Source: Anaerococcus jeddahensis (GTDB lineage: Bacteria; Bacillota; Clostridia; Tissierellales; Peptoniphilaceae). From it: 64,000 bases of DNA. Below the pieces are notes generated by a model, which was not told where the DNA came from, did not search any database, and worked only from the letters and a program-made list of their open reading frames with translations. Made by a program: the position numbers and the translations under genes. Every line of letters starts with the position of its first letter. Positions within the stretch are counted from its first letter, which is position 1. Shown here piece after piece: positions 1 to 64,000 of this stretch. Location: assembly GCF_001182725.1 (NCBI RefSeq), contig NZ_CWHU01000004.1, positions 285,506 through 349,505 of the forward strand, read 5' to 3'.

Positions 1-1547
1 CCAAGAAGAGCTCTGTGAAGCATTACCGGTCTTTTCTTTTCGCCGTTTTCGTCTATATATGTTAGGTCAAAGTTTTGTGGTAATTGGAAATCTAGTTGGA
101 TTGTTCCACATTGCCATGTTCTTTTTGCTGCATCTTCCAAGTGGAAGTCAATTTTTGGTCCGTAGAATGCTCCGTCTTTTGGATTTATTGTATAATCAAT
201 TCCTCTTTCAATTAAAGCATCTTCTAGGGCTTTTTCTGCAAAATCCCATTCTTCAATTTTTCCCATAAAATCATCTGGTCTTGTTGATAATTCTATTTTA
301 TATTTAAAGCCAAATGTTGAATATAAAAGGTCTGCAAGGTCAATCATTTTAAATACTTCGTCTTTTACTTGGCTTGGTAGACAATAAACGTGAGCATCAT
401 CTTGAGTAAATGTTCTTACTCTGAAAAGTCCGTGAAGGGCTCCTGATAATTCGTGTCTATGAACTTGGCCGTATTCTGCAAGTCTAATTGGAAGATCTCT
501 GTATGAATGTGGCTCTTCACCGTAAACTAAAACTGATCCAGGGCAGTTCATTGGTTTTACTGCATAATTTTCCCCGTCGATTTTTGTAAAGTACATATTT
601 TCCTTGTAATGATCCCAGTGACCTGATCTATGCCACAATTCCTCATTCATGATAAGTGGAGTTTGGATTTCACCATAACCATTTTCAGCCAAAACATCTG
701 TCCACCAATTTAAAAGCTCATGTCTTAAAATCATTCCGTTTTCTTTAAAAAATGGGAAGCCTGGAGCTTCTTCGTGGAAGGAGAAGAGGTTCATTTCCTT
801 ACCAATTCTTCTGTGGTCACGTCTTTTAGCTTCTTCTTGAAGTTCAATGTATTCATCTAATTGCTTTCTCTTTTCAAAGCTTATACCATAAATTCTTTGA
901 AGCATTTTTCTGTCAGAATCGCCTCTCCAATAAGCACCAGCTATAGAATTTAATTTGATTGCTTTTATAGCTTTTGTTGAAAGAAGGTGAGGTCCCTTGC
1001 AAAGGTCAACAAATACATTATCACCCATTTCATAAATAGTAATAATTTCATCTTCTGGAAGATCTTCAATTAATTCAACCTTGTAATCTTGATTTTCTTT
1101 TTTGAAATATTCCAAAGCTTCATTTCTTGAAATTTCTTTTCTTACCATTTTCAAATCTTTTTTGACAATTTCTTTCATTTTTTCTTCGATTTTTGGAAGG
1201 TCTTCTGGAACAAATCTGTGTTCAAGATCTATATCATAATAAAATCCGCCATCAATTGCAGGTCCAATTGCAAATTTTGCATCAGGCCAAATTTCCTTAA
1301 TAGCTGTAGCCATAACGTGACTTGAAGTATGCCAGAAAATTTCTTTTCCCTCTTTATCTTCAAATTTTACAACTTTAAAATCTGAATCTTCATTTATAGG
1401 TTCAGCATAACCCATAACTTTTCCATTAACAACAGCTCCCAAAGCTGATCTGAATAAGCCTTCAGAAATGTCTTTTGTAACATCTCCAACACTTACACCT
1501 TTGTCGTATTCTTTTACACTTTCATCTGGTAATTTGATTTTTATCAT
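1..1547 (-). CDS. thrS: Threonyl-tRNA synthetase, C-terminal part cut off by window edge
   Basis: Charges tRNA-Thr with threonine in the cytoplasm. Translation from the ATG at 1547-1545 gives about 515 residues. A TGS domain lies in roughly residues 1-62. An editing domain follows, with the HTSSH motif and a later CKGPHL motif. The class II catalytic core has WHRSGHWDHY and the motif-2 block FRVRTFTQDDAH. The rest of the catalytic domain and the anticodon-binding domain lie beyond base 1. The start is supported by an AAGGAG ribosome-binding site at about 1551-1560. A threonine-type T-box leader sits directly upstream. No frameshift is seen in the visible part. The assignment is firm. Confidence 0.97.
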   Translation of the reverse strand, partial: MIKIKLPDESVKEYDKGVSVGDVTKDISEGLFRSALGAVVNGKVMGYAEPINEDSDFKVVKFEDKEGKEIFWHTSSHVMATAIKEIWPDAKFAIGPAIDGGFYYDIDLEHRFVPEDLPKIEEKMKEIVKKDLKMVRKEISRNEALEYFKKENQDYKVELIEDLPEDEIITIYEMGDNVFVDLCKGPHLLSTKAIKAIKLNSIAGAYWRGDSDRKMLQRIYGISFEKRKQLDEYIELQEEAKRRDHRRIGKEMNLFSFHEEAPGFPFFKENGMILRHELLNWWTDVLAENGYGEIQTPLIMNEELWHRSGHWDHYKENMYFTKIDGENYAVKPMNCPGSVLVYGEEPHSYRDLPIRLAEYGQVHRHELSGALHGLFRVRTFTQDDAHVYCLPSQVKDEVFKMIDLADLLYSTFGFKYKIELSTRPDDFMGKIEEWDFAEKALEDALIERGIDYTINPKDGAFYGPKIDFHLEDAAKRTWQCGTIQLDFQLPQNFDLTYIDENGEKKRPVMLHRALL

Positions 1548-1674
1548 TTTTCTCTCCTTATAATTTTATCCACACTTTTCTAAAAATTTAGAAAAATTTC
1601 GTAACATTTTAAATTAAGAATCACAATTTTCTAGCTATAAATTTTTTAAAATTAAGAAAATTTTCTATTTTACA

Positions 1675-1900
1675 ATAAAAAAACACACCATCCCAAAGGA
1701 CGATGTGTCGTGGTTCCACCTTAATTTATACTCATTGATGTTTTAAGGCAGGTCATGCCTTTCGTATTACCGAAAATATCAGGGGTGGTCTTGGGGATAA
1801 TCTCAATTAAAAGCTCTCAGCAAACACTTTTTCTCTGTAAAAAAAGTAAAATCCTTACTCTTCCCGTCATCTAATCTATTTTTCTTATAAATCTATATTA
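1675..1900 (-). promoter_or_regulatory. T-box leader of thrS with terminator
   Basis: On the minus strand the T-box core GGTGGAACCACG is read from about 1722 to 1709. It is followed by a terminator hairpin with arms ACACATCGTCC and GGATGGTGTGT (about 1708-1682) and a run of T. Upstream lie AGATGACGGGAAGAG and GCTGAGAG blocks typical of T-box stem I. A candidate threonine specifier ACC lies in the segment read from about 1790. T-box RNAs sense uncharged tRNA, and the downstream gene charges tRNA-Thr, so the pairing is consistent. The exact specifier was not proven by folding. Confidence 0.88.
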
Positions 1901-2048
1901 CTAGCAAAATATTTTTTTGCAAATTTTTTTAAAATTTTTTTTTATTTTTAAATTGGACTAATTTTTTAATTAAAGATTATTTTTTATCAAAGAATTTTTT
2001 TAAAAATATTCAAGCAATTCATTTAAAATTCCAAGTGGAAAAAATTTT

Positions 2049-2072
2049 TAATATGTGATATAATACATATTA
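2049..2072 (+). promoter_or_regulatory. Candidate GntR operator over the -10 box
   Basis: A perfect inverted repeat with arms TAATATGT and ACATATTA is separated by 8 bases. The -10 hexamer TATAAT at 2059-2064 lies in its centre. It is 22 bp upstream of the GntR-family start codon. This is the usual position for an autoregulatory operator. The protein bound is inferred from proximity only. Confidence 0.55.
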
Positions 2073-2093
2073 AGAAACGCGAAAGGATTTATT

Positions 2094-2780
2094 ATGGATT
2101 TTACACCTTCTCCAATTAAAAGGAAATTTATAAAAGATGAAGCTTATGATTTAATTTCTACAAAAATTATTTCAGGGGAACTTAAACCAAAAACTAGAAT
2201 TAGAATAAATGAAATGTCTGAAGCTTTGGGGATTTCTCGTACTCCTGTTAGGGAGGCTATTTTAAAGCTTGAAGATGAGGGGCTTATTTTGTCCAAGGCT
2301 AACAGATGGACTATGGTTGCTCCTATAAATGTTGAGGAAACTTTAAATATTTATCCGATTATTTCTAGCCTTGAACAACTTGCTTTGAAACTTGGTTTTT
2401 CAAATATTGATGACAAAATGATTAAAAATCTTGAAAATATTAATGAAAAAATTAAAAAAATTCAAAGCAAAAAAAATCATATTAAAATTTTGGAACTTGA
2501 TCAGGCTTTTCACAAGGAAATTATTAATCTTTGTGATAATAGAGAGATTGAATCTATTCTTTATGGCCTTAAAAGAAAAGTTTCTAGGGTTGATATTTAT
2601 TTTTTTGAAGATGACTGCCACAAGATGTCCACTTTTGATGAACACGCAGAAATTATCAAGTTTTTAAAAGAAAGAAATTTGGACAAGGCTCTTATTGCTA
2701 TTGAAAAAAATTGGGCAAATACCATGTCAAGCCTTGAAGATATTGACTTTCCAAGTGAAGATCTTGAAGATTTTTCCTAG
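2094..2780 (+). CDS. GntR-family transcriptional regulator (FadR/FCD type)
   Basis: DNA-binding regulator of 228 residues. The N-terminal winged helix (about residues 10-75) contains the GntR signature around ISRTPVREAILKLEDEGLI. The remaining about 140 residues are helical, with an EQLALKLGF segment and D/H residues (DQAFHKEII, DEHAEI) typical of the FCD effector domain, which often binds a metal and a small carboxylate. The start has an AAAGGA site. A palindrome covers the -10 of its promoter, suggesting autoregulation. The next gene on the same strand encodes an AbgT-type transporter and is a plausible target, but a terminator separates them. The effector is unknown. Confidence 0.9.
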   Translation: MDFTPSPIKRKFIKDEAYDLISTKIISGELKPKTRIRINEMSEALGISRTPVREAILKLEDEGLILSKANRWTMVAPINVEETLNIYPIISSLEQLALKLGFSNIDDKMIKNLENINEKIKKIQSKKNHIKILELDQAFHKEIINLCDNREIESILYGLKRKVSRVDIYFFEDDCHKMSTFDEHAEIIKFLKERNLDKALIAIEKNWANTMSSLEDIDFPSEDLEDFS

Positions 2781-2823
2781 ATTTTTAAATTTTAACCTCT
2801 TTTAATCTCTTTTAATCTATATG

Positions 2824-2900
2824 GACTCTTGCAAAACTTATCATTATTCAAAGATATTAAATCATTTTTTAGTGATAGGTTTTTGCTAGGGTCTTTTTTA
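2824..2900 (+). terminator. Long terminator hairpin after the GntR gene
   Basis: GACTCTTGCAAAACTTATCA pairs with a later segment ending in GCTAGGGTC at 2893, with a few mismatches, and a T-run follows. It separates the regulator from the transporter gene. Confidence 0.7.
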
Positions 2901-2949
2901 ATTTTTATTTGCAATCTTTCTTATTAGTTTTATTTTTTTTAATTAAAAT

Positions 2950-2978
2950 TTGTAATTATTCTCTTTTTTTGATAGAAT
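2950..2978 (+). promoter_or_regulatory. Candidate promoter of the AbgT-type gene
   Basis: TTGTAA at 2950-2955 and TAGAAT at 2973-2978 have a 17-bp spacer. They lie 36 bp before the ATG, downstream of the previous terminator. Confidence 0.5.
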
Positions 2979-3014
2979 TGAAAGGCAATTTTTATTTTTT
3001 ATTAAGGAGGTTTT

Positions 3015-4565
3015 ATGACTAAAAAAGATAAGAAGATGAGAGATGCCAATGATGTTGGCGGATTTTTAAAATCTGTTGAAAAAATTGGTAACAAGATGCC
3101 TCATCCTGCAATAATATTTTTATTTTTAAGTATTTTTGTTGTGATTATTTCTCATTTTGCAGCCAAAGCTGGTCTTTCTGTTACTTATTTTGATGCAAAA
3201 GCTGGTGAGGAAGTTACAAAAAAAGCTATTTCTCTTCTAAGTCTTGAAGGTTTAAGATATATTTTCAATTCTGCTACTGATAATTTTATGAATTTTGCTC
3301 CAATCGGAACTGTTTTGGTTGCCATGCTTGGGGTTGGGGTTGCTGAAAACAGCGGACTTTTTGATGCAACTTTGAAAAATTTGCTTTCTGATGTTTCTCC
3401 AACTTTTTTGACTATTGCTGTAATTTTTGCAGGAATTATGTCAAATATTGCATCTGATGCGGGCTATGTTGTAGTTGTTCCTTTGGGCGCTATGATTTTT
3501 GCAGCTGCAGGAAGAAATCCCTTGGCAGGAATTGCGGCAGCTTTTGCTGGAGTTTCTGGAGGATTTTCTGCAAATTTACTTTTGGGAACAACTGATCCTC
3601 TTTTGACAAATATTACAAATGAAGCCTTAAAAGCTGTAGGAATGGATCTTAGAATTTCTGCAACTTGTAACATTTATTTTCTATTTATTTCAACATTTTT
3701 AATAACTTTAGTTGGAACTTTGGTTACAACAAAAATTGTTGAAAAAAACTTGGGTGAATATACAGGAAATTACAAAGCTGACCACAAGACTTTGACTGAT
3801 TTGGAGAAAAAAGGACTTAAAAATGCCTTAATTTCTTTGATTATCTTTGTAATAATCATGGATTTATTGATGTTTCCTAAGAATGCTCCCTTAAAAAGTT
3901 TTGATGAAAAGACAGGCCTTGTTAATTTGGATGAATTTTTGGCTTCTGGACTCATTCCTGCTATGATGCTTTTATTTTTAATTCCTGGTCTTGTTTATGG
4001 AAAAACTGTTGGATCTATAAAAACAAGCCATGATTTGATTGATGCTATGAGTAAGTCTATGGCTGGTATGGGTGGATTTTTGGTTTTAGCATTTTTTGCG
4101 GCTCAATTTGTTGAATATTTTTCAAAATCGAATTTAGCTTTGATTTTAGCAAAAAATGGTGCGGAATTTTTGAAATCAATTCACCTAAGTGGTCTTCCTT
4201 TATTGTTGATGTTTATTTTGCTTACTGCATTTTTAAATTTATTTATGGGATCTGCTTCAGCAAAATGGGCAATTATGGCCCCAATTTTTGTTCCAATGAT
4301 GGCAGAGCTTGGACTTTCTCCTGCTCTTACTCAAGTTGCCTACAGAATTGGCGATTCATCAACAAATATTATCACTCCTCTTATGTCTTATTTTGCAATG
4401 ATTGTTGTTTTCATGCAAAAATATGACAAGGACGCTGGCCTTGGAACCTTGACTTCAATGATGCTACCATATTCATTTGCATTTTTGATTTCTTGGTCAG
4501 GACTTATGATAGTTTGGTATTTATTGGGACTTCCACTAGGACCAGGCGCCCCACTTTTAATCTAA
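3015..4565 (+). CDS. abgT: AbgT-family transporter (p-aminobenzoyl-glutamate type)
   Basis: Integral membrane transporter of 516 residues, matching the AbgT family (about 500-520). Members import p-aminobenzoyl-glutamate, a folate breakdown product, or export sulfonamides. Visible family features are the N-terminal GNKMPHPAIIFLFLS segment, SNIASDAGYVVVVPLGAMIF, and the C-terminal block GSASAKWAIMAPIFVPM followed by YRIGDSSTNIITPLMSYF. At least ten hydrophobic spans are evident. An AAGGAGG ribosome-binding site supports the ATG. A terminator at 4602 follows, so it is probably monocistronic. A folate riboswitch and folT lie within 1 kb, strengthening a folate-salvage role. Substrate direction cannot be read from sequence. 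Confidence 0.9.
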   Translation: MTKKDKKMRDANDVGGFLKSVEKIGNKMPHPAIIFLFLSIFVVIISHFAAKAGLSVTYFDAKAGEEVTKKAISLLSLEGLRYIFNSATDNFMNFAPIGTVLVAMLGVGVAENSGLFDATLKNLLSDVSPTFLTIAVIFAGIMSNIASDAGYVVVVPLGAMIFAAAGRNPLAGIAAAFAGVSGGFSANLLLGTTDPLLTNITNEALKAVGMDLRISATCNIYFLFISTFLITLVGTLVTTKIVEKNLGEYTGNYKADHKTLTDLEKKGLKNALISLIIFVIIMDLLMFPKNAPLKSFDEKTGLVNLDEFLASGLIPAMMLLFLIPGLVYGKTVGSIKTSHDLIDAMSKSMAGMGGFLVLAFFAAQFVEYFSKSNLALILAKNGAEFLKSIHLSGLPLLLMFILLTAFLNLFMGSASAKWAIMAPIFVPMMAELGLSPALTQVAYRIGDSSTNIITPLMSYFAMIVVFMQKYDKDAGLGTLTSMMLPYSFAFLISWSGLMIVWYLLGLPLGPGAPLLI

Positions 4566-4601
4566 TTTTTTATGGATATAATTTTATATTAAAATTCAAT
4601 C

Positions 4602-4623
4602 AGACCCTTCGGGGTCTTTTTGT
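4602..4623 (+). terminator. Rho-independent terminator after abgT
   Basis: AGACCC, a TTCG tetraloop and GGGTCT are followed by TTTTTG. This is a compact, strong hairpin. Confidence 0.85.
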
Positions 4624-4667
4624 TTTAATTTTTTTGAAAATGGCTATAAATAGGATAGGAGGCTTGT

Positions 4668-4928
4668 ATGAAAATTAATGGTGATAATATAGTTTCTATT
4701 TCCAAGGCTAACGAAAATTTTTCAAAAATCGCAAGACTTGCCGATAAAAAGGGTTCAGTTGTGATTTAAAAAAATAACAAAATATCTTATGTCCTTCTTC
4801 CTTATAAGGAAGTTGAAAAAGAGGAGATTTTCCCTGATGAAAACGTGGAAGAAATTGCCCAAAGATTAATTGAAAAGATTAAGGATGAATACAATATCCA
4901 ATTGAAGCTTGATATTGAAAATAATTGA
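4668..4928 (+). pseudogene. Phd/YefM-type antitoxin-like gene with in-frame stop
   Basis: Reading from the ATG at 4668, which has a strong AGGAGG site, gives an 87-codon frame. It starts MKINGDNIVSISKANENFSK and resembles Phd/YefM-type antitoxins. Codon 34 (4767-4769) is TAA inside the segment VVI-stop-KNNKISYVLL. A single T-to-A change from the leucine codon TTA would explain it. The frame is otherwise open to the TGA at 4926. No toxin gene is visible downstream; the next 130 bp lead into the THF riboswitch promoter. A solitary, recently broken antitoxin-like gene is the best reading. A sequencing error is possible. Confidence 0.7.
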
Positions 4929-5017
4929 AAAAATTAGAATTTTCTTAAGTTTTTAGGAAAATTCTTTTTTTATAAGAAGCTTTATGTTAAAATTTGTCAA
5001 AAAAGTTTTTATTTTAT

Positions 5018-5045
5018 TTGCTTTTATGAAAAAAAATGCTATAAT
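5018..5045 (+). promoter_or_regulatory. Promoter of the THF riboswitch-folT transcript
   Basis: TTGCTT at 5018-5023, a 16-bp spacer and TATAAT at 5040-5045 preceded by TGC (extended -10). Transcription would begin about 10 bases before the riboswitch. Confidence 0.65.
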
Positions 5046-5061
5046 CATAAAGAAAATTTAA

Positions 5062-5147
5062 TAGGTAGAGTAGGGCTAAGGCGTTAAGTGCTAGAAAATG
5101 GGATGTTGTTTCTAGACGAAAGATTTTAGTCCGCATCCGCTACATCA
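5062..5147 (+). promoter_or_regulatory. Tetrahydrofolate (THF) riboswitch, folT type
   Basis: The segment carries the conserved THF aptamer pieces in order: GGTAGAGTAGG, GGCGTTAAGTGC, ATGGGATGTTG, a CTAGAA/TTCTAG helix, a CGAAAGA loop, and GTCCGCATCCGCTAC closing the outer helix with GTAG. This class binds reduced folates and typically controls folate uptake or synthesis. A small ATCAT/ATGAT hairpin and a second CTACC copy (about 5164-5169) before the AGGAGG site could form the expression platform. The next gene is a folate ECF transporter subunit. Confidence 0.9.
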
Positions 5148-5184
5148 TTTCCTATGATGGCAGACTACCAAATAGGAGGAAAAA

Positions 5185-5733
5185 ATGAAAAATTTAAAGA
5201 ACATCAGAACTTTGATTTTGCTTTCATTTTTTATAGCATTATCAATCGTAGTTTCAAGATTTTTTTCTATAACTACAGTAAGTCGAAAAATCGGTCTAGG
5301 TTTTATAATAACTGCAGCAATGTGTTCACTTTTTAACCCATCTCTTGCAGTCCTTGCATCAATCATAATTGATGTGGTTTCAAACCTGATTTTCCCAACA
5401 GCTGGAGGATTTTACTTGCCTTTCGTGACAACAAAAATCTCCTCAGCCTTAATCTATACTTTCTTTTTCTATAGAAAAGAAATAACAAGGAAAAACATAG
5501 TATTTTGTACGATTTTAAATTCACTTGTCACAAGTTTATTTCTAAACACCCTATGGACTAGCCAACTAACTGGCAATCCATTTGCGGCTCAATTTGCGAT
5601 GAGAATACCAACCATGGCAATAAACTTTGTATTTCACACCATAGTTTTAATAATAATCTTGCCAAAACTTGCAAATATTTTAAGAAGAGAAATAAAAAAA
5701 TTGGGAGCCCAACCAGAAAACGCTCCTTATTAG
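5185..5733 (+). CDS. folT: Folate-family ECF transporter S component
   Basis: Substrate-binding membrane subunit of an energy-coupling factor transporter, 182 residues with about six hydrophobic spans, typical for S components. The N-terminal segment RTLILLSFFIALSIVVSRFF and the central IIIDVVSNLIFPTAGGFYLPF match folate-type S components. It works with a shared EcfT/EcfA module that is not in this window. The ATG has an ATAGGAGG site. The THF riboswitch directly upstream independently supports folate as substrate. A small membrane-protein gene follows 9 bp later. Confidence 0.92.
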   Translation: MKNLKNIRTLILLSFFIALSIVVSRFFSITTVSRKIGLGFIITAAMCSLFNPSLAVLASIIIDVVSNLIFPTAGGFYLPFVTTKISSALIYTFFFYRKEITRKNIVFCTILNSLVTSLFLNTLWTSQLTGNPFAAQFAMRIPTMAINFVFHTIVLIIILPKLANILRREIKKLGAQPENAPY

Positions 5734-5742
5734 AAGGAAATT

Positions 5743-5952
5743 ATGAAAATATTAAAAATAATAAGCTTAATTTTAGCCCTAGCCTTCATATTTTTTGGCT
5801 ACAATATCTATTTTAAGAAAAAATATAAGCTAATAAACAATTTTGAAAAAGATTATAAAAATGGATTAAAAGATGAAAAGTATGCAAAAAAAGTAGGGTT
5901 GATTGAATTATTATTAGGAATATTTTTTATAATTTTATTTTTAGTCTTGTAG
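5743..5952 (+). CDS. Small two-span membrane protein, unknown function
   Basis: 69 residues with two hydrophobic spans: about 4-26 (IISLILALAFIFFGYNIYF) and 50-69 (GLIELLLGIFFIILFLVL). Between them is a Lys/Asp/Glu-rich loop. It begins 9 bp after folT with a GAAGGA site, so it is probably in the riboswitch-controlled transcript. A terminator follows. I do not recognise a family. Partnership with FolT is suggested only by position. Confidence 0.65.
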   Translation: MKILKIISLILALAFIFFGYNIYFKKKYKLINNFEKDYKNGLKDEKYAKKVGLIELLLGIFFIILFLVL

Positions 5953-6003
5953 AAAATTTCAACCATGATTTTTTTACAAAACTAAAAAAAAATAATTTAT
6001 AAG

Positions 6004-6038
6004 AAAAAAAGACAGGAGTTGCAGCTCCTGTCTTTTTT
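6004..6038 (+). terminator. Terminator after folT operon
   Basis: AAAGACAGGAG and CTCCTGTCTTT are perfect arms with a 6-base loop, flanked by A-run and T-run. It can act on both strands. Confidence 0.85.
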
Positions 6039-6121
6039 AATGCATCTAATACATTAGTTTCTTTACACTATCATTATATAAGCTAAAAATTTAAAATCAA
6101 TATATAAAAAAATAAAAAACA

Positions 6122-6145
6122 AAAAGCAGGAATAAATCCTGCCTT
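6122..6145 (-). terminator. Terminator after the PepSY lipoprotein gene
   Basis: GCAGGA (6126-6131) and TCCTGC (6137-6142) form a short hairpin. On the minus strand it is followed by a T-run, just past the stop at 6174. Confidence 0.6.
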
Positions 6146-6173
6146 TAATTTAAAATTATAAAAATTTTAGGTC

Positions 6174-6818
6174 TTATTTTTGAATTATATCCAAAGTTTC
6201 AGCGTCAAGTTCTACGTCATCTCCGTTTACTACATCAATTTCATAAACTAATTTTCCTTGATCATTGAAGTCTAATTCATAAGATTTTACAAAGCCCTTG
6301 TTATTTTCCAAAGCTTTTGCTATAGCTTCTTTTGGAGCTTTAACTTTTGTAAAGTCAATTGCCTTATCGTCTTCTTTGTCATCATCTTTATCTTGTTCTT
6401 TTGATAAAACTTCTCCGCTTTCAGCATCGATTTTTGCTTCAAATTCTTCATTATCTTTGAAACCTTTGATGTCATAAGCATATTTTCCATTATCTTCGTC
6501 AAATTCAAGTGATGAAACTTCTATACCATCAACTTTAAAAGCTTCTTTGAATTTATTAACAGCATCATCAAGAGAAACTTTGAATTCTTTTTCTTCAATT
6601 CCTGTTGTAGCTTCGTCAACTTTTTCTTTAGCTTGGTCTTTTTTCTCTTCAGCCTTATCTTTTACTGAAGAAACTTCCTCAGAAACTGCAGCTTTAGCAT
6701 TGCTTGCTGCATCTTTTGCATCTTCCTTTGCCTTATTTGCATTTTCTCCAGAACAAGCTGAAAGTAAAAGTGCTAATGCAAGAGCTGATGCTCCGTATTT
6801 TAAATTTTTTAATTTCAT
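6174..6818 (-). CDS. Lipoprotein with two PepSY-type domains
   Basis: 214 residues. A lipoprotein signal ends in the lipobox LLLSAC (Cys about residue 22). An Ala/Lys/Glu-rich helical linker (about 25-75) follows. Two PepSY-like repeats begin at about residues 82 and 152: each has a helix (VSLDDAVNKFKEAF; APKEAIAKALENN) followed by strands such as YAYDIKGF and LVYEIDVV. PepSY domains are thought to bind or inhibit secreted peptidases. The start has a GGAGG site. It stands alone between terminators. The target is unknown. Confidence 0.85.
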   Translation of the reverse strand: MKLKNLKYGASALALALLLSACSGENANKAKEDAKDAASNAKAAVSEEVSSVKDKAEEKKDQAKEKVDEATTGIEEKEFKVSLDDAVNKFKEAFKVDGIEVSSLEFDEDNGKYAYDIKGFKDNEEFEAKIDAESGEVLSKEQDKDDDKEDDKAIDFTKVKAPKEAIAKALENNKGFVKSYELDFNDQGKLVYEIDVVNGDDVELDAETLDIIQK

Positions 6819-6946
6819 AAAATCCCTCCGATTTATTAAATATTTCTATCCTAATATACTTCTTTAAACAAATTAATCAAGTTATTAAAAAAATTAATAT
6901 TTATCAAAAGAAATTTTAATTTTATTAATATATTGCTTTACAAATA

Positions 6947-7000
6947 AAAAGATGCTATCTCACAACGAATTAATAATTCATATTATGCAATAGCATCTTT
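6947..7000 (-). terminator. Terminator of the PTS operon
   Basis: AAAAGATGCTAT and ATAGCATCTTT form the outer stem, with an inner GAATT/AATTC pairing. On the minus strand it lies 53 bp past the PTS stop codon and is followed by a T-run. Confidence 0.75.
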
Positions 7001-7052
7001 ATCTTTTTATTGTTTTTTTCAAAAGTTTATTAAATATTTTCTATTTATATAT

Positions 7053-8869
<1,817 letters not shown>

Positions 8870-8882
8870 TTGTCCCTCCTTT

Positions 8883-9536
8883 TTATAATTCTCTTAGCTC
8901 TTTAATTATTTCTTTATAAGGTTTACCTTTTCCAAATAAAGATGATGTGCCTAAAACAAATCCTTTCACACCCTTATTACTTAACATTTTTATTTTTTCT
9001 GGTGATATTGCCCCGTCAACTATTATTTCAAAGTCATAAGAATTTTTTATTTCTAATAATTCATCTATCTTCTTATTAACATAATCTAAATATTTTTGAC
9101 CAGCAAAACCTGGATTTACAGTCATAACCATTACATAATCTACAATGTCAAGAATTGGTTTTATAGATTCTATAGATGTTGCAGGATTTATTACTACAGC
9201 AGGCTTTACACCATTTTCTTTTATTTTTGATAAGGTTCTGCCCAATTGCTTATCTGATTCAGGATGAACATAAATTATATCTGCTCCAGATTTTGTAAAT
9301 AAATCTATATGTTTGTATGGATCTTCTATCATAAGATGGACATCTACACTTATATTTGATAATTTCTTTATAATTTCTAAATCTTGTATTCCCATCCCAA
9401 AATTAGGAACAAAACTTCCATCCATAATATCAATATGAAAGCTGTCAATACCTGCTTCTTTTAAATCCTTAACCTCATTTTCTAAATCTGAAAAATCAGC
9501 ACACATCATTGAGGGTAGTAATAATTTTTCTTTCAA
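8883..9536 (-). CDS. Ribulose-phosphate 3-epimerase family (Rpe/AlsE-like)
   Basis: 217-residue TIM barrel that epimerises C3 of ketose phosphates. Family motifs are SMMCADFSDLENEV at the N terminus, HIDIMDGSFVPNFGMG, VHLMIEDP, MTVNPGFAGQKY and VDGAISPEKI; the metal-binding His and Asp residues are present. It is the first gene of the operon, directly behind an operator repeat. It could be general Rpe or an allulose-6-phosphate 3-epimerase (AlsE). Pairing with RpiB and a dedicated PTS makes the second option attractive, but I cannot distinguish them from motifs. Confidence 0.9.
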   Translation of the reverse strand: MKEKLLLPSMMCADFSDLENEVKDLKEAGIDSFHIDIMDGSFVPNFGMGIQDLEIIKKLSNISVDVHLMIEDPYKHIDLFTKSGADIIYVHPESDKQLGRTLSKIKENGVKPAVVINPATSIESIKPILDIVDYVMVMTVNPGFAGQKYLDYVNKKIDELLEIKNSYDFEIIVDGAISPEKIKMLSNKGVKGFVLGTSSLFGKGKPYKEIIKELREL

Positions 9537-9556
9537 TAATTTCTCCTTCCTATTAT

Positions 9557-9576
9557 TTGAGTAATCCTTTACTCAA
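9557..9576. promoter_or_regulatory. Operator O1 for the divergent LacI-type regulator
   Basis: A 20-bp palindrome TTGAGTAATCCTTTACTCAA lies 20 bp before the rpe start. An identical copy lies 125 bp away. The symmetry and duplication fit a LacI-family operator pair. Confidence 0.8.
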
Positions 9577-9681
9577 ATCAAAAAATCATTTTCCCAAGAC
9601 AAATATTTCTGTTTCTTATTTTAAATTATTATTTTAAAAAATATGCTTCAAAATATAGTTCTAGGAATTTAAAATTTCTTT

Positions 9682-9701
9682 TTGAGTAATCCTTTACTCA
9701 A
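9682..9701. promoter_or_regulatory. Operator O2, identical to O1
   Basis: Second exact copy of the 20-bp palindrome, 74 bp upstream of the LacI-type gene. The 125-bp centre-to-centre spacing would allow DNA looping and control of both divergent transcripts. Confidence 0.8.
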
Positions 9702-9775
9702 GCTTTGCAAAATTGTTTTATTTTCGTTTTTATTATATACTATATTTAAAATGATGTCAAGAAAGTTGGGTAATT

Positions 9776-10759
9776 ATGAAAACATTAACCATTAAAGATA
9801 TAGCGGAGCTTGCTGATGTATCGGTGGCGACCGTTTCAAGAGTAATAAATAATAACGGAAGATTTTCTGAAGAGACTAGAAAAAAAGTCTTAGATATTAT
9901 AGAAAAAACTGGTTATAAAACTAATTATATGGCAAAATCTCTTAGAACAAATAAGTCCTATACCATCGGCGTTATTGTTCCTGATATAAGTAATTATTTT
10001 TTCTTTTCTATAGTTGAAAAAGTTGAGCAGGTTATGTTTGAAAAAAACTTTACAACAATTATTTGTAACACTGATAGAAGTATTAAAAAAGAAAAAGCCT
10101 ATCTTGAACTTCTTGAAAGCAAAAAAATTGATGGGCTTATAGTAATTTCTGGCGCAGAAAACTTTGCATTTCCACAAAATGAAATCCCTTATGTCTGCAT
10201 AGATAGGGAACCTATAGATAAATCAAAAACCATATTTATATCTTCCAATCATTATAAGGGTGGATATATGGCAACAAAAGAGCTTATAAAAAGAGGATCA
10301 AAAAATCCTTGTATTGTTTATTATAATGATAAGGCAACTTATTCTAAAAATAGAATTTCTGGATTTGAAGCGGCTTTAAAAGATGAAAATTTAAAAATTT
10401 CTAAGTATTCAAAATTAAAATCGGATCCTTTATCAATAGATATGTATTTGAAAAAAATTTTAAAAGGAAAAGTTGATTCTATTTTTGCTATAAATGATAA
10501 TGTTGCTATGGATGTTTTGTTAAGTTTAAATGAAAACAAAATTAAAGTTCCTGATGATGTTCAAGTTATTGGTTTTGACGATAATATTAATGATAAGTAT
10601 ATGTATCCTTCTTTATCAACAATAAGGCAAAATGTTGACGAAATTGCAAGAAATTCTGTTGATGCTTTGATTAAGCTTATGAATCAAGAAGAAAAACCTG
10701 GCAAGTCAATTACAATTGATGTAGAACTTGTTTTAAGAAATAGTACGAAAATTTTGTAA
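9776..10759 (+). CDS. LacI-family transcriptional regulator
   Basis: 327 residues. The N-terminal helix-turn-helix is TIKDIAELADVSVATVSRVINN, followed by the hinge region. The periplasmic-binding-protein-like domain (about 60-327) has TIGVIVPDISNYFFF, the conserved CIDREP, and IGFDDN near the C terminus. It is transcribed away from rpe-rpiB-PTS, and two identical palindromes lie in the 239-bp gap. It is almost surely the local repressor of the PTS operon and probably of itself. The inducer is likely the imported sugar or its phosphate. A two-way terminator follows. Confidence 0.94.
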   Translation: MKTLTIKDIAELADVSVATVSRVINNNGRFSEETRKKVLDIIEKTGYKTNYMAKSLRTNKSYTIGVIVPDISNYFFFSIVEKVEQVMFEKNFTTIICNTDRSIKKEKAYLELLESKKIDGLIVISGAENFAFPQNEIPYVCIDREPIDKSKTIFISSNHYKGGYMATKELIKRGSKNPCIVYYNDKATYSKNRISGFEAALKDENLKISKYSKLKSDPLSIDMYLKKILKGKVDSIFAINDNVAMDVLLSLNENKIKVPDDVQVIGFDDNINDKYMYPSLSTIRQNVDEIARNSVDALIKLMNQEEKPGKSITIDVELVLRNSTKIL

Positions 10760-10770
10760 TTTTGAAACTA

Positions 10771-10810
10771 AAAAGATAATGCCAATCATTAAATTAGCAT
10801 TATCTTTTTT
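10771..10810. terminator. Bidirectional terminator between LacI gene and nagA
   Basis: AAAAGATAATGC and GCATTATCTTTT are perfect 12-bp arms, with T-runs on both strands, between convergent genes. Confidence 0.85.
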
Positions 10811-10865
10811 ACTTGTTTATTATTTATTTTTAATTATAGTTCCTATTGTTAATCTTTCCAAAATT

Positions 10866-11993
10866 TTAAACTCTATATTTTTCTTCTCCATTCAAATAAG
10901 TAGCTTTTAAATTTAAATCGTAATCTAAAAGGATAAAATCTGCATCATAGCCTACTTTTATTTTTCCGCAAACATCATCTATTCCTACGGATTTTGCTGG
11001 GATTAAGGATGCCATTTGGACTGCTTCAAAAACATCTACTATATCCCAATCAACCACATTTTGAACGGCTTCTTTTAGTTTTAAAATTGATCCTGCAAGG
11101 TTTCCTGATTCTAGCCTTGCTGTTCCATTTTCTACTTTTACTGGAAACTCTCCCAACTTGTATGATCCGTCTGGCATGCCTCCTGCCATCATGCAATCTG
11201 TTATTAGGGCGATTTTATCATAGCCTTTTTTGTTTATTAAAACTTCTGCTGCTGCTGGATTTACATGGTGACCGTCGCAAATTAATTCTGAAATTGCATC
11301 TGAATTCATGGCAGCTCCAACCATGCCAGGATTTCTGTGGTGAAGGCCGCTCATGGCATTATAGGTGTGAACAAAAATATTTGCCCCAGACTCCACTGCA
11401 TTCATAGCCTCATCATATGATGCATCGGAATGGCCAAGAGCAACATAAACTCCCATGGCGTTTGCTTTTTTTATAAATTCTTCTGCCCCAGCTCTTTCTG
11501 GTGCAATGGCTATTTTATTTACAAGACCTTTTGACAATTCTTTCCATTTTTTTAATTTTTCTATGTCAGGATCTGACATATATTTTTCGTTTTGGGCGCC
11601 CTTATATTTTTCTGTGAAAAATGGGCCTTCCAAAAATATTCCTCTGACTTTTGCTCCACTTACATCTTCGTATTCTTCTCCAACAACTTTTACTGCCTCA
11701 TTTAACCTTTCTGTTGAGTCGGTTAGAGTTGTTGGCAAAAATGATGTAACTCCTGTTTCAAGTAAGCCCTTTGAAATTATATCCAAAGCTCCTTTTTTCG
11801 CATTCATTATATCTTCGTTTTTGTAGCCGTGAATGTGGGTGTCAACAAGTCCTGGAGCCAAAATTCCTTCTAAATAAGTGAAATTTTCAGGCTCATTTTT
11901 TGAAAGGGACTTTATTTTCCCATTTTCTACTTCTACAAATAAATCTTTTTCAATTTTTTCTTCTAATATTACATAATCTGCTTTATAAATCAT
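10866..11993 (-). CDS. nagA: N-acetylglucosamine-6-phosphate deacetylase
   Basis: Deacetylates GlcNAc-6-P to glucosamine-6-P for amino-sugar use and cell-wall recycling. 375 residues, normal for NagA. Amidohydrolase features are APGLVDTHIHGY (metal HxH), FLEGPFF with the metal Glu, LGHSDASYDEA, HTYNAMSGLHHRNPGM and LITDCMMAGG with the catalytic Asp. The start has an AAGGAG site. It is monocistronic here: the downstream terminator is shared with the LacI gene and the divergent upstream region holds the methionine T-box promoter. nagB is not in the window. Confidence 0.95.
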   Translation of the reverse strand: MIYKADYVILEEKIEKDLFVEVENGKIKSLSKNEPENFTYLEGILAPGLVDTHIHGYKNEDIMNAKKGALDIISKGLLETGVTSFLPTTLTDSTERLNEAVKVVGEEYEDVSGAKVRGIFLEGPFFTEKYKGAQNEKYMSDPDIEKLKKWKELSKGLVNKIAIAPERAGAEEFIKKANAMGVYVALGHSDASYDEAMNAVESGANIFVHTYNAMSGLHHRNPGMVGAAMNSDAISELICDGHHVNPAAAEVLINKKGYDKIALITDCMMAGGMPDGSYKLGEFPVKVENGTARLESGNLAGSILKLKEAVQNVVDWDIVDVFEAVQMASLIPAKSVGIDDVCGKIKVGYDADFILLDYDLNLKATYLNGEEKYRV

Positions 11994-12046
11994 AAAATCT
12001 CCTTTTTCCTATTTTTAAGATACCCTTTTTTTATAAAATTAAAAAA

Positions 12047-12076
12047 TTGACGAAATATTTTTATTGTGGTGATATT
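12047..12076 (+). promoter_or_regulatory. Promoter of the methionine-type T-box transcript
   Basis: TTGACG at 12047-12052 and a TGATATT-type -10 at 12070-12076, spacer 17-18 bp, just before the T-box leader. Confidence 0.5.
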
Positions 12077-12089
12077 ATTCAAAAGAAAT

Positions 12090-12335
12090 TAAAAGCTTAC
12101 AAAAAGAAGAGTAGCTTTAAATAATGATTAAAGAGAGCTTTGTTGTGGTGAAAAAAGCAGATTTGTTTTAGGTGAAGATGGTCTTTTTAGCTTAACTTGT
12201 GATATGTAGCAGGTTAGGGCTATGCCCCTTACAGCAGATAGTATTGTTTGATACCTACTAAGTCTATTATTGTGAAATAATGGAAAAATAAAGTGGTAAT
12301 GCGAGTCTTCGTCCTTTGGATGAAGGCTCTTTTTT
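12090..12335 (+). promoter_or_regulatory. T-box leader (probable Met) before the metA remnant
   Basis: A 240-base leader contains AGAGAGCTTTG, a long stem I region with a candidate ATG specifier in GTGAAGATGGTC, and the T-box core AAGTGGTAATGCGAG (12291-12305). A terminator follows with arms GAGTCTTCGTCC and GGATGAAGGCTC (12303-12329) and a T-run. The core departs from the usual GGTGGTACCGCG. Methionine specificity is inferred from the ATG and the downstream metA remnant. Confidence 0.78.
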
Positions 12336-12360
12336 ATTTGAAAATTAGAAAGGAAATATT

Positions 12361-13270
12361 ATGCCAGTTATTTTATCGGATAAGCTTATTAAAGAAGAAG
12401 TTTTGAAAAAAGAAAATATTTTTACTATTAATGAAAAAAGGGCTCAAAGTCAGGATATTAGGCCCTTAAAGCTTGCCATAGTTAATTTGATGCCCAACAA
12501 GGAGGTGACTGAAATTGACCTTTTAAAATTAATTTCTGCCAATTCTTTACAAATTGAAGTTGATTTTATTAGGACTGTAACTTACAAAAACAACACTCTG
12601 ATTCTAAAAGACTTGAAAGTTTGTACAAGTCCTATGATGATATTAAGGATGAAAAATATGATGGGATGATTATTACAGGAGCTCCCATAGAAAATATAGA
12701 TTATGATGATATAAAATATTGGCAAGAGCTTAAGAAAATTTTTGATTATGCAAGAAAAAATGTTTATTCTACTATTTTTATTTGTTGGGCACCCCTTGCT
12801 GCCTTAAATTATTATTATTATTATGGGATTGATGCTTTTTCTTATGATGAGAAATTTCTGGTGTATATCCATTTTTAAAAGAAAATAATAGTAGACTTTT
12901 TGATGGTTTTGATGATGTTTTTAATATGCCCCAATCAAGGTATAAGGGAGTTGATCCTAGCCTTTTAGATCCCTTTGATGACCTTGAAGTTTTGGAAAAA
13001 TCAGACCATATTGGCCTAAGCCTTGCTGCAAGTAAAGACCTTAGGTTTATATTCTCTCTGGGACATTTTGAATACGGAAAATATAATCTTGATAAGGAAT
13101 ATAAGAGAGATTTAAAAAAGGATAAAAGTACCAAAAAGCCTGTAAATTATTATTTTGAGAATAGCTCAAAGGTTAATGTGTCCTGGAAATCTGCATCAAG
13201 TCTTTTTTATTCAAATTGGATAAATTATGCAGTTTATCAAAATACACCCTTCAAAATTGAAAATATAGAA
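12361..13270 (+). pseudogene. metA: Homoserine O-acyltransferase (MetA) remnant, frameshifted
   Basis: MetA acylates homoserine for methionine synthesis. The start MPVILSDKLIKEEVLKKENI and ERAxxQDIRPLK-type block match the family. The frame shifts at about 12600, where KNN continues as DSKRLESLYKSYDD. It shifts again at about 12856, where DEKF continues as SGVYPFLKEN. In between are GMIITGAP and the cysteine segment ICWAP, which differs from the usual CWGAQ. Later GHFEYGKYNLDKEY and YSNWINYAVYQNTPF match the C-terminal part. Two frameshifts and an altered active-site neighbourhood make it non-functional. It runs without a stop into an aspartokinase remnant. Confidence 0.9.
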
Positions 13271-13640
13271 AGTAAGTCCGTATCAAAATTTGGGGGCTCT
13301 TCCCTTTCTGATGCTGGCCAATTTAAAAGGGTTAAGGATATTATAAACAAAAAATCTGACAGGGACCTTATTGTAGTTTCTGCTCCTGGAAAAAGAAATG
13401 ATTAAGATATTAAGGTTACTGACTTATCAATCTCTCTTACCGATTCAAATCAAAAAATTGATAGGCTAGAAAAAGAGCTTTTAGCAAATGAAAATATTAG
13501 AGATGAAATTTTATCAAGGCTTAGGGAGAGATTCTATGAAATAATTCATGACTTGGATCTTAAAATAAGTCTTAAAAAAGAAATTGATAAGTCCTTGGAT
13601 ATTTTAAAAAATTCCTTAAAAAGAGACTACAATTTATCAA
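13271..13640 (+). pseudogene. Aspartokinase N-terminal remnant, nonsense and deletion
   Basis: SVSKFGGSSLSDAGQFKRV is the aspartokinase N-terminal signature, continuing to LIVVSAPGKRND. TAA at 13403-13405 then interrupts, and DIKVTDLSISL and a helical region resume in the same frame. Similarity ends at RDYNLSRG near 13640, where the family normally continues for another 250 or more residues. Instead the sequence jumps to homoserine dehydrogenase. No start codon separates it from the metA remnant, so the two are fused in frame. It is clearly inactive. Confidence 0.88.
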
Positions 13641-13976
13641 GGGGCAATTCCTGTAATTGAAAATCTTTATACCATTAGCATCTTGGATGAAGTTGAGGAA
13701 ATAAGTGGGATTTTTAATGGATCTTGTAACTTTATTTTATCAAAAATGGAAGAAGGCTATAGTTTTAAAGACGCCCTAGAAAAAGCCCAAGACTTAGGCT
13801 TTGCAGAAGCTGATCCAAAAGATGACATAGAAGGCTATGATTCTATGAGAAAACTTAGGATAGCTGCATCGATTTTATTTAGAAAAGAAATAAAAGAAGA
13901 AGACATAGACCTTGAAGGAATTACAAAAATAAAAAAAGACCATGTAAAATAGCAATTGAAAGAGGGCTCACAAATT
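13632..13976 (+). pseudogene. hom: Homoserine dehydrogenase internal remnant
   Basis: A stretch in a frame different from the aspartokinase piece reads GAIPVIENLYTISILDEVEE, then GIFNGSCNFILSKMEEGYSF and FAEADPKDDIEGYDSMRKL, matching the central catalytic region of homoserine dehydrogenase (NGTxN and EADP-type motifs). The NAD-binding N-terminal half is gone. After DHVK a stop occurs at 13950-13952, while IAIERGLTN continues in another frame, indicating a further shift. The junction at about 13632-13641 is the scar of a large deletion. Confidence 0.88.
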
Positions 13977-13995
13977 TAAATTATTTTTAAAATTA

Positions 13996-14012
13996 TTGCA
14001 AACCACTTGCAA
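13996..14012. promoter_or_regulatory. Candidate zinc operator 1 overlapping the -35 box
   Basis: TTGCAA, a 5-base centre and TTGCAA form a 17-bp symmetric site. Its right half (14007-14012) is also the -35 hexamer of a promoter with TAAAAT at 14030-14035 and an exact 17-bp spacer. The location before a zinc-type transporter suggests a Zur/Fur-family repressor site. Confidence 0.55.
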
Positions 14013-14048
14013 GTAAAATTTTTTTATAGTAAAATTATTGAGACAATA

Positions 14049-14065
14049 TTGCAAATCATTCGCAA
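14049..14065. promoter_or_regulatory. Candidate zinc operator 2 at the ribosome-binding region
   Basis: TTGCAAATCATTCGCAA is an 8-1-8 palindrome with one mismatch, centred 53 bp after operator 1 and ending 11 bp before the ATG. Together with site 1 it brackets the transcription start. Confidence 0.55.
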
Positions 14066-14076
14066 AAGGAGATTTT

Positions 14077-15009
14077 ATGAAAGAAAAAAGAAAAATATTT
14101 CTAGGAATTTTTCTAATTTTTGGATTATTTTTGGCATCTTGTTCTAATAATGCTAAAAATATTTCAAAAAAGGAAAATTCTTCTGATAAAAAATTAATCT
14201 ACACTAGCTTTTTTCCTGTAGAAGAGCTTACCAAAAGAATTGTCGGTGATAAATTTGAAGTGAAATCAATTATAGATAAAAGCCAAGAGCCTCATTCTTT
14301 TGAGTTAAAAACTGAAGATATAAAAAATATAATCAAGGCTGACTTGGTTATTTATAATGGAGCAGGTATGGAAACTTTTATCGATGATTTGAAAAATTCT
14401 TCTGATGATAAGGAGAAATTCGTCGATCTTTCAAAAAATTTGACCCTTCTTTCATCTGCTAAGGATGGAAAAGTTTCTAAGGATAAGGTCAATCCCCATA
14501 CTTGGCTTTCTATTAAAAATGCCATGGTTGAGCTAGAGGAAATTTATGAGAAAGTTTCAAAAATAGATCCTTCGAATAAGGATTTTTATAAGAAAAATCT
14601 TGATAAAAACCTTGATATGTTTAAAAAAATGGATGAAAAGTTTGCAAACGAGCTTAAGGATGTTGATGAAAATAAGAGATATTTTGTAGTTTCCCATGCA
14701 GCTTTTAATTATCTAGCTGATGATTATAATTTAAAACAAGTCGCTGTTACAGGAATTTCTCCTGAAGATGAGCCTTCTGCTAAGCAATTAAAAACAATTG
14801 CTGATTTTGTAAAAAAACATGATATTTCTACCATATTTTTTGAAGGAAAGGCTACTCCAAAGGTAGCTGAAACTTTGGCAAAATCTACAAATACAAAAAC
14901 TTCTACCTTATACACTATGGAAAATTTGACCAAAGAAGAAGCTAAGATGGGCTATTTGAAACTTATGGAAGAAAATTTAAAGTCCTTGAAAGAGTCTTTT
15001 GATGAGTAA
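14077..15009 (+). CDS. Zinc/manganese ABC transporter substrate-binding lipoprotein (ZnuA/AdcA-like)
   Basis: Cluster A-I metal-binding lipoprotein, 310 residues from the ATG at 14077. That start has an AAAGGAG site; an in-frame ATG 13 codons upstream would fall inside the operator region. The lipobox is LFLASC. Candidate metal ligands are His in KSQEPHSFEL, His in NPHTWLS, His in VVSHAAFNYL, and an acidic residue near the C terminus. There is no His-rich loop. The ATPase and permease genes follow with 8-bp overlaps, and a histidine-triad lipoprotein closes the operon, which favours zinc over manganese. The specificity is inferred. Confidence 0.92.
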   Translation: MKEKRKIFLGIFLIFGLFLASCSNNAKNISKKENSSDKKLIYTSFFPVEELTKRIVGDKFEVKSIIDKSQEPHSFELKTEDIKNIIKADLVIYNGAGMETFIDDLKNSSDDKEKFVDLSKNLTLLSSAKDGKVSKDKVNPHTWLSIKNAMVELEEIYEKVSKIDPSNKDFYKKNLDKNLDMFKKMDEKFANELKDVDENKRYFVVSHAAFNYLADDYNLKQVAVTGISPEDEPSAKQLKTIADFVKKHDISTIFFEGKATPKVAETLAKSTNTKTSTLYTMENLTKEEAKMGYLKLMEENLKSLKESFDE

Positions 15010-15685
15010 TTATGCCTTAGAGATTGAAAATTTATATTTTTCTTATGAAAATGAAAATATTTTAGAAGATCTATCTATGAAGATTGAAGAAGGGAAATTC
15101 GCCTTAATTATTGGTGAAAATGGAGCTGGAAAGACAACTCTTATTCGTTTGATTTTAAATCAATTAAAAAAAGATTCAGGAAGTATAAAGATTTTTTCTG
15201 ATCCTATAGAAAAATCTAATCACTACCAAGATTTGGCTTATATTTCCCAAGCTTCAGTAGCTTCTTTTAAGCTTTTTCCTACAAATGTGAAAGAAGTCAT
15301 ACAAAATCACTTAAAATTTTTGAAAAAATCTTATGATATTGATAAGTTGTTGGAAGATTTTGATTTGATTAAGCAAAAAAACCATGCCTTATCAGACTTA
15401 TCGGGTGGGCAAATTCAAAGACTTTCTTTGATTTTGGCCTTTATAAAGGATGCTAAAATTTTGATTTTAGATGAGCCTACTGCCGCAATAGATATGAAAT
15501 TTTCTAAGGATTTTTATGAACATTTGAAAAATTTAAGTAAAAAAGGAAAGACTATTTTGATGATAAGTCATGATTACAAGCTTGCTTCTATTTTTTCTGA
15601 CGAGATTTTTCATTTATCTGACAAGAAGATTAGAAAAATCGATAGGACAAGGCTAAGAGAGGGGTTGGGAGATTTTTATGTTTAA
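15002..15685 (+). CDS. Metal ABC transporter ATP-binding protein (ZnuC-like)
   Basis: 227 residues. Walker A is GENGAGKTT, the signature is LSGGQIQRLSL, and Walker B is ILILDEPTAAID followed by the switch His in MISHDYK. This is the usual set for the ATPase of a Zn/Mn ABC importer. The ATG at 15002 lies inside the last codons of the binding-protein gene (8-bp overlap), so translation is coupled. A TTG three bases earlier is a less likely start. Confidence 0.94.
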   Translation: MSNYALEIENLYFSYENENILEDLSMKIEEGKFALIIGENGAGKTTLIRLILNQLKKDSGSIKIFSDPIEKSNHYQDLAYISQASVASFKLFPTNVKEVIQNHLKFLKKSYDIDKLLEDFDLIKQKNHALSDLSGGQIQRLSLILAFIKDAKILILDEPTAAIDMKFSKDFYEHLKNLSKKGKTILMISHDYKLASIFSDEIFHLSDKKIRKIDRTRLREGLGDFYV

Positions 15686-16469
15686 TATTTTTGAATATGA
15701 TTTTATGCAAAGAGCCTTTATTGCTGGGGCTTTGATTGCTGTAATTCTTCCTTGTATCGGTCAATTGGTTTTGATTAAAAGGCTTTCTATGATTGGCGAT
15801 ACTCTTTCCCATTCGTCTTTGGCAGGTCTTAGTATTGGACTTTGTTTTGGAATTAGTCCAATTCTTTCTGCAATGCTTTTTTGTGTTTTCGCTGCCTTTT
15901 CCATTGAAGTTATTAGAAATAAATTAAAAAATTACCAGGAAGTTTCTACAGTAATTATTCTTGCAGCCTCTATTGGAATTGCAGGAATTATGGCTGACTT
16001 ATCAGCAAGTGCAAACGCAATTTGTTCATATCTTTTTGGTTCCATTGTTACCATATCCGACCAAGAATTTTATTTATTAATTGCTTTGAGTCTTTGTTTT
16101 TTAGTAATTTATTTTACTTATTACAATGATTTTTACCTTTTACTTTTTGACCCAACATCCGCTCAAATTTTGGGACTTAGGGTCAAGTTTTTAAATTTTA
16201 CCATTAGTTTTTTGACGGCAATTGCTGTTGCAATTTCTGCAAAAACTATTGGATCTTTGATCGTTTCGTCACTTTTAGTCATACCTTCAATAATGGCTAT
16301 AGAAATTTGTAAATCTTATAAAAAATCACTCATGCTTTCAATTATATTTTCATTAATATTTGTATTTTTGGGTTTGTTCTTATCTTATATTTTTAACCTA
16401 AGACCTGGTTCAGTTATAGTTTTGATTGCAGTTTTGAGTTTGATTTTAGTACTTTTAATAAAAAAATAG
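15678..16469 (+). CDS. Metal ABC transporter permease (ZnuB-like)
   Basis: 263 residues with about eight hydrophobic spans. The family block MIGDTLSHSSLAGLSIGL near residue 35 is typical of ABC-3 metal permeases, as is AKTIGSLIVSSLLVIPSIMA. It overlaps the ATPase gene by 8 bp and precedes the histidine-triad gene by 8 bp. It forms the membrane channel of the zinc-type importer. Confidence 0.94.
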   Translation: MFNIFEYDFMQRAFIAGALIAVILPCIGQLVLIKRLSMIGDTLSHSSLAGLSIGLCFGISPILSAMLFCVFAAFSIEVIRNKLKNYQEVSTVIILAASIGIAGIMADLSASANAICSYLFGSIVTISDQEFYLLIALSLCFLVIYFTYYNDFYLLLFDPTSAQILGLRVKFLNFTISFLTAIAVAISAKTIGSLIVSSLLVIPSIMAIEICKSYKKSLMLSIIFSLIFVFLGLFLSYIFNLRPGSVIVLIAVLSLILVLLIKK

Positions 16470-16477
16470 GAGCTTAT

Positions 16478-18742
16478 ATGAAAAATAAAAAATTACTCGC
16501 CCTAGTTTTGGCTACTTCTTTTGTTTTAACATCATGTTTTAGCAAAAACAAGGAAAATATTATAGATAAAAAGGAAAAAAAGCTAAGTGTAAAAACTGAA
16601 CAAAAAATTAAAGAAGATAAAACTACAGAAGTTTTATTAGATTCAGAAATTAAAAAGGAAGATATAGTAAAGTTCTTTAAACACGGGGATCATTGGCATA
16701 TTTTTACAAAAGATGGTAAGGAGCATATATCCTACAAAGATCCTAATTCTTTTGGAAAAGATGGAGGAGTTGACCTTGTTGATGTAGTTGATAAGAACAA
16801 GTTAAAAGATAAAAATGTAGTTGCAATAAAAAAACACGGAGACCACTGGCATGTTTATACAAAAGACGGGGGCGAATATTTAACATATGAAAATCCCTCA
16901 GGGCTTTTTCCAAATATAAAAGTTGGAATATATACAGGAAGTCATGGTTCAAATTCTACACATACCTCATCAGCCCTAAGTAAAAATTCTTCCCAAAAAC
17001 TTTCAGGAGATAGGGTTGTAAAAATACTAAGACATGGAGACCACTGGCATATCTATACAGCAAATGGAAATGAATTTATTTCATATACAAACCCAAGCTC
17101 TGCCTATCCAAATATAAGGATTGGAACATATAGAGGAAGTCATGGATCAAATTCACAAAATATAGCAAACAATTCTAATAATATTGTAAAAACAGATAAG
17201 AAAAACCATCAAGTTTTTGAAAACAATAAACAAATAGGTAATAGTCAAACAACAAAACCAATATATAGGAAAGAAAATTACGAAAATCAAAGAATAAATG
17301 CTATTAAAAACTTAAAATTAATTCCAATTTTAGGACAAGGAAAGATAAATAGGTTTGATATTGTGAAAATTCTTGTACACCAAGACCACTATCATATTTA
17401 CGATTCAAACAACAGAGAAGCTATAACTTATACCAACCCAATAAATTTATTTCCTAATGCATATTTTGGTGAATATGGAAATAAGAGCCATAAAGAAGTA
17501 GCTGAAAATAATAGTTCTCATGTTAAACCTGAAATTAAACCTAATGAGAATAAAAAACCTCATGCTAAACATGAAATTAAACCTAATGAAAATGAAAAGC
17601 CTCAAATTAAACCTGATGAAAATAAAATACCTCAAGTTAAACCTGAAGAGAATAAAAAACCTGAAATTAAACCTGATGAAAATGAAAAGCCTCAAGTTAA
17701 GCCTGATGAAAATAAAATACCTCAAGTTAAACCTGAAGAGAATAAAAAACCTGAAATTAAACCTAATGAAAATGAAAAGCCTCAAGTTAAGCCTGATGAA
17801 AATGAAAAACCTAATGTTAATCCTAAAGAAGATGAAAAATGGCCAAGTGGAATTACAAAAATAATAGACCACAAAGACCACTGGCACCTATATAAGGGAG
17901 ATGAAGAAGTAGGCGTTGTAAAAGAAAATCCAAAAAATATTTATCCTGATGCTGAATATATAGTGGAAAAATCAGAAAGTGACAATATAGCCGTAGCTGA
18001 CGATGAAATTTTTAACTACCAAGATATAAGGGCTGAGCTAATAAAGGGAGTAATCCCATATCTTGAAGGAGATCTTTCCAAATTTACAAATTATGGAAAT
18101 CTATCTCAAGAAGATGCAGTTTATGGGTCAAATGGAGTAAGGGAAAATATATTCTATTGGTTCCACCAAAACCACTATCATGCCAAAACTATAAAACAAA
18201 TAATTCAAATGGAAAAAGATAATAAATTTGGAAAATTCACAGCCAAAGATGTAGTAAAAACTATAAAATACAAGATAGAAAATCCAAAAACACAACTTGA
18301 ATACAAACCTGAAGTAAATATTGAAGATGTAAAAGAATTCTTGAAAAACCACTACCAAGTAGAATCTTATGATATCTTAAACATTGGCGATTCACTAGTC
18401 CAAGTATTTATAAAAGAAGAAACCCTAAATTTCTACCTAAGAGATTTTGAAATGAAAGATGGAAAACTATCCTATAAAAAACAATTGCCAGTAGTCCAAG
18501 ATAAAAAAGAAGAAAGTGAAGAAGAAAATATCGAAGAGAATATCAAAGAAGATGAAATAAAAGATAATTCAGAAGATAAAAAAATAGAAAAGACAGAAAA
18601 AATCGAAAATAAGAAAAAAAATCAAATAGAAAATACTAAAATAGACGATACAAATAATACAGAAAATAAAAAAGACCAAACAAAGCAAAATCAAGAAGAA
18701 AAAGAAGATAAGCTTGAAACAGAAAATAATATAGATAAATAA
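16478..18742 (+). CDS. Histidine-triad (Pht-like) zinc-scavenging lipoprotein
   Basis: 754-residue surface lipoprotein; the lipobox is VLTSC (Cys20). Six HxxHxH triads begin at residues 69, 120, 186, 301, 465 and 563 (HGDHWH, HGDHWH, HGDHWH, HQDHYH, HKDHWH, HQNHYH). Most are followed by a short strand repeat with T-NP/YPN. Pneumococcal Pht proteins use such triads to bind zinc and pass it to the AdcA-type binding protein. A charged Pro/Glu/Lys linker (about 348-450) is built of 10- to 12-residue repeats. The C terminus is Lys/Glu/Asn-rich without a sortase motif. Co-transcription with the zinc-type transporter supports the role; zinc capture itself is inferred. Confidence 0.88.
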   Translation: MKNKKLLALVLATSFVLTSCFSKNKENIIDKKEKKLSVKTEQKIKEDKTTEVLLDSEIKKEDIVKFFKHGDHWHIFTKDGKEHISYKDPNSFGKDGGVDLVDVVDKNKLKDKNVVAIKKHGDHWHVYTKDGGEYLTYENPSGLFPNIKVGIYTGSHGSNSTHTSSALSKNSSQKLSGDRVVKILRHGDHWHIYTANGNEFISYTNPSSAYPNIRIGTYRGSHGSNSQNIANNSNNIVKTDKKNHQVFENNKQIGNSQTTKPIYRKENYENQRINAIKNLKLIPILGQGKINRFDIVKILVHQDHYHIYDSNNREAITYTNPINLFPNAYFGEYGNKSHKEVAENNSSHVKPEIKPNENKKPHAKHEIKPNENEKPQIKPDENKIPQVKPEENKKPEIKPDENEKPQVKPDENKIPQVKPEENKKPEIKPNENEKPQVKPDENEKPNVNPKEDEKWPSGITKIIDHKDHWHLYKGDEEVGVVKENPKNIYPDAEYIVEKSESDNIAVADDEIFNYQDIRAELIKGVIPYLEGDLSKFTNYGNLSQEDAVYGSNGVRENIFYWFHQNHYHAKTIKQIIQMEKDNKFGKFTAKDVVKTIKYKIENPKTQLEYKPEVNIEDVKEFLKNHYQVESYDILNIGDSLVQVFIKEETLNFYLRDFEMKDGKLSYKKQLPVVQDKKEESEEENIEENIKEDEIKDNSEDKKIEKTEKIENKKKNQIENTKIDDTNNTENKKDQTKQNQEEKEDKLETENNIDK

Positions 18743-18784
18743 GCAGTCTCAACTAGCTTAATTTATGAAATTTATAAACTTTAG

Positions 18785-18817
18785 GGATACTTGTGCCATA
18801 TTAAGGCACAGGCATCC
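18785..18817 (+). terminator. Hairpin after the zinc operon
   Basis: GTGCC/GGCAC core extended by GGAT/ATCC arms. A related hairpin with the same TTTAGGGATA-TGTGCC start occurs at 19832. There is no strong T-run, so it may be a repeat element rather than a terminator. Confidence 0.4.
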
Positions 18818-18871
18818 TAGTTAAGAAGGCTTATACTTTTTTAAGCATTAATAGTTGACCTAGCTAAAATT

Positions 18872-18895
18872 AAAATCCTGCCTAAGCAGGATTTT
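18872..18895. terminator. Bidirectional terminator
   Basis: AAAATCCTGC and GCAGGATTTT are perfect 10-bp arms around CTAA, between the convergent zinc operon and the CmpB-like gene. Confidence 0.8.
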
Positions 18896-18906
18896 AATTT
18901 AAAATA

Positions 18907-19626
18907 TTATTTTCTTTGATCTTCAATTCTTTCAATTCCCCTTATAATTTTTTCAGCAATTTGATTTCTCTTTTTGCTCATCCTAAAGGAGACTACCCTT
19001 CTTAGGGCCTTTGGGTTGAAAGATTTCTTTCTTTTATAAAAATTATCCACCCTTTGGGTCATTTTTTCTTGGAAATTTTCTTCGATTTCATCCAATTCCT
19101 TTTGGAAATTAGTCAAGTTTACAACCGTAAGAGTTATATCTGAAGAATGAATGCTAATTAAAATAAAAGGCAAAATTATAGCCAAAATTTCTGGCAAAAT
19201 GGAATAAAAATTTTCAGCCTTTGGAATTAAATAATCCATAACCAAAATTGCCGCAAGACCAAAGCCAACCGATGTTGGAACAGACGTTCTGCCATTTATA
19301 TTCAAAGGAAGGTTCGAATAATCCCACCATCTTGCATGAAATAATTTTTCAAGAATGTAGGAAGTTGGATATTCCAATACCATAGAAACAAGAAATCCCA
19401 CAATAAAAATTTGTAGGACAGAAAGTTTTTCCAAAACTCCCCTATTTATTAAATCATAGGCAAAAAGAGCAAAAATCGAACCAGCTCCATAAATAGGACA
19501 AAGAGGTCCATACAAAAAGCCCCTATTTTGCCATTTTTGGTTTTGAATAGTGCAATAAATACTCTCCCAAACCCAGCCCAAAAGGGCAAATAAAAAATAA
19601 AAAATTATATACCTATTAATTACCAT
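18907..19626 (-). CDS. CmpB-like (putative ABC transporter type IV) membrane protein
   Basis: 239 residues. The N-terminal YFLFALLGWVWESIYC and NRGFLYGPLCPIYGAGS, then VLEYPTSYILEKLFHARWWDYS, are hallmarks of the family annotated as putative ABC-transporter type IV/CmpB. Five or so spans fill residues 1-165. The C-terminal 75 residues are charged and probably helical. No ATPase or binding protein is nearby, so the transporter label is nominal. Monocistronic, ending at the shared terminator. Confidence 0.82.
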   Translation of the reverse strand: MVINRYIIFYFLFALLGWVWESIYCTIQNQKWQNRGFLYGPLCPIYGAGSIFALFAYDLINRGVLEKLSVLQIFIVGFLVSMVLEYPTSYILEKLFHARWWDYSNLPLNINGRTSVPTSVGFGLAAILVMDYLIPKAENFYSILPEILAIILPFILISIHSSDITLTVVNLTNFQKELDEIEENFQEKMTQRVDNFYKRKKSFNPKALRRVVSFRMSKKRNQIAEKIIRGIERIEDQRK

Positions 19627-19754
19627 AAACCACCTGTTTCTTTCTTTTCGTATTATTATTTATATTATAAGCGATTTTTGGAAAATATAAAATAAAAGAA
19701 ATGTTTTGAAATATATATGATAAACCTATATTTTTAAATGTTTTTAAAAGCAAA

Positions 19755-20605
19755 ATTTAATAAAGAGATCTCTCGACTACTAAAACTTGTTTGCTTTGTA
19801 GACTTTTTCGTGTTTTCACACTAGTTTTAGGGATAAATGTGCCAAATCAAGGCACATTTATCTGCTTGAGATGGGTTATGACTGTCTTAGCTTAATTCTA
19901 CGTTTGTTATAATTTAAAATATAAACAATCTAATCTAATAAAGTCAAACTATGAAATCTCAAAAAATCTCAGCGCAAATGAAAACTAAACCAGAGAAATA
20001 CCCATCCCGACCGTAGTGGAGGGATCTCTTGATTTTCTTTGCACTGATGCACATTTAAAGCTTGAGATCTCTCGACTTCGCTCGAGATGGGTGATTGTTA
20101 TATTCATTTAATACTGCGTTTATTTTAAGCTAACCTTATATTTTAGTTTTTATATTTTTAAAAATTTTTAATATTATACTAAAAATAAAGCACTAATCAA
20201 AATATAAAATCTAGCCAAAACTTAGTACTAATAAGATACCTAAACAAAGAAACACCCATCCCGACCGCAGTGGAGGGATCTCTTGGACTTTCTTTGTTGC
20301 TATGCACTCTTTAAACCTTGAGATCTCTCGTCAAGCTCGAGATGGGTTATTGTTATATTAATTTGATTCTACGTTTTTTAAAATACTCTTATATATAATC
20401 TTATATTTTTAAAAATTTTTAATATTATACTAGAAATAAAGCATTAATTAAAATATAAAATCTAGCCAAAACTTAGTACTAATAAGATACCTAAACAAAG
20501 AAACACCCATCCCGACCGCAGTGGAGGGATCTCTTGGATTTTCTTTGCACTAATGCAAACTTAAAGCTTGAGATCTCTCGGCAGGCTCGAGATGGGTGAT
20601 GATTA
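19755..20605. repeat. Tandem ~251-bp intergenic repeats with inverted-repeat modules
   Basis: Fills most of the 1.1-kb gap between 19627 and 20739; no gene is seen. Three full modules start at about 19997, 20251 and 20502 (periods 254 and 251). Each has a left arm CCCATCCCGACCG-AGTGGAG, then GGGATCTC, about 40 bases, and a right arm GAGATCTCTCG, CTCGAGATGGGT that is roughly its inverse. The AT-rich stretches between modules are also repeated, including CTAGCCAAAACTTAGTACTA. A degenerate module at 19760-19880 encloses a perfect 12-bp hairpin (19832-19862). Likely non-autonomous repeats amplified in tandem. Confidence 0.85.
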
Positions 20606-20739
20606 TCTTAGTTTGGTTCTGCCTTTTATTTTAAATTCTTCTTTATTTTAATTTTATTTTTTAAATTTAAACAATTATAGAAATAATCTCTCAAATTATT
20701 CAAATTTTTTAAATTTAGTCCAAAAATTTAAAGTAAATC

Positions 20740-21660
20740 CTACTTTTCTTCCCACAAATTTGGTGAATAGATTCCTTTTTTAAACATTTTTTTGAATTCT
20801 TCTTGGGCTGGTTTTAAATCTTCTTTGTAGGTGATTCCAATCCACTCATCGTCGGTTGGGATTACTTTTACTTTTGCTTTTTTATCTTCCAACAACTCTT
20901 CTATCATATCTGCCAAAATATATTCAGCCTTCATCAAATCATCTTTATTTTTTTCTAGGTAATTTTCAAAATATTTTTCGCTTATTTCTATAAATTCTGG
21001 AAAAGATGCCCAAACATTCATGGAAACCAAGGATTCTAAATTTAGAAAATCTGCTGGTCGATTTTCTTCTGATACTATTTTCCCGCCCTTATTTTCGATT
21101 GCATGGGTTTCTTTTATGTTTATAAGCTCATGATTTTCATTTTCAAGGCAAACTCCCCTGTTTACGGCTCCATTGTCTGATAGGGTGTTTTTTAATTTGT
21201 AGCCTGCCATGGCGATTTGAATTTCATTTTTATTTAAATTTTCTGGATTATTTAAATATTTATACATCAATTCAAAAACTTCTCTCCCATAATAATCATC
21301 TGCATTTATTATTAAAAATGGCTCATTTATAAATTCTTTTGCAGAAAGTATGGCTGGAACTGTTCCCCATGGTTTTTTTCTTTCTTTTGGAACGGTAAAT
21401 CCTTTAGGAAGTTCATTTTTTTGGAAGGCATATTCCACATCAATTACTTTTTCAATTCTTTTTCCCAAAATTTCCTTAAAATCTTTTTCAATTTCTTCTC
21501 TTATTATAAAAACCACCTTGTCAAAGCCAGCTTTTTTCGCATCATAAATTGAATAGTCCATAATTGTATGGCCATATTCGTCCATTTTTGCAAGTTGTTT
21601 TACGCCTGCCCCGTATCTTGAGCCAATTCCTGCTGCAAGAATTACTAAACTTGTTGTCAT
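20740..21660 (-). CDS. Sugar-1-phosphate nucleotidyltransferase-like protein
   Basis: 306 residues. The N-terminal LAAGIGSRYGAGVKQL is a nucleotidyltransferase glycine loop, and IINADDYYGREVF carries the metal-binding Asp. The family transfers NMP to sugar phosphates. Its ATG overlaps the galE stop by 1 base (TAATG), so the two are coupled, suggesting a UDP-hexose role. It is not a canonical GalU, because the GalU core motifs are not evident. Substrate unknown. Confidence 0.82.
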   Translation of the reverse strand: MTTSLVILAAGIGSRYGAGVKQLAKMDEYGHTIMDYSIYDAKKAGFDKVVFIIREEIEKDFKEILGKRIEKVIDVEYAFQKNELPKGFTVPKERKKPWGTVPAILSAKEFINEPFLIINADDYYGREVFELMYKYLNNPENLNKNEIQIAMAGYKLKNTLSDNGAVNRGVCLENENHELINIKETHAIENKGGKIVSEENRPADFLNLESLVSMNVWASFPEFIEISEKYFENYLEKNKDDLMKAEYILADMIEELLEDKKAKVKVIPTDDEWIGITYKEDLKPAQEEFKKMFKKGIYSPNLWEEK

Positions 21661-22682
21661 TATTCCCCCTCATATCCATTTGGATTATTTTTTTGCCATC
21701 TCCAAGAATCTTCGCACATCTCATCGAGTCCATTTTCACAAACCCAACCAAGAATTTTTTCAGCCTTTTTTGCAGATGCAAAACATTTTGCTATATCTCC
21801 GTCACGTCTTTTTTCAATTTTGTAGGCAATTTTTTTGCCACTTGCCTTTTCAAAGGCCTTCACCATTTCTAAAACTGAATATCCCCTTCCTGTTGCAAGG
21901 TTAAAAATTTCAACTCCATCTAATTTATCAATTTCTTCAATAGCCTTAACATGACCTTTGGCAAGATCTACAACGTGAATATAATCCCTAACTCCTGTTC
22001 CATCTTCTGTATCATAATCATCTCCAAAAACATGAAGATAAGGGAATTTTCCAATAGCAACTCCTGTAATGTAAGGAATCAAATTATTTGGAATGCCTTT
22101 TGGATCTTCTCCAATAAGACCAGATTTGTGAGCCCCAATCGGATTAAAATATCTAAGTAAAATTATTTTCCATTCATGATCAGAAACATACAAGTCTGTC
22201 ATAATTTGCTCCATCATAGACTTACTCCAGCCGTATGGATTTGTACATTCTCCTTTTGGAAAATCTTCCGTAATCGGACAAGATTTTGGATCTCCATAAA
22301 CTGTAGCAGATGATGAGAATACTATATTTTTTACCTTTGTATCTTTCATAGCAGAAAGAAGGCTTAAAGTTCCTGTGATATTGTTGTGATAATATTCCAA
22401 AGGCTTTTTTACACTTTCACCAACAGCTTTTAAAGCTGCACAGTGAATTACAAGGTCGATTTTTTCATTTTTTAAAACTTCCCTTAATTTTTCTCCATCA
22501 AGAACGTCAGCCTGGTAAAATTTCAATTTTTTCCCTGTAATTTTTTCAACTCTTTTTAAAGATTCTACTGAGGCATTGGATAAGTTATCGTAAATTATAA
22601 CACTAAAATCCTTATCCAAAAGCTCTACTGCAATGTGAGAGCCAATAAAGCCCGCCCCACCAGTAATCATTATGTTTTTCAT
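21660..22682 (-). CDS. galE: UDP-glucose 4-epimerase
   Basis: Interconverts UDP-glucose and UDP-galactose for surface glycans and galactose use. 340 residues, standard for GalE. The Rossmann motif is GGAGFIGSHIAVELL. The catalytic set is SSSATVYG (Ser/Thr) with Tyr-x3-Lys in NPYGWSKSMMEQ. RYFNPIGAH and GTGVRDYIHVVDLAKGH are family signatures. No galK or galT is nearby, so it more likely serves envelope sugar synthesis. Confidence 0.95.
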   Translation of the reverse strand: MKNIMITGGAGFIGSHIAVELLDKDFSVIIYDNLSNASVESLKRVEKITGKKLKFYQADVLDGEKLREVLKNEKIDLVIHCAALKAVGESVKKPLEYYHNNITGTLSLLSAMKDTKVKNIVFSSSATVYGDPKSCPITEDFPKGECTNPYGWSKSMMEQIMTDLYVSDHEWKIILLRYFNPIGAHKSGLIGEDPKGIPNNLIPYITGVAIGKFPYLHVFGDDYDTEDGTGVRDYIHVVDLAKGHVKAIEEIDKLDGVEIFNLATGRGYSVLEMVKAFEKASGKKIAYKIEKRRDGDIAKCFASAKKAEKILGWVCENGLDEMCEDSWRWQKNNPNGYEGE

Positions 22683-22801
22683 GTTTTCTCCTTAAATTTA
22701 AGAATTTTATTTTTTATAAATAATTTTTCTGTACTTGCTATCATTATATATAAAATATAGACTTCAATCAAGAATTGGGTAGAAGTATAAAGAGGTGAAT
22801 T

Positions 22802-24454
22802 ATGAAAATATTAATAATTGGAGGGGTTGCAGCAGGTGCTACTTGTGCAACTAACCTTAGAAAACTTTCTGATGAAAATGAAATAATTTTAATTGAAAAA
22901 GGCAGGGACACTTCTTTTAAAAATTGTGAAATTCCCTATTATCTTTCTTATATGGTCGAAGATAAAGAGGATTTGATTGCAAGAAAGCCCGAAGAATTTA
23001 AAAAGAAAAATAATATAGATGCAAGAAATTTTACAGAGGCTCTTGCCATCAATCTCCATGAAAAATATGTTGAAATCAAAGATTTAAAAACAGGAAAAAC
23101 TTACAAGGAAACTTACGATAAATTAATAATAGCAACAGGAGCTTCTCCTTTTATTCCAGATTCAATCAAGGGTTTGGAAAAGGAAAGAAAAAATGTCTTT
23201 AAGGTTGAAAATGTAGTAGATGTTGAAAATATTAGAAAATATATAAAAGAAAACAAGGCAAAAAAAGTTATAGTAAACGGTGCTGGTTTTATTGGAATTG
23301 AAAGTGCAGAAAACCTAAACGAGCTTAATCTTGATGTATCACTTGTTGTAAGAAGCAGAGTTTTGGGAAATATTGACGAAGAGCTTGCAGGATTTGTAGA
23401 AGAAAATATTTCTGAGCATATAAATTTAATAAAAAACGACGAAATAGTTGAAGTAAAAGATAAAAGTCTACTTTTAAAAAGCGGAAAAGAAATTTCCTAT
23501 GATGTCTTGATAAATGCCATTGGGGTTAAGCCAAATTCAAAAATTGCAGAGAATGCTGGTCTAAAACTTACAAAATCTGGCGCCATAGAAACCGACAGAA
23601 ATTTATTAACAAATGATCCAGATATCTACGCTATAGGTGATGTAATAGAAGTTTATAACCCGCTTACAAAAACCAATGCAAAATTAAACCTAGCTTGGCC
23701 TGCCCATAGACAAGCAAAATTTGTAGCAAATCACATAATGGGAAAAGCAAAAAAATCCCCAACTTTTATAGGATCTTTTGCCCTAAGATCATTTGATATG
23801 AACGTGGCATCAACGGGACTTAGTAAAAAACAATTAGATGGTGCAAAAATCCCTTACAAATCAACCCTAATAACCCACAATGATTCAGTAAATATCCTTC
23901 CATATTCAAAACCAATGAACATGAAAATTTCCTTTGATCCCTACACCGGACAAATTTACGGCTTCCAAGCGGTAGGAGAAGGCGATGTGGTAAAAAGAGT
24001 TGATATAGTTGCAGGACTAATTGGTATGGGGGCAGATATTTACGATTTATACGATACAGAAATATCCTACCAACCAATTTATTCAACCCCAGAAGACGCC
24101 CTAAACACTCTAGCAAGTCAGGCTATAGATATTTTTGAAGGAAAAATAAAAAATATAGAAATTCCAAAACTTCAAGAAAGAAAAGATGAATTTATTATAG
24201 TTGACGTAAGAGAAAAAGAAGAATTTGAAAAATCCCACATAAAAGGCGCCATAAATATTCCAACAAATAAAATAGCCCCTGAAGATTTTAAAAATAAAAA
24301 CAAATACCTAATCTACTGCCGAAGCGGCAACAGGGCAAAATCCGTAGTAAAAAATTTACAAAAACAAGGACTAGAAAATATTTATTACCTAGAAGGCTCA
24401 ATAAATTATCTAGAAAAATACCAAAAAACTATGGGAGTAGATATTTTAGAGTAA
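22802..24454 (+). CDS. CoA-disulfide reductase fused to rhodanese
   Basis: 550 residues. The FAD-binding N terminus is IIGGVAAGATCATNLR. The redox Cys42 in KNCEIPYYLSY matches the single-Cys CoA-disulfide/persulfide reductase class. A second nucleotide-binding motif is VNGAGFIGIESAENL, and AIGDV marks the C-terminal FAD site. Residues 455-550 are a rhodanese domain with active-site Cys506 in YCRSGNRAKS. Such fusions reduce CoA disulfides or persulfides and polysulfide with NAD(P)H, protecting against oxygen and handling sulfane sulfur. It is monocistronic, diverging from galE. Confidence 0.92.
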   Translation: MKILIIGGVAAGATCATNLRKLSDENEIILIEKGRDTSFKNCEIPYYLSYMVEDKEDLIARKPEEFKKKNNIDARNFTEALAINLHEKYVEIKDLKTGKTYKETYDKLIIATGASPFIPDSIKGLEKERKNVFKVENVVDVENIRKYIKENKAKKVIVNGAGFIGIESAENLNELNLDVSLVVRSRVLGNIDEELAGFVEENISEHINLIKNDEIVEVKDKSLLLKSGKEISYDVLINAIGVKPNSKIAENAGLKLTKSGAIETDRNLLTNDPDIYAIGDVIEVYNPLTKTNAKLNLAWPAHRQAKFVANHIMGKAKKSPTFIGSFALRSFDMNVASTGLSKKQLDGAKIPYKSTLITHNDSVNILPYSKPMNMKISFDPYTGQIYGFQAVGEGDVVKRVDIVAGLIGMGADIYDLYDTEISYQPIYSTPEDALNTLASQAIDIFEGKIKNIEIPKLQERKDEFIIVDVREKEEFEKSHIKGAINIPTNKIAPEDFKNKNKYLIYCRSGNRAKSVVKNLQKQGLENIYYLEGSINYLEKYQKTMGVDILE

Positions 24455-24458
24455 AGAA

Positions 24459-24491
24459 AAAACACTACTATGTATTAATTAGTAGTGTTTT
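24459..24491. terminator. Bidirectional terminator enclosing a stop codon
   Basis: AAAACACTACT and AGTAGTGTTTT are perfect 11-bp arms. The minus-strand CBS-protein stop (24475-24477) lies in the loop. Serves both convergent genes. Confidence 0.75.
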
Positions 24492-25842
24492 CTTCTTTTT
24501 CTGTCTCTTCGCCCAAATCTTCTTGAGCCTTATTTAATTTTTTTATTCTTACGATTTTAATTCGAGTTTCTTCTATATAGAGGATTTTAAATTCATAATT
24601 TTTGTAAACTACAGCTTTTTCAAAACCTTCGTCTGGGACAAAGCCTAGCCTATCTATCATAAATCCTGCGACCGTATCGTATTGGTCGTTTTCTTCGTCA
24701 ATATCAAGACCCAAAATATCATTTAAGTCCTTAATGGAAGTTGAACCCTTTACTATATATGATCCCTTGGTTGAAGTTCTAATATCTGGAAGGTCCTTGT
24801 CAAATGTATCGTCCATATCTCCGACAATTTCTTCTACCAGATCTTCCATGGTAACAATGCCCGAAAATCCACCATACTCATCAATTAAAATTGCCATATG
24901 AGTATGGTCTTTTTGCATTTGAGAAAATAATTTATCGGTTTCAATTTTTTCTGGAACAAAAAATGCGGGTTTTATTAGTTTTCTAATATCAACACTTGCA
25001 ATTCCCACATCAATTGCCTCCAAAAGATAATCTTTGGTATAGACAATTCCCAAAATATTATCGACTTCCTCGTCGTAGACTGGAATTCTTGAATGTTTTA
25101 ATTTAATAAATTCATCCAAGTATTTTCTCTCCCTATCCTTTATATCGATCATAAATACTTCAGGCCTTGCAGTCATTATCTCTTCCGCCCACACGTCGTC
25201 AAATTCCATAATTGAGCGAATCATTTTCGATTCCAAGGGCCTTAAAACTCCTTGGTCTTCTCCAACTTGGACAATGGATTTAATTTGTTCTGACGTAACT
25301 TCTTTCTCAATCGCCTTAGATTCTATGCCAAAAATATTCATAATTAAATTAGTAAATTTATTTACAAAACCTACAAAGGGTTTGGTAAAAAATAAGATAA
25401 TTTTTGCAAAGCCTGTAGTTTTTTTGGAAATTGTATAGGGATTTCTTATTCCAATTCTTTGAGGAATCATATTTGCAAAAATCCTCTTAATTACAACAAA
25501 AGCTACAACCATACAAATCATTATTAGCATTTGCATAGAATCAGATTCTCTATTTAAAAATTTTTTCAAAGAATCATTTATATTTAATAAAAGAAAGGCA
25601 ATTGTAATTATTGATAAAACTGCATCTTGGAAATTTTGACTTTGCATAAGCCTTTGTTGATCTTGTGATAAAAGCAAAACTTCCTTTGCCTTTCTATCCC
25701 CATTTTCCACCATATCTTTTAGTTTTTGATGATTTAGGGACGTTAGGGATGAAAATATCATATTTATTAGGGCATTTAATAAAATCAACGCCAAAACTAT
25801 TAAAAAAATTGTCAAATTCGCGTAGGGTCCTTCCGTATCCAT
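24475..25842 (-). CDS. CNNM/CorC-type membrane protein with CBS pair
   Basis: 455 residues, the hemolysin C/CorC family now linked to Mg2+ and Na+ transport. The N-terminal half has about four hydrophobic spans (DUF21/CNNM domain). A CBS pair lies around residues 205-335: MTARPEVFMID, HSRIPVYDEEVDNILGIVYTKD, AILIDEYGGFSGIVTMEDLVEEIVGD. The C-terminal CorC_HlyC domain (about 350-430) has YDTVAGFMIDRLGFVPDEG. A charged tail ends in TEKEENTTN. Transported ion not determinable. Confidence 0.9.
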   Translation of the reverse strand: MDTEGPYANLTIFLIVLALILLNALINMIFSSLTSLNHQKLKDMVENGDRKAKEVLLLSQDQQRLMQSQNFQDAVLSIITIAFLLLNINDSLKKFLNRESDSMQMLIMICMVVAFVVIKRIFANMIPQRIGIRNPYTISKKTTGFAKIILFFTKPFVGFVNKFTNLIMNIFGIESKAIEKEVTSEQIKSIVQVGEDQGVLRPLESKMIRSIMEFDDVWAEEIMTARPEVFMIDIKDRERKYLDEFIKLKHSRIPVYDEEVDNILGIVYTKDYLLEAIDVGIASVDIRKLIKPAFFVPEKIETDKLFSQMQKDHTHMAILIDEYGGFSGIVTMEDLVEEIVGDMDDTFDKDLPDIRTSTKGSYIVKGSTSIKDLNDILGLDIDEENDQYDTVAGFMIDRLGFVPDEGFEKAVVYKNYEFKILYIEETRIKIVRIKKLNKAQEDLGEETEKEENTTN

Positions 25843-25869
25843 TCGTTTCTCCTTTAAAATTTATGTATT

Positions 25870-25895
25870 AAAAGGACGCATAACACGTCCCTTTT
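25870..25895 (-). terminator. Terminator of the V-ATPase operon
   Basis: AAAAGGACG and CGTCCCTTTT form a hairpin followed on the minus strand by T-rich sequence, 41 bp past the ntpD stop. Confidence 0.7.
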
Positions 25896-25935
25896 ATCCT
25901 TATTACTAAACTATGAAATTTTCTCTTTTCAAGAC

Positions 25936-26580
25936 TTAGGCTTCTTCGGAAATAATATCCTTAACTTTCATTAGTCTTGAGATAGTTGCTCTTTCGTTTT
26001 CTTCTAGCTTAGCTCTAATATATTTTATTGTTTCTTCCAAATCTGGAATTGTCCTATATTCTAGGGCGTTTACTCTTCTTCTTGTTCCTTCAATTTCATC
26101 TGCCATAAGTTGAGTTGATTTTTCAAGTTCTGCCAAGGTTAGAAGCTTATCCATAACCTTGTTTAATCCTTTTATGGCAAGGTCCAAATCAGCTGATGTT
26201 TGGGCAAGGCCATAAGGATACATGGAGGCATTTTCGTTTCCTCCCTTATCAATTTTAAATTCCATTTGTGGAATTCTTACACTCATGACATTTTTTACCT
26301 TTATATCTACCCCGATTTTTTGTGTTGGAAAACTAACTGCTTCTTCCAAAAATTCTGGGCTCATAAAAGATGAAGCCATCAAAAATCCTTTTGATGATTC
26401 TTTCAAATCAGCTTCAACTTCTTCACGAAGTCTTTTGTTTTCTCTGATTTTTTCAAGAAATTGTCTCATTAGCTCATCTTGTTTATCTTTTAAAAGTTTG
26501 TATCCTCTTTTGGATGTGGCAAGTCTTTTCTTTAGGGTATTTAAATTCATCCTGGTTGGAGTTACATTAAGCCTTGTCAT
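25936..26580 (-). CDS. ntpD: V-type ATPase subunit D
   Basis: Central stalk subunit linking the catalytic head to the rotor. 214 residues, typical of V/A-ATPase D. The N-terminal LNVTPTRMNLNTLKKRLATSK is the D-subunit signature, followed by long coiled helices. The C-terminal ANDEIEGTRRRVNALEYR-type block is seen as DEIEGTRRRVNALEYRTIP. Last gene of the nine-gene operon, 3 bp after ntpB. Confidence 0.96.
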   Translation of the reverse strand: MTRLNVTPTRMNLNTLKKRLATSKRGYKLLKDKQDELMRQFLEKIRENKRLREEVEADLKESSKGFLMASSFMSPEFLEEAVSFPTQKIGVDIKVKNVMSVRIPQMEFKIDKGGNENASMYPYGLAQTSADLDLAIKGLNKVMDKLLTLAELEKSTQLMADEIEGTRRRVNALEYRTIPDLEETIKYIRAKLEENERATISRLMKVKDIISEEA

Positions 26581-26583
26581 AGC

Positions 26584-27975
26584 CTAAGACTCCTTTTTGT
26601 TTTCGTCTTTATCCAAATATTTATCGATTAATTCGTCATCGATTCTCTTTAGTTCAGATTCTGGTATTATTTTTAATAATTCCCAACCAAGATTTAGGGT
26701 ATCTTCAATGGACCTATTTGTGTAGAATCCTTGATTTATATATTTTTCTTCAAATTGTTTTGCAAATTCTGCAAAGGCAAGATCTGCTTTTGATAGGGCA
26801 GAATCTCCAAGGATTTTTTGAAGCTCTCTTGCGTCAACTCCAGATGCATAAGCTGCATAAATTTGGTTCATGGTATCTGCATGGTCTTCTCTAGTTTTTC
26901 CTTCTCCAATTCCCTTATCTTTAAGCCTTGATAGGGATGGAAGAATTGAAACTGGTGGGTTTACTCCTTGGTTATATAATTCGTTTGATAAAATAATTTG
27001 TCCTTCTGTGATATAGCCTGTCAAATCTGGGATTGGGTGAGTTATATCATTTTCTGGCATGGTTAAAATTGGAATTTGGGTGATTGTACCTGGTTTTCCT
27101 TTTAATTTTCCAGCTCTTTCATATAAAGTTGCAAGGTCTGTATAAAGATAGCCTGGATATCCACGACGTCCTGGAACTTCTTTTCTTGCAGCTGAAACCT
27201 CACGAAGAGCTTCTGCATAGTTTGTCATATCGGTCATTATAACCAAAACTTGCATGCCTTTTTCAAATGCCAAATATTCTGCTGCTGTAAGGGCCATTTT
27301 TGGTGTTGATAAACGTTCGATTGCAGGGTCATCTGCAAGGTTTATAAACATTACTGACCTATCTAAAGCTCCTGTTTTTTCGAAATCTTGTCTAAAAAAT
27401 TGAGCTTCTTCAAAGGTAATTCCTATAGCTGCAAAAACAACGGCAAAGTCTTCGCTATCATTTAAAACTTTTGCTTGTCTTGCAATTTGAGCTGCAAATT
27501 TATTGTGTGGTAGTCCTGATCCTGAAAATATTGGAAGTTTTTGTCCACGAACAAGGGTGTTTAATCCGTCGATTGTTGATACACCTGTTTGGATAAATTC
27601 TGATGGATAATCACGGCTTACAGGATTTATTGCAACTCCGTTTACATCTCTTTTTTCTTCAGGAATAATTGATGGACCATCATCGATTGGTCTTCCTAAT
27701 CCATCAAAAGTTCTTCCAATCATATCTTCGCTTACGCCAAGTTCTAGTGGTCTACCTAAAAATCTTACTGATGTTGATTTTAAGTTAATTCCAGAAGATC
27801 CTTCAAAAAGTTGGACAACAGCATTGTTTTCGTCAATTTCTATTACCCTTCCTCTTCTTCTTTCTCCTGTTTGAAGTTCTATATCAACTAGCTCTTCATA
27901 ATCAACTCCACTAACATCTTCGACAAGCATTAGGGGTCCAACTACTTCTGATACGCTTTTATATTCTTTTAGCAT
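26584..27975 (-). CDS. ntpB: V-type ATPase subunit B
   Basis: Non-catalytic nucleotide-type subunit of the V1 head, 463 residues. Family features are [16 protein letters not shown] at the N terminus, [10 protein letters not shown] in place of a Walker A, and [22 protein letters not shown]. It alternates with subunit A in the hexamer. Its ATG overlaps the ntpA stop by 1 base, favouring equal expression of A and B. Confidence 0.97.
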
Positions 27976-29738
27976 TATTCATCCCCCTTTGCTACAGCTT
28001 CTTTGCATTCTTTGTCGATTTGTTCTTTAACTTGGTCGAATTCTTCCAAGTTTTCATCTTTTATCAATTTTAATCTTGTAATTTTTTCTTTTACTTCAAG
28101 CTCTTCAAGTCTATCAAGATTTGCCCCATCAGATAGAGCTTCTAGACTTTTGTCATAGAAATAAAGAATTGTATCAAGCATTAAATCTTGTTTTTCCATT
28201 GGACAGAAAGCATCTGTTTCGTGGAAGGCATTTTGTTGCAAGAAATCTTCTCTTAGTGATTTTGTTACATCAAGTTTTAATTTATCATCATCACTTAATC
28301 CATCACGACCAATTAGTCTTACAATTTCTTGTAAGGATGATTCTTGTTGAAGAAGGCTCATTGCTCTCATTCTGTTTTTTGAGAATTTTTCATCAACAGT
28401 TTTGTCTATATATGAATCCATCTTGTCTTGGTAGAGTGAGTAAGAATTTAGCCAGTTTATAGCTGGGAAGTGTCTTTGGTAAGACAAATCATAATCAAGT
28501 CCCCAGAATACTTTTACTATACGAAGTGTTGCTTGGGTTACAGGTTCTGATAAGTCTCCACCTGGAGGAGAAACTGCTCCTATTACTGAAAGTGATCCTT
28601 CTTTTTCTACTTGTCCATTTACTATAACTTTTCCACTTCTTTCGTAAAAATCTGCTATACGGCTTGCAAGATAAGCTGGGAATCCTTCGTCTCCTGGCAT
28701 CTCTTCCAAACGTCCACTCATCTCACGAAGGGCCTCTGCCCATCTTGATGTAGAATCTGCCATTAGGGCAACTGAATATCCCATATCTCTGTAATATTCT
28801 GCCATGGTGATTCCTGTATAAACACTTGCTTCTCTGGCTGCAACTGGCATATTTGATGTGTTTGCTATAAGTACAGTTCTTTTCATGATTGATTCGCCAG
28901 TTTTTGGATCTATTAGTTCTGGAAATTCGTCAAGTACGTCAGTCATCTCGTTTCCACGTTCTCCACAACCTACATAAATTACAACGTCAGCGTCGGCATA
29001 TTTTGCAATTTGGTGTTGGATAACTGTTTTTCCTGATCCAAATGGTCCTGGAATTGATGCAGCTCCACCTTTTGCAACTGGGAAAAATGTATCAATAACT
29101 CTTTGTCCAGTTATAAGTGGTGTGTCTGGGTCAAGTTTTCTGTTAAATGGTCTTGGAGATCTTACTGGCCATTTTTGAATCATATTTAATTCCTTATCGC
29201 CATTTTCTGTTTCAATTACAGCAACTGTATCTTCTACTGTAAATTCTCCGTCTTTTATTTCTTTAACTTTTCCTTTAATTCCATTTGGAACCATAATTTT
29301 ATGGTTAATTACTGAAGTTTCATCGACTGTCCCTAGGATATCTCCAGGGATTACTTGGTCTCCAACTTCTTTTTCCGCTTTAAATTCCCATAATTTTTCT
29401 CTATTTAGTGGTGGGGCTGTAACTCCTCTTTTTAGGAATTCTCCTGCCAATAATTCAAGTTTTTCAAGTGGTCTTTGGATTCCGTCATACATTCTTTCAA
29501 GTAGTCCTGGTCCAAGTTCAACTGATAGTGGAGCTCCTGTTGAGACTACTTCATCTCCAGGTCCAATTCCAGTTGTTTCTTCGTAAACTTGAATATTTGC
29601 AACATCCCCTCTCATCTCTATAATTTCTCCGATGAGCTTATCTTTTGAAACTTCGACCACATCATAGATATTAGCATCAGATAATCCCTTTGCTTCTACA
29701 AGTGGACCTGATACTCTTGTGATTTTACCTTTATTCAA
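27975..29738 (-). CDS. ntpA: V-type ATPase catalytic subunit A
   Basis: Catalytic subunit that binds and hydrolyses ATP. 587 residues, standard. Walker A is GPFGSGKTV, with a catalytic Glu in [11 protein letters not shown], and [35 protein letters not shown] follows as separate conserved blocks. The A-specific insert region (about 110-190) is present. The start [11 protein letters not shown] has a GGAGA site. It is the seventh gene of the operon. Confidence 0.97.
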
Positions 29739-29751
29739 ATTTGGTCTCCTT

Positions 29752-30063
29752 TTAGTTCAAAATGTTAGCTCCAACAGCTTTTTCTACACTCTTATTTATA
29801 TCTGCCATTCCAAGTCCAAGATCTTCCTTGTTGGATGGTATAAGTATAATTGCTGGAGTCATTTCTTCTCTGTATTTGTCTATAGTATCTTGGATTTTTG
29901 CTGCAAAATCTTCTGTAATAAATATTATGCCAAAATTTTCTTGGGCAAGTTTTTTTACAAGTTTTTTTGCATCTTCTCCATCTACTGCTGTATATACATC
30001 AACTCCCAACGCTTTAAACATTAGGACTGAATCTTTATCTCCTATTACGGCTACTCTATACAT
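29752..30063 (-). CDS. ntpG: V-type ATPase central stalk subunit (NtpG, F type)
   Basis: 103 residues from [20 protein letters not shown], the conserved start of A/V-ATPase subunit F. The frame extends 11 codons further upstream, but the conserved start and normal length favour the ATG at 30063, which overlaps the ntpC end by 8 bp. It is a small alpha/beta protein binding the D subunit in the central stalk. Confidence 0.93.
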
Positions 30064-31051
30064 ATAGATCACGCAACCTTTCTTCCATAAATTCACGAGA
30101 AAGTGAATTTAGTTTGGCTGTTAGGATAATTCTTAAATTTTTAATTTCCATTTCACGACTTATAAGATATCCCATAATAACCTCTGGACCATAGCTTACT
30201 TTTTTGCTTTCTTTTGCAAAGTCCATCAAGTGGTTATCAATTATTTTTTCGATTTTTTGCATAGCCTTATACAAATCATTTTCTTCCAAAGCATCTTTTA
30301 CTTTTGGGTAAATTTTTTCTTTGAAAAATAGGTTTGTATATGATGATTTTTCTGCATTTAATGAATCTCTAAAGAGATTTTTGTCAATGTTTCCACCATC
30401 TATTAGGGCTTTTTCCAATAAATCGACACTTTGGTCTTGGCCTTTTATTCTTAAAAGTGCTTTTAAGTTTGTAAGGTCAATTCTTTCTTTGGTGAAATTT
30501 ATTAAAATTTCATAGTCTAGATTTTTTGCATCTTCTAGAAGTTTTTCATAAAAATCTTTATCCAAAGATAGGTCTATATCTTGGGGATCCTTATTTTCCT
30601 CGTAAAGGTCTAGGGCTTTTTTTGCATAGGATAGGTATTTGTTATCATCAAGAAAGTCTTCTTTTAGATTTCTTTTGATTTTTACAAGGTCAATTTTTCC
30701 TATGTCAATGTAGATTGATTTGTAATCTTCGTCTTGAATTAGCTCTTTTAATAAAACTTTTAAATTATGGAAATTATATTTTTCTTCCAAGTATTTTACC
30801 AAATTTTCATCTGGACTTATTTTTATCATATCCTTGTAAGATTCTAAAAGAACTTGGGATAGGGCTTTTTCGTAGTCTTCCGGCCTATCTAATTTTTGTA
30901 AATATTCTCCATATTTTGTGTCATTTAAACTTGATATAGCCTCTTCAAGATTGTCTGTATCTATTAGCCTTTTTAAATTTTCTGAAGTAAGGAGATTTTT
31001 TTCATATACTCTTGTAGTAATTGATGCGCGGATAAAATTTTCTCTATCCAT
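30056..31051 (-). CDS. ntpC: V-type ATPase subunit C
   Basis: 331 residues. Subunit C/d-type socket that joins the central stalk to the membrane rotor ring. It is mostly helical, with three repeated helical units and the conserved [22 protein letters not shown] near the C terminus. N-terminal [11 protein letters not shown]-like segment is seen as [15 protein letters not shown]. Lies 10 bp after ntpE. Divergent like most of the family, but position and the C-terminal motif are clear. Confidence 0.94.
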
Positions 31052-31061
31052 CTAAATCACC

Positions 31062-31613
31062 TCACTTAAATATTTCATCAACTATGATTTTTTCTAAAGA
31101 ATCTTTTTCAAAATTTACCAAAGATTTAAAGGTATTGTCGTAAAGAATTTTTCCGTTCTTTACTACAAATCCTCCATCTACGCTCTCATTTGATATTTTT
31201 AGTCCACCAAAATCTTCTTCTTTAAAATGAAATTTCATGTCTTTTTGTAAAAGAATTTCGCCTTTTTCTATTCCTGAATCTTTTAGTCTATTTAGGACAA
31301 AAGATTTGTAAGAATTTGGGCCTAATTTTTCTAATTTTTCAATTAGTTTTTCTAAAACTTCTTCTACAACTTGGTTTTTTGCTCTAATTTTTATATCTCT
31401 AGCCTCTCTATTTGCAGTTACTTTTGAATTTTCTTTTATTCTTTTCGCTTCTTTTTGGGCGTTTTCTATAATTTGTGAGACTTGTCTTTGGGCTTTTTCT
31501 TCTGATTCTTTTATTATTTCTTCTTTTCTTTTTTGACCATTAGATAGGATGTGATCGGCTTCTTTTTTGCCATCTTCTTTTATTCCATCTAATAATAAAT
31601 CAAGATTGTTCAT
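31062..31613 (-). CDS. ntpE: V-type ATPase subunit E (peripheral stalk)
   Basis: 183 residues. The N-terminal two thirds are a charged Lys/Glu/Ala coiled coil (about 10-110), and the C-terminal part is a compact domain with GGFVVKNGKILYDNTF, the conserved E-subunit signature. Forms the peripheral stator with the NtpF coiled-coil subunit. Nine bp after ntpK. Confidence 0.93.
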   Translation of the reverse strand: MNNLDLLLDGIKEDGKKEADHILSNGQKRKEEIIKESEEKAQRQVSQIIENAQKEAKRIKENSKVTANREARDIKIRAKNQVVEEVLEKLIEKLEKLGPNSYKSFVLNRLKDSGIEKGEILLQKDMKFHFKEEDFGGLKISNESVDGGFVVKNGKILYDNTFKSLVNFEKDSLEKIIVDEIFK

Positions 31614-31622
31614 AATAAAGCC

Positions 31623-34009
<2,387 letters not shown>

Positions 34010-34023
<14 letters not shown>

Positions 34024-34333
34024 TATTTACAATCCTTTCTGTTAAAAGATCTAAAAGCCCATCAATTTTTCCACTATCTTGGTTTAAAATATCCTTGCTT
34101 TCTTCTTTTGCCTTGTCAATAAGTGGAATCTTTTCCTCGCTTGCTTCTTTCTTTGCATTTTCGATTAAATCGTCAGCATCTTTTTTTGCCTTTTCGATTT
34201 TTTCTTTGTAAGAATTACTAGCCTCGATTTTTGATGATTCAATTATTTCCTTGGCTTTTATTTTGGCATCGTCTACAAGTTTGTCAGCAGCAATTTCTGC
34301 ATCTTTAACTTGGTTAATTACATCGCTTGCCAT
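34010..34333 (-). CDS. ntpF: V-type ATPase subunit F/H coiled-coil stator (NtpF)
   Basis: 107 residues, almost wholly a charged coiled coil with repeated A-DAK-KAKEI and IENAKKEASEEK-type heptads, as for peripheral stalk subunits G/H. First gene of the operon, with an AGGAGGTGA site. Gene order F-I-K-E-C-G-A-B-D equals that of the E. hirae Na+ V-ATPase operon. An extended -10 (TGCTATAAT, TATAAT complement at 34361-34366) lies 28 bp upstream. Confidence 0.9.
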
Positions 34334-34360
34334 CCTTCACCTCCTACTATATACAGTATT

Positions 34361-34369
34361 ATTATAGCA
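34361..34369 (-). promoter_or_regulatory. Extended -10 of the V-ATPase operon
   Basis: TGCTATAAT on the minus strand, upstream of ntpF. No good -35 hexamer is seen at the expected distance. Confidence 0.45.
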
Positions 34370-34535
34370 TATTGACCATATAGATATATATTACCCAATT
34401 TGAATAATATTTATAGGAATTTAGAAAATTAGATTTTCTTTTTCGAAAATTTTCCATTTTTAATAAATTATTTTTTAAAATTCCCCTGCTATTTTTTTAT
34501 TCTATTTTAAAATTTTATTCTAATTATGTATTATG

Positions 34536-34588
34536 TTGACAAAAATTTCTCATTTTATATAATGGAATTGATAATAGTTATCGTTATC
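34536..34588 (+). promoter_or_regulatory. Near-consensus promoter with Fur-like box
   Basis: TTGACA at 34536-34541 and TATAAT at 34558-34563 (16-bp spacer) are followed 6 bp later by GATAATAGTTATCGTTATC (34570-34588). That matches the classical 19-bp Fur box at 15 of 19 positions. The box would cover the transcription start. It drives the 91-residue membrane protein gene. Confidence 0.7.
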
Positions 34589-34603
34589 TGAAAGGAAATT
34601 TTT

Positions 34604-34879
34604 ATGTTTAATTTATCCAATAAAATTTTTAATAAAATAAAAAATAAAAGACAAGTTTTCTACTTATCCTTTTTTATACTTACATATTTTCTAACAGCTC
34701 TTAATCATGTTTTTGTGAGAAATTTTTTCTTATCTAAAATTTTTTCTATTTTTTTGGGGATTATTTCTTTATATTTTTTGAATAAAACTTACATAATCCC
34801 CAAAAAATCTCATTTTATATTACAAGCCATTCTTTTTATTTTTATAGACCTTTCTCTTTTGTCCTTATTTTTGGTCTAA
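34604..34879 (+). CDS. Small membrane protein under a Fur-like promoter
   Basis: 91 residues with three hydrophobic spans: about 18-35 (FYLSFFILTYFLTALNHVF), 41-60 and 70-91. The N terminus is Lys/Asn-rich and basic. The ATG has a GAAAGG site. Its 3' end overlaps the convergent glpX end by 15 bp. No family is recognised. A strong promoter plus a Fur-like operator implies expression when metal is scarce; it may be a small metal-uptake or regulatory partner, but that is conjecture. Confidence 0.65.
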   Translation: MFNLSNKIFNKIKNKRQVFYLSFFILTYFLTALNHVFVRNFFLSKIFSIFLGIISLYFLNKTYIIPKKSHFILQAILFIFIDLSLLSLFLV

Positions 34880-35827
34880 TTTTTGATCAAGTTTATGGAC
34901 TGAGTCGATATATCTTATTGTTCCTGATGGAAGTCTTAATAAAAGTGATTGGGTTTCTGCCATATTGTTTTTGATATAGGATACGCCTTTTAAAAATGTG
35001 CCGTCAGTTATTCCAGTTGCTGCAAATAATACATCTTCGCCCTTTACCAAGTCATCAATGGTATAAACTTTATCAAAATCTACTCCCATTTTTATGCATC
35101 TTTTTACTTGTTTTGAATCTGATGGGGCAAATACTCCTTGGAAATCTCCTCCCAAACATTTTAGGGCTGCAGCTGCTATTACTCCTTCTGGAGCTCCACC
35201 TATTCCCATTATTAGGTCAATTTTTCCACCTGATAATTCTGTGGCTATGGCTGTTAATACATCGCCGTCTTCTACCATGGAAATTCTTGCTCCAGCTTCT
35301 CTTATTTCTTCAACTAATTTTTCGTGTCTTGGTCTGTGCAAAACTGAAACTGTGATATCTGAAACTTTTTTGTTTAAAGCCTTTGCTACATTTTCTATAT
35401 TTTCTTTTGTAGATTTATTTATGTCTATAACGCCCTTTGCTTTACTTCCTGTGGCAATTTTATTCATATAAACATCTGGAGCGTTTAATAGGCAACCCTC
35501 TGGTGCTACTGCTATTACAGAAATTGAATTGCTTGTTCCGTTTGCAAGAGATGCTGTTCCATCGATTGGATCTACAGCTATATCTACAACATCGTCTTGG
35601 CTCACATCTCCAATTTCTTCACCTATGTATAACATAGGAGCTTCGTCGATTTCTCCTTCTCCTATTACAACTCTTCCGTTTATGCCCAAATAATTAAACA
35701 TAGCTCTCATTTGGTCTACTGCAATATTATCAGAATCGTTTTTCTTTCCCTTGCCCAAATATTTCGCGCTTGCAAGAGCTGCTGCTTCGGTTACTCTACA
35801 TAAGTTGATACCTAAGTCTCTATTCAT
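34865..35827 (-). CDS. glpX: Fructose-1,6-bisphosphatase class II
   Basis: Hydrolyses fructose-1,6-bisphosphate in gluconeogenesis. 320 residues from MNRDLGINLCRVTEAAAL, which has an AAAGGAG site; the frame extends 16 codons further upstream without support. Metal and substrate motifs are GEGEIDEAPMLYIGE, DPIDGTASLANGTSN and the LSGGKIDLIMGIGGAPEG block. Length and motifs are normal for GlpX. Stands alone. Confidence 0.95.
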   Translation of the reverse strand: MNRDLGINLCRVTEAAALASAKYLGKGKKNDSDNIAVDQMRAMFNYLGINGRVVIGEGEIDEAPMLYIGEEIGDVSQDDVVDIAVDPIDGTASLANGTSNSISVIAVAPEGCLLNAPDVYMNKIATGSKAKGVIDINKSTKENIENVAKALNKKVSDITVSVLHRPRHEKLVEEIREAGARISMVEDGDVLTAIATELSGGKIDLIMGIGGAPEGVIAAAALKCLGGDFQGVFAPSDSKQVKRCIKMGVDFDKVYTIDDLVKGEDVLFAATGITDGTFLKGVSYIKNNMAETQSLLLRLPSGTIRYIDSVHKLDQKLDQK

Positions 35828-36015
35828 TTTTTCTCCTTTAAATTTCCTTAATAAGGTGTATCGGAAATAAACCATTTCCTAGTTTAATCATACCAAGAAG
35901 TTTGATTTTTTTAAAGAGTTTTTTTATATTTTTTAATACCTATAAAAAAATTTTAATTCATTTTATTTTTACGAATTTATGATATAATCAATGAATAAAA
36001 CAATTTGGAGTATTT

Positions 36016-37233
36016 ATGAAAAAATTTTTAATTTTTTTATTTATATTAATTTTTTCTTCTTGTGGAAAAAATGAAAATATAAATAAATCAAATCAAAGTA
36101 ATTTAAAAAATCAAAATATTTCTTCTTCATCCTCAAATGAAAAAGAAAAAAAGAAAAGATTAGAATATAAGCACGATAATATTGAAGGATACAAAAGAGA
36201 TGACTCTTTGTTTGTTGATAGGATGCTTGGGGATTATCCAGATGATATTTCCACAGATTCTGACGAGCCTTACAAAATTGATGAGCTTAAAAATTTAGAT
36301 TATAATAAAAATCTTTACATATCAGCCCTAAATATAAGAATTCCAGATAGGTGCAAGCTTTATTCAAAAGATGACCAGTATGTGGTCGATTTTCCAAAAT
36401 CTGATTTTTATGATTTATCTATAAATATAAAAAAATTATTTAAGGATGGGGAAAAGTCTGAAGACCAAATAAAAGATGAGCTTTATAAAATTTCCGACAA
36501 GGAAACTTATAATTCTCATATTGAAAACGCCAATGTGGTCCAAAAACCAATTGTTCTTGAAAGTGAGTCTAAAAAGTCTGCTTATTCAATAATAGAAGAC
36601 AATAAATTTTCCTACACCAATATTTTTATGGCAACCCCAACAAATGTTTTGGAATTTCAAATTGTAGAAGATAAGGAAAAATCCCAATATTCTCCTTATA
36701 TAATGGCAGATTTATTATCAACAACCTATCCGGAAAGCGAAGATTTCGATATGGTTGCTAAATCTTTTAAATCTTTTGGTAAAAAAATCGATCTTTATGC
36801 AACAAAAGAAGTTGATATGGATGATTTTTCTATGAAATTGCCAGAAAATATGAAAAAAACTCAAAAAAGCGAGTCTTTGACAGTTTTTGAAAATCAATTT
36901 TCAGGAAAAACTATAAATCAAATTTTGATTTCAAAAATAAAAAAAGACGACGGCATGGACCTAAAAAAATCCTTCGCCCAAAGTCAAGGCACCCAAATCC
37001 CACCAGCTTTTATTAGTCCAATGGGAAAAGTAAAGGAAGAAATGGTTGGTGATAAGCTATTTTTAAAATCAAAAGTGAGAATCTACACCGAACAATTTTC
37101 CCTAGAAGGCGACAAAATAGCCTTTGAAACTGATGAGTATTTTGTAAATATAATACTTACAGGTCCATTAAAAAACACAAATAATACAGAACTTATGAAT
37201 CAAAATATTATTAATTCATTGAGATTTAAATAA
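36016..37233 (+). CDS. Uncharacterised lipoprotein
   Basis: 405 residues. The signal peptide ends in the lipobox ILIFSSC (Cys about 17), followed by an Asn/Ser/Lys-rich linker (20-50). The rest is a mixed alpha/beta extracytosolic region with strands such as YISALNIRIPDRCKLY. It may contain two similar halves, each with a D-F---LPE/RIP-type strand, but I cannot confirm this. A TATAAT lies at 35983-35988. A terminator follows. I do not recognise the family. Confidence 0.75.
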   Translation: MKKFLIFLFILIFSSCGKNENINKSNQSNLKNQNISSSSSNEKEKKKRLEYKHDNIEGYKRDDSLFVDRMLGDYPDDISTDSDEPYKIDELKNLDYNKNLYISALNIRIPDRCKLYSKDDQYVVDFPKSDFYDLSINIKKLFKDGEKSEDQIKDELYKISDKETYNSHIENANVVQKPIVLESESKKSAYSIIEDNKFSYTNIFMATPTNVLEFQIVEDKEKSQYSPYIMADLLSTTYPESEDFDMVAKSFKSFGKKIDLYATKEVDMDDFSMKLPENMKKTQKSESLTVFENQFSGKTINQILISKIKKDDGMDLKKSFAQSQGTQIPPAFISPMGKVKEEMVGDKLFLKSKVRIYTEQFSLEGDKIAFETDEYFVNIILTGPLKNTNNTELMNQNIINSLRFK

Positions 37234-37272
37234 TACTTTACAAAAAAAGTGAAAATAAATTTAATAGAAAAC

Positions 37273-37307
37273 AAAAAGACAGTAAATTTAGTAGCTGTCT
37301 TTTTTTA
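37273..37307 (+). terminator. Terminator after the lipoprotein gene
   Basis: AAAAAGACAG and CTGTCTTTTT arms with a 12-base loop and a T-run. Confidence 0.8.
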
Positions 37308-37339
37308 ATTTGAAATCTATTTATTAACCTCGTTAATTT

Positions 37340-37675
37340 ATTAATTTCTTTCTTTAGCCATTATAAAAAGCAGATAATTACCCATCTTGAGCTTGCCGAG
37401 AAATCTCTCTAATTCACTTTAATTGATTTTCAAACATAATTCATGAGATCTCTCCACAAGGTCGAGATGGGTGCTTATAAGATTGGTTTTATTGCTAAAG
37501 GCTTATAATTTTTATAACAATTTTTTAATTTCTTTAGCAATTATAAAAAGGAAGATCATTACCCATCTCGAGCGTAGTCGAGAGATCTCATAATTTTACT
37601 CATATTAATACAAACTTGATTCGTTAGATTTCTCCAACCTATTGCTACTTTCTTTAGACCGATATGGGCTGGTGT
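37340..37675. repeat. Second locus of the GAGATCTCTC/CGAGATGGGT repeat family
   Basis: Most of the 524-bp gap 37234-37757. Two tandem units 181 bp apart each begin TTCTTT-AGC-ATTATAAAAAG and continue into ACCCATCTTGAG or ACCCATCTCGAGC at 37380 and 37561. The matching right arms are GAGATCTCTCC...CGAGATGGGTG (near 37440-37473) and a worn TAGATTTCTCC...CGATATGGGCTG (near 37625-37672). It is the same module as at 19755-20605, but the flanking tandem spacer differs. Confidence 0.8.
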
Positions 37676-37713
37676 AGATTTAATTTTTAATCTCAAAAAC
37701 TTTGCAAATATTT

Positions 37714-37743
37714 TTGATAAACTTTCTCAATTTCTGGTAAAAT
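37714..37743 (+). promoter_or_regulatory. Promoter of the ABC operon
   Basis: TTGATA at 37714-37719 and TGGTAAAAT with -10 at 37738-37743, spacer 18 bp, 15 bp before the ATG. Confidence 0.5.
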
Positions 37744-37757
37744 GTTAGGGGGTTTTT

Positions 37758-38543
37758 ATGAAAAAAAATAACTTTATTTCTAAGACAAAGAAAAATCTAT
37801 TGGTATTTTTTATAATTTTACTTATTTGGGAAATTCTCTATAAAATAAAAATTTTTTCTCCCATTTATTTACCTGGTCCTTTTAAAGTTTTTGAGACTTT
37901 TTGTGCCATGGTTTTTGATGGGACAATTTTTACCAATCTTTTGGCAAGTTTATCCAGAGTTTTTGTTGGATATTTTCTGGCCCTTTTTGTGGGATTTTTC
38001 TTGGCACTATTCTTTTATTTGAAACCCAAAACCTACCCATATTTTTCTAATCTTTTGGATTTTTTAAAAAATATTCCACCCCTTGGCCTTATTCCTCTTT
38101 TGATTTTATGGCTTGGGATTGGGGAAGTTAGTAAAATAACCATAGTTTTTATGGCATCTTTTTTCCCCATTTTTTTGAATATCCAAAAGGGCTTTATGGT
38201 AACAGATCCAGATTTGATTGAAATGGCACGCTCTTTTTCTTACAAGGACGGGGAAATTTTTAGAAAAATCATCCTTCCTTCAAGTCTTGTGGATATTTTT
38301 GTCGGTGCAAGAATTGGACTTGGCTATGCTTATAGGTCAATTATTGCTGCTGAAATGCTTGCTGCATCAAAGGGGCTTGGTTATTTGATTAATTTTTCAA
38401 GGCTAATGTCAAGGACTGACAAGGTTCTTGTGGGAATTATTATGATTGGTTTTGTCGGCATGGTCTCCGATAAAATTTTCGTAAAATTTGTAAGCTTATT
38501 TTTGAAGGGAGATCTTAAAAATGAATGGTATAAGTCTAATTGA
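37758..38543 (+). CDS. ABC transporter permease (sulfonate/nitrate/taurine type)
   Basis: 261 residues with about six spans. The binding-protein-dependent permease loop is near residues 160-205 (ARSFSYKDGEIFRKIILPSSL, then GLGYAYRSIIAAEMLAASKGLGYLI). It matches the SsuC/TauC/ThiX group. It begins the operon with an AGGGGG site and overlaps the ATPase gene by 23 bp. The substrate could be a sulfonate, a pyrimidine precursor or another small anion; not decidable here. Confidence 0.88.
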   Translation: MKKNNFISKTKKNLLVFFIILLIWEILYKIKIFSPIYLPGPFKVFETFCAMVFDGTIFTNLLASLSRVFVGYFLALFVGFFLALFFYLKPKTYPYFSNLLDFLKNIPPLGLIPLLILWLGIGEVSKITIVFMASFFPIFLNIQKGFMVTDPDLIEMARSFSYKDGEIFRKIILPSSLVDIFVGARIGLGYAYRSIIAAEMLAASKGLGYLINFSRLMSRTDKVLVGIIMIGFVGMVSDKIFVKFVSLFLKGDLKNEWYKSN

Positions 38544-39207
38544 TCTTTGTAAAACTTATAAAATTGAAGATAAAGAAATTAAGGCACTTGATAAAATAAA
38601 CTTGAAATTAGATCCTCAAAAAAGAAATGTACTTATAGGCCCTTCAGGGTGTGGAAAATCCACCCTGCTCAAAGCTCTTGGTGGACTTTTGGAAATAGAT
38701 TCTGGGAAAATTTTAAATAATGGCATAAAAACTTCCCTAGTTTTTCAAAATCCTAGACTTTTGCCCTGGTTAAACCTTGAAGAAAATATATTATTTTCAA
38801 ATCCCGACCAAAAACTTTCCCAAAAATGGATAAAAATAATGGGACTTGAGGGCTTTGAAAAAGCCTATCCTTCTCAGCTTTCTGGTGGGATGAAGGCGAG
38901 AGTTTCCCTTGCCCGTGCTCTTATTTTCCCAAATAATTTCATGCTTTTGGATGAACCCTTTGCTTCTTTAGATGAGATTAGCAAGGAAAGATTAGAAATG
39001 GAGTTACTTTCATATATGAAAATTAAAAATTCCGGATTTTTATTTGTAAGCCACGACCTAGAAGAAGCCCTCAATTTGGGCCAAAGGCTTATAATAATGA
39101 AAAAAGGAAAAATCGTCTCCGATTTCAACTTTGAAGATGAAAAAATCTCCAAGGAAATTTTAAGAGATAAATTTAAAAAAATAATAGGAGAAGGAAATGA
39201 AAAATAA
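38521..39207 (+). CDS. ABC transporter ATP-binding protein (SsuB/TauB type)
   Basis: 228 residues. Walker A is GPSGCGKSTL, the Q-loop is VFQNPRLLPWLN, the signature is LSGGMKARVSLARAL, and Walker B is MLLDEPFASLD with the switch His in FVSHDLEEA. The Q-loop with LLPW is typical of the sulfonate/nitrate group. Overlaps both neighbours, so the three genes form one coupled operon. Confidence 0.92.
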   Translation: MNGISLIDLCKTYKIEDKEIKALDKINLKLDPQKRNVLIGPSGCGKSTLLKALGGLLEIDSGKILNNGIKTSLVFQNPRLLPWLNLEENILFSNPDQKLSQKWIKIMGLEGFEKAYPSQLSGGMKARVSLARALIFPNNFMLLDEPFASLDEISKERLEMELLSYMKIKNSGFLFVSHDLEEALNLGQRLIIMKKGKIVSDFNFEDEKISKEILRDKFKKIIGEGNEK

Positions 39208-40195
39208 ATTTTTAAAAATTTTATCAATTTTTTCCCTAGTTTTTGCAATAACAGCTTGCTCAAACAAGGAAAATAAAGAAAATTCAAACGAAATGTCAAA
39301 TAATTTATCAAATAATCCTTCCCAAAGTGAAGAAAAATTATCAGTTGATGAACTAAATATAACTTACGTAACAGCGCCCTTAAATGTCCCATCAATTATT
39401 GAAAAAAATAAGGAAATTTTTAAAAAACACCTACCAGGTGTAAAAATTAATTACAAGGAAATCACAAGTGGTGCCGACCAAACAGCAGCCCTTGCAAGCG
39501 GAGATGTTGATGTGCTTTATGCTTTGGGAGGATCTTCTGCAATTCTTGCCAAGGCAAACGGACAAGATATCAAGGTTTTAAATATGTATTCAAGAGCCCC
39601 AAAGGCCTTCTCACTTTTTTCTAAAGATGATTCAATAAAAAATCCTAAAGATTTAAAGGGCAAAAAAATCGGTGGACCTGCAGGAACCAACCTTCACCAA
39701 GAGCTTTTGGCATATTTAGACAAGGAAAATTTGACTGAAAAAGATGTAGAGTTTTCTAATATGTCAATTCCTGATGCAGCAGCTGCCCTAGATTCAGGAA
39801 ATTTGGACGTAGCACTTTTGGGAGGACCTGCAGCTTATAAGGCAAAAGAAGCTGGACTACATGAGATAACAAACGGTGAAAATCTTATCGATGCAATAAT
39901 TTGTGTAGCAAGTTCAGAAAAATTTGCCAAAGACCATCCTGATGTAATCAAAGCCCTTGACGATGCCCAAGCTGAAATTTCTAAATTTATGGAAGATGAC
40001 AAAGACCAAACAAAAGAAATTGTAAAAAAAGAACTAGACCTAGACGATAAAGCCTACGATTATATGTTTCCAATGTATGATTTTTCAACAAAAATCACAG
40101 AAAAAGACAAAGAAGGTTTCGAAAGAACCAAGAAATTTATGTTAGATAATAAGATGATTGAAAAAGATTTTGATATTAATCTTTTATTTAAATAA
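39197..40195 (+). CDS. ABC substrate-binding lipoprotein (NMT1/SsuA-like)
   Basis: 332 residues. The lipobox is FAITAC (Cys about 21), followed by an Asn/Ser-rich linker. The binding domain has YVTAPLNVPSIIEKNKEIF, GADQTAALASGDVDVLYALG and DLKGKKIGGPAGTNLHQEL, as in the SsuA/NMT1/ThiY-type fold. Overlaps the ATPase gene by 11 bp and closes the operon; a terminator follows. Ligand unknown. Confidence 0.9.
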   Translation: MKNKFLKILSIFSLVFAITACSNKENKENSNEMSNNLSNNPSQSEEKLSVDELNITYVTAPLNVPSIIEKNKEIFKKHLPGVKINYKEITSGADQTAALASGDVDVLYALGGSSAILAKANGQDIKVLNMYSRAPKAFSLFSKDDSIKNPKDLKGKKIGGPAGTNLHQELLAYLDKENLTEKDVEFSNMSIPDAAAALDSGNLDVALLGGPAAYKAKEAGLHEITNGENLIDAIICVASSEKFAKDHPDVIKALDDAQAEISKFMEDDKDQTKEIVKKELDLDDKAYDYMFPMYDFSTKITEKDKEGFERTKKFMLDNKMIEKDFDINLLFK

Positions 40196-40210
40196 AATTT
40201 TAAGACATAC

Positions 40211-40243
40211 AAACCATCTCGATAAAATCGAGGTGGTTTTTTT
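40211..40243 (+). terminator. Terminator of the ABC operon
   Basis: AAACCATCTCGAT and ATCGAGGTGGTTT arms (one G-U pair), loop AAA, then T7. Confidence 0.9.
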
Positions 40244-40322
40244 ATAAAAAATTAAAGATATAATTTAAAATAAGGATAGATTTGCTCAACTTTATACGAA
40301 TATATAGGCAAAGGAGGAAATA

Positions 40323-40829
40323 ATGGATGATAGAAATTTAATAAAAGGAATCAAAAACAAAGATGAAAAATATTTGATTGAATTCATTAACCTTTATGGG
40401 CCTATATTAAAAGGAGTTATTGTAAAAACTATAGGAAATAGGAGAAATATTCTAGATGAAATTTTAAATGATGCTCTCCTTGGAATTTGGGATAATATAA
40501 ATTCTTATGATCCTAATAGGTCATCTTTTAAAAATTGGTGTGCAGGAGTTGCCAAATACAAGGCAATTGATGCCATTAGAAAAGAAGCAAAACACGACTG
40601 CCTTGATCTTGATGATATTTCAGGTTTTATTTATGATAAAAATTTAGAAAATTATGATGAAAGCGAAAAAATTCTTGAAATGTTGTCAAAAAAAGACAGG
40701 GAGATTTTCAAAAAATTATTTATAGAAGGCTATTCCTACGATGATTTAGAAAAAATTACAAAAATCCCAAAAGACAGACTCTACAACAAAGTTAGCCGTG
40801 CCAAAAAAACTTTAAGGAGCAAATTATGA
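40323..40829 (+). CDS. ECF-type RNA polymerase sigma factor
   Basis: 168 residues. Region 2 (about 10-80) includes DEILNDALLGIWDNINSYDPNRSSFKNW split over conserved turns and the -10-binding helix VAKYKAIDAIRK. Region 4 (about 115-165) has SKKDREIFKKLFIEGYSYDDL and RLYNKVSRAKKTLRSKL as helix-turn-helix. The AAAGGAGG site is strong. Overlaps the next gene by 4 bp (ATGA), the usual sigma/anti-sigma arrangement. The signal is unknown. Confidence 0.92.
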   Translation: MDDRNLIKGIKNKDEKYLIEFINLYGPILKGVIVKTIGNRRNILDEILNDALLGIWDNINSYDPNRSSFKNWCAGVAKYKAIDAIRKEAKHDCLDLDDISGFIYDKNLENYDESEKILEMLSKKDREIFKKLFIEGYSYDDLEKITKIPKDRLYNKVSRAKKTLRSKL

Positions 40830-41815
40830 AAAATATCTATGACAAAATAAATGATATGGATTTTGAAATTGAAAAAATCGAATTAAACGATTTTGAAAAA
40901 GAAAAATTAATAAAAACTGCAAAATCCTACAGAAAAAATCAAAAATCAAAAAAATTTTTACCAATAGCGGCTGCATTAATCCTAGTAGCTGGACTTAATA
41001 TTCCAATTGTAAAAGCCGAAGTTTCAAAATTTACAACAGACATAAAAGTAACAATGATGGAAGCCTTTGGTGCAAGTCCTGATTCCTACAAATATATGGC
41101 AGAAATTAATAAACCAGTAACAGTTGGAGAAGATTCATTTGTAATCGGAAATATAGCCTTTGAGGATAATAAAATCTTTATAAATACCCTAAGAAATGGA
41201 GAAAATTTTAAAGAAAATACAAAAAACAATTCAAATTTGTATAAGGTGGTAGTTGATGGAAAAGCTTATAAAGCTATTGGCTCATCAGGAAGCGAAGGTT
41301 TGTTAGAAGATAAAAAAACATCATCAGAAAATCTTATGATAAATTTTGACAAATCTTTTCCAAAAAAAGATAAGACGAGCGTAGATTTATATTTTGCAGA
41401 TGCAAATAAAAGCCAAATAATTTCAATAGAATCCCCAATGAATACAATAAACGAAGACAACAAAATTTTCGCTGAAAATTTAAAAATAAAAGGAACAAAC
41501 GCCACGATTTCATTAATGAAAATAAATCCAATGACCCTTACAGCAACAATAAAAAATCTCGATCAAGCCTATGTTTACGAACTAAAAGGAGTTGACGAAA
41601 AAGGAAATAAAATTTCTTTAGATGAAAGAGTCAAAGATGAAAATTCAACAACTTTTATCTACAACAAAGATTTCTCAGACCTAAGCCTAGATGAAATAAA
41701 AGACGGAAGAAATTTTAATTTTACTCTAAGCCGTTCAAAAATGAATGAAAATTCTGGCAAAGAAAGTGATGGCAACTTTGAAAAATTTGCAGAATTTACA
41801 TTAAGTGCAAAATAA
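40826..41815 (+). CDS. Membrane anti-sigma-type protein (DUF4179-like)
   Basis: 329 residues. A cytoplasmic N terminus (1-45) could bind the sigma factor. One transmembrane span follows at about 46-62 (FLPIAAALILVAGLNIPI). An extracytosolic domain begins with VKAEVSKFTTDIKVTMMEAFG, resembling DUF4179 anti-sigma proteins. Translational coupling to the sigma gene supports an anti-sigma role. A two-way terminator follows. Confidence 0.85.
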   Translation: MKNIYDKINDMDFEIEKIELNDFEKEKLIKTAKSYRKNQKSKKFLPIAAALILVAGLNIPIVKAEVSKFTTDIKVTMMEAFGASPDSYKYMAEINKPVTVGEDSFVIGNIAFEDNKIFINTLRNGENFKENTKNNSNLYKVVVDGKAYKAIGSSGSEGLLEDKKTSSENLMINFDKSFPKKDKTSVDLYFADANKSQIISIESPMNTINEDNKIFAENLKIKGTNATISLMKINPMTLTATIKNLDQAYVYELKGVDEKGNKISLDERVKDENSTTFIYNKDFSDLSLDEIKDGRNFNFTLSRSKMNENSGKESDGNFEKFAEFTLSAK

Positions 41816-41831
41816 AATTTAATTTTAAATA

Positions 41832-41875
41832 AAAAATTCCTCAAAATGAAATTAATTCATTAAGAGGAATTTTTT
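41832..41875. terminator. Bidirectional terminator
   Basis: AAAAATTCCTC and GAGGAATTTTT arms with an inner ATGAA/TTCAT stem, between the anti-sigma gene and the convergent reductase-like gene. Confidence 0.85.
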
Positions 41876-41878
41876 ATT

Positions 41879-42565
41879 TTATTTGGCTGATGCCCTTTGA
41901 AGTTTCATATTTCTTTTTCTCAATCTTAATACTATATAAGATGCATATATGATAGTATATACAATTATCCCTAACATATTATCCTTCACATTAGCAGAAT
42001 ATAGTACCATAACATGAATATATATGCCTATAAAAAATGGATACGCCATTTTTTGTAAATTTTTCCAACTTTTAGCCTTCATTTTACGACGTACTGCCTT
42101 AAAAGAAGTTATAAAAAGAGGAATTAGCATCAACAATAAAAATATTGTTATTATTGATGCAATTAATTGTCTTGTAGGCATAGAACTAGGATTTGTAAAT
42201 AGGATTGGGAAATAGTGTAAACCAAATATTATATTGTGGCTGAAAACCAATATACTTGCTATTATAGATATTTCCCCACGAATAGCCATCAATTTTTTTG
42301 AAAAATCATTGTGCTTTGTAACAGTTCCTAAAAACATTACTATCATAAAAGTCGCTGTAGCAAAAATCCCCCTTGAAAATATCTTCATGAAATATTCATT
42401 AAACCAAGCTGGGAAATTTCTATCAAAACCCATATTATAATAATAAACTACAAGTCCTGTCCAAACATATATACCTACATAAAATGCGACAGGATATTTC
42501 TTAATCAAATTAGCTGTTAGACTATAAAAAATTATAGTAAACAGGATTCCAGTAATTAAATTCAT
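41879..42565 (-). CDS. Ferric-reductase-like haem membrane protein
   Basis: 228 residues with about six spans, resembling the ferric-reductase-like/MsrQ-YedZ fold. Candidate haem ligands are H110 in LVFSHNIIFGLHYF and H184 in IYIHVMVLY, with H117 nearby. RGE at 96-98 and SWKNLQKMAYPFF at 166-178 fit the family pattern, where the LQ is usually LH; the second haem-ligand pair may thus be incomplete. It lies 27 bp after the multi-FMN surface protein, with an AAAGGAG site, so the two are co-expressed. Likely passes electrons across the membrane to the flavins. Electron donor unknown. Confidence 0.75.
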   Translation of the reverse strand: MNLITGILFTIIFYSLTANLIKKYPVAFYVGIYVWTGLVVYYYNMGFDRNFPAWFNEYFMKIFSRGIFATATFMIVMFLGTVTKHNDFSKKLMAIRGEISIIASILVFSHNIIFGLHYFPILFTNPSSMPTRQLIASIITIFLLLMLIPLFITSFKAVRRKMKAKSWKNLQKMAYPFFIGIYIHVMVLYSANVKDNMLGIIVYTIIYASYIVLRLRKRNMKLQRASAK

Positions 42566-42592
42566 ATTTTTCTCCTTTCTATATATAAAAGC

Positions 42593-45500
42593 CTATTCTT
42601 CTTTTTTAGTAGAATCTTTTGCCTTATCAGCTGCAATTGGCTCTTCTTTATTTTTTAAAGGAGACAACTGAGGATTTTGCGTGCTTTGAATGTTTTTCAA
42701 ATCAGGTTTTTTTTCGGATTTTTCCAACTCTTTATTGCTAGAGTTTTTATTTGATTCATTCTTATTAGCATCTTTCCTATTTTCTACAGAAGAGTTTGTA
42801 GAAGATTTTTCTTGCAATTTCTTAACAGAATTTGCCTTGATCTCTTCCTTTTTCTTTTGAGATTTTTGATTCAAAGACCTAACTTCTTGATTTTCTTTTT
42901 TAACAGCTTTTTTCACTACTACCATTACATAAGCTTCTCCTACTTCTTTTGCATTTTTCGTTTTAAATTGTAGGACTACTCTTTGTGGATCTTCGCTTAC
43001 TTTGCTATAGTCTGGTTCTTTTTTGAAGCCTACTTCTACTGAACCGTCTTTTGGTATATTTGAGAATTTTGCTTTGTATTCTTCTAGGCTTGGAGCTTTG
43101 CCGTTAACTATTATTGCTTGTGTGTTAGCTCTTTGTGGTGTAAATTTTTCACCTTTATCATTTTCATCAGCATCTGCTAATCCATCTCTGTCTTTATCTC
43201 TATAAACCCAATATTCAATTGTTCTTACTAAAAGCTTGTCGCCTTTTTCTGCCTTGAATTTTAGTTTGATTGTTTTGACACCATTTTCTGGCCATTCTTC
43301 GTCACCTATTTCTGGTGTTCCACTTATGGTTTTTCCGTCAAATGTTATACCTTTTGGCAAGCCTTCTATTTCTGGTAGTATATTTGCACCATCTAAAAGA
43401 CTTGTTACTGTGGCTGGTCTTATTGATCTACCTTCTAACCATTGTTGTCCATTTGATTCCATCAAGCTTGTGTCGATTACTTTTTGGTCTACTTCTATTT
43501 CTTTTTTAACAGCTTTCCTTACTATTACCAGTAAATAAGTTTCTCCTACTTCTTTTGAATATTTTGATTTGAATTGTAGGACTACTCTTTGTGGTCTTTC
43601 ATTTACTTTGCTGTAATCTGGTTCTTTTTTAACGCTTACTTCTACTGAACCGTCTTTTGGTATATTTGAGAATTTTGCTTTGTATTCTTCTAAGCTTGGA
43701 GCTTTGCCTTCTACTATTATTGGTTGTCTATTTGAGAATGTAGCTGTGAATTTTTCGCCTTTATCGTATTCTTCGTCATCGGATATGCCATCTCTGTCTT
43801 TATCTCTGTACAACCAATATTTGATTGTTCTTACTAAAATCTTATCGCCTTTTTCTGCCTTGAATTTTAGTTTGATTGTTTTGAAGCCACTTCCATCTTC
43901 TGGCCATCCTTCGTCACTTCTTTCTGGAGTGCCTGATATGGTTTTTCCGTCAAATGTTATACCTTTTGGCAAGCCTTCTATTTCTGGCAATATATTTGCA
44001 CCATCTAAACGACTTGTTACTGTTGCTGGTCTTATTGCTTGACCTTCTATCCATTTTTGTCCACTTGATTCCATCAAGCTTGTGTCGATTACTTTTTGGT
44101 CTACTTCTATTTCTTCTTTTGCTTGTGGTTTTTCATTTTTAGCAGCTTTTTTTACTACTACCATTACATAAGCTTCTCCTACTTCTTTTGCATTTTTCGC
44201 TTTGAATTGTAGGACTACTCTTTGTGGAACTTCGCTTACTTTGCTATAGTCTGGTTCTTTTTTGAAGCTTACTTCTACTGAACCGTCTTTTGGTATATTT
44301 GAGAATTTTGCTTTATATTCTTCTATGCTTGGTGCTTTGCCATTAACTATTATTGGTTTTCCATTAGCTCTTTGTGGTGTAAATTTCTCGCCGTGATCTT
44401 TATCGTCATCGTCGGATATGCCATCTCTGTCTTTATCTCTGTAAACCCAATATTCAATTGTTCTTACTAAAATCTTGTCGCCTTTTTCTGCCTTGAATTT
44501 TAGTTTGATTGTTTTGAAGCCACTTCCATCTTCTGGCCATCCATTATAGCTCGGTTCTATTGTTCCTGATATGGTTTTACCATCAAACGTTAGGCCTTTT
44601 GGTAGTCCTTCTATTTTGCCAACTATTTTTGCTTCCGAATCAAGACTTGTTACTGTAACCGGTCTTATTGGCTGACCCTCTATCCATTTTTGTCCGTTTG
44701 ATTCCATCAGGCTTGTATCGATTACTTTTTGGTCAACTTCTATTTCTTCTTTTACTTGTGGCTTTTCATCTTCTTTTTGTCCATTTTCTTTTTCTTCTAC
44801 TAAATGTTTATCTGATTCTTTTCCAGATAGTTCGAATTTTGCATATACAATCTTTGGTAAGTTTGGATTATCCCCTTCTAATAATTTATATTGAAGTTCT
44901 CTATTTACAGGCAATTTATCTGTTGTATATTCATAGCGATTACCCTTCTTTGATACTAGACGGATTTTAACTTTTTCAAATTCAAATGATTTTGGAGCAT
45001 CAATTGTTTGGTGGCTTGCTATATTACGACTATCTGCATAATCCATATCAACCTTATCTAACTTGTACCATTTTTTACCGTCAGCACTATATTCTAAGCC
45101 GATTATATAATCTTCACTATAGTTTCCAACTAATATTCTGAAGTCATCATAAGATAATGATTTTTCGTGAACTACTTTTGCCTTAATAATTTTAGCATCA
45201 CCATATTTTTTTAGATTATCTCCATTTTCAATTGTTTTTCCATCTTCATCTTTTATACTGATTCCGTTAGCTTGGAAATCTTTCCATTTTACTTCTTTGA
45301 AGCTTCCATCTTTCTTTGTAACTTTTAATTTAAGCTCAGAAAAATCAACACCGTCGCCCTTATTTACTTCTATATTTTTGTTTTTAGGCTTTATTATTGA
45401 AATTTCTTTTACGTCAGTATTTGTTTTGTAATCATTTGAAGATTTTTCTGCTGCTTCTCTCGTTGCTGCTGAAATTCCACTTGCACTTACAGTTGCTCCT

Positions 45501-47533
45501 GAAATGCTATCGAATAATTCTTTTGAACCGTAACGGTTTGACATATATGCTTTTACAATTCTTGAAAGTAAAGTTAAGTCTGATTCTGAATTATCTCCTC
45601 TAAATCCTCTTAAATGATCTAGATAAGATCTTCCAAATAATTCAGCTACTTTTTCTTTAGGATTTTTGCTATTTCTAATTGTTTCAAAATATTCTCTATA
45701 AAGTCCCATTTTTGCAATATTTAATCTACCTTCTTTGCCCTTTAGGAAGGAAAGTACTTTTTCTGCTTTTTGTCTAAATGGTCCCATATCATCGCCATAT
45801 TCTGATTTTAAGCCCACCTTGATATTTGAGATTTCTCCATTTTCAACTTTTATATATGTTCTTGTCTTTTTAGTATTAATATAACCAACGCCCCAACCTG
45901 TATATTCTCCATCTTTGAGTGGTTCGGTGTTGTAATATTTTTTAAGTGCATCATCTATATTTTCTTCAGGTTTTTTACCTGGTTTATCATCTGGTTTTCT
46001 GTCAGGATTTTCATCCGGTTTAACATCTGGTTTTTTATCTGGTTTTGAAGGATTAGTTTCTCCACCAGCTTTTGATACTGCATCGTTTACTGCATTTATT
46101 ATTCCTCTACTTGAAAATGTTGCTTCTGATACTGTATCTACGCTCTTTCCTGGTTTGCCTAATATTTTTGATATTACGCCTTTTGCCTTGGCAAAGTATG
46201 AGCCGTCTTCTTTGTGGGATAGGATTTCTACCTTTGTTATTGAACCCTTTGATATGGTTACTCTAACTTTTATTGGTCCGTTAAAGCCTTCTGATGTTCC
46301 TTCGTAAATACCATCTTTTAGCTTTTTATTGTTTTTACCTATTCCAATAGAATTTCCTGTTTTCTTATTTTTGCCCGCTTTATTATTTTTTGAAGGGCTA
46401 GGTTTTTTTGTTTTTGTTTGTTTTACCTTTTGATTTTTTGAGCCTGCTTTTGCTATTGCATTGTTTACTGCATCAATTATTCCCCTACTTGAGTATGTTG
46501 CACCAGATACTGTATCAACACTTTTTCCTGGTTTGCCTAGGATTCTTGATATAACACCTCTTGCTCGACTAAAGTATGGATTATCATCACTATAAGATAG
46601 GATTTCTATATTTTTTATTACTCCATTTGCTATGGTAACTCTTACGCTTATAGGGCCATTGTATCCTTGACCTGAACCCGTATATACTCCGTCTTTAAGG
46701 TCTTTGTTTCCTATTGTAACGCTTCCTGCAACATTTCCTCTTCTATTATTAGCATTTGATGAATTGTTTACAGCTTGCACCTTGGCTTGTTGTTTTGAAC
46801 CAGCCTTTTGGATTGCGTTAGCTACTGCCATTTTTAATGCATTTGATGATATGGTAGCTCCCGAAACTGAATCTACATTCACGCTTCCTGTACTTAGAAT
46901 TTGATTTATAACTGCATAGGCTCTTCTAAAGTATGCTGGAGTTTCATTTTGAGAAACAACGTTTATTGCACTTATTTTTCCATTTTTTATGGTTACTTTT
47001 ACAGTTAATGCTCCACCATATCCATTTGCACTACCAAGATATTCACCATCTTTTAAGCCTTCTACTTTTTTGGTGTCTTTCTTTTTGGTTTTTTCTTTTA
47101 TTTTTTCCTTAGATCCAGCTTTTTGTAGAGCTTTTGCTACAGCATCTTTTATGGCATTTGATGATATGGTAGCTCCTGAAACTGAATCTACATCTACGCT
47201 TCCTTTTCTTAAAATTTCATCTATTACTGCTAGGGCTTTCTTGAAATATTCCTCTGTTTCATTTTGGGATATTACTTTAATGTCTGTTAATTTTCCATTT
47301 TCAATGGTTATTCTAACAGTCAACAAGCCACCGTAACCTTCTGAACTTGCTTCATATTCTCCGTCTTTCAGATCTTTCGAAACACGGATAGTTTCATGAA
47401 TATCTTTGTCCTTTTTGCCCTCATTGAGCTTATTATTTTTTTCTAATACAGACATTGACGATCTTATAATAGCTACAGATGCTGCACCTACAATAAAAAT
47501 TGCCAATACTTTTTTCAAAAATGTATTTTTCAT
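42593..47533 (-). CDS. Giant surface flavoprotein with five FMN-binding domains
   Basis: 1646 residues. An N-terminal membrane span (8-28) has no lipobox. Four compact FMN_bind domains begin at about 54, 158, 278 and 404, each LKDG-Y-G---G--G to SGAT-SS. A longer fifth lies at about 538-695. The attachment threonines are predicted at T122, T227, T346, T472 and T681. The fourth motif reads SEAT, not SGAT. Residues 705-910 look like Ig-type and coagulation-factor-type strands. Three near-identical ~200-residue repeats (930-1131, 1141-1343, 1345-1545) carry GLPKG-TFDGKTISG and a DKDRDGI calcium-type loop. The Lys/Asn/Ser-rich tail lacks a sortase motif. A Fur box lies upstream. Covalent FMN needs an ApbE-type transferase elsewhere. 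Confidence 0.85.
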   Translation of the reverse strand: MKNTFLKKVLAIFIVGAASVAIIRSSMSVLEKNNKLNEGKKDKDIHETIRVSKDLKDGEYEASSEGYGGLLTVRITIENGKLTDIKVISQNETEEYFKKALAVIDEILRKGSVDVDSVSGATISSNAIKDAVAKALQKAGSKEKIKEKTKKKDTKKVEGLKDGEYLGSANGYGGALTVKVTIKNGKISAINVVSQNETPAYFRRAYAVINQILSTGSVNVDSVSGATISSNALKMAVANAIQKAGSKQQAKVQAVNNSSNANNRRGNVAGSVTIGNKDLKDGVYTGSGQGYNGPISVRVTIANGVIKNIEILSYSDDNPYFSRARGVISRILGKPGKSVDTVSGATYSSRGIIDAVNNAIAKAGSKNQKVKQTKTKKPSPSKNNKAGKNKKTGNSIGIGKNNKKLKDGIYEGTSEGFNGPIKVRVTISKGSITKVEILSHKEDGSYFAKAKGVISKILGKPGKSVDTVSEATFSSRGIINAVNDAVSKAGGETNPSKPDKKPDVKPDENPDRKPDDKPGKKPEENIDDALKKYYNTEPLKDGEYTGWGVGYINTKKTRTYIKVENGEISNIKVGLKSEYGDDMGPFRQKAEKVLSFLKGKEGRLNIAKMGLYREYFETIRNSKNPKEKVAELFGRSYLDHLRGFRGDNSESDLTLLSRIVKAYMSNRYGSKELFDSISGATVSASGISAATREAAEKSSNDYKTNTDVKEISIIKPKNKNIEVNKGDGVDFSELKLKVTKKDGSFKEVKWKDFQANGISIKDEDGKTIENGDNLKKYGDAKIIKAKVVHEKSLSYDDFRILVGNYSEDYIIGLEYSADGKKWYKLDKVDMDYADSRNIASHQTIDAPKSFEFEKVKIRLVSKKGNRYEYTTDKLPVNRELQYKLLEGDNPNLPKIVYAKFELSGKESDKHLVEEKENGQKEDEKPQVKEEIEVDQKVIDTSLMESNGQKWIEGQPIRPVTVTSLDSEAKIVGKIEGLPKGLTFDGKTISGTIEPSYNGWPEDGSGFKTIKLKFKAEKGDKILVRTIEYWVYRDKDRDGISDDDDKDHGEKFTPQRANGKPIIVNGKAPSIEEYKAKFSNIPKDGSVEVSFKKEPDYSKVSEVPQRVVLQFKAKNAKEVGEAYVMVVVKKAAKNEKPQAKEEIEVDQKVIDTSLMESSGQKWIEGQAIRPATVTSRLDGANILPEIEGLPKGITFDGKTISGTPERSDEGWPEDGSGFKTIKLKFKAEKGDKILVRTIKYWLYRDKDRDGISDDEEYDKGEKFTATFSNRQPIIVEGKAPSLEEYKAKFSNIPKDGSVEVSVKKEPDYSKVNERPQRVVLQFKSKYSKEVGETYLLVIVRKAVKKEIEVDQKVIDTSLMESNGQQWLEGRSIRPATVTSLLDGANILPEIEGLPKGITFDGKTISGTPEIGDEEWPENGVKTIKLKFKAEKGDKLLVRTIEYWVYRDKDRDGLADADENDKGEKFTPQRANTQAIIVNGKAPSLEEYKAKFSNIPKDGSVEVGFKKEPDYSKVSEDPQRVVLQFKTKNAKEVGEAYVMVVVKKAVKKENQEVRSLNQKSQKKKEEIKANSVKKLQEKSSTNSSVENRKDANKNESNKNSSNKELEKSEKKPDLKNIQSTQNPQLSPLKNKEEPIAADKAKDSTKKEE

Positions 47534-48042
47534 CTTTCCTCTTTATAAAAATATATTTAGGTTATAAGGTACCTACTCCTTTTGATTTTTAGATAAAAAA
47601 ATCTTAAATATAATTTTCGAGTATAAACTCTTTTTCTTTAAAATAAGTTCATTAACCTATTTTAAAAGTGATGAATTTTTAGAGATTCTTCGAATTTTGT
47701 TTTTCAAAAATTCTTCTAAAAAATTCGGTTTTAAGATTTGATATTGGTAAAAATAACTATAACTTTTCTAGTTTTATGGCAAATTTTCAAAAATAACTAA
47801 ATGGATCTTGTTATTATTAGTCTTTTGCATAAATATTTTTATCTTATCAAAGGTTTTTTCCGAATAAATACAAATCCAAATTATTATAAATAAATCTTTA
47901 GCAATTGATTTTATTCGTTTTCAGCTATATTTTATCCTATATCAATTATTTATTTTTTCACATCTACTCCTTTCTAAAAAATTTCTTTTTTCCTAAAACT
48001 TTTTGTGAAAAAGTTTTACTTTCAATAATGATAATCACTATC
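47534..48042 (-). promoter_or_regulatory. Long Fur-controlled 5' leader of the flavoprotein gene
   Basis: About 500 bases between the predicted transcription start and the ATG. It is AT-rich and holds no convincing gene. An AGAAAGGAGTAG site followed by a three-codon frame (GTG AAA AAA TAA) lies at about 47960-47977, and a similar AAAGGAGTAG recurs near 47570. No known riboswitch pattern is recognised. The rest of the gap to 48260 holds the promoter and the nrdB terminator. Confidence 0.4.
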
Positions 48043-48077
48043 CATTCAATTATACAAAATAGTTTTTAAAAAAACAA
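48024..48077 (-). promoter_or_regulatory. Fur-box promoter of the flavoprotein operon
   Basis: On the minus strand TTGTTT (48077-48072), a 17-bp spacer and TATAAT (48054-48049). The site AATAATGATAATCACTATC (plus strand, 48024-48042) lies 6 bp downstream and matches the 19-bp Fur consensus at 17 positions. The same 6-bp geometry occurs at 34558-34588. Confidence 0.8.
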
Positions 48078-48171
48078 TATTTCTTATCACTTTTTCTTAG
48101 AGTGTATTTTTTTATACAAATCCGTATTTTTCCATACTTTCAAGATAAAATTCATAGAAATTTCAAACAAA

Positions 48172-48219
48172 AAAACTGACTCAAAAGTTAGTTTTTTTCC
48201 TAACTTCTGAGTCAGTTTT
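48172..48219 (-). terminator. Terminator of nrdB
   Basis: AAAACTGACTCA and TGAGTCAGTTTT are perfect 12-bp arms, with an inner GTTAG/CTAAC-type stem, followed on the minus strand by T-run. Confidence 0.85.
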
Positions 48220-48260
48220 AAATAGAAAAATTTATTTTTTTATAGCTTTTAAATTTTATT

Positions 48261-49319
48261 TTATAAATCATCTTCAATAACTGAAGATTTTGAATAAGCA
48301 GAAACTTTTCCTTCAAAAAAGTCAGTTTTTACTTGGTTTGGATCAGAATATTCGCTTACCCATTTCATTGATTGAGGTTCATCTTCATATCCTTCATAAA
48401 TCTTTCCAAGTCCAAGGCCTTTTGCCCTTAAATTTCCCAAATATTTTATATAATCTTCAATCATTTGTGAATTTAGTCCTTGGATTTCATCTCCAATGGC
48501 ATATTTCCCCCAGGCAATTTCTTGTTCTACTCCCTCTTTTAGTAATGAGCGATAAAACTCTTTTAATTCGTCTGTAAATAGGTCCGGTCTTTCTGCTTTC
48601 AAATCATTAATCATTGACCTAAATAGCCACAAGTGGGTATTTTCATCCCTATTGATATATCTAATTTCTTGGACAGTTCCTGGCATTTTTCCATTTCTTC
48701 CAAGATTGTAGAAAAATGAAAAACCTGAATAGAAATAAATTCCTTCAAGAATATAATTTGCAATCAAAACTCTCATCAAATTAAATTCGCTATCATCTTT
48801 GATAAATTCATTGTATTGGTCGCCAATAAATTTATTTCTTTTTAAAAGATGATCATCTTCCTTCCACAAATACAAAATTCTAGTCCTCTCATCAGGAGAG
48901 CAGATTGTATCAAGTATGTAGGAATAAGATTGAGAATGGATTGCCTCTTGGTAGGTTTGAATAGCAAGGCAAAGATTTATCTCATTTGCTGTTATATAGG
49001 TTTGAAGATTTGGCAAATTTGCAGTTTGAATTGAATCAAGATAGGTCAAAAATGACAAAATCCTATCATAAGCCTTTTTTTCAGCCTTGGATAAATTTCT
49101 ATAATCTTTTATATCTTGGTTTAAATTAATTTCTTCAGGAATCCAAAAGTTATTCATAGCTTGGCGATACCAATCGCTTGTCCATGTATATTTTACATTG
49201 TTAAAATCATTAAGATTGGTTGTATTTCCATCGATAATTCTTCTTTTAGAAAGATCAATATCTCCATCTTCATTAAAAATTCCTCTTTTAGAAACTTCTT
49301 TATTATATTTTTTTTCCAT
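48261..49319 (-). CDS. nrdB: Class I ribonucleotide reductase beta subunit
   Basis: 352 residues. Provides the metal/radical cofactor for reduction of ribonucleotides. Diiron-type ligands are visible: Asp in TYLDSIQT, Glu and His in QEAIHSQSY, Glu in YILEGIYFYSGF, and Glu/His in RDENTHLWLF. The radical-site Tyr follows as QSYSYI. The set is complete, so it is a tyrosyl-radical type enzyme. AAAGGAG site present. It follows nrdA on the same strand after 359 bp that contain a structured block. Confidence 0.93.
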   Translation of the reverse strand: MEKKYNKEVSKRGIFNEDGDIDLSKRRIIDGNTTNLNDFNNVKYTWTSDWYRQAMNNFWIPEEINLNQDIKDYRNLSKAEKKAYDRILSFLTYLDSIQTANLPNLQTYITANEINLCLAIQTYQEAIHSQSYSYILDTICSPDERTRILYLWKEDDHLLKRNKFIGDQYNEFIKDDSEFNLMRVLIANYILEGIYFYSGFSFFYNLGRNGKMPGTVQEIRYINRDENTHLWLFRSMINDLKAERPDLFTDELKEFYRSLLKEGVEQEIAWGKYAIGDEIQGLNSQMIEDYIKYLGNLRAKGLGLGKIYEGYEDEPQSMKWVSEYSDPNQVKTDFFEGKVSAYSKSSVIEDDL

Positions 49320-49395
49320 GTTATCTCCTTTATTAAAATAAGTCCTAGTTCTTATTTACCCAATTTTTTCTATAAAATCTTAAATACTAAGTTGA

Positions 49396-49625
49396 AAGAA
49401 GCGAAGCTTCTTACAAAATCAACCCGCGCAATGATCGATTGCAGGGGGTTAATAAAGTAGGGGCTTGGGGATATAATTAGCTTGAAATTGTGCCAGTGGT
49501 ACAATTTCAATAATTATACCGCGGACTTTATTCGTAGTTTTAATTTTAAATTGAATTTTGATTTAAGATTTTTTTAATTTTAAAAAGTAAGTTAGCGTGG
49601 TAAAAGGGGAGAATCGAAACTCCCC
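49396..49625. other. Structured, relatively GC-rich block between nrdA and nrdB
   Basis: Four hairpins in the 359-bp gap. AAGAAGC/GCTTCTT lies at 49396-49412. AACCC...CAAT/ATTG...GGGTT spans 49421-49450. A nested stem has AATAAAGT (49451) with ACTTTATT (49525), TATAATTA (49472) with TAATTATA (49511), and TTGAAATTGT (49482) with ACAATTTCAA (49501). GGGGAG/CTCCCC with an 8-base loop lies at 49606-49625. There is no gene in it. It could be a structured RNA, a mobile-element remnant or a processing site; I do not recognise it. Confidence 0.6.
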
Positions 49626-49678
49626 CTTTCTTCCCCCAAATCCGAAGTCATTAATTTTATATTATTTTTAAAATAAAT

Positions 49679-52207
49679 TTATGACGCACAAGAATCACAA
49701 TCTTCAACTTCAAGAGATTTTCCTCTTACATAATATAGGGATTTTACTCCTGCTTCCCATGCTGTTAGGTAAATATTTAAAATTTGTCTCATTGTGTATT
49801 CTGTTGTTATATAAACATTTACTGATTGAGCTTGGTCGATGTGTCTTTGTCTTACTCCACAAGCTCTCATGGAAATATTTTGGTCTATTGTATAGGCGTT
49901 TTCGTAAAGCCAGAAGGTTTTTGTGTTTAGTCCTGGGGCAACTCTTGGTACTATCGCTCCCTTTTTTTCTTCTAGGAAATACTTGTTCATTATTGGGTCA
50001 ACTCCTGCAGATGTTCCTGAAATTATTGAAGTTGATCCTGTTGGAGCCACTGCCAACAAATATCCATTTCTAAGTCCATTTTGGTGAACATCTTCTTTTA
50101 ATTTTTCCCATCTTTCGCTTTCATATCCTCTTTGTTTGAAATAATCTCCATTATCCCAATCACTTCCTTCAAAACAAGAATATGATCCCTTTTCCTTGGC
50201 AATTTCATTTGATGCTTTGATTGCAAAATAATTTATATCTTCATAAACCTTATCTACAAAATCAAGATGAGCGTCTTCTTCTGACCATTTTATGTCATTT
50301 TTTACCAGCATATGGTGGTAACCACTTGTTCCAAGGCCGATTGCCCTGTATTTTTTGTTGGTTACTTTTGCATATGGAGTTGGGTAATAATTTAAATCTA
50401 TTACGTTATCAAGAGCTCTTACAATTGTAGAAACAACTTCTTCCAATTCTTCTTTGTCGTTGACATCAATATTTCCAAGTGTAAGACTTGCGAGATTACA
50501 CTCTACAAAATCTCCAGGTTTGGTTGTATTTACAACTACAGTTTCCCCATCAATAGTTTTAATTTCCTCATTTACTGTTTCAGATGGGCTCATATTTTGG
50601 GCGATTTCTGTACAAAGATTTGAAGAATATATTATTCCCTTGTGTTTGTTTGGATTTGCCTTGTTTACTGCATCTCTATTGAAAACAAAAGGTGTTCCTG
50701 TTTCTGTCCATGATTTTATCAAAAGCCTGATCAAATCTTTTATAGCTATAACTCTTTTTGAAATTTCCTTGTCATTTACAAGCTTTTTATAAAATTCTTC
50801 AAATTCTTCCCCATAAGTGTCTTCGATTGATTTTCCATATTTTACCAAAACTTCGTGAGGATCAAACATGTACCAATCTCCACCAATATTATCCCTACAT
50901 TCTTTCCAGAAAAGATCTGGCATGCAAACTGCTGGGAAAATATCGTGGGCCTTCATCCTATCATCACCATTATTTGTTCTTAGGGATAAAAATTCTGGTA
51001 CATCCTTGTGCCAAACATCCAAATAACAAGCCACAGCTCCTTGTCTTACGCCTAATTGGTCAACGGCTACCGCTGTGTCATTGGCAAGTTTTATCCATCT
51101 TATAACTCCACCTGCCACATTTCTAATTCCCCTAATATCAGAACCTTGGGCCCTAACTTTTCCAAAATAAAGTCCCATTCCACCACCGTGTTTTGAAACT
51201 TGGGCAAAGTTTGTAATTGAGCGGTAGATTCCCTTCAAGGTATCTGGAACTGTATCTATAAAACATGAAGAAAGTTGGTTAAATGGCTTTCTCGCATTGG
51301 TCATGGTTGGTGTTGCCATGGTTGCCTTTAGTTGGGATAAAATATCATATAATTTTTTGGCAAATGAGACTTGATCTTTTTCTCCAATTGCAAGGTGCAT
51401 GGAAATTCCCATAAACATTTCTTGAACGCTTTCGATATATTCACCTTCAAATGTTTTAATCAAATATCTTTTTGCAACTAAGTCCAAACCTGAATAGGTA
51501 AATAATTTATTCCTCTCTTCTTTTAAATATGCTCCCAACTCTTCCAAGTCCTTATTTGTATAGGATTTTAAAATATATTTTCCATAAAGACCAGCTGAAG
51601 TTAGGTATTGAACTTTTGACCTAAAATCAACAATCCCATATTTTTCTTCACTGAGACTAATTTTTAAATTAATCAAATGAATCATAAATCTTGCAGCAAT
51701 AAATTCCCAATCTGGAGCTTCCTTGCTTGTAAGCTCACTTGCAGCCTTGATAAGGGCGTTTAACAAGGCTTCCTTGGTCATATTTTTCTTGGTAAAAGAT
51801 TCAAATTTTAAATACAAAGACTCGATTGGATATCTTTGGTTGTCATACTCATCATTAATATCTTTGATTATAGAAAGAGTATATTCATCATCAATAAAAG
51901 ATTCAAAATCAGTTAGGACCTTCCTGTCCATATTGTGCTTGGCCCTATAAAGAATGTAGGATTTAACTTCCTTATAATAATTATTTTCAATAAGCTCAAG
52001 CTCAACCAAATCTTGAATTTCTTCAACAGTAACTACATGGTCTTTGGGATATCTTTCTTTGATTGTGTTTTCTATATTAAGAGAAATTTTATCCAAATCT
52101 TCATCACTAATAAGAGAATCCACAGACCTAAAAGATTTAAAGATTGCACGATTAATCTTCTCCCTTTCAAAGTCAACAATTTTCCCGTCTCTTTTTTTAA
52201 CTTCCAT
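49679..52207 (-). CDS. nrdA: Class I ribonucleotide reductase alpha subunit
   Basis: Catalytic subunit reducing ribonucleoside diphosphates. About 842 residues from the ATG at 52207, which has AGGGG five bases before it; a GTG two codons earlier is possible. An ATP-cone (about 1-95) begins MEVKKRDGKIVDFEREKI. Core motifs include QLSSCFIDTVPDT (active-site Cys), CNLASLTL with its Cys, and the C-terminal redox pair CDSC in VEDCDSCAS. The ATP-cone implies dATP feedback inhibition. A probable NrdR box lies upstream. Confidence 0.94.
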   Translation of the reverse strand: MEVKKRDGKIVDFEREKINRAIFKSFRSVDSLISDEDLDKISLNIENTIKERYPKDHVVTVEEIQDLVELELIENNYYKEVKSYILYRAKHNMDRKVLTDFESFIDDEYTLSIIKDINDEYDNQRYPIESLYLKFESFTKKNMTKEALLNALIKAASELTSKEAPDWEFIAARFMIHLINLKISLSEEKYGIVDFRSKVQYLTSAGLYGKYILKSYTNKDLEELGAYLKEERNKLFTYSGLDLVAKRYLIKTFEGEYIESVQEMFMGISMHLAIGEKDQVSFAKKLYDILSQLKATMATPTMTNARKPFNQLSSCFIDTVPDTLKGIYRSITNFAQVSKHGGGMGLYFGKVRAQGSDIRGIRNVAGGVIRWIKLANDTAVAVDQLGVRQGAVACYLDVWHKDVPEFLSLRTNNGDDRMKAHDIFPAVCMPDLFWKECRDNIGGDWYMFDPHEVLVKYGKSIEDTYGEEFEEFYKKLVNDKEISKRVIAIKDLIRLLIKSWTETGTPFVFNRDAVNKANPNKHKGIIYSSNLCTEIAQNMSPSETVNEEIKTIDGETVVVNTTKPGDFVECNLASLTLGNIDVNDKEELEEVVSTIVRALDNVIDLNYYPTPYAKVTNKKYRAIGLGTSGYHHMLVKNDIKWSEEDAHLDFVDKVYEDINYFAIKASNEIAKEKGSYSCFEGSDWDNGDYFKQRGYESERWEKLKEDVHQNGLRNGYLLAVAPTGSTSIISGTSAGVDPIMNKYFLEEKKGAIVPRVAPGLNTKTFWLYENAYTIDQNISMRACGVRQRHIDQAQSVNVYITTEYTMRQILNIYLTAWEAGVKSLYYVRGKSLEVEDCDSCAS

Positions 52208-52242
52208 ATCCACCCCTAAATATTGTTATTTTTATATCTAAT

Positions 52243-52258
52243 CCACTATATATAGTGG
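52243..52258. promoter_or_regulatory. NrdR box upstream of nrdA
   Basis: CCACTATATATAGTGG is a perfect 16-bp palindrome fitting the NrdR consensus ACACWATATATWGTGT, 36 bp before the nrdA start. A weaker partner ACCATAATATGGA lies at 52288-52300, about 43 bp away, near four helical turns. Confidence 0.8.
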
Positions 52259-52382
52259 TTACTCCAAAATTTCTACCTAACAATCATACCATAATATGGA
52301 AATTTTAAAAAGTATAAAACACTTATAATTTTTGAAAATATAATAATATTTTAAAGAAATAAATCCAAAATTTTCCACAAAA

Positions 52383-52416
52383 AAAGATATATCTTGAAAA
52401 ATCAAAATATATCTTT
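52383..52416 (-). terminator. Terminator of the sppA-RDD unit
   Basis: AAAGATATAT and ATATATCTTT arms followed on the minus strand by T-run, 11 bp past the RDD-protein stop. Confidence 0.7.
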
Positions 52417-52426
52417 ATATCTTTAT

Positions 52427-52921
52427 TTAATTTTCAAAAAGATAATCTACCACATCATCTTTTATAACTACAGTATCAACCAACATATCTGCCAAAGATT
52501 GTTTATTTGGACTAAAGCCTATGAATAAATACAAAATTTTTATAAAATTTTGAATATATCTTGCAAAAATTTCCCTCACTAAACAGTCAAAAAATGACAA
52601 CTTTTCATCTTTTAGAGAAATAACTCTAATTCCCATAGCCATTTTTCCTAAAGTTTGACCATTATTCAAATAAGTTAGGATGAAAAAATATAATAAACAA
52701 ATTCCTATCTCAATCAAAGGATTTATTTCTATATTCATAAAGGTCAAGTCAGTTTTTATTTGAAAAATCTTTATAATAATATTTGAAAAGGAATAAGCAA
52801 CTATAGAATCTATAGCAAATGCTACAAGTCTTAGGAAAAATCCAGCATAGGCAAATTTGGGTATGGATATTGTTTTTTGGTTGTTCAAAGAATTATTTTC
52901 AATTATTTCCATATTTTCCAT
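52427..52921 (-). CDS. RDD-family membrane protein
   Basis: 164 residues. The first span carries the R and D residues of the family (AGFFLRLVAFAIDSIVAYSF), then two more spans and LGKMAMGIRVISLKDEKLSF followed by REIFARYI, the standard RDD pattern. Some RDD proteins affect Na+/H+ exchange or stress survival; here the role is unknown. Lies 8 bp after sppA. Confidence 0.85.
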   Translation of the reverse strand: MENMEIIENNSLNNQKTISIPKFAYAGFFLRLVAFAIDSIVAYSFSNIIIKIFQIKTDLTFMNIEINPLIEIGICLLYFFILTYLNNGQTLGKMAMGIRVISLKDEKLSFFDCLVREIFARYIQNFIKILYLFIGFSPNKQSLADMLVDTVVIKDDVVDYLFEN

Positions 52922-52929
52922 AATTTCAC

Positions 52930-53931
52930 CTATTTTCCATAATAATACATTGGTAGCGGAGAATCTTTTTCCATCAATTCTTTTAATATTGCAAGATCAG
53001 ATGATGAATTCTTATCCAAAATATTTTGAGCCTTTGAGAAGAATTTTTTTAATGAATAATCACTTCCTTCGTACTCAAAAACTTCAGGATTATCTAATTT
53101 ATAATCTTTTTTCATATCTTCAATTGCATTATCAAGATTTCCAATTTTATCTACAAGCCCGTTGTTTTTTGCTTGAGCTCCATCATAAACCCTACCATCA
53201 GCAAGTTTTTTGACTTCGTCTTCTTTCATAGACCTTCCTTGAGAAACAACTTTTATAAACCTATCAAAAGAAGAATTTATAAGTTCTTGGAAATATTTTT
53301 TTTGCTCATCTGTCATATCTTTTCCAATAGAGCCTGCATCTTTCATCTTTCCTGTTGTTATATTTTGTTCTTTAATTCCATATTTTTCAAACAAACCTTG
53401 GAAAGATCTTGATGACATAATTACACCAATAGAGCCTGTTAAGGTTTCGTTTGATGCATAAATTTTATCAGTTGGGGCAGAAATATAATATCCACCGCTT
53501 GCTGCCATGGTCTTCATAACAGTAAATACTGGGATTTTTTTCTCACTTTGAATTTCTTTTATCTTATTTGCAATTTGCTCAGAATTATAAACAGCTCCAC
53601 CTGGAGAATTTACTTGCATAATTACGCCTTTTATAGAATCATCCTTGTATATATCATCAAGTTGTTCCATAAAAGAATCATAAACATCACCATCTCCAAT
53701 TGCTCCTTCATAAGAAAGAACAGCAATTTTATTTTTCTTGTCCCCTTCTTCCAAAACATTTTTATTTGCGGTCGCAGAAAATGGATTAAATTGATTAAAA
53801 TATTCATTTGTTAATTTATCAGCTTGTTGATTTTCTATTTTCTCACTCTTATTTGATACAAGAGTTGACGCTACAAACAAAAGTAAGGCTATAGCAACCG
53901 CTATCCATCTTTTGCCATTATTTTTTTTCAT
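52930..53931 (-). CDS. sppA: Signal peptide peptidase SppA (S49)
   Basis: 333 residues. An N-terminal anchor span (about 9-27) is followed by the S49 protease domain. The catalytic Ser is in ETLTGSIGVIMSS and the Lys in YDGAQAKNNGLVDKIG; VNSPGGAVYNSEQI is the conserved glycine-rich block. This Ser-Lys enzyme degrades cleaved signal peptides at the membrane. Length matches Gram-positive SppA. Co-transcribed with the RDD protein. Confidence 0.94.
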   Translation of the reverse strand: MKKNNGKRWIAVAIALLLFVASTLVSNKSEKIENQQADKLTNEYFNQFNPFSATANKNVLEEGDKKNKIAVLSYEGAIGDGDVYDSFMEQLDDIYKDDSIKGVIMQVNSPGGAVYNSEQIANKIKEIQSEKKIPVFTVMKTMAASGGYYISAPTDKIYASNETLTGSIGVIMSSRSFQGLFEKYGIKEQNITTGKMKDAGSIGKDMTDEQKKYFQELINSSFDRFIKVVSQGRSMKEDEVKKLADGRVYDGAQAKNNGLVDKIGNLDNAIEDMKKDYKLDNPEVFEYEGSDYSLKKFFSKAQNILDKNSSSDLAILKELMEKDSPLPMYYYGK

Positions 53932-54041
53932 ATTAACTCCTTCAGTGTATTTTTTTATAATTACACTATATTATTTTAAATTTAAAGATTCAAGAAAAAA
54001 TTTAGTTTTGCTTTTTTTTTACAATTGAGTACAATGAAAAA

Positions 54042-54154
54042 GCAAGACAATTATCGTTAACACTAGAGAAATTGTTTTTGTATAGTCTCTTAATTGAGGC
54101 TATTTACATAGAGGATTTTTACCAAAATTTAAAAGGTAAAAGTCCATTTTTTTT
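54042..54154 (+). ncRNA. Candidate small RNA with own promoter and terminator
   Basis: TTGCTT (54008-54013), a 16-bp spacer and TACAAT (54030-54035) predict a start near 54042. Three hairpins follow: ACAATT/AATTGT (54047-54075), ATAGTCTC/GAGGCTAT (54082-54103), and GGATTTTTACC/GGTAAAAGTCC (54113-54145) with T8. A partial Fur-like segment ATTATCGTTAAC overlaps the start. No reading frame is present. It occupies the 313-bp gap between the divergent-side sppA start and the next gene end. Confidence 0.55.
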
Positions 54155-54171
54155 AAATTTTTCAAAAAAAA

Positions 54172-54219
54172 TTGGAGATTTTAAAAATTAATTTTTTCTT
54201 AATTTTAAAAAATCTCCAA
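54172..54219 (-). terminator. Terminator of the small membrane protein/ftsH unit
   Basis: TTGGAGATTTT and AAAATCTCCAA perfect arms with inner A/T pairing; T8 follows on the minus strand. Confidence 0.8.
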
Positions 54220-54244
54220 ATTTAATTTTTATTATTATATATTT

Positions 54245-54553
54245 TTATTTCTTATTTTTCTTTTCAAGTCTTTTTCTTGTTTCATTCAAATTCATGAGTG
54301 TAAGGGCTACAAAAACTCCAAAAAAGCTTGAAGAGACTTTCCTCAGTATAAAGTGATTAATCAAAACCACCAATAAAATTGGAATTAAGACCCAAACTAA
54401 ATTTGATAAATAAGGATGATTTTCATTAAAATTAATAAATTTTTCAACAAATACAATTTGAAAAAATAAAGTGAGCAAAAGAACAAGTAATACTTCCAAA
54501 ATTAAAAATATAAGCCTATAATTTTGATAAAAATTTCTCAAAAATTCAACCAT
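54245..54553 (-). CDS. Small membrane protein, unknown
   Basis: 102 residues with two strong hydrophobic spans, about 12-35 (LIFLILEVLLVLLLTLFFQIVF) split by few charges and 47-66 (LVWVLIPILLVVLINHFIL), then a shorter one. The C terminus is Lys/Arg-rich (RKRLEKKNKK). It lies 40 bp after ftsH with a hairpin between. No family recognised. Confidence 0.65.
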   Translation of the reverse strand: MVEFLRNFYQNYRLIFLILEVLLVLLLTLFFQIVFVEKFINFNENHPYLSNLVWVLIPILLVVLINHFILRKVSSSFFGVFVALTLMNLNETRKRLEKKNKK

Positions 54554-54570
54554 TTAAAACTCCTAATTCT

Positions 54571-54592
54571 AAAAGAGCCACGAGGGCTCTTT
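54571..54592 (-). terminator. Terminator after ftsH
   Basis: AAAGAGCC, loop ACGA, GGGCTCTTT. Immediately past the ftsH stop. Confidence 0.75.
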
Positions 54593-54593
54593 A

Positions 54594-56663
54594 TTATTTA
54601 TCTTCTTGATCACTTGGTCCTAGAACTATAGAATCATCTGAATTATCATTTGAAGATTCTTCAGTTTTTATTTCTTTTTGATTTTCTTCTAAATCTTCAT
54701 TTGAATTTTCACTAGAATTTTCTTTTATATCGTCTGATGTTTTTGTTTCATCTTCGATTGCTTTATCTTCTAATTTATTTTCATTTGAAACTTCTTCTTT
54801 AGGATTTTCTATATTTTCTACAGGTTTTCTATTTAATATTTCCATAAATTGCTCACCTGTTATTGTTTCTTCTTTTAAAAGGAAATCTGAAATCTCATGA
54901 AGTTTTTCAAGATTATCTTTAAGAATTTCTATGGCTCTCATGTGGGCTTTTGCAATAATTTGTCCAACCTTTTCGTCAATCTTATCTCCAGTTCCATTTG
55001 AAACTATCATTGATCTTTGACCTCCAAGATATCTTCCTTGGATTTGTTCTAATTGCATAAAGTCAAAGTCATCATCCATACCATAAATTGTTACCATATT
55101 TCTTGCTATGGCTGTGGCTTTTTCTATATCGTTGCTTGCTCCAGTAGTCTTGGCGTTAAAAATTAATTCTTCTGAACTTCTTCCTCCCGCCAAAGTTACT
55201 ATTTCATCAAACAACTCTTGTTTGGTCATAATAAATTTCTCATCCTTATCGACAGTCATTGTATAACCCAAAGCCCCACCAGTTCTTGGTACAATTGTAA
55301 TTTTGGTTACTGGGGTTTTTTGTGTTTGAATTGCTGCAACTAGGGCATGTCCTACTTCGTGATAAGCAATGATTTTCTTTTGATCATCTGATATAACTGC
55401 ATTTTTCTTTTGGGCACCAGCTATAACTGTTTCGATTGATTCTTCAAGGTCTGTTTGACTTAATTTTTTACGTCCTTCCCTAACAGCTCTTAAAGCTCCT
55501 TCATTTACAATATTTGCAAGGTCTGCACCAGAAGTTCCTGCTGTTCTTTTTGCTATTTCTTCATAATCAATTTCATCTTCACGTTTAATTTTTTTAGCGT
55601 GAACTTTTAATATATCTTCACGACCCTTTAAGTCTGGAAGTTCTACTTGAACTCTTCTGTCAAAACGTCCAGGTCTGGTAAGGGCAGGATCTAGGATTTC
55701 TGGTCTGTTGGTTGCAGATAATAAAACTACCCCCTCAGTCGCATCAAATCCGTCCATTTCATTTAACAATTGGTTTAAGGTTTGCTCACGTTCATCATTT
55801 CCAGAATATCCAGAAACATCACGTTTTTTACCAATGGCATCTATCTCATCGATAAATACTATACAAGGAGCTTTTTCCTTTGCTTGTTTGAAAAGATCAC
55901 GAACCTTGCTCGCTCCCATTCCTACAAACATTTCTACAAATTCAGAACCTGAAATTGAGAAAAATGGAACATTAGCCTCACCTGCTACTGCTTTTGCAAG
56001 CAAAGTTTTACCGGTTCCTGGAGGTCCTACAAGTAAAACTCCCTTTGGTAAAACTGCACCAATTTCCTTATATTTTTGAGGTCCATGTAGAAAATCTACA
56101 ACCTCATTTAAACTATCTTTTGCCTCTTCTTGACCTGCAACATCAGCAAAAGTCTTTCCAGTTTTATTTTCCATATAAATTTTGGCATTTGACTTGCCAA
56201 AATTCATAAAATCTCCGCCTCCACGGCCTCCCATGGTCTTTGATAGGGACCTGTTTGCCATGTAAAAAATCAAAAGCAAAAATAACAAAGGCAAAATACT
56301 TGTTACAAATAAGGTAAGCCATGGGCTCATCTTTGTTTCAACATCTTTTGTAAAAGTTAAATTTTTGTGTTTTTTACTAGCTTCAAGAAGTCTTTCAGTA
56401 AGGTCAGTATCTGGCCACAAGCCTGTGATGAAATTTTGTTTGTCACCATCAACTACGGCTGTAAAAGTGTAATTGTAATCGTCTTTTGTTACTTCTCTAA
56501 CTTGTCCATTATCTATCATTGAGACAAATTGTGAATAAGTTATTTCCTTTGGTTTTCCTTCTGCCCTAATTGGTTGTAAAATTTGTTGAATAACCAAAAA
56601 GGCTACTATAGCAATAATCCAGTAATAGACCAGAGGTCTTTTGCCTTTTTTTATTGATGGCAT
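54594..56663 (-). CDS. ftsH: ATP-dependent zinc metalloprotease FtsH
   Basis: 689-residue membrane AAA+ protease for quality control. Two spans (about 14-32 and 115-137) flank an extracytosolic domain. Walker A is GPPGTGKTL, Walker [11 protein letters not shown], the second region of homology ends [20 protein letters not shown], and the zinc site is HEVGH. The C-terminal 85 residues form an acidic Ser/Asn/Glu tail, longer than usual. It abuts the MarR gene (TAGATG junction), so the two are co-expressed. Confidence 0.96.
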
Positions 56664-57134
56664 CTATAAACCACTCCTAACAATATAATCATCTAATAAA
56701 TCATCAAGTGAACCTAGTTCATTAATTATAGTTTTTAAATTAGAATTAATGGATTTTTCTTCAACTTCTGGCTTAATCTTGTCAAAATATTTGCTAACTT
56801 TTTCAGCAGCATCAAATCCTTTTTTTGTTAATTTTACATTAACAACTCTTTCATCTTCATCTGATCTATTTCTATCAACAAATCCTTGTTTTTCCAATTT
56901 TTTGCAAATATTAGAAATATTTCCGCCATTTACTCCAATTGACTTACCAAGGTTTCCTATAGAAACTGACTCATCAGCTGCTGATAAAGTCATAATCATC
57001 TTAAGTTGAAGAGTAGTTACTCCCAACTCTTGAGCTGTCTCTTGTAAAAGCAAATCTATCTTATGTGATATTTCCCTAATCATGGAAAATATAGAGTTAT
57101 TAAATTCAAAAAAATCTATGTGTCTTTTTGTCAT
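56664..57134 (-). CDS. MarR-family transcriptional regulator
   Basis: 156 residues. Winged helix around residues 35-100, with LQLKMIMTLSAADESVSIGNLGKSIGV as first helices and GGNISNICKKLEKQGFVDRNRSDEDERVVNVKLTKKG spanning recognition helix and wing. It directly precedes ftsH without a gap, so it may control ftsH and itself. A GGAGG site supports the start. Ligand unknown. Confidence 0.92.
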   Translation of the reverse strand: MTKRHIDFFEFNNSIFSMIREISHKIDLLLQETAQELGVTTLQLKMIMTLSAADESVSIGNLGKSIGVNGGNISNICKKLEKQGFVDRNRSDEDERVVNVKLTKKGFDAAEKVSKYFDKIKPEVEEKSINSNLKTIINELGSLDDLLDDYIVRSGL

Positions 57135-57327
57135 ATAAACCTCCTTAAAATTTATAGACTTTAGTCTAAATAGAAAAATCTACTTAGATATTATTCTACA
57201 TATAATAAGATAATTTTCAAGTAAAAAGAAAGAATATTTTTGATAATTAATTTTAATTATGTATTAATTGTGTTCTTTGCAAATTATCTTTTCAAATTAT
57301 TTTTTTATATATTAATTTCAAAAAATT

Positions 57328-57353
57328 AATGCCACACCAAATGGTATGACATT
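57328..57353 (-). terminator. Terminator hairpin after trxB
   Basis: AATG-CA-ACCA and TGGT-TG-CATT arms with two mismatches, followed by AATTTTTT on the minus strand. Confidence 0.55.
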
Positions 57354-57356
57354 TTT

Positions 57357-57372
57357 TGTTTCACGTGAAACA
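57357..57372. promoter_or_regulatory. parS centromere site
   Basis: TGTTTCACGTGAAACA is a perfect 16-bp palindrome identical to the bacterial parS consensus. It sits right after the trxB stop, about 5.4 kb from parB in this window. ParB binds such sites and spreads along DNA for chromosome segregation. Confidence 0.93.
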
Positions 57373-58224
57373 TTATCTATTTTTACTTATAAAACTTGCA
57401 GCATTTAAGCCTGCAATTTGTCCTTGACCTGCAGCCTTATTTATTTGATATGGTCTTCCTGTAATATCTCCACAAGCAAAAAGTCCTTTTATATTTGTAG
57501 TCATATCATAATTTACTTTGATATGACCATCTTCAATTTCTACCGATGGAACAAGGCTTTCTGGTTTTGATGAGTTTTTTATTATAAAAAAACCATCAGC
57601 CTTTAACTCTTGTCCGTCTTCCAAAATCAAACTTTCCGCCTTTAACTTTCCTGTAAATTTCTCAGGTTTTTTATTTATAATTTCTATACCATCGTCAAGT
57701 TTTACATCTTTTTTATTGAGATTTACAAAAATAGTTTGACTTGTCATTTTATTAATGAAATTAGCTTCTTCGATTGCCTCATCATTCATTCCAACTAAAA
57801 CAACTTTTTTTCCTTTATAAAGACTTGCATCACAAGTTGCACAATAAGAAATCCCCTTGGCAAAAAATTTATCTTCTCCCTCAATGGATTTTCCCATATC
57901 AACTCCTGCAGCAATTATACAAGCCTTTGAAGTAAGCATCTTCTCTCCCAAATCAACAGAAAAATACTCTCCCATAGCATAAACTGCCTTTATTTTTTTA
58001 TCTAAAATTTCTACAGGATAATTTTTGATGTGGTTGGTGAAATTATTGTATAAATCAGAACCTTTTATATCATTAAAGCCCAAATAATTTTTTATTGATG
58101 GGCTTTTTTCCAAAGCCTTGGATTTTTTTCCTATTATTAAAACTTTTTTTCTTCTTATACTGGCATTAAGACCTGCAGAAATTCCTGCAGGTCCAAATCC
58201 AACTATAATTATATCGTAATCCAT
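57373..58224 (-). CDS. trxB: Thioredoxin reductase-like flavoprotein lacking NADPH motifs
   Basis: 283 residues, shorter than the usual 305-320. The FAD motif is IIVGFGPAGISAGLNAS and the redox pair is CATC in GISYCATCDASLY. The C-terminal FAD block GLFACGDITGRPYQINKAAGQG is intact. The NADPH region is altered: VLVGMNDEAIEEANF replaces GGGxSAxEEA, and no HRRxxxR is present. Ferredoxin-dependent flavin thioredoxin reductases of clostridia lack the same motifs. Its start overlaps the trxA stop by 1 base, so it serves this thioredoxin. Electron donor inferred. Confidence 0.88.
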   Translation of the reverse strand: MDYDIIIVGFGPAGISAGLNASIRRKKVLIIGKKSKALEKSPSIKNYLGFNDIKGSDLYNNFTNHIKNYPVEILDKKIKAVYAMGEYFSVDLGEKMLTSKACIIAAGVDMGKSIEGEDKFFAKGISYCATCDASLYKGKKVVLVGMNDEAIEEANFINKMTSQTIFVNLNKKDVKLDDGIEIINKKPEKFTGKLKAESLILEDGQELKADGFFIIKNSSKPESLVPSVEIEDGHIKVNYDMTTNIKGLFACGDITGRPYQINKAAGQGQIAGLNAASFISKNR

Positions 58225-58532
58225 TATTTAAGTTTTTCTACTTCAGAGAGAATAACTTCTTTTGCTTGGAAGCCTACTAGAGTATTTTTTAAAACTCCAC
58301 CTTTAAAAAGCATCATTGATGGAACTGCATTTACATTATATCTTCCTGCAAGCTCTGGACTTTCGTCTACATCAACTGAATATATATCAAAATCAACTTC
58401 GCTTTCCATCTCTTCAAGAACTGGTTTTTGCATTTTGCAAGGTCCACACCAAGTTGCTGAAAAATCTACTAAAACAATGCCGTCATTTTCTAAAACGTGT
58501 GTATCAAACTCACTTGTATTTATTTCTTTCAT
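58224..58532 (-). CDS. trxA: Thioredoxin
   Basis: 102 residues with the active site FSATWCGPCKMQKP and the cis-Pro in NAVPSMMLFKGG. Normal length and motifs. First gene of the trxA-trxB pair with an AGGATA-type site. Reduces protein disulfides and may feed ribonucleotide reductase (nrdAB is also in the window). Confidence 0.95.
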   Translation of the reverse strand: MKEINTSEFDTHVLENDGIVLVDFSATWCGPCKMQKPVLEEMESEVDFDIYSVDVDESPELAGRYNVNAVPSMMLFKGGVLKNTLVGFQAKEVILSEVEKLK

Positions 58533-58568
58533 AATATCCTCCGTTTATATGTTAATAATTATACCGTC

Positions 58569-59165
58569 TTAATTTTGGTCAACAAGTCCTCGAACGTCTG
58601 AAACTGGAAGAGAAAACATGATTCCCTTTGAATTTTCATCCAAATTCATGGCCTCATAAATTGCTGATTTTATCTTTTCAGATATTTCTTTTTTTATAAG
58701 CATTAGGACAATATCTTTTTCAGGCTCAATTGTCATATTCAAAAATACTGATTTTTTTTGAATTCCAGATCCTCTTCCGTGAACAACCGTTGCTCCCTTT
58801 GCCCCTTCTTTTTGGGAAATTTCTATAACCTTATCTGCATTAGCCTTGTCAACTATTACATACAAAGCTTCATATTCCATATTGACTTCTCCTTTATAAT
58901 CTACTGATGTTGTAAACATTATTGATGTATTTTTTTTATCTAATTTATCTTTCAAAAAATCCAACAAATCATCTACCAAATCATCGTTAACTAGGGCTGA
59001 AACTATTTCCTTTTTTTGCTTTTCAATTCCCAAAACTTCGAGTATATGAGCATTAGCTGAACCTTCTGCTAAAAGGCAATTTATGGACTTAGCACCTTTT
59101 TTATTTAATTGATTCATGATTTTTGATCCGTTAGACCTTGGTGTTATTATTCTTAAATATTTCAT
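58569..59165 (-). CDS. Tandem PII-like signalling protein
   Basis: 198 residues in two similar halves (about 1-95 and 98-198). Each follows the PII-like fold: a first strand (KYLRIITPR; EALYVIVDKA), helix, a loop with HGRGSG in the second half, and a final beta-alpha unit (IMFTTSV; IMFSLPVSDV). The usual T-loop tyrosine motif is not evident. The ATG overlaps the DUF1538 gene stop (TAATG), so it is translationally coupled to that membrane protein, which it probably regulates. Effector not known. Confidence 0.8.
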   Translation of the reverse strand: MKYLRIITPRSNGSKIMNQLNKKGAKSINCLLAEGSANAHILEVLGIEKQKKEIVSALVNDDLVDDLLDFLKDKLDKKNTSIMFTTSVDYKGEVNMEYEALYVIVDKANADKVIEISQKEGAKGATVVHGRGSGIQKKSVFLNMTIEPEKDIVLMLIKKEISEKIKSAIYEAMNLDENSKGIMFSLPVSDVRGLVDQN

Positions 59166-60550
59166 TATCCTTCAATAGCCTCCTTATAAAAAGATCCCAT
59201 TATCATTATAGTAATTACTGGCATTAGAGCTACAAAAGCTATAACTCCAAATCCATCTGAAATATTTCCAGCAACCCCCTGACGAAATCCTAAAATAAAG
59301 GTAGCTGTCATCGGTCCTGATGCAAATCCTCCCGAGTCAAAGGCAATTCCTACAAAAAGTTGTGAAACATTTCTTGATAAAATTAGGGCAAGCAAAAATC
59401 CTGGTCCTATTACCAGCCACAATTTAAACCCATCTATCTTTATCCTGAACATAGCAAGCATTACTGCAAAGGCAACACCAATTGATAGGGCCTTCATGAT
59501 TGATGACTTATGGATTGATCCTCCTGTAACTTCTTCGACTTGTTCAGACAAAACAAAAACTGCAGGCTCTGCCAAGACAACCAAAAGCCCCAATATAAAA
59601 CAGATTAATGGAACAAATTTAAAGGCAGAATAGTTTTCTCCCATAACTCTTGCAAGCTCCATAAATCCGCCTTCAACACTACTTAAAAACAAAATTAAAC
59701 CTATATAAGTATAAATAAGGCCCAAATATAGATTTTTTTTTATTTTTTATTTTAAAAACTAACTTATCCATAACAAAAAATACCAAACTTATGGGTAAAA
59801 TTGCAAAAGTCGAAGATTTTAGGCCAGAAATTAAAGCAGACTGGTGAGCTGCTTCTTCTAGAAAAACATTTGTGGAATTTATTGACATTGACATAATAAG
59901 GCCAGCAAGAATTGGTCCTGCAGATGCTATTCCTACAAGGCCAAAGGAGTTCTCTTCACCCTTACTCTCTCCCTTTAATTTACTTACTCCAAGACCAAGG
60001 GCTATTATGAATGGAGTTGTCATAGCTCCTTTCGTTGCTCCCGACGCATCAAAAGCAATAGCATGGCCCAAATCATTTGAAATAAACATAATAATAAAAA
60101 TAATTCCATAGATTGCCATCATCAAAGTTGATAATTTTATTTCCTTAAAAATCCTGTAAAGACCAAGGGCAATCATAATCCCTACTCCAATTGAAATTAT
60201 TGCTACAATCAAAAATGATTTTATTCCAAGAACGCCTGCTACTTGATTTGCTAAAATCAAAAGGTCTGGTTCAGCAATAGATATTGTAAATCCCATAAAA
60301 ATTCCAAATATTACAACCTTAATTATATTTTCAGATTTTGCTATAAAATCCCCATATAAGATCCAATTTTTGAAATTGAAAGATCTACTCCAATTAAAAA
60401 TATAGATAAACCAAGTATAACTCCTGCACAACCAAATAAAAATTTTATAATTAATTCGTTTTCTACCGGCCTAAATAAATTTAAAATCATAACCAAAACA
60501 GCAATTGGTATAACTGCTTTTGCATTTTGCTTTATTTCTTCTTTAAATAT
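59165..60550 (-). pseudogene. DUF1538 membrane protein gene, two frameshifts and altered start
   Basis: A two-domain DUF1538 protein (about 460 residues) is spread over three frames. It begins with FKEEIKQNAKAVIPI behind an AGAGGTGG site, but the expected ATG is ATA (60550-60548). The first shift is at about 60348, in GGGG, where SYMG should continue DFIAKSENI. The second is at about 59735 in an A9 run, where KIKNKKK should continue NLYLGLIYTYIG. Both domains retain AEPDLLILANQV / AEPAVFVLSEQV, FDASGATKGAMTTPF and FDSGGFASGPMTATF. Homopolymer sequencing errors are an alternative for the shifts, but not for the start. Confidence 0.75.
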
Positions 60551-60613
60551 ATTTACCACCTCTTTTCTTGTTTTTAAATATTTATATATTTTATAACTAA
60601 TTTTTTGGTATAA

Positions 60614-60645
60614 CAAAAGAGCCAATCACAAGACTGTCTCTTTTG
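60614..60645 (-). terminator. Terminator of pta
   Basis: CAAAAGAG and CTCTTTTG arms, directly past the pta stop on the minus strand. Confidence 0.6.
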
Positions 60646-60655
60646 CTTGATTTTA

Positions 60656-61642
60656 TTAATCTCTAACTTGGTTAGCTGTTAGGATTGTAAGTTTATATAC
60701 GTCTTCTTCGTTACATCCTCTTGAAAGGTCATTTACTGGTTTGTTTAATCCTTGAAGTATTGGGCCTAAAGCTTCATAACCACCAAGTCTTTGTCCAATT
60801 TTATATCCAATATTTGCAGCTTGTAGGTCTGGGAAAATAAATACTTTCGCTCTTCCTGCTACATCTGAATTAGGAATTTTCTTTCTTGCAACTTGTGGTG
60901 AAATAGCTGCGTCAAATTGCATTTCTCCATCAACTTTAAGTTCTGGATCCATTTCTTTTGCAAGCTTTGTAGCTTCTTCTACTTTTCTTGCAAGTTCATG
61001 TTTTGCAGATCCTTTTGTTGAGAATGATAGCATAGCAACTATTGGATCAATTCCAAATTCTTCAGCTGTTTTTGCGGCTTCTACTGCCACCTCTGCAAGC
61101 TCGTTTGATTGAAGTGTAATATTTATTGCTGTATCTGCAAATAATAATTTTTCTCCGTTAGGTCCTAACATAATCATAACACCAGAAACCCTATTTACAC
61201 CCTTTCTTGTTTTGATAAGTTGAAGGGCTGGTCTTACTGTATCTCCAGTAGGATTTGATGCTCCTGAAACCATTCCGTCTGCCTTGCCAGTTTGAACTAA
61301 CATTGTACCAAAGTAATTGTTATCTTTCTTTAGTATATATTCACCATCTTCTCTGGTATTTTTGCCTTTTCTGATTTCAACGTATTTATCAACTAATTCA
61401 TCAAGTAGTTCACTTTCTCTTGGGTTTATGATTTCAATATCACCTAATTTAACCCCTTCATCGTCTGCTACTTTTTGAATTTCTTCTCTATCTCCCAAAA
61501 GTATTGGAACTACAAGTCCATCATTATGATGTCTAATAGCTGCTCTTAGGACTCTTGAGTCACAACCTTCTGGAAATACTATTCTGCGGTTTTTACCCTT
61601 AATATTTGCAGTAGCAAGCTCCATAACTCCATCTTGTGCCAT
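60656..61642 (-). CDS. pta: Phosphate acetyltransferase
   Basis: Converts acetyl-CoA and phosphate to acetyl-phosphate for acetate/ATP formation in fermentation. 328 residues, the short single-domain Pta. Features are RIVFPEGCDSRVLRAA, GMVSGASNPTGDTVRPALQ, VDGEMQFDAAISP and the C-terminal VFIFPDLQAANIGYKIGQRLGG. An AGGAGG-type site precedes the start. ackA is not adjacent. A terminator follows. Confidence 0.96.
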   Translation of the reverse strand: MAQDGVMELATANIKGKNRRIVFPEGCDSRVLRAAIRHHNDGLVVPILLGDREEIQKVADDEGVKLGDIEIINPRESELLDELVDKYVEIRKGKNTREDGEYILKKDNNYFGTMLVQTGKADGMVSGASNPTGDTVRPALQLIKTRKGVNRVSGVMIMLGPNGEKLLFADTAINITLQSNELAEVAVEAAKTAEEFGIDPIVAMLSFSTKGSAKHELARKVEEATKLAKEMDPELKVDGEMQFDAAISPQVARKKIPNSDVAGRAKVFIFPDLQAANIGYKIGQRLGGYEALGPILQGLNKPVNDLSRGCNEEDVYKLTILTANQVRD

Positions 61643-61706
61643 AATTACCTCCTAATCATAAATCGATATTAGCATATATATTATACCCTAATTAATCAAT
61701 TTATCT

Positions 61707-62177
61707 CTATAATTTTGCATTTTTTAAACATTCTTTTTCTCTATCAGAAAGTTCAACTTCACTTTCACCATTTGTAATTTCTTTAAGGTAAGTGTTTGAA
61801 CCATCTTGAGAATAAAGATTTGTCAAAATTATTCCGTTATGGTAAGAATCCAAAAGAGTAAGAGAAAATGAATTTCTTCCTCTTTGGCTATCAAAGGCAT
61901 CATAATGAACAACAGCCATTTTGCTAACAGCTCCCATTGTTGTATTTTTTGTATCAGAAGACCTTTGGTCAAGTGACTTTATCTCTCTATTTGATTGTTC
62001 TATTTGATCATTTAATTGTAAAATTAATTCTTCAAGATTTATATCGGGATCCTTGCCCCTAAGTAGGTGGTCATATCTTCTTTTTTGTCTTTTTAATTTG
62101 TTATTATTGGCCTTAATCATAGAATATTCTAATATAACCAAAATAAACAAGACTACTATAGCTATTATTTGTCCCAT
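61707..62177 (-). CDS. DUF4446 family protein
   Basis: 156 residues. One N-terminal span (about 3-19) is followed by a coiled coil (45-75) and a conserved domain with SKMAVVHYDAFDSQRGRNSFSLTLLD and GIILTNLYSQDGSNTYLKEI, the DUF4446 signature. This family is commonly encoded near parAB in clostridia. It overlaps the cyclodeaminase-like gene by 13 bp. Function unknown. Confidence 0.88.
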   Translation of the reverse strand: MGQIIAIVVLFILVILEYSMIKANNNKLKRQKRRYDHLLRGKDPDINLEELILQLNDQIEQSNREIKSLDQRSSDTKNTTMGAVSKMAVVHYDAFDSQRGRNSFSLTLLDSYHNGIILTNLYSQDGSNTYLKEITNGESEVELSDREKECLKNAKL

Positions 62178-62770
62178 TTCTTTTCCCTCTCCTTGATGAT
62201 TTTCATATTATCCTTATACAATTTATCACAGAAATTTATAATAGATTTGTAATTTGTTTTTTTATAATTTGGATCACTTATATTTTCTTCATTCATAATA
62301 AGATTAATAAAGGAAGAATGGATAGCTTCTTTTACAAGCCTAAGACCTATTTCCCCATCGCTGATTGCAGCAATATTACCATGTTTTAAAACAAAATCAC
62401 AATCTTGCAAAACAATAATCATAAGCTCAATAGTTCTTTTTGGAGCCTTGTTGGCATCAATTATGTACTTATCATAGTCATTGATTTGATCATCTTTATA
62501 GGCCTTAATCAAAACATTTACCTTATCAATATCTTCTTGCATTAAATCTTTTAATTCTTCAGCATATTTATTAAATTTTTTCTCAAGTTTTTGTGATTTT
62601 TTGTTTAATCTTTCATCGCCATAATCTTTTTTTGCCATCATTAAAATTAAATTCAAACCCAGATTTCCTACAAGGCTTGTCACAGCACCTCCGCCAGGAT
62701 TAGCTGTTTTTTTTCTAGTATTATCTATGAGTTCCCCCACAGAAAAATCAACCATTCTATTCTTTTCCAT
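62165..62770 (-). CDS. Cyclodeaminase/cyclohydrolase family protein (FTCD-C-like)
   Basis: 201 helical residues. The start VDFSVGELIDNTRKKTANPGGGAVTSLVG has the PGGG motif of the formimidoyl-THF cyclodeaminase / methenyl-THF cyclohydrolase family. HGNIAAISDGEIGLRLVKEAI (Asp and Gly of the site) is also conserved. It overlaps parB by 14 bp and DUF4446 by 13 bp. The enzyme acts on one-carbon folates, so its place beside parB is functionally unexplained. Confidence 0.87.
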   Translation of the reverse strand: MEKNRMVDFSVGELIDNTRKKTANPGGGAVTSLVGNLGLNLILMMAKKDYGDERLNKKSQKLEKKFNKYAEELKDLMQEDIDKVNVLIKAYKDDQINDYDKYIIDANKAPKRTIELMIIVLQDCDFVLKHGNIAAISDGEIGLRLVKEAIHSSFINLIMNEENISDPNYKKTNYKSIINFCDKLYKDNMKIIKEREKKWDK

Positions 62771-63596
62771 TTTTTATTCTCCAATATAAATTTTCTATAT
62801 CATCAATAGAAACGCAATCTATAGTCACCCTATAATTTTCCTTGTTCTTTTTTATTTCAACTTTTGAATTCAAAAGATCAATAAATTTTTCCTCAAAATC
62901 TTCAAATAAAATCCTATCTAGCTTATCTTCCTTATCAGTTATTGTTTTTTTATTCGCAGATATTTTTTCAACTTTTCTAATGTTGGTTTTTTTATTTTTA
63001 AAATCATCAAGACTTTTTTTCCTATCCTCTTGATCTTTTATAGAAAGAAGAGTTCTTGCTTGGGATGGTGAAATATTTCCTTCTTCAAGTTCTTTTTTTG
63101 AATTTTCATCAAGTTTTAAAAGCCTTAGAGTATTTCCTATATAAGACCTAGACTTTCCTACAGTTTTTGCTATCTCATCTTGGGTCATACCATAATTTTT
63201 TGAAAGTTCATTGTAGGCGTTAGCCTCTTCGAGTCCTGATAAGTCCTCTCTTTGAACATTTTCTACTATTGAAAGAATATCTATATCCTTGTTATCAACA
63301 TTTTTTATTATAGCTTCAATTTCTTTAAGGCCCAATAATTTGCTTGCTCTAAACCTACGTTCACCTGCAATTATTTCATATCTTATCCCATTTTTTCTAA
63401 GAACTATAGGATTTAATAAACCGTATTTTTCTATAGATTGGCTTAAGCCCTCAAGAGATTTATCATCAAAATTTTTTCTTGGTTGATCTTCTCTTGGATA
63501 AATTTTTTCCATAGGAATTCTAACTATGGCCTTATTTTTTTTGTTATTTTCAGGTATTAGAGATCCAAGTCCTCTGCCCAAAGATTTATTTGTCAT
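62757..63596 (-). CDS. parB: Chromosome partitioning protein ParB (Spo0J)
   Basis: 279 residues. The ParB N-terminal CTP-binding domain (about 20-115) has IYPREDQPRKNF and the box GERRFRASKLLG, then ENVQREDLSGLEEA. A helix-turn-helix (about 130-155) is DEIAKTVGKSRSYIGNTLRLL. The C-terminal dimer domain ends the protein. It binds parS, one copy of which lies at 57357. Two bases after the parA stop. Confidence 0.96.
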   Translation of the reverse strand: MTNKSLGRGLGSLIPENNKKNKAIVRIPMEKIYPREDQPRKNFDDKSLEGLSQSIEKYGLLNPIVLRKNGIRYEIIAGERRFRASKLLGLKEIEAIIKNVDNKDIDILSIVENVQREDLSGLEEANAYNELSKNYGMTQDEIAKTVGKSRSYIGNTLRLLKLDENSKKELEEGNISPSQARTLLSIKDQEDRKKSLDDFKNKKTNIRKVEKISANKKTITDKEDKLDRILFEDFEEKFIDLLNSKVEIKKNKENYRVTIDCVSIDDIENLYWRIKNGKE

Positions 63597-63598
63597 AG

Positions 63599-64000
63599 TT
63601 AATCCCTCTTTTCATTATTTACAAGTTTGTTTTGGTCAAATGAAAATTTATTTTTCTTCACTATGCCTTCTTCAAACTTTTTATCTTCATCTTTTTTATC
63701 AATTATCTCTTTGCCTTCATCTATTTTCTTATGGTCACCTGAATTTTCATCAATAGATTTATCAGAGCTTTCTTTAATCATTTCTTTATTTTCATCTAAG
63801 ATTTCAATTCCTTCTTCAGACTCTTTTTTTTCTTCTGTTTTTTCATTTGAGTCTTTTTCTAAATCATTTTCCATAAAAATATTTTCTATAATTTCTTTAG
63901 CCAAGGCCATATAAGCTCTTGCCCCTTTTGATTTTTCATCATAAAGAATTACAGATTTTCCAAATGAAGGAGCTTCGGCAAGTTTTATATTTCTTGGAAT
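63599..64000 (-). CDS. parA: ParA/Soj C-terminal part with acidic extension; 5' end beyond window
   Basis: The visible 133 codons start with [21 protein letters not shown] and [19 protein letters not shown], the conserved end of ParA ATPases. Typical ParA ends near there, but this frame continues about 90 residues of Glu/Lys/Asp-rich sequence to [19 protein letters not shown]. The Walker motifs lie outside the window. It is the upstream partner of parB. The extension is probably disordered. Confidence 0.9.

Follow-up and report, generated by a model that had tools for sequence, protein, structure and literature searches.

The Anaerococcus sequence analysed here (the window, 64 kb) stems from a human-associated anaerobic bacterium and carries on its reverse strand two genes whose open frames have exactly the borders assigned to them in the initial annotation (Table 1). 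The first encodes a surface protein with several FMN-binding domains, and the second, 27 nt further on, a membrane protein referred to below as the partner. As read from the DNA, the pair is a discrete two-gene unit with a predicted Fur-type box on its promoter. A terminator-like hairpin separates it from nrdAB. The A+T-rich inverted repeat at its other end, which is absent from the list of the terminator scanner, is probably a terminator common to the partner and the convergent gene.

Table 1. Features of the two-gene unit and its borders (window coordinates)
Feature	Position	Strand	Basis
Terminator-like hairpin after nrdB, between nrdAB and the unit	48172..48219	-	20-pair stem and T tail
Putative promoter: TTGTTT (48077-48072), 17 nt, TATAAT (48054-48049)	48049..48077	-	by eye
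Predicted Fur-type box GATAGTGATTATCATTATT, directly 3' of the -10	48024..48042	-	consensus scoring, shuffles
Unusually long predicted leader, about 490 nt	47534..48023	-	read from upstream sequence
Multi-FMN surface protein, 1646 aa	42593..47533	-	open frame, Pfam
Hydrophobic stretch at the N-terminus, residues 5-27, as membrane anchor or signal	47453..47521	-	hydropathy
FMN bead 1, type A, DSVSGAT, T122 as predicted flavin site	47117..47365	-	Pfam, motif, bead tree
FMN bead 2, type A, DSVSGAT, T227	46802..47050	-	Pfam, motif, bead tree
FMN bead 3, type B, DTVSGAT, T346	46445..46693	-	Pfam, motif, bead tree
FMN bead 4, type B, non-canonical DTVSEAT, T472	46067..46315	-	Pfam, motif, bead tree
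Long-insert FMN_bind domain, DSISGAT, T681; C-terminal limit approximate	45434..45913	-	Pfam, model
Ig-like segment, about residues 707-902	44828..45415	-	mostly strands in model, block pLDDT about 70-93
Surface repeat 1, loop DKDRDGISD	44105..44737	-	direct repeats, Pfam
Surface repeat 2, loop DKDRDGISD	43493..44104	-	direct repeats, Pfam
Surface repeat 3, loop DKDRDGLAD	42902..43492	-	direct repeats, Pfam
Charged C-terminal tail, no LPxTG	42596..42901	-	sequence reading
Membrane partner, 228 aa, ferric-reductase-domain-like; H85, H110, H184, Q171	41879..42565	-	frame, NCBIfam, fold
A+T-rich inverted repeat between partner and convergent gene (40826-41815)	41827..41879		arms 92% complementary

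Flavin domains and surface arm

Five FMN_bind domains had been claimed for the surface protein, and PF04205 indeed matches five stretches of it above the cut-off (E 1.4e-71). Four are short beads; the fifth (residue 541 to about 700) is a divergent FMN_bind domain with an insert of about 60 amino acids, estimated by eye. The nearest solved chain is 8p2b, domain 1 of Clostridiaceae FMN4 (phmmer 7.3e-12). The acceptor threonine is kept in all five Pfam domains. Of the accompanying claim of five flavins, the domains stand, but in this strain the motif D-x-x-[ST]-G-A-[ST] is matched at four of the five sites, the exception being bead 4. According to the available part of PMC12052999, a Gly-to-Ala change left a different protein with about 50% of its flavinylation.

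The short beads of 12 proteins form two clades, A and B, arranged in the fixed order A then B, with labels that were assigned after a first tree and then checked on a second set that shared part of its members with the first (41 rows, 31 of them different). The long-insert domain follows the beads in all 11 proteins readable there. The motif glycine is kept in 19 of 19 A beads and changed to Glu, Gln, Thr or Asn among B beads, as collected with a motif that demanded A-T after the glycine position, would miss beads without it and, having required Thr already, provides no test of Thr conservation. The Finegoldia magna protein lacks the glycine at three of six sites. New here are the A-then-B order with the long-insert domain behind it and the non-canonical bead 4, as are the residues, fold resemblance and FMN_bind fusions of the partner family given below.

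The arm begins with the Ig-like segment, whose best compact Foldseek match is the putative surface protein 2l7y (probability 1.00 but E 0.011). The surface repeats with loops noted earlier are present as three direct repeats with a start-to-start spacing of 606-633 nt, each with DKDRDG[IL]xD (residues 1033, 1244 and 1446), and Pfam finds He_PIG in two stretches of the protein. Sortase anchoring was rejected, as the protein has no LPxTG-like match, and so was a multihaem conduit, as it contains neither CxxCH nor any cysteine.

The flavin reading had been made dependent on an ApbE-type transferase, and the genome encodes a single one (E 3.8e-70), with a lipobox-like N-terminus. The ECF S component at 5185-5733, of riboflavin type in Pfam, was discarded as flavin supply because a tetrahydrofolate riboswitch precedes its gene.

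The membrane partner and its relatives

The partner matches no Pfam family above cut-off (best E 0.06), and PF01794 gives no match at E up to 1. In NCBIfam it shows a partial match to the C-terminal part of MamZ (2.9e-8, 32.6 bits; model cut-off 650), and one homologue matches MsrQ PRK05419 partially and under the cut-off (2.3e-6). In a fold comparison of the partner model (pLDDT 71), the 15 rows with Z of at least 8 comprise STEAP1/2/4, SpNOX, NOX5, DUOX1 and cytochrome b561, with STEAP1 on top (Z 11.1, 176 residues aligned, rmsd 5.0, identity 14%), although a Z under about 13 may reflect just a shared helical arrangement. Foldseek returned nothing at E up to 0.001, its best match being STEAP1 at E 0.21. 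Based on the partial NCBIfam matches and the fold comparison, the modelled partner appears to resemble the ferric-reductase-domain fold, in line with its original designation as ferric-reductase-like.

Whether haem belongs in the partner, as also claimed, is less clear-cut: two candidate histidines speak for it and the failure to find a ferrochelatase speaks against it. H110 is kept in 24 of 24 homologues and H184 in 18, with Gln or Tyr in the other six. Gln171 is present in all 24 where a weak alignment puts an MsrQ histidine; the MsrQ histidines at the aligned positions bind haem. Ferrochelatase was not found in the genome in a search that detected 8 of 14 controls; haem must therefore be scavenged or is not used.

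Among 61 relatives, eight genomes contain the partner, and in all eight an FMN_bind-motif gene lies directly upstream of it, cut or interrupted in Anaerococcus tetradius and in the PH9 record. Of the 31 genomes of the genus, 24 gave no match to the partner, which marks the system as dispensable. A class-level search located the partner domain in 16 of 391 genomes (19 matches). Ten matches adjoin an FMN_bind-motif gene, and a further four are fused to FMN_bind, three of these fusions being supported by Pfam or NCBIfam. One fusion (L112) has genes for FeoB, a DUF6110 protein and a heavy-metal P-type ATPase in its vicinity, and the gene preceding it scores below the threshold for a Shr-type haemoglobin-interacting model (20.9 bits against 22.3).

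Like the MsrQ-like flavinylation systems defined by PF01794, the pair combines a membrane protein with several transmembrane segments and an adjacent or fused FMN_bind domain, and the W-x-x-L-[HQ]-x-x-x-Y region of the partner aligns with E. coli MsrQ at weak scores. Unlike MsrQ, the partner is without PF01794, has Gln171 for the histidine of the L-H motif and has no NAD domain, and the genome lacks a detectable UbiA for a quinol donor (14 of 14 controls detected). STEAP metalloreductases provide the best fold match, and the partner's one retained histidine pair would presumably fit the single haem of STEAP; by contrast, sequence identity is low and a cytosolic oxidoreductase domain is missing, and a helical match of such extent cannot settle the relationship. 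Flavin-based extracellular electron transfer of the Listeria type likewise uses an ApbE-flavinylated extracytosolic carrier in a Gram-positive cell and has ferric iron as a possible acceptor. That system needs quinone, which is unlikely here, and it uses Ndh2/EetAB, in place of which the present unit has a partner with the predicted ferric-reductase fold.

The architecture had been described as unfamiliar. This is less so than claimed: the accessible parts of PMC8238504 already contain multi-flavinylated proteins, MsrQ-like partners, Fur-repressed flavinylation clusters and clusters with wall-binding Rib and SLH proteins. Multi-flavinylated proteins occur particularly in Gram-positive bacteria, have been modelled as beads on a string and, like the window protein, carry at least two FMN_bind domains, with ApbE motifs, in an extracytosolic location (PMC8238504; PMC10339131; PMC11334425, as far as these were available). 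Compared with the proteins described in those parts, the exact variant is new: the surface arm is part of the FMN_bind chain itself, its two kinds of bead keep a constant order, an FMN domain with a long insert separates the beads from the arm, Fur-type control is predicted, and the partner is invisible to PF01794.

Predicted Fur control

The promoter of the unit has a weak -35 (TTGTTT) and is not listed by the consensus scanner; an alignment of the upstream sequences from six genomes shows its TATAAT to be conserved. The box next to it is the top-scoring 19-mer of the window, agreeing at 17 of 19 positions with a Fur consensus, and its score was never reached when the intergenic region was subjected to 200 dinucleotide shuffles. 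A Fur-type box precedes the orthologous gene in all eight Anaerococcus and Finegoldia genomes having the pair (the window genome plus seven). Its score was reached by none of 200 shuffles in six Anaerococcus genomes, which are not mutually independent, by one of 200 in F. magna and by three of 200 in A. tetradius, where the box sits between -35 and -10.

The window genome has twin Fur-type boxes on either side of the TATAAT before feoA-feoA-feoB (0 of 300 shuffles), similar in geometry and promoter position to the box of the flavin unit; a second TTGACT/TATAAT pair closer to feoA, located by eye, is without such a box. Three FUR-family proteins are encoded. Genome-wide, the Fur pattern gave 17 rows with up to three mismatches and its reversed control 11, with some sites counted twice, once on each strand; the pattern was derived from the window's own site, whose zero mismatches are by construction. 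From this search only the feo twin sites were used, which make up two of the three rows with two mismatches; the third lies within an open frame. Taken together, the box in all eight genomes and the similar boxes before feoAAB argue for the Fur control that had been suggested for the locus.

The same gene pair has no significant Fur-type box in Parvimonas (72 and 174 of 200 shuffles), in an Eubacteriales MAG (89 of 200) or in two further genomes, G288 and G444 (300 of 300 each), so that the case for an iron role does not extend to the whole family. Besides feo, 14 more upstream regions were scored. There was a hint of a box in G443 (5 of 300), where the partner has no FMN neighbour, and in G339 (21 of 300); in the remaining 12 the score was reached in 45 to 300 of 300 shuffles. 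The predicted Fur link is thus confined to one branch of the family.

The long leader was considered as a possible riboswitch or other known RNA and gave no Rfam family at gathering score. A short GTG-AAA-AAA-TAA frame 3' of the box was dismissed because it is not conserved in A. hydrogenalis.

Proposed electron path and its alternatives

With evenly balanced confidence, we propose that the unit is a wall-spanning flavin relay induced by iron starvation, whose acceptor is most likely ferric iron. Electrons would cross the membrane via the partner, through one haem b between H110 and H184 or through a flavin, and would then hop along the FMN beads adjoining the membrane to the long-insert domain, the putative exit at the base of an arm that may extend outward or hold the wall. 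The single ApbE could attach FMN to the surface protein. Ferric iron would be offered in chelated form or in a host haem protein, and the ferrous product would then enter via FeoAB, the genes of which have predicted Fur-type boxes in a similar promoter position; supply of FeoB by the predicted ferric reduction is likely. Candidate donors are a cytosolic flavoprotein or Rnf, whereas a quinol would be an unlikely one because UbiA was not found.

The alternative that survives best, which we regard as rather unlikely, is an iron-sparing electron sink in which an iron-free flavin chain dumps reductant on some acceptor outside the cell, such as quinones or flavins from neighbouring cells, oxidised thiols or metabolites, and iron uptake is not the purpose. 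Fur-type control would be equally compatible with such a sink, relatives without a significant box retain the pair, and an iron-sparing argument for flavinylation appears in the available part of PMC8238504. However, a flavinylated fumarate- or urocanate-type reductase was rejected as acceptor: PF00890 (FAD_binding_2) occurs in the genome only as N-terminal fragments (30-49 of 414 positions), so that no acceptor of the flavinylated fumarate-reductase type is apparent there. The homologue near FeoB and a metal P-type ATPase and a partner that may itself require haem iron also argue against a sink.

It is improbable that the arm binds a host haem protein whose ferric iron is reduced by the flavins, with release of haem or iron. 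The apparent inability of the organism to finish haem and the Shr-type match beside the L112 fusion would fit this idea; the cysteine-free surface protein and the failure to find Peripla_BP_2 in the genome (13 of 14 controls detected) do not. A parallel search for NEAT detected none of its controls.

Quite improbable, too, is feeding of the beads by RnfG rather than by the partner, which would then be a second outlet or have another role. A cluster resembling rnf, recognized by eye, with an FMN_bind subunit is present in the genome, and RnfG gives the best NCBIfam score of the surface protein, under the RnfG cut-off; against this, the fusions in four of 19 matches point to direct electron transfer between partner and FMN_bind. 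That the protein is mainly an adhesin or wall scaffold with structural, largely unflavinylated FMN_bind domains is highly improbable, since the Ig/Rib/He_PIG-type arm, the glycine changes in B beads and the variable repeat number of orthologues are outweighed by the acceptor threonines, the invariant glycine of A beads and the conserved pairing with a membrane protein.

Returning to the flavin relay, it is tempting to speculate, as a tentative possibility, that it is a directional wire: the order A, B, long-insert is kept across several families of anaerobic Firmicutes and presumably reflects graded potentials, and the driver would be a PF01794-invisible, possibly single-haem protein of ferric-reductase fold that operates without quinone. 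In Anaerococcus and Finegoldia this wire would be a Fur-controlled ferric reductase serving FeoB in the absence of classical siderophore or haem ABC uptake.

Multi-flavinylated proteins are common and their role is described as unclear in the available parts of PMC8238504 and PMC11334425. The unit represents a tractable case, with two genes, a predicted inducing signal, FeoB as predicted downstream transporter, a bead count that varies by strain and an internal order from which steps in potential, open to measurement, are predicted. It could shed light on possible routes of iron acquisition in the anaerobic cocci that live as opportunists on human skin and mucosa.

Architecture and bead order of the surface protein

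A fixed order of two FMN_bind domain types is the most interesting new result of this analysis. In a maximum-likelihood tree, the 41 short domains (beads) of 12 proteins, gathered with a motif in which the acceptor threonine is already assumed, split into types A (n = 19) and B (n = 22) with support of 100/98; the labels were assigned after a first tree, and some of the 41 rows are near-copies. Throughout, type A stands first and type B always follows it. The beads are succeeded by a long-insert FMN domain in 11 of the 12 proteins, the corresponding stretch of the A. vaginalis PH9 record being unreadable.

The 1646-residue protein does contain the five FMN_bind domains ascribed to it by the initial annotation; beyond them come an Ig-like segment, then three DKDRDG-loop repeats and finally a charged tail. 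Residues 5-27 are hydrophobic, and neither cysteine nor LPxTG occurs in the whole sequence. The flavinylation motif is canonical at sites 1, 2, 3 and 5 and reads DTVSEAT at site 4. Motifs without the glycine were found in none of the 19 A beads versus 5 of the 22 B beads. Finegoldia magna B beads carry DTVSQAT (twice) and DTVSTAT (once), and a Eubacteriales MAG has DAVTNAT. Because a Gly-to-Ala exchange in another protein lowered flavinylation to about 50%, according to a review (PMC12052999), such sites may by analogy be weak or silent.

PMC8238504 counts 2081 multi-flavinylated proteins with up to 13 sites, and PMC11334425 presents beads-on-a-string models for such proteins. Two of them have been produced and studied; according to PMC10339131, three flavins of one share a single potential of -184 mV, which calls for caution in assuming graded potentials. 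No literature on the present gene unit was found by title and start of abstract, in a search with most subscription papers outside its range.

In A. tetradius (loci L051 and L052) long-insert-type FMN domains recur inside the Ig/Rib arm, two of them, by motif, on the contig adjoining the partner gene, which suggests that flavins are distributed over the arm itself.

Gene pair and membrane partner

The surface protein and a 228-residue membrane protein, its partner, are encoded by two minus-strand genes 27 nt apart. The pair is bordered by a hairpin and an inverted repeat (see table); beyond the latter lie a convergent 329-aa gene, which has no Pfam match, and a sigma-factor gene. The neighbouring nrdA and nrdB were identified by Pfam. 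The sigma-70-type factor and the 329-aa gene, whose product has one hydrophobic segment by eye, also adjoin the pair in five other Anaerococcus genomes, and do not in F. magna and A. tetradius.

Features of the window and of the surface protein
Feature	Position (strand)	Remark
T-box leader	1693-1879 (-)	at gathering score
Tetrahydrofolate riboswitch and ECF S component	5064-5733 (+)	riboswitch precedes the gene
Fur-type place, second best of the window	34570-34588	16/19; upstream of V-type ATPase genes, downstream of fructose-bisphosphatase
Sigma-70-type factor and 329-aa gene	40323-41815 (+)	convergent with the pair
Inverted repeat	41827-41879	border of the pair, ahead of the convergent gene
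Membrane partner	41879-42565 (-)	228 aa
Surface protein	42593-47533 (-)	1646 aa
Leader	47534-48023 (-)	about 490 nt, between box and start codon
Fur-type box	48024-48042 (-)	just downstream of TATAAT
Terminator-like hairpin	48172-48219	after nrdB; other border of the pair
Short FMN beads 1-4	residues 57-139, 162-244, 281-363, 407-489	surface protein
Fifth FMN_bind domain	from residue 541	surface protein; insert of roughly 60 aa

Scanning genome contigs with the partner alignment gave ten loci (A. vaginalis PH9 and ATCC 51170, A. hydrogenalis, A. ihuae, A. obesiensis, A. tetradius, F. magna, two Parvimonas and the Eubacteriales MAG). Each of the ten has an FMN_bind-motif gene immediately upstream; this gene is truncated at contig ends in A. 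tetradius, interrupted by N in PH9 and broken in its first frame in Parvimonas oral taxon 393. Among 61 relatives, 8 genomes contain the partner, including 7 of the 31 of the genus if the window's own is counted. Class-wide, 16 of 391 genomes yielded 19 matches, of which 10 adjoin a gene with an FMN_bind motif, 4 are fused to FMN_bind (L106, L107, L109 and L112) and 5, one a broken gene, have neither. Pfam confirms two of the fusions (L109 and L112) as well as the FMN_bind neighbour in L100, and NCBIfam RnfG models confirm the FMN portion of L106; L107 was recognized by motif alone. ApbE adjoins fusion L107. Near fusion L112 are FeoB (one gene away, opposite strand), DUF6110 and a heavy-metal P-type ATPase. 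This neighbourhood (L112:3133-10833), which also holds a lipoprotein whose Shr-type haemoglobin-interacting match is below threshold, resembles a ferrosome locus.

No Pfam family matched the partner above its cut-off; MsrQ-like systems are defined by PF01794 in PMC8238504. In NCBIfam, the window's partner and 6 of 8 submitted homologues match the C-terminal part of MamZ, and homologue L109 matches MsrQ, in each case partially and below cut-off. Foldseek matches to an AlphaFold2 model (pLDDT 71, pTM 0.65) all stayed above E 0.001, with STEAP1 the best (E 0.21). On re-alignment, all 15 rows with Z >= 8 were STEAP1/2/4, SpNOX, NOX5, DUOX1 or cytochrome b561; as Z values below about 13 may, by the program's own caution, reflect just a common helical arrangement, the argument lies in the agreement among these families and among the sequence models.

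Among 24 homologues, a set that omits three close Anaerococcus rows, H110 and Q171 are invariant, and H184 is replaced in six (five Gln, one Tyr). H85 occurs in ten, precisely those with a large multi-FMN gene like the window's directly beside them; the sister-branch copies of genomes G179, G339, G202 and G444 (second copy) lack it and have other FMN genes nearby, some multi-motif. In weak alignments with E. coli MsrQ (probability 9 and 12), H184 lies opposite one MsrQ histidine and Q171 opposite the other, which leads us to expect one haem site at most. Loci L110, L111, L113 and L114, a sister branch with Gln instead of H184, adjoin small and larger FMN-motif proteins and may have lost or altered the haem site.

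Fur-type boxes

The link to Fur that was initially proposed is well supported in the Anaerococcus/Finegoldia branch but was not seen in other lineages; in the window, the box follows a TATAAT. When each upstream region was shuffled with its dinucleotides kept, 0 of 200 shuffles reached the box score in any of six Anaerococcus genomes (that of the window plus five relatives); 1 of 200 did so in F. magna, 3 of 200 in A. tetradius. Upstream of the pair in two Parvimonas (72 and 174 of 200), in the Eubacteriales MAG (89 of 200) and in G288 and G444 (300 of 300 each) the box was not significant; the Fur link is therefore confined to one branch. In F. magna 88 nt separate the box start from the start codon, as against 509 nt in the window and 843 nt in A. 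tetradius. The leader is alignable across six Anaerococcus genomes and has no Rfam match at gathering score. The second-best Fur-type place of the window may be chance.

Upstream of feoA-feoA-feoB (named by Pfam) in the window's genome, a TATAAT has a Fur-type box on either side; 0 of 300 shuffles reach the score of these twin boxes. Since a second TTGACT/TATAAT pair, found by eye nearer feoA, has no such box, feo may not be wholly under its control.

Genome context and a possible electron route

The ApbE gene on which covalent flavin would depend was sought, and one is present in the genome, as are three FUR proteins. The only other FMN_bind (E up to 0.001) is a 185-aa frame inside an rnf-like cluster recognized by eye. 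UbiA, ferrochelatase, Peripla_BP_2 and a full FAD_binding_2 enzyme were not found in the genome; as it is 98.98% complete in 5 contigs, each single absence is fairly safe, if not certain. Elsewhere in the window, the ECF S component behind the tetrahydrofolate riboswitch bears a riboflavin-type Pfam name and is probably a folate transporter.

PMC8238504 also describes iron links and flavinylation clusters that include Rib/SLH proteins. For the present unit, the genes, motifs, pairing and Fur-type box and the negative family searches are direct observations; flavinylation, haem, direction, acceptor and donor are inferred. We propose that electrons from a putative donor probably cross the membrane via the partner, then run outward along the FMN beads and exit at the long-insert domain or farther out. 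The acceptor would most likely be ferric iron, and FeoB would most likely profit.
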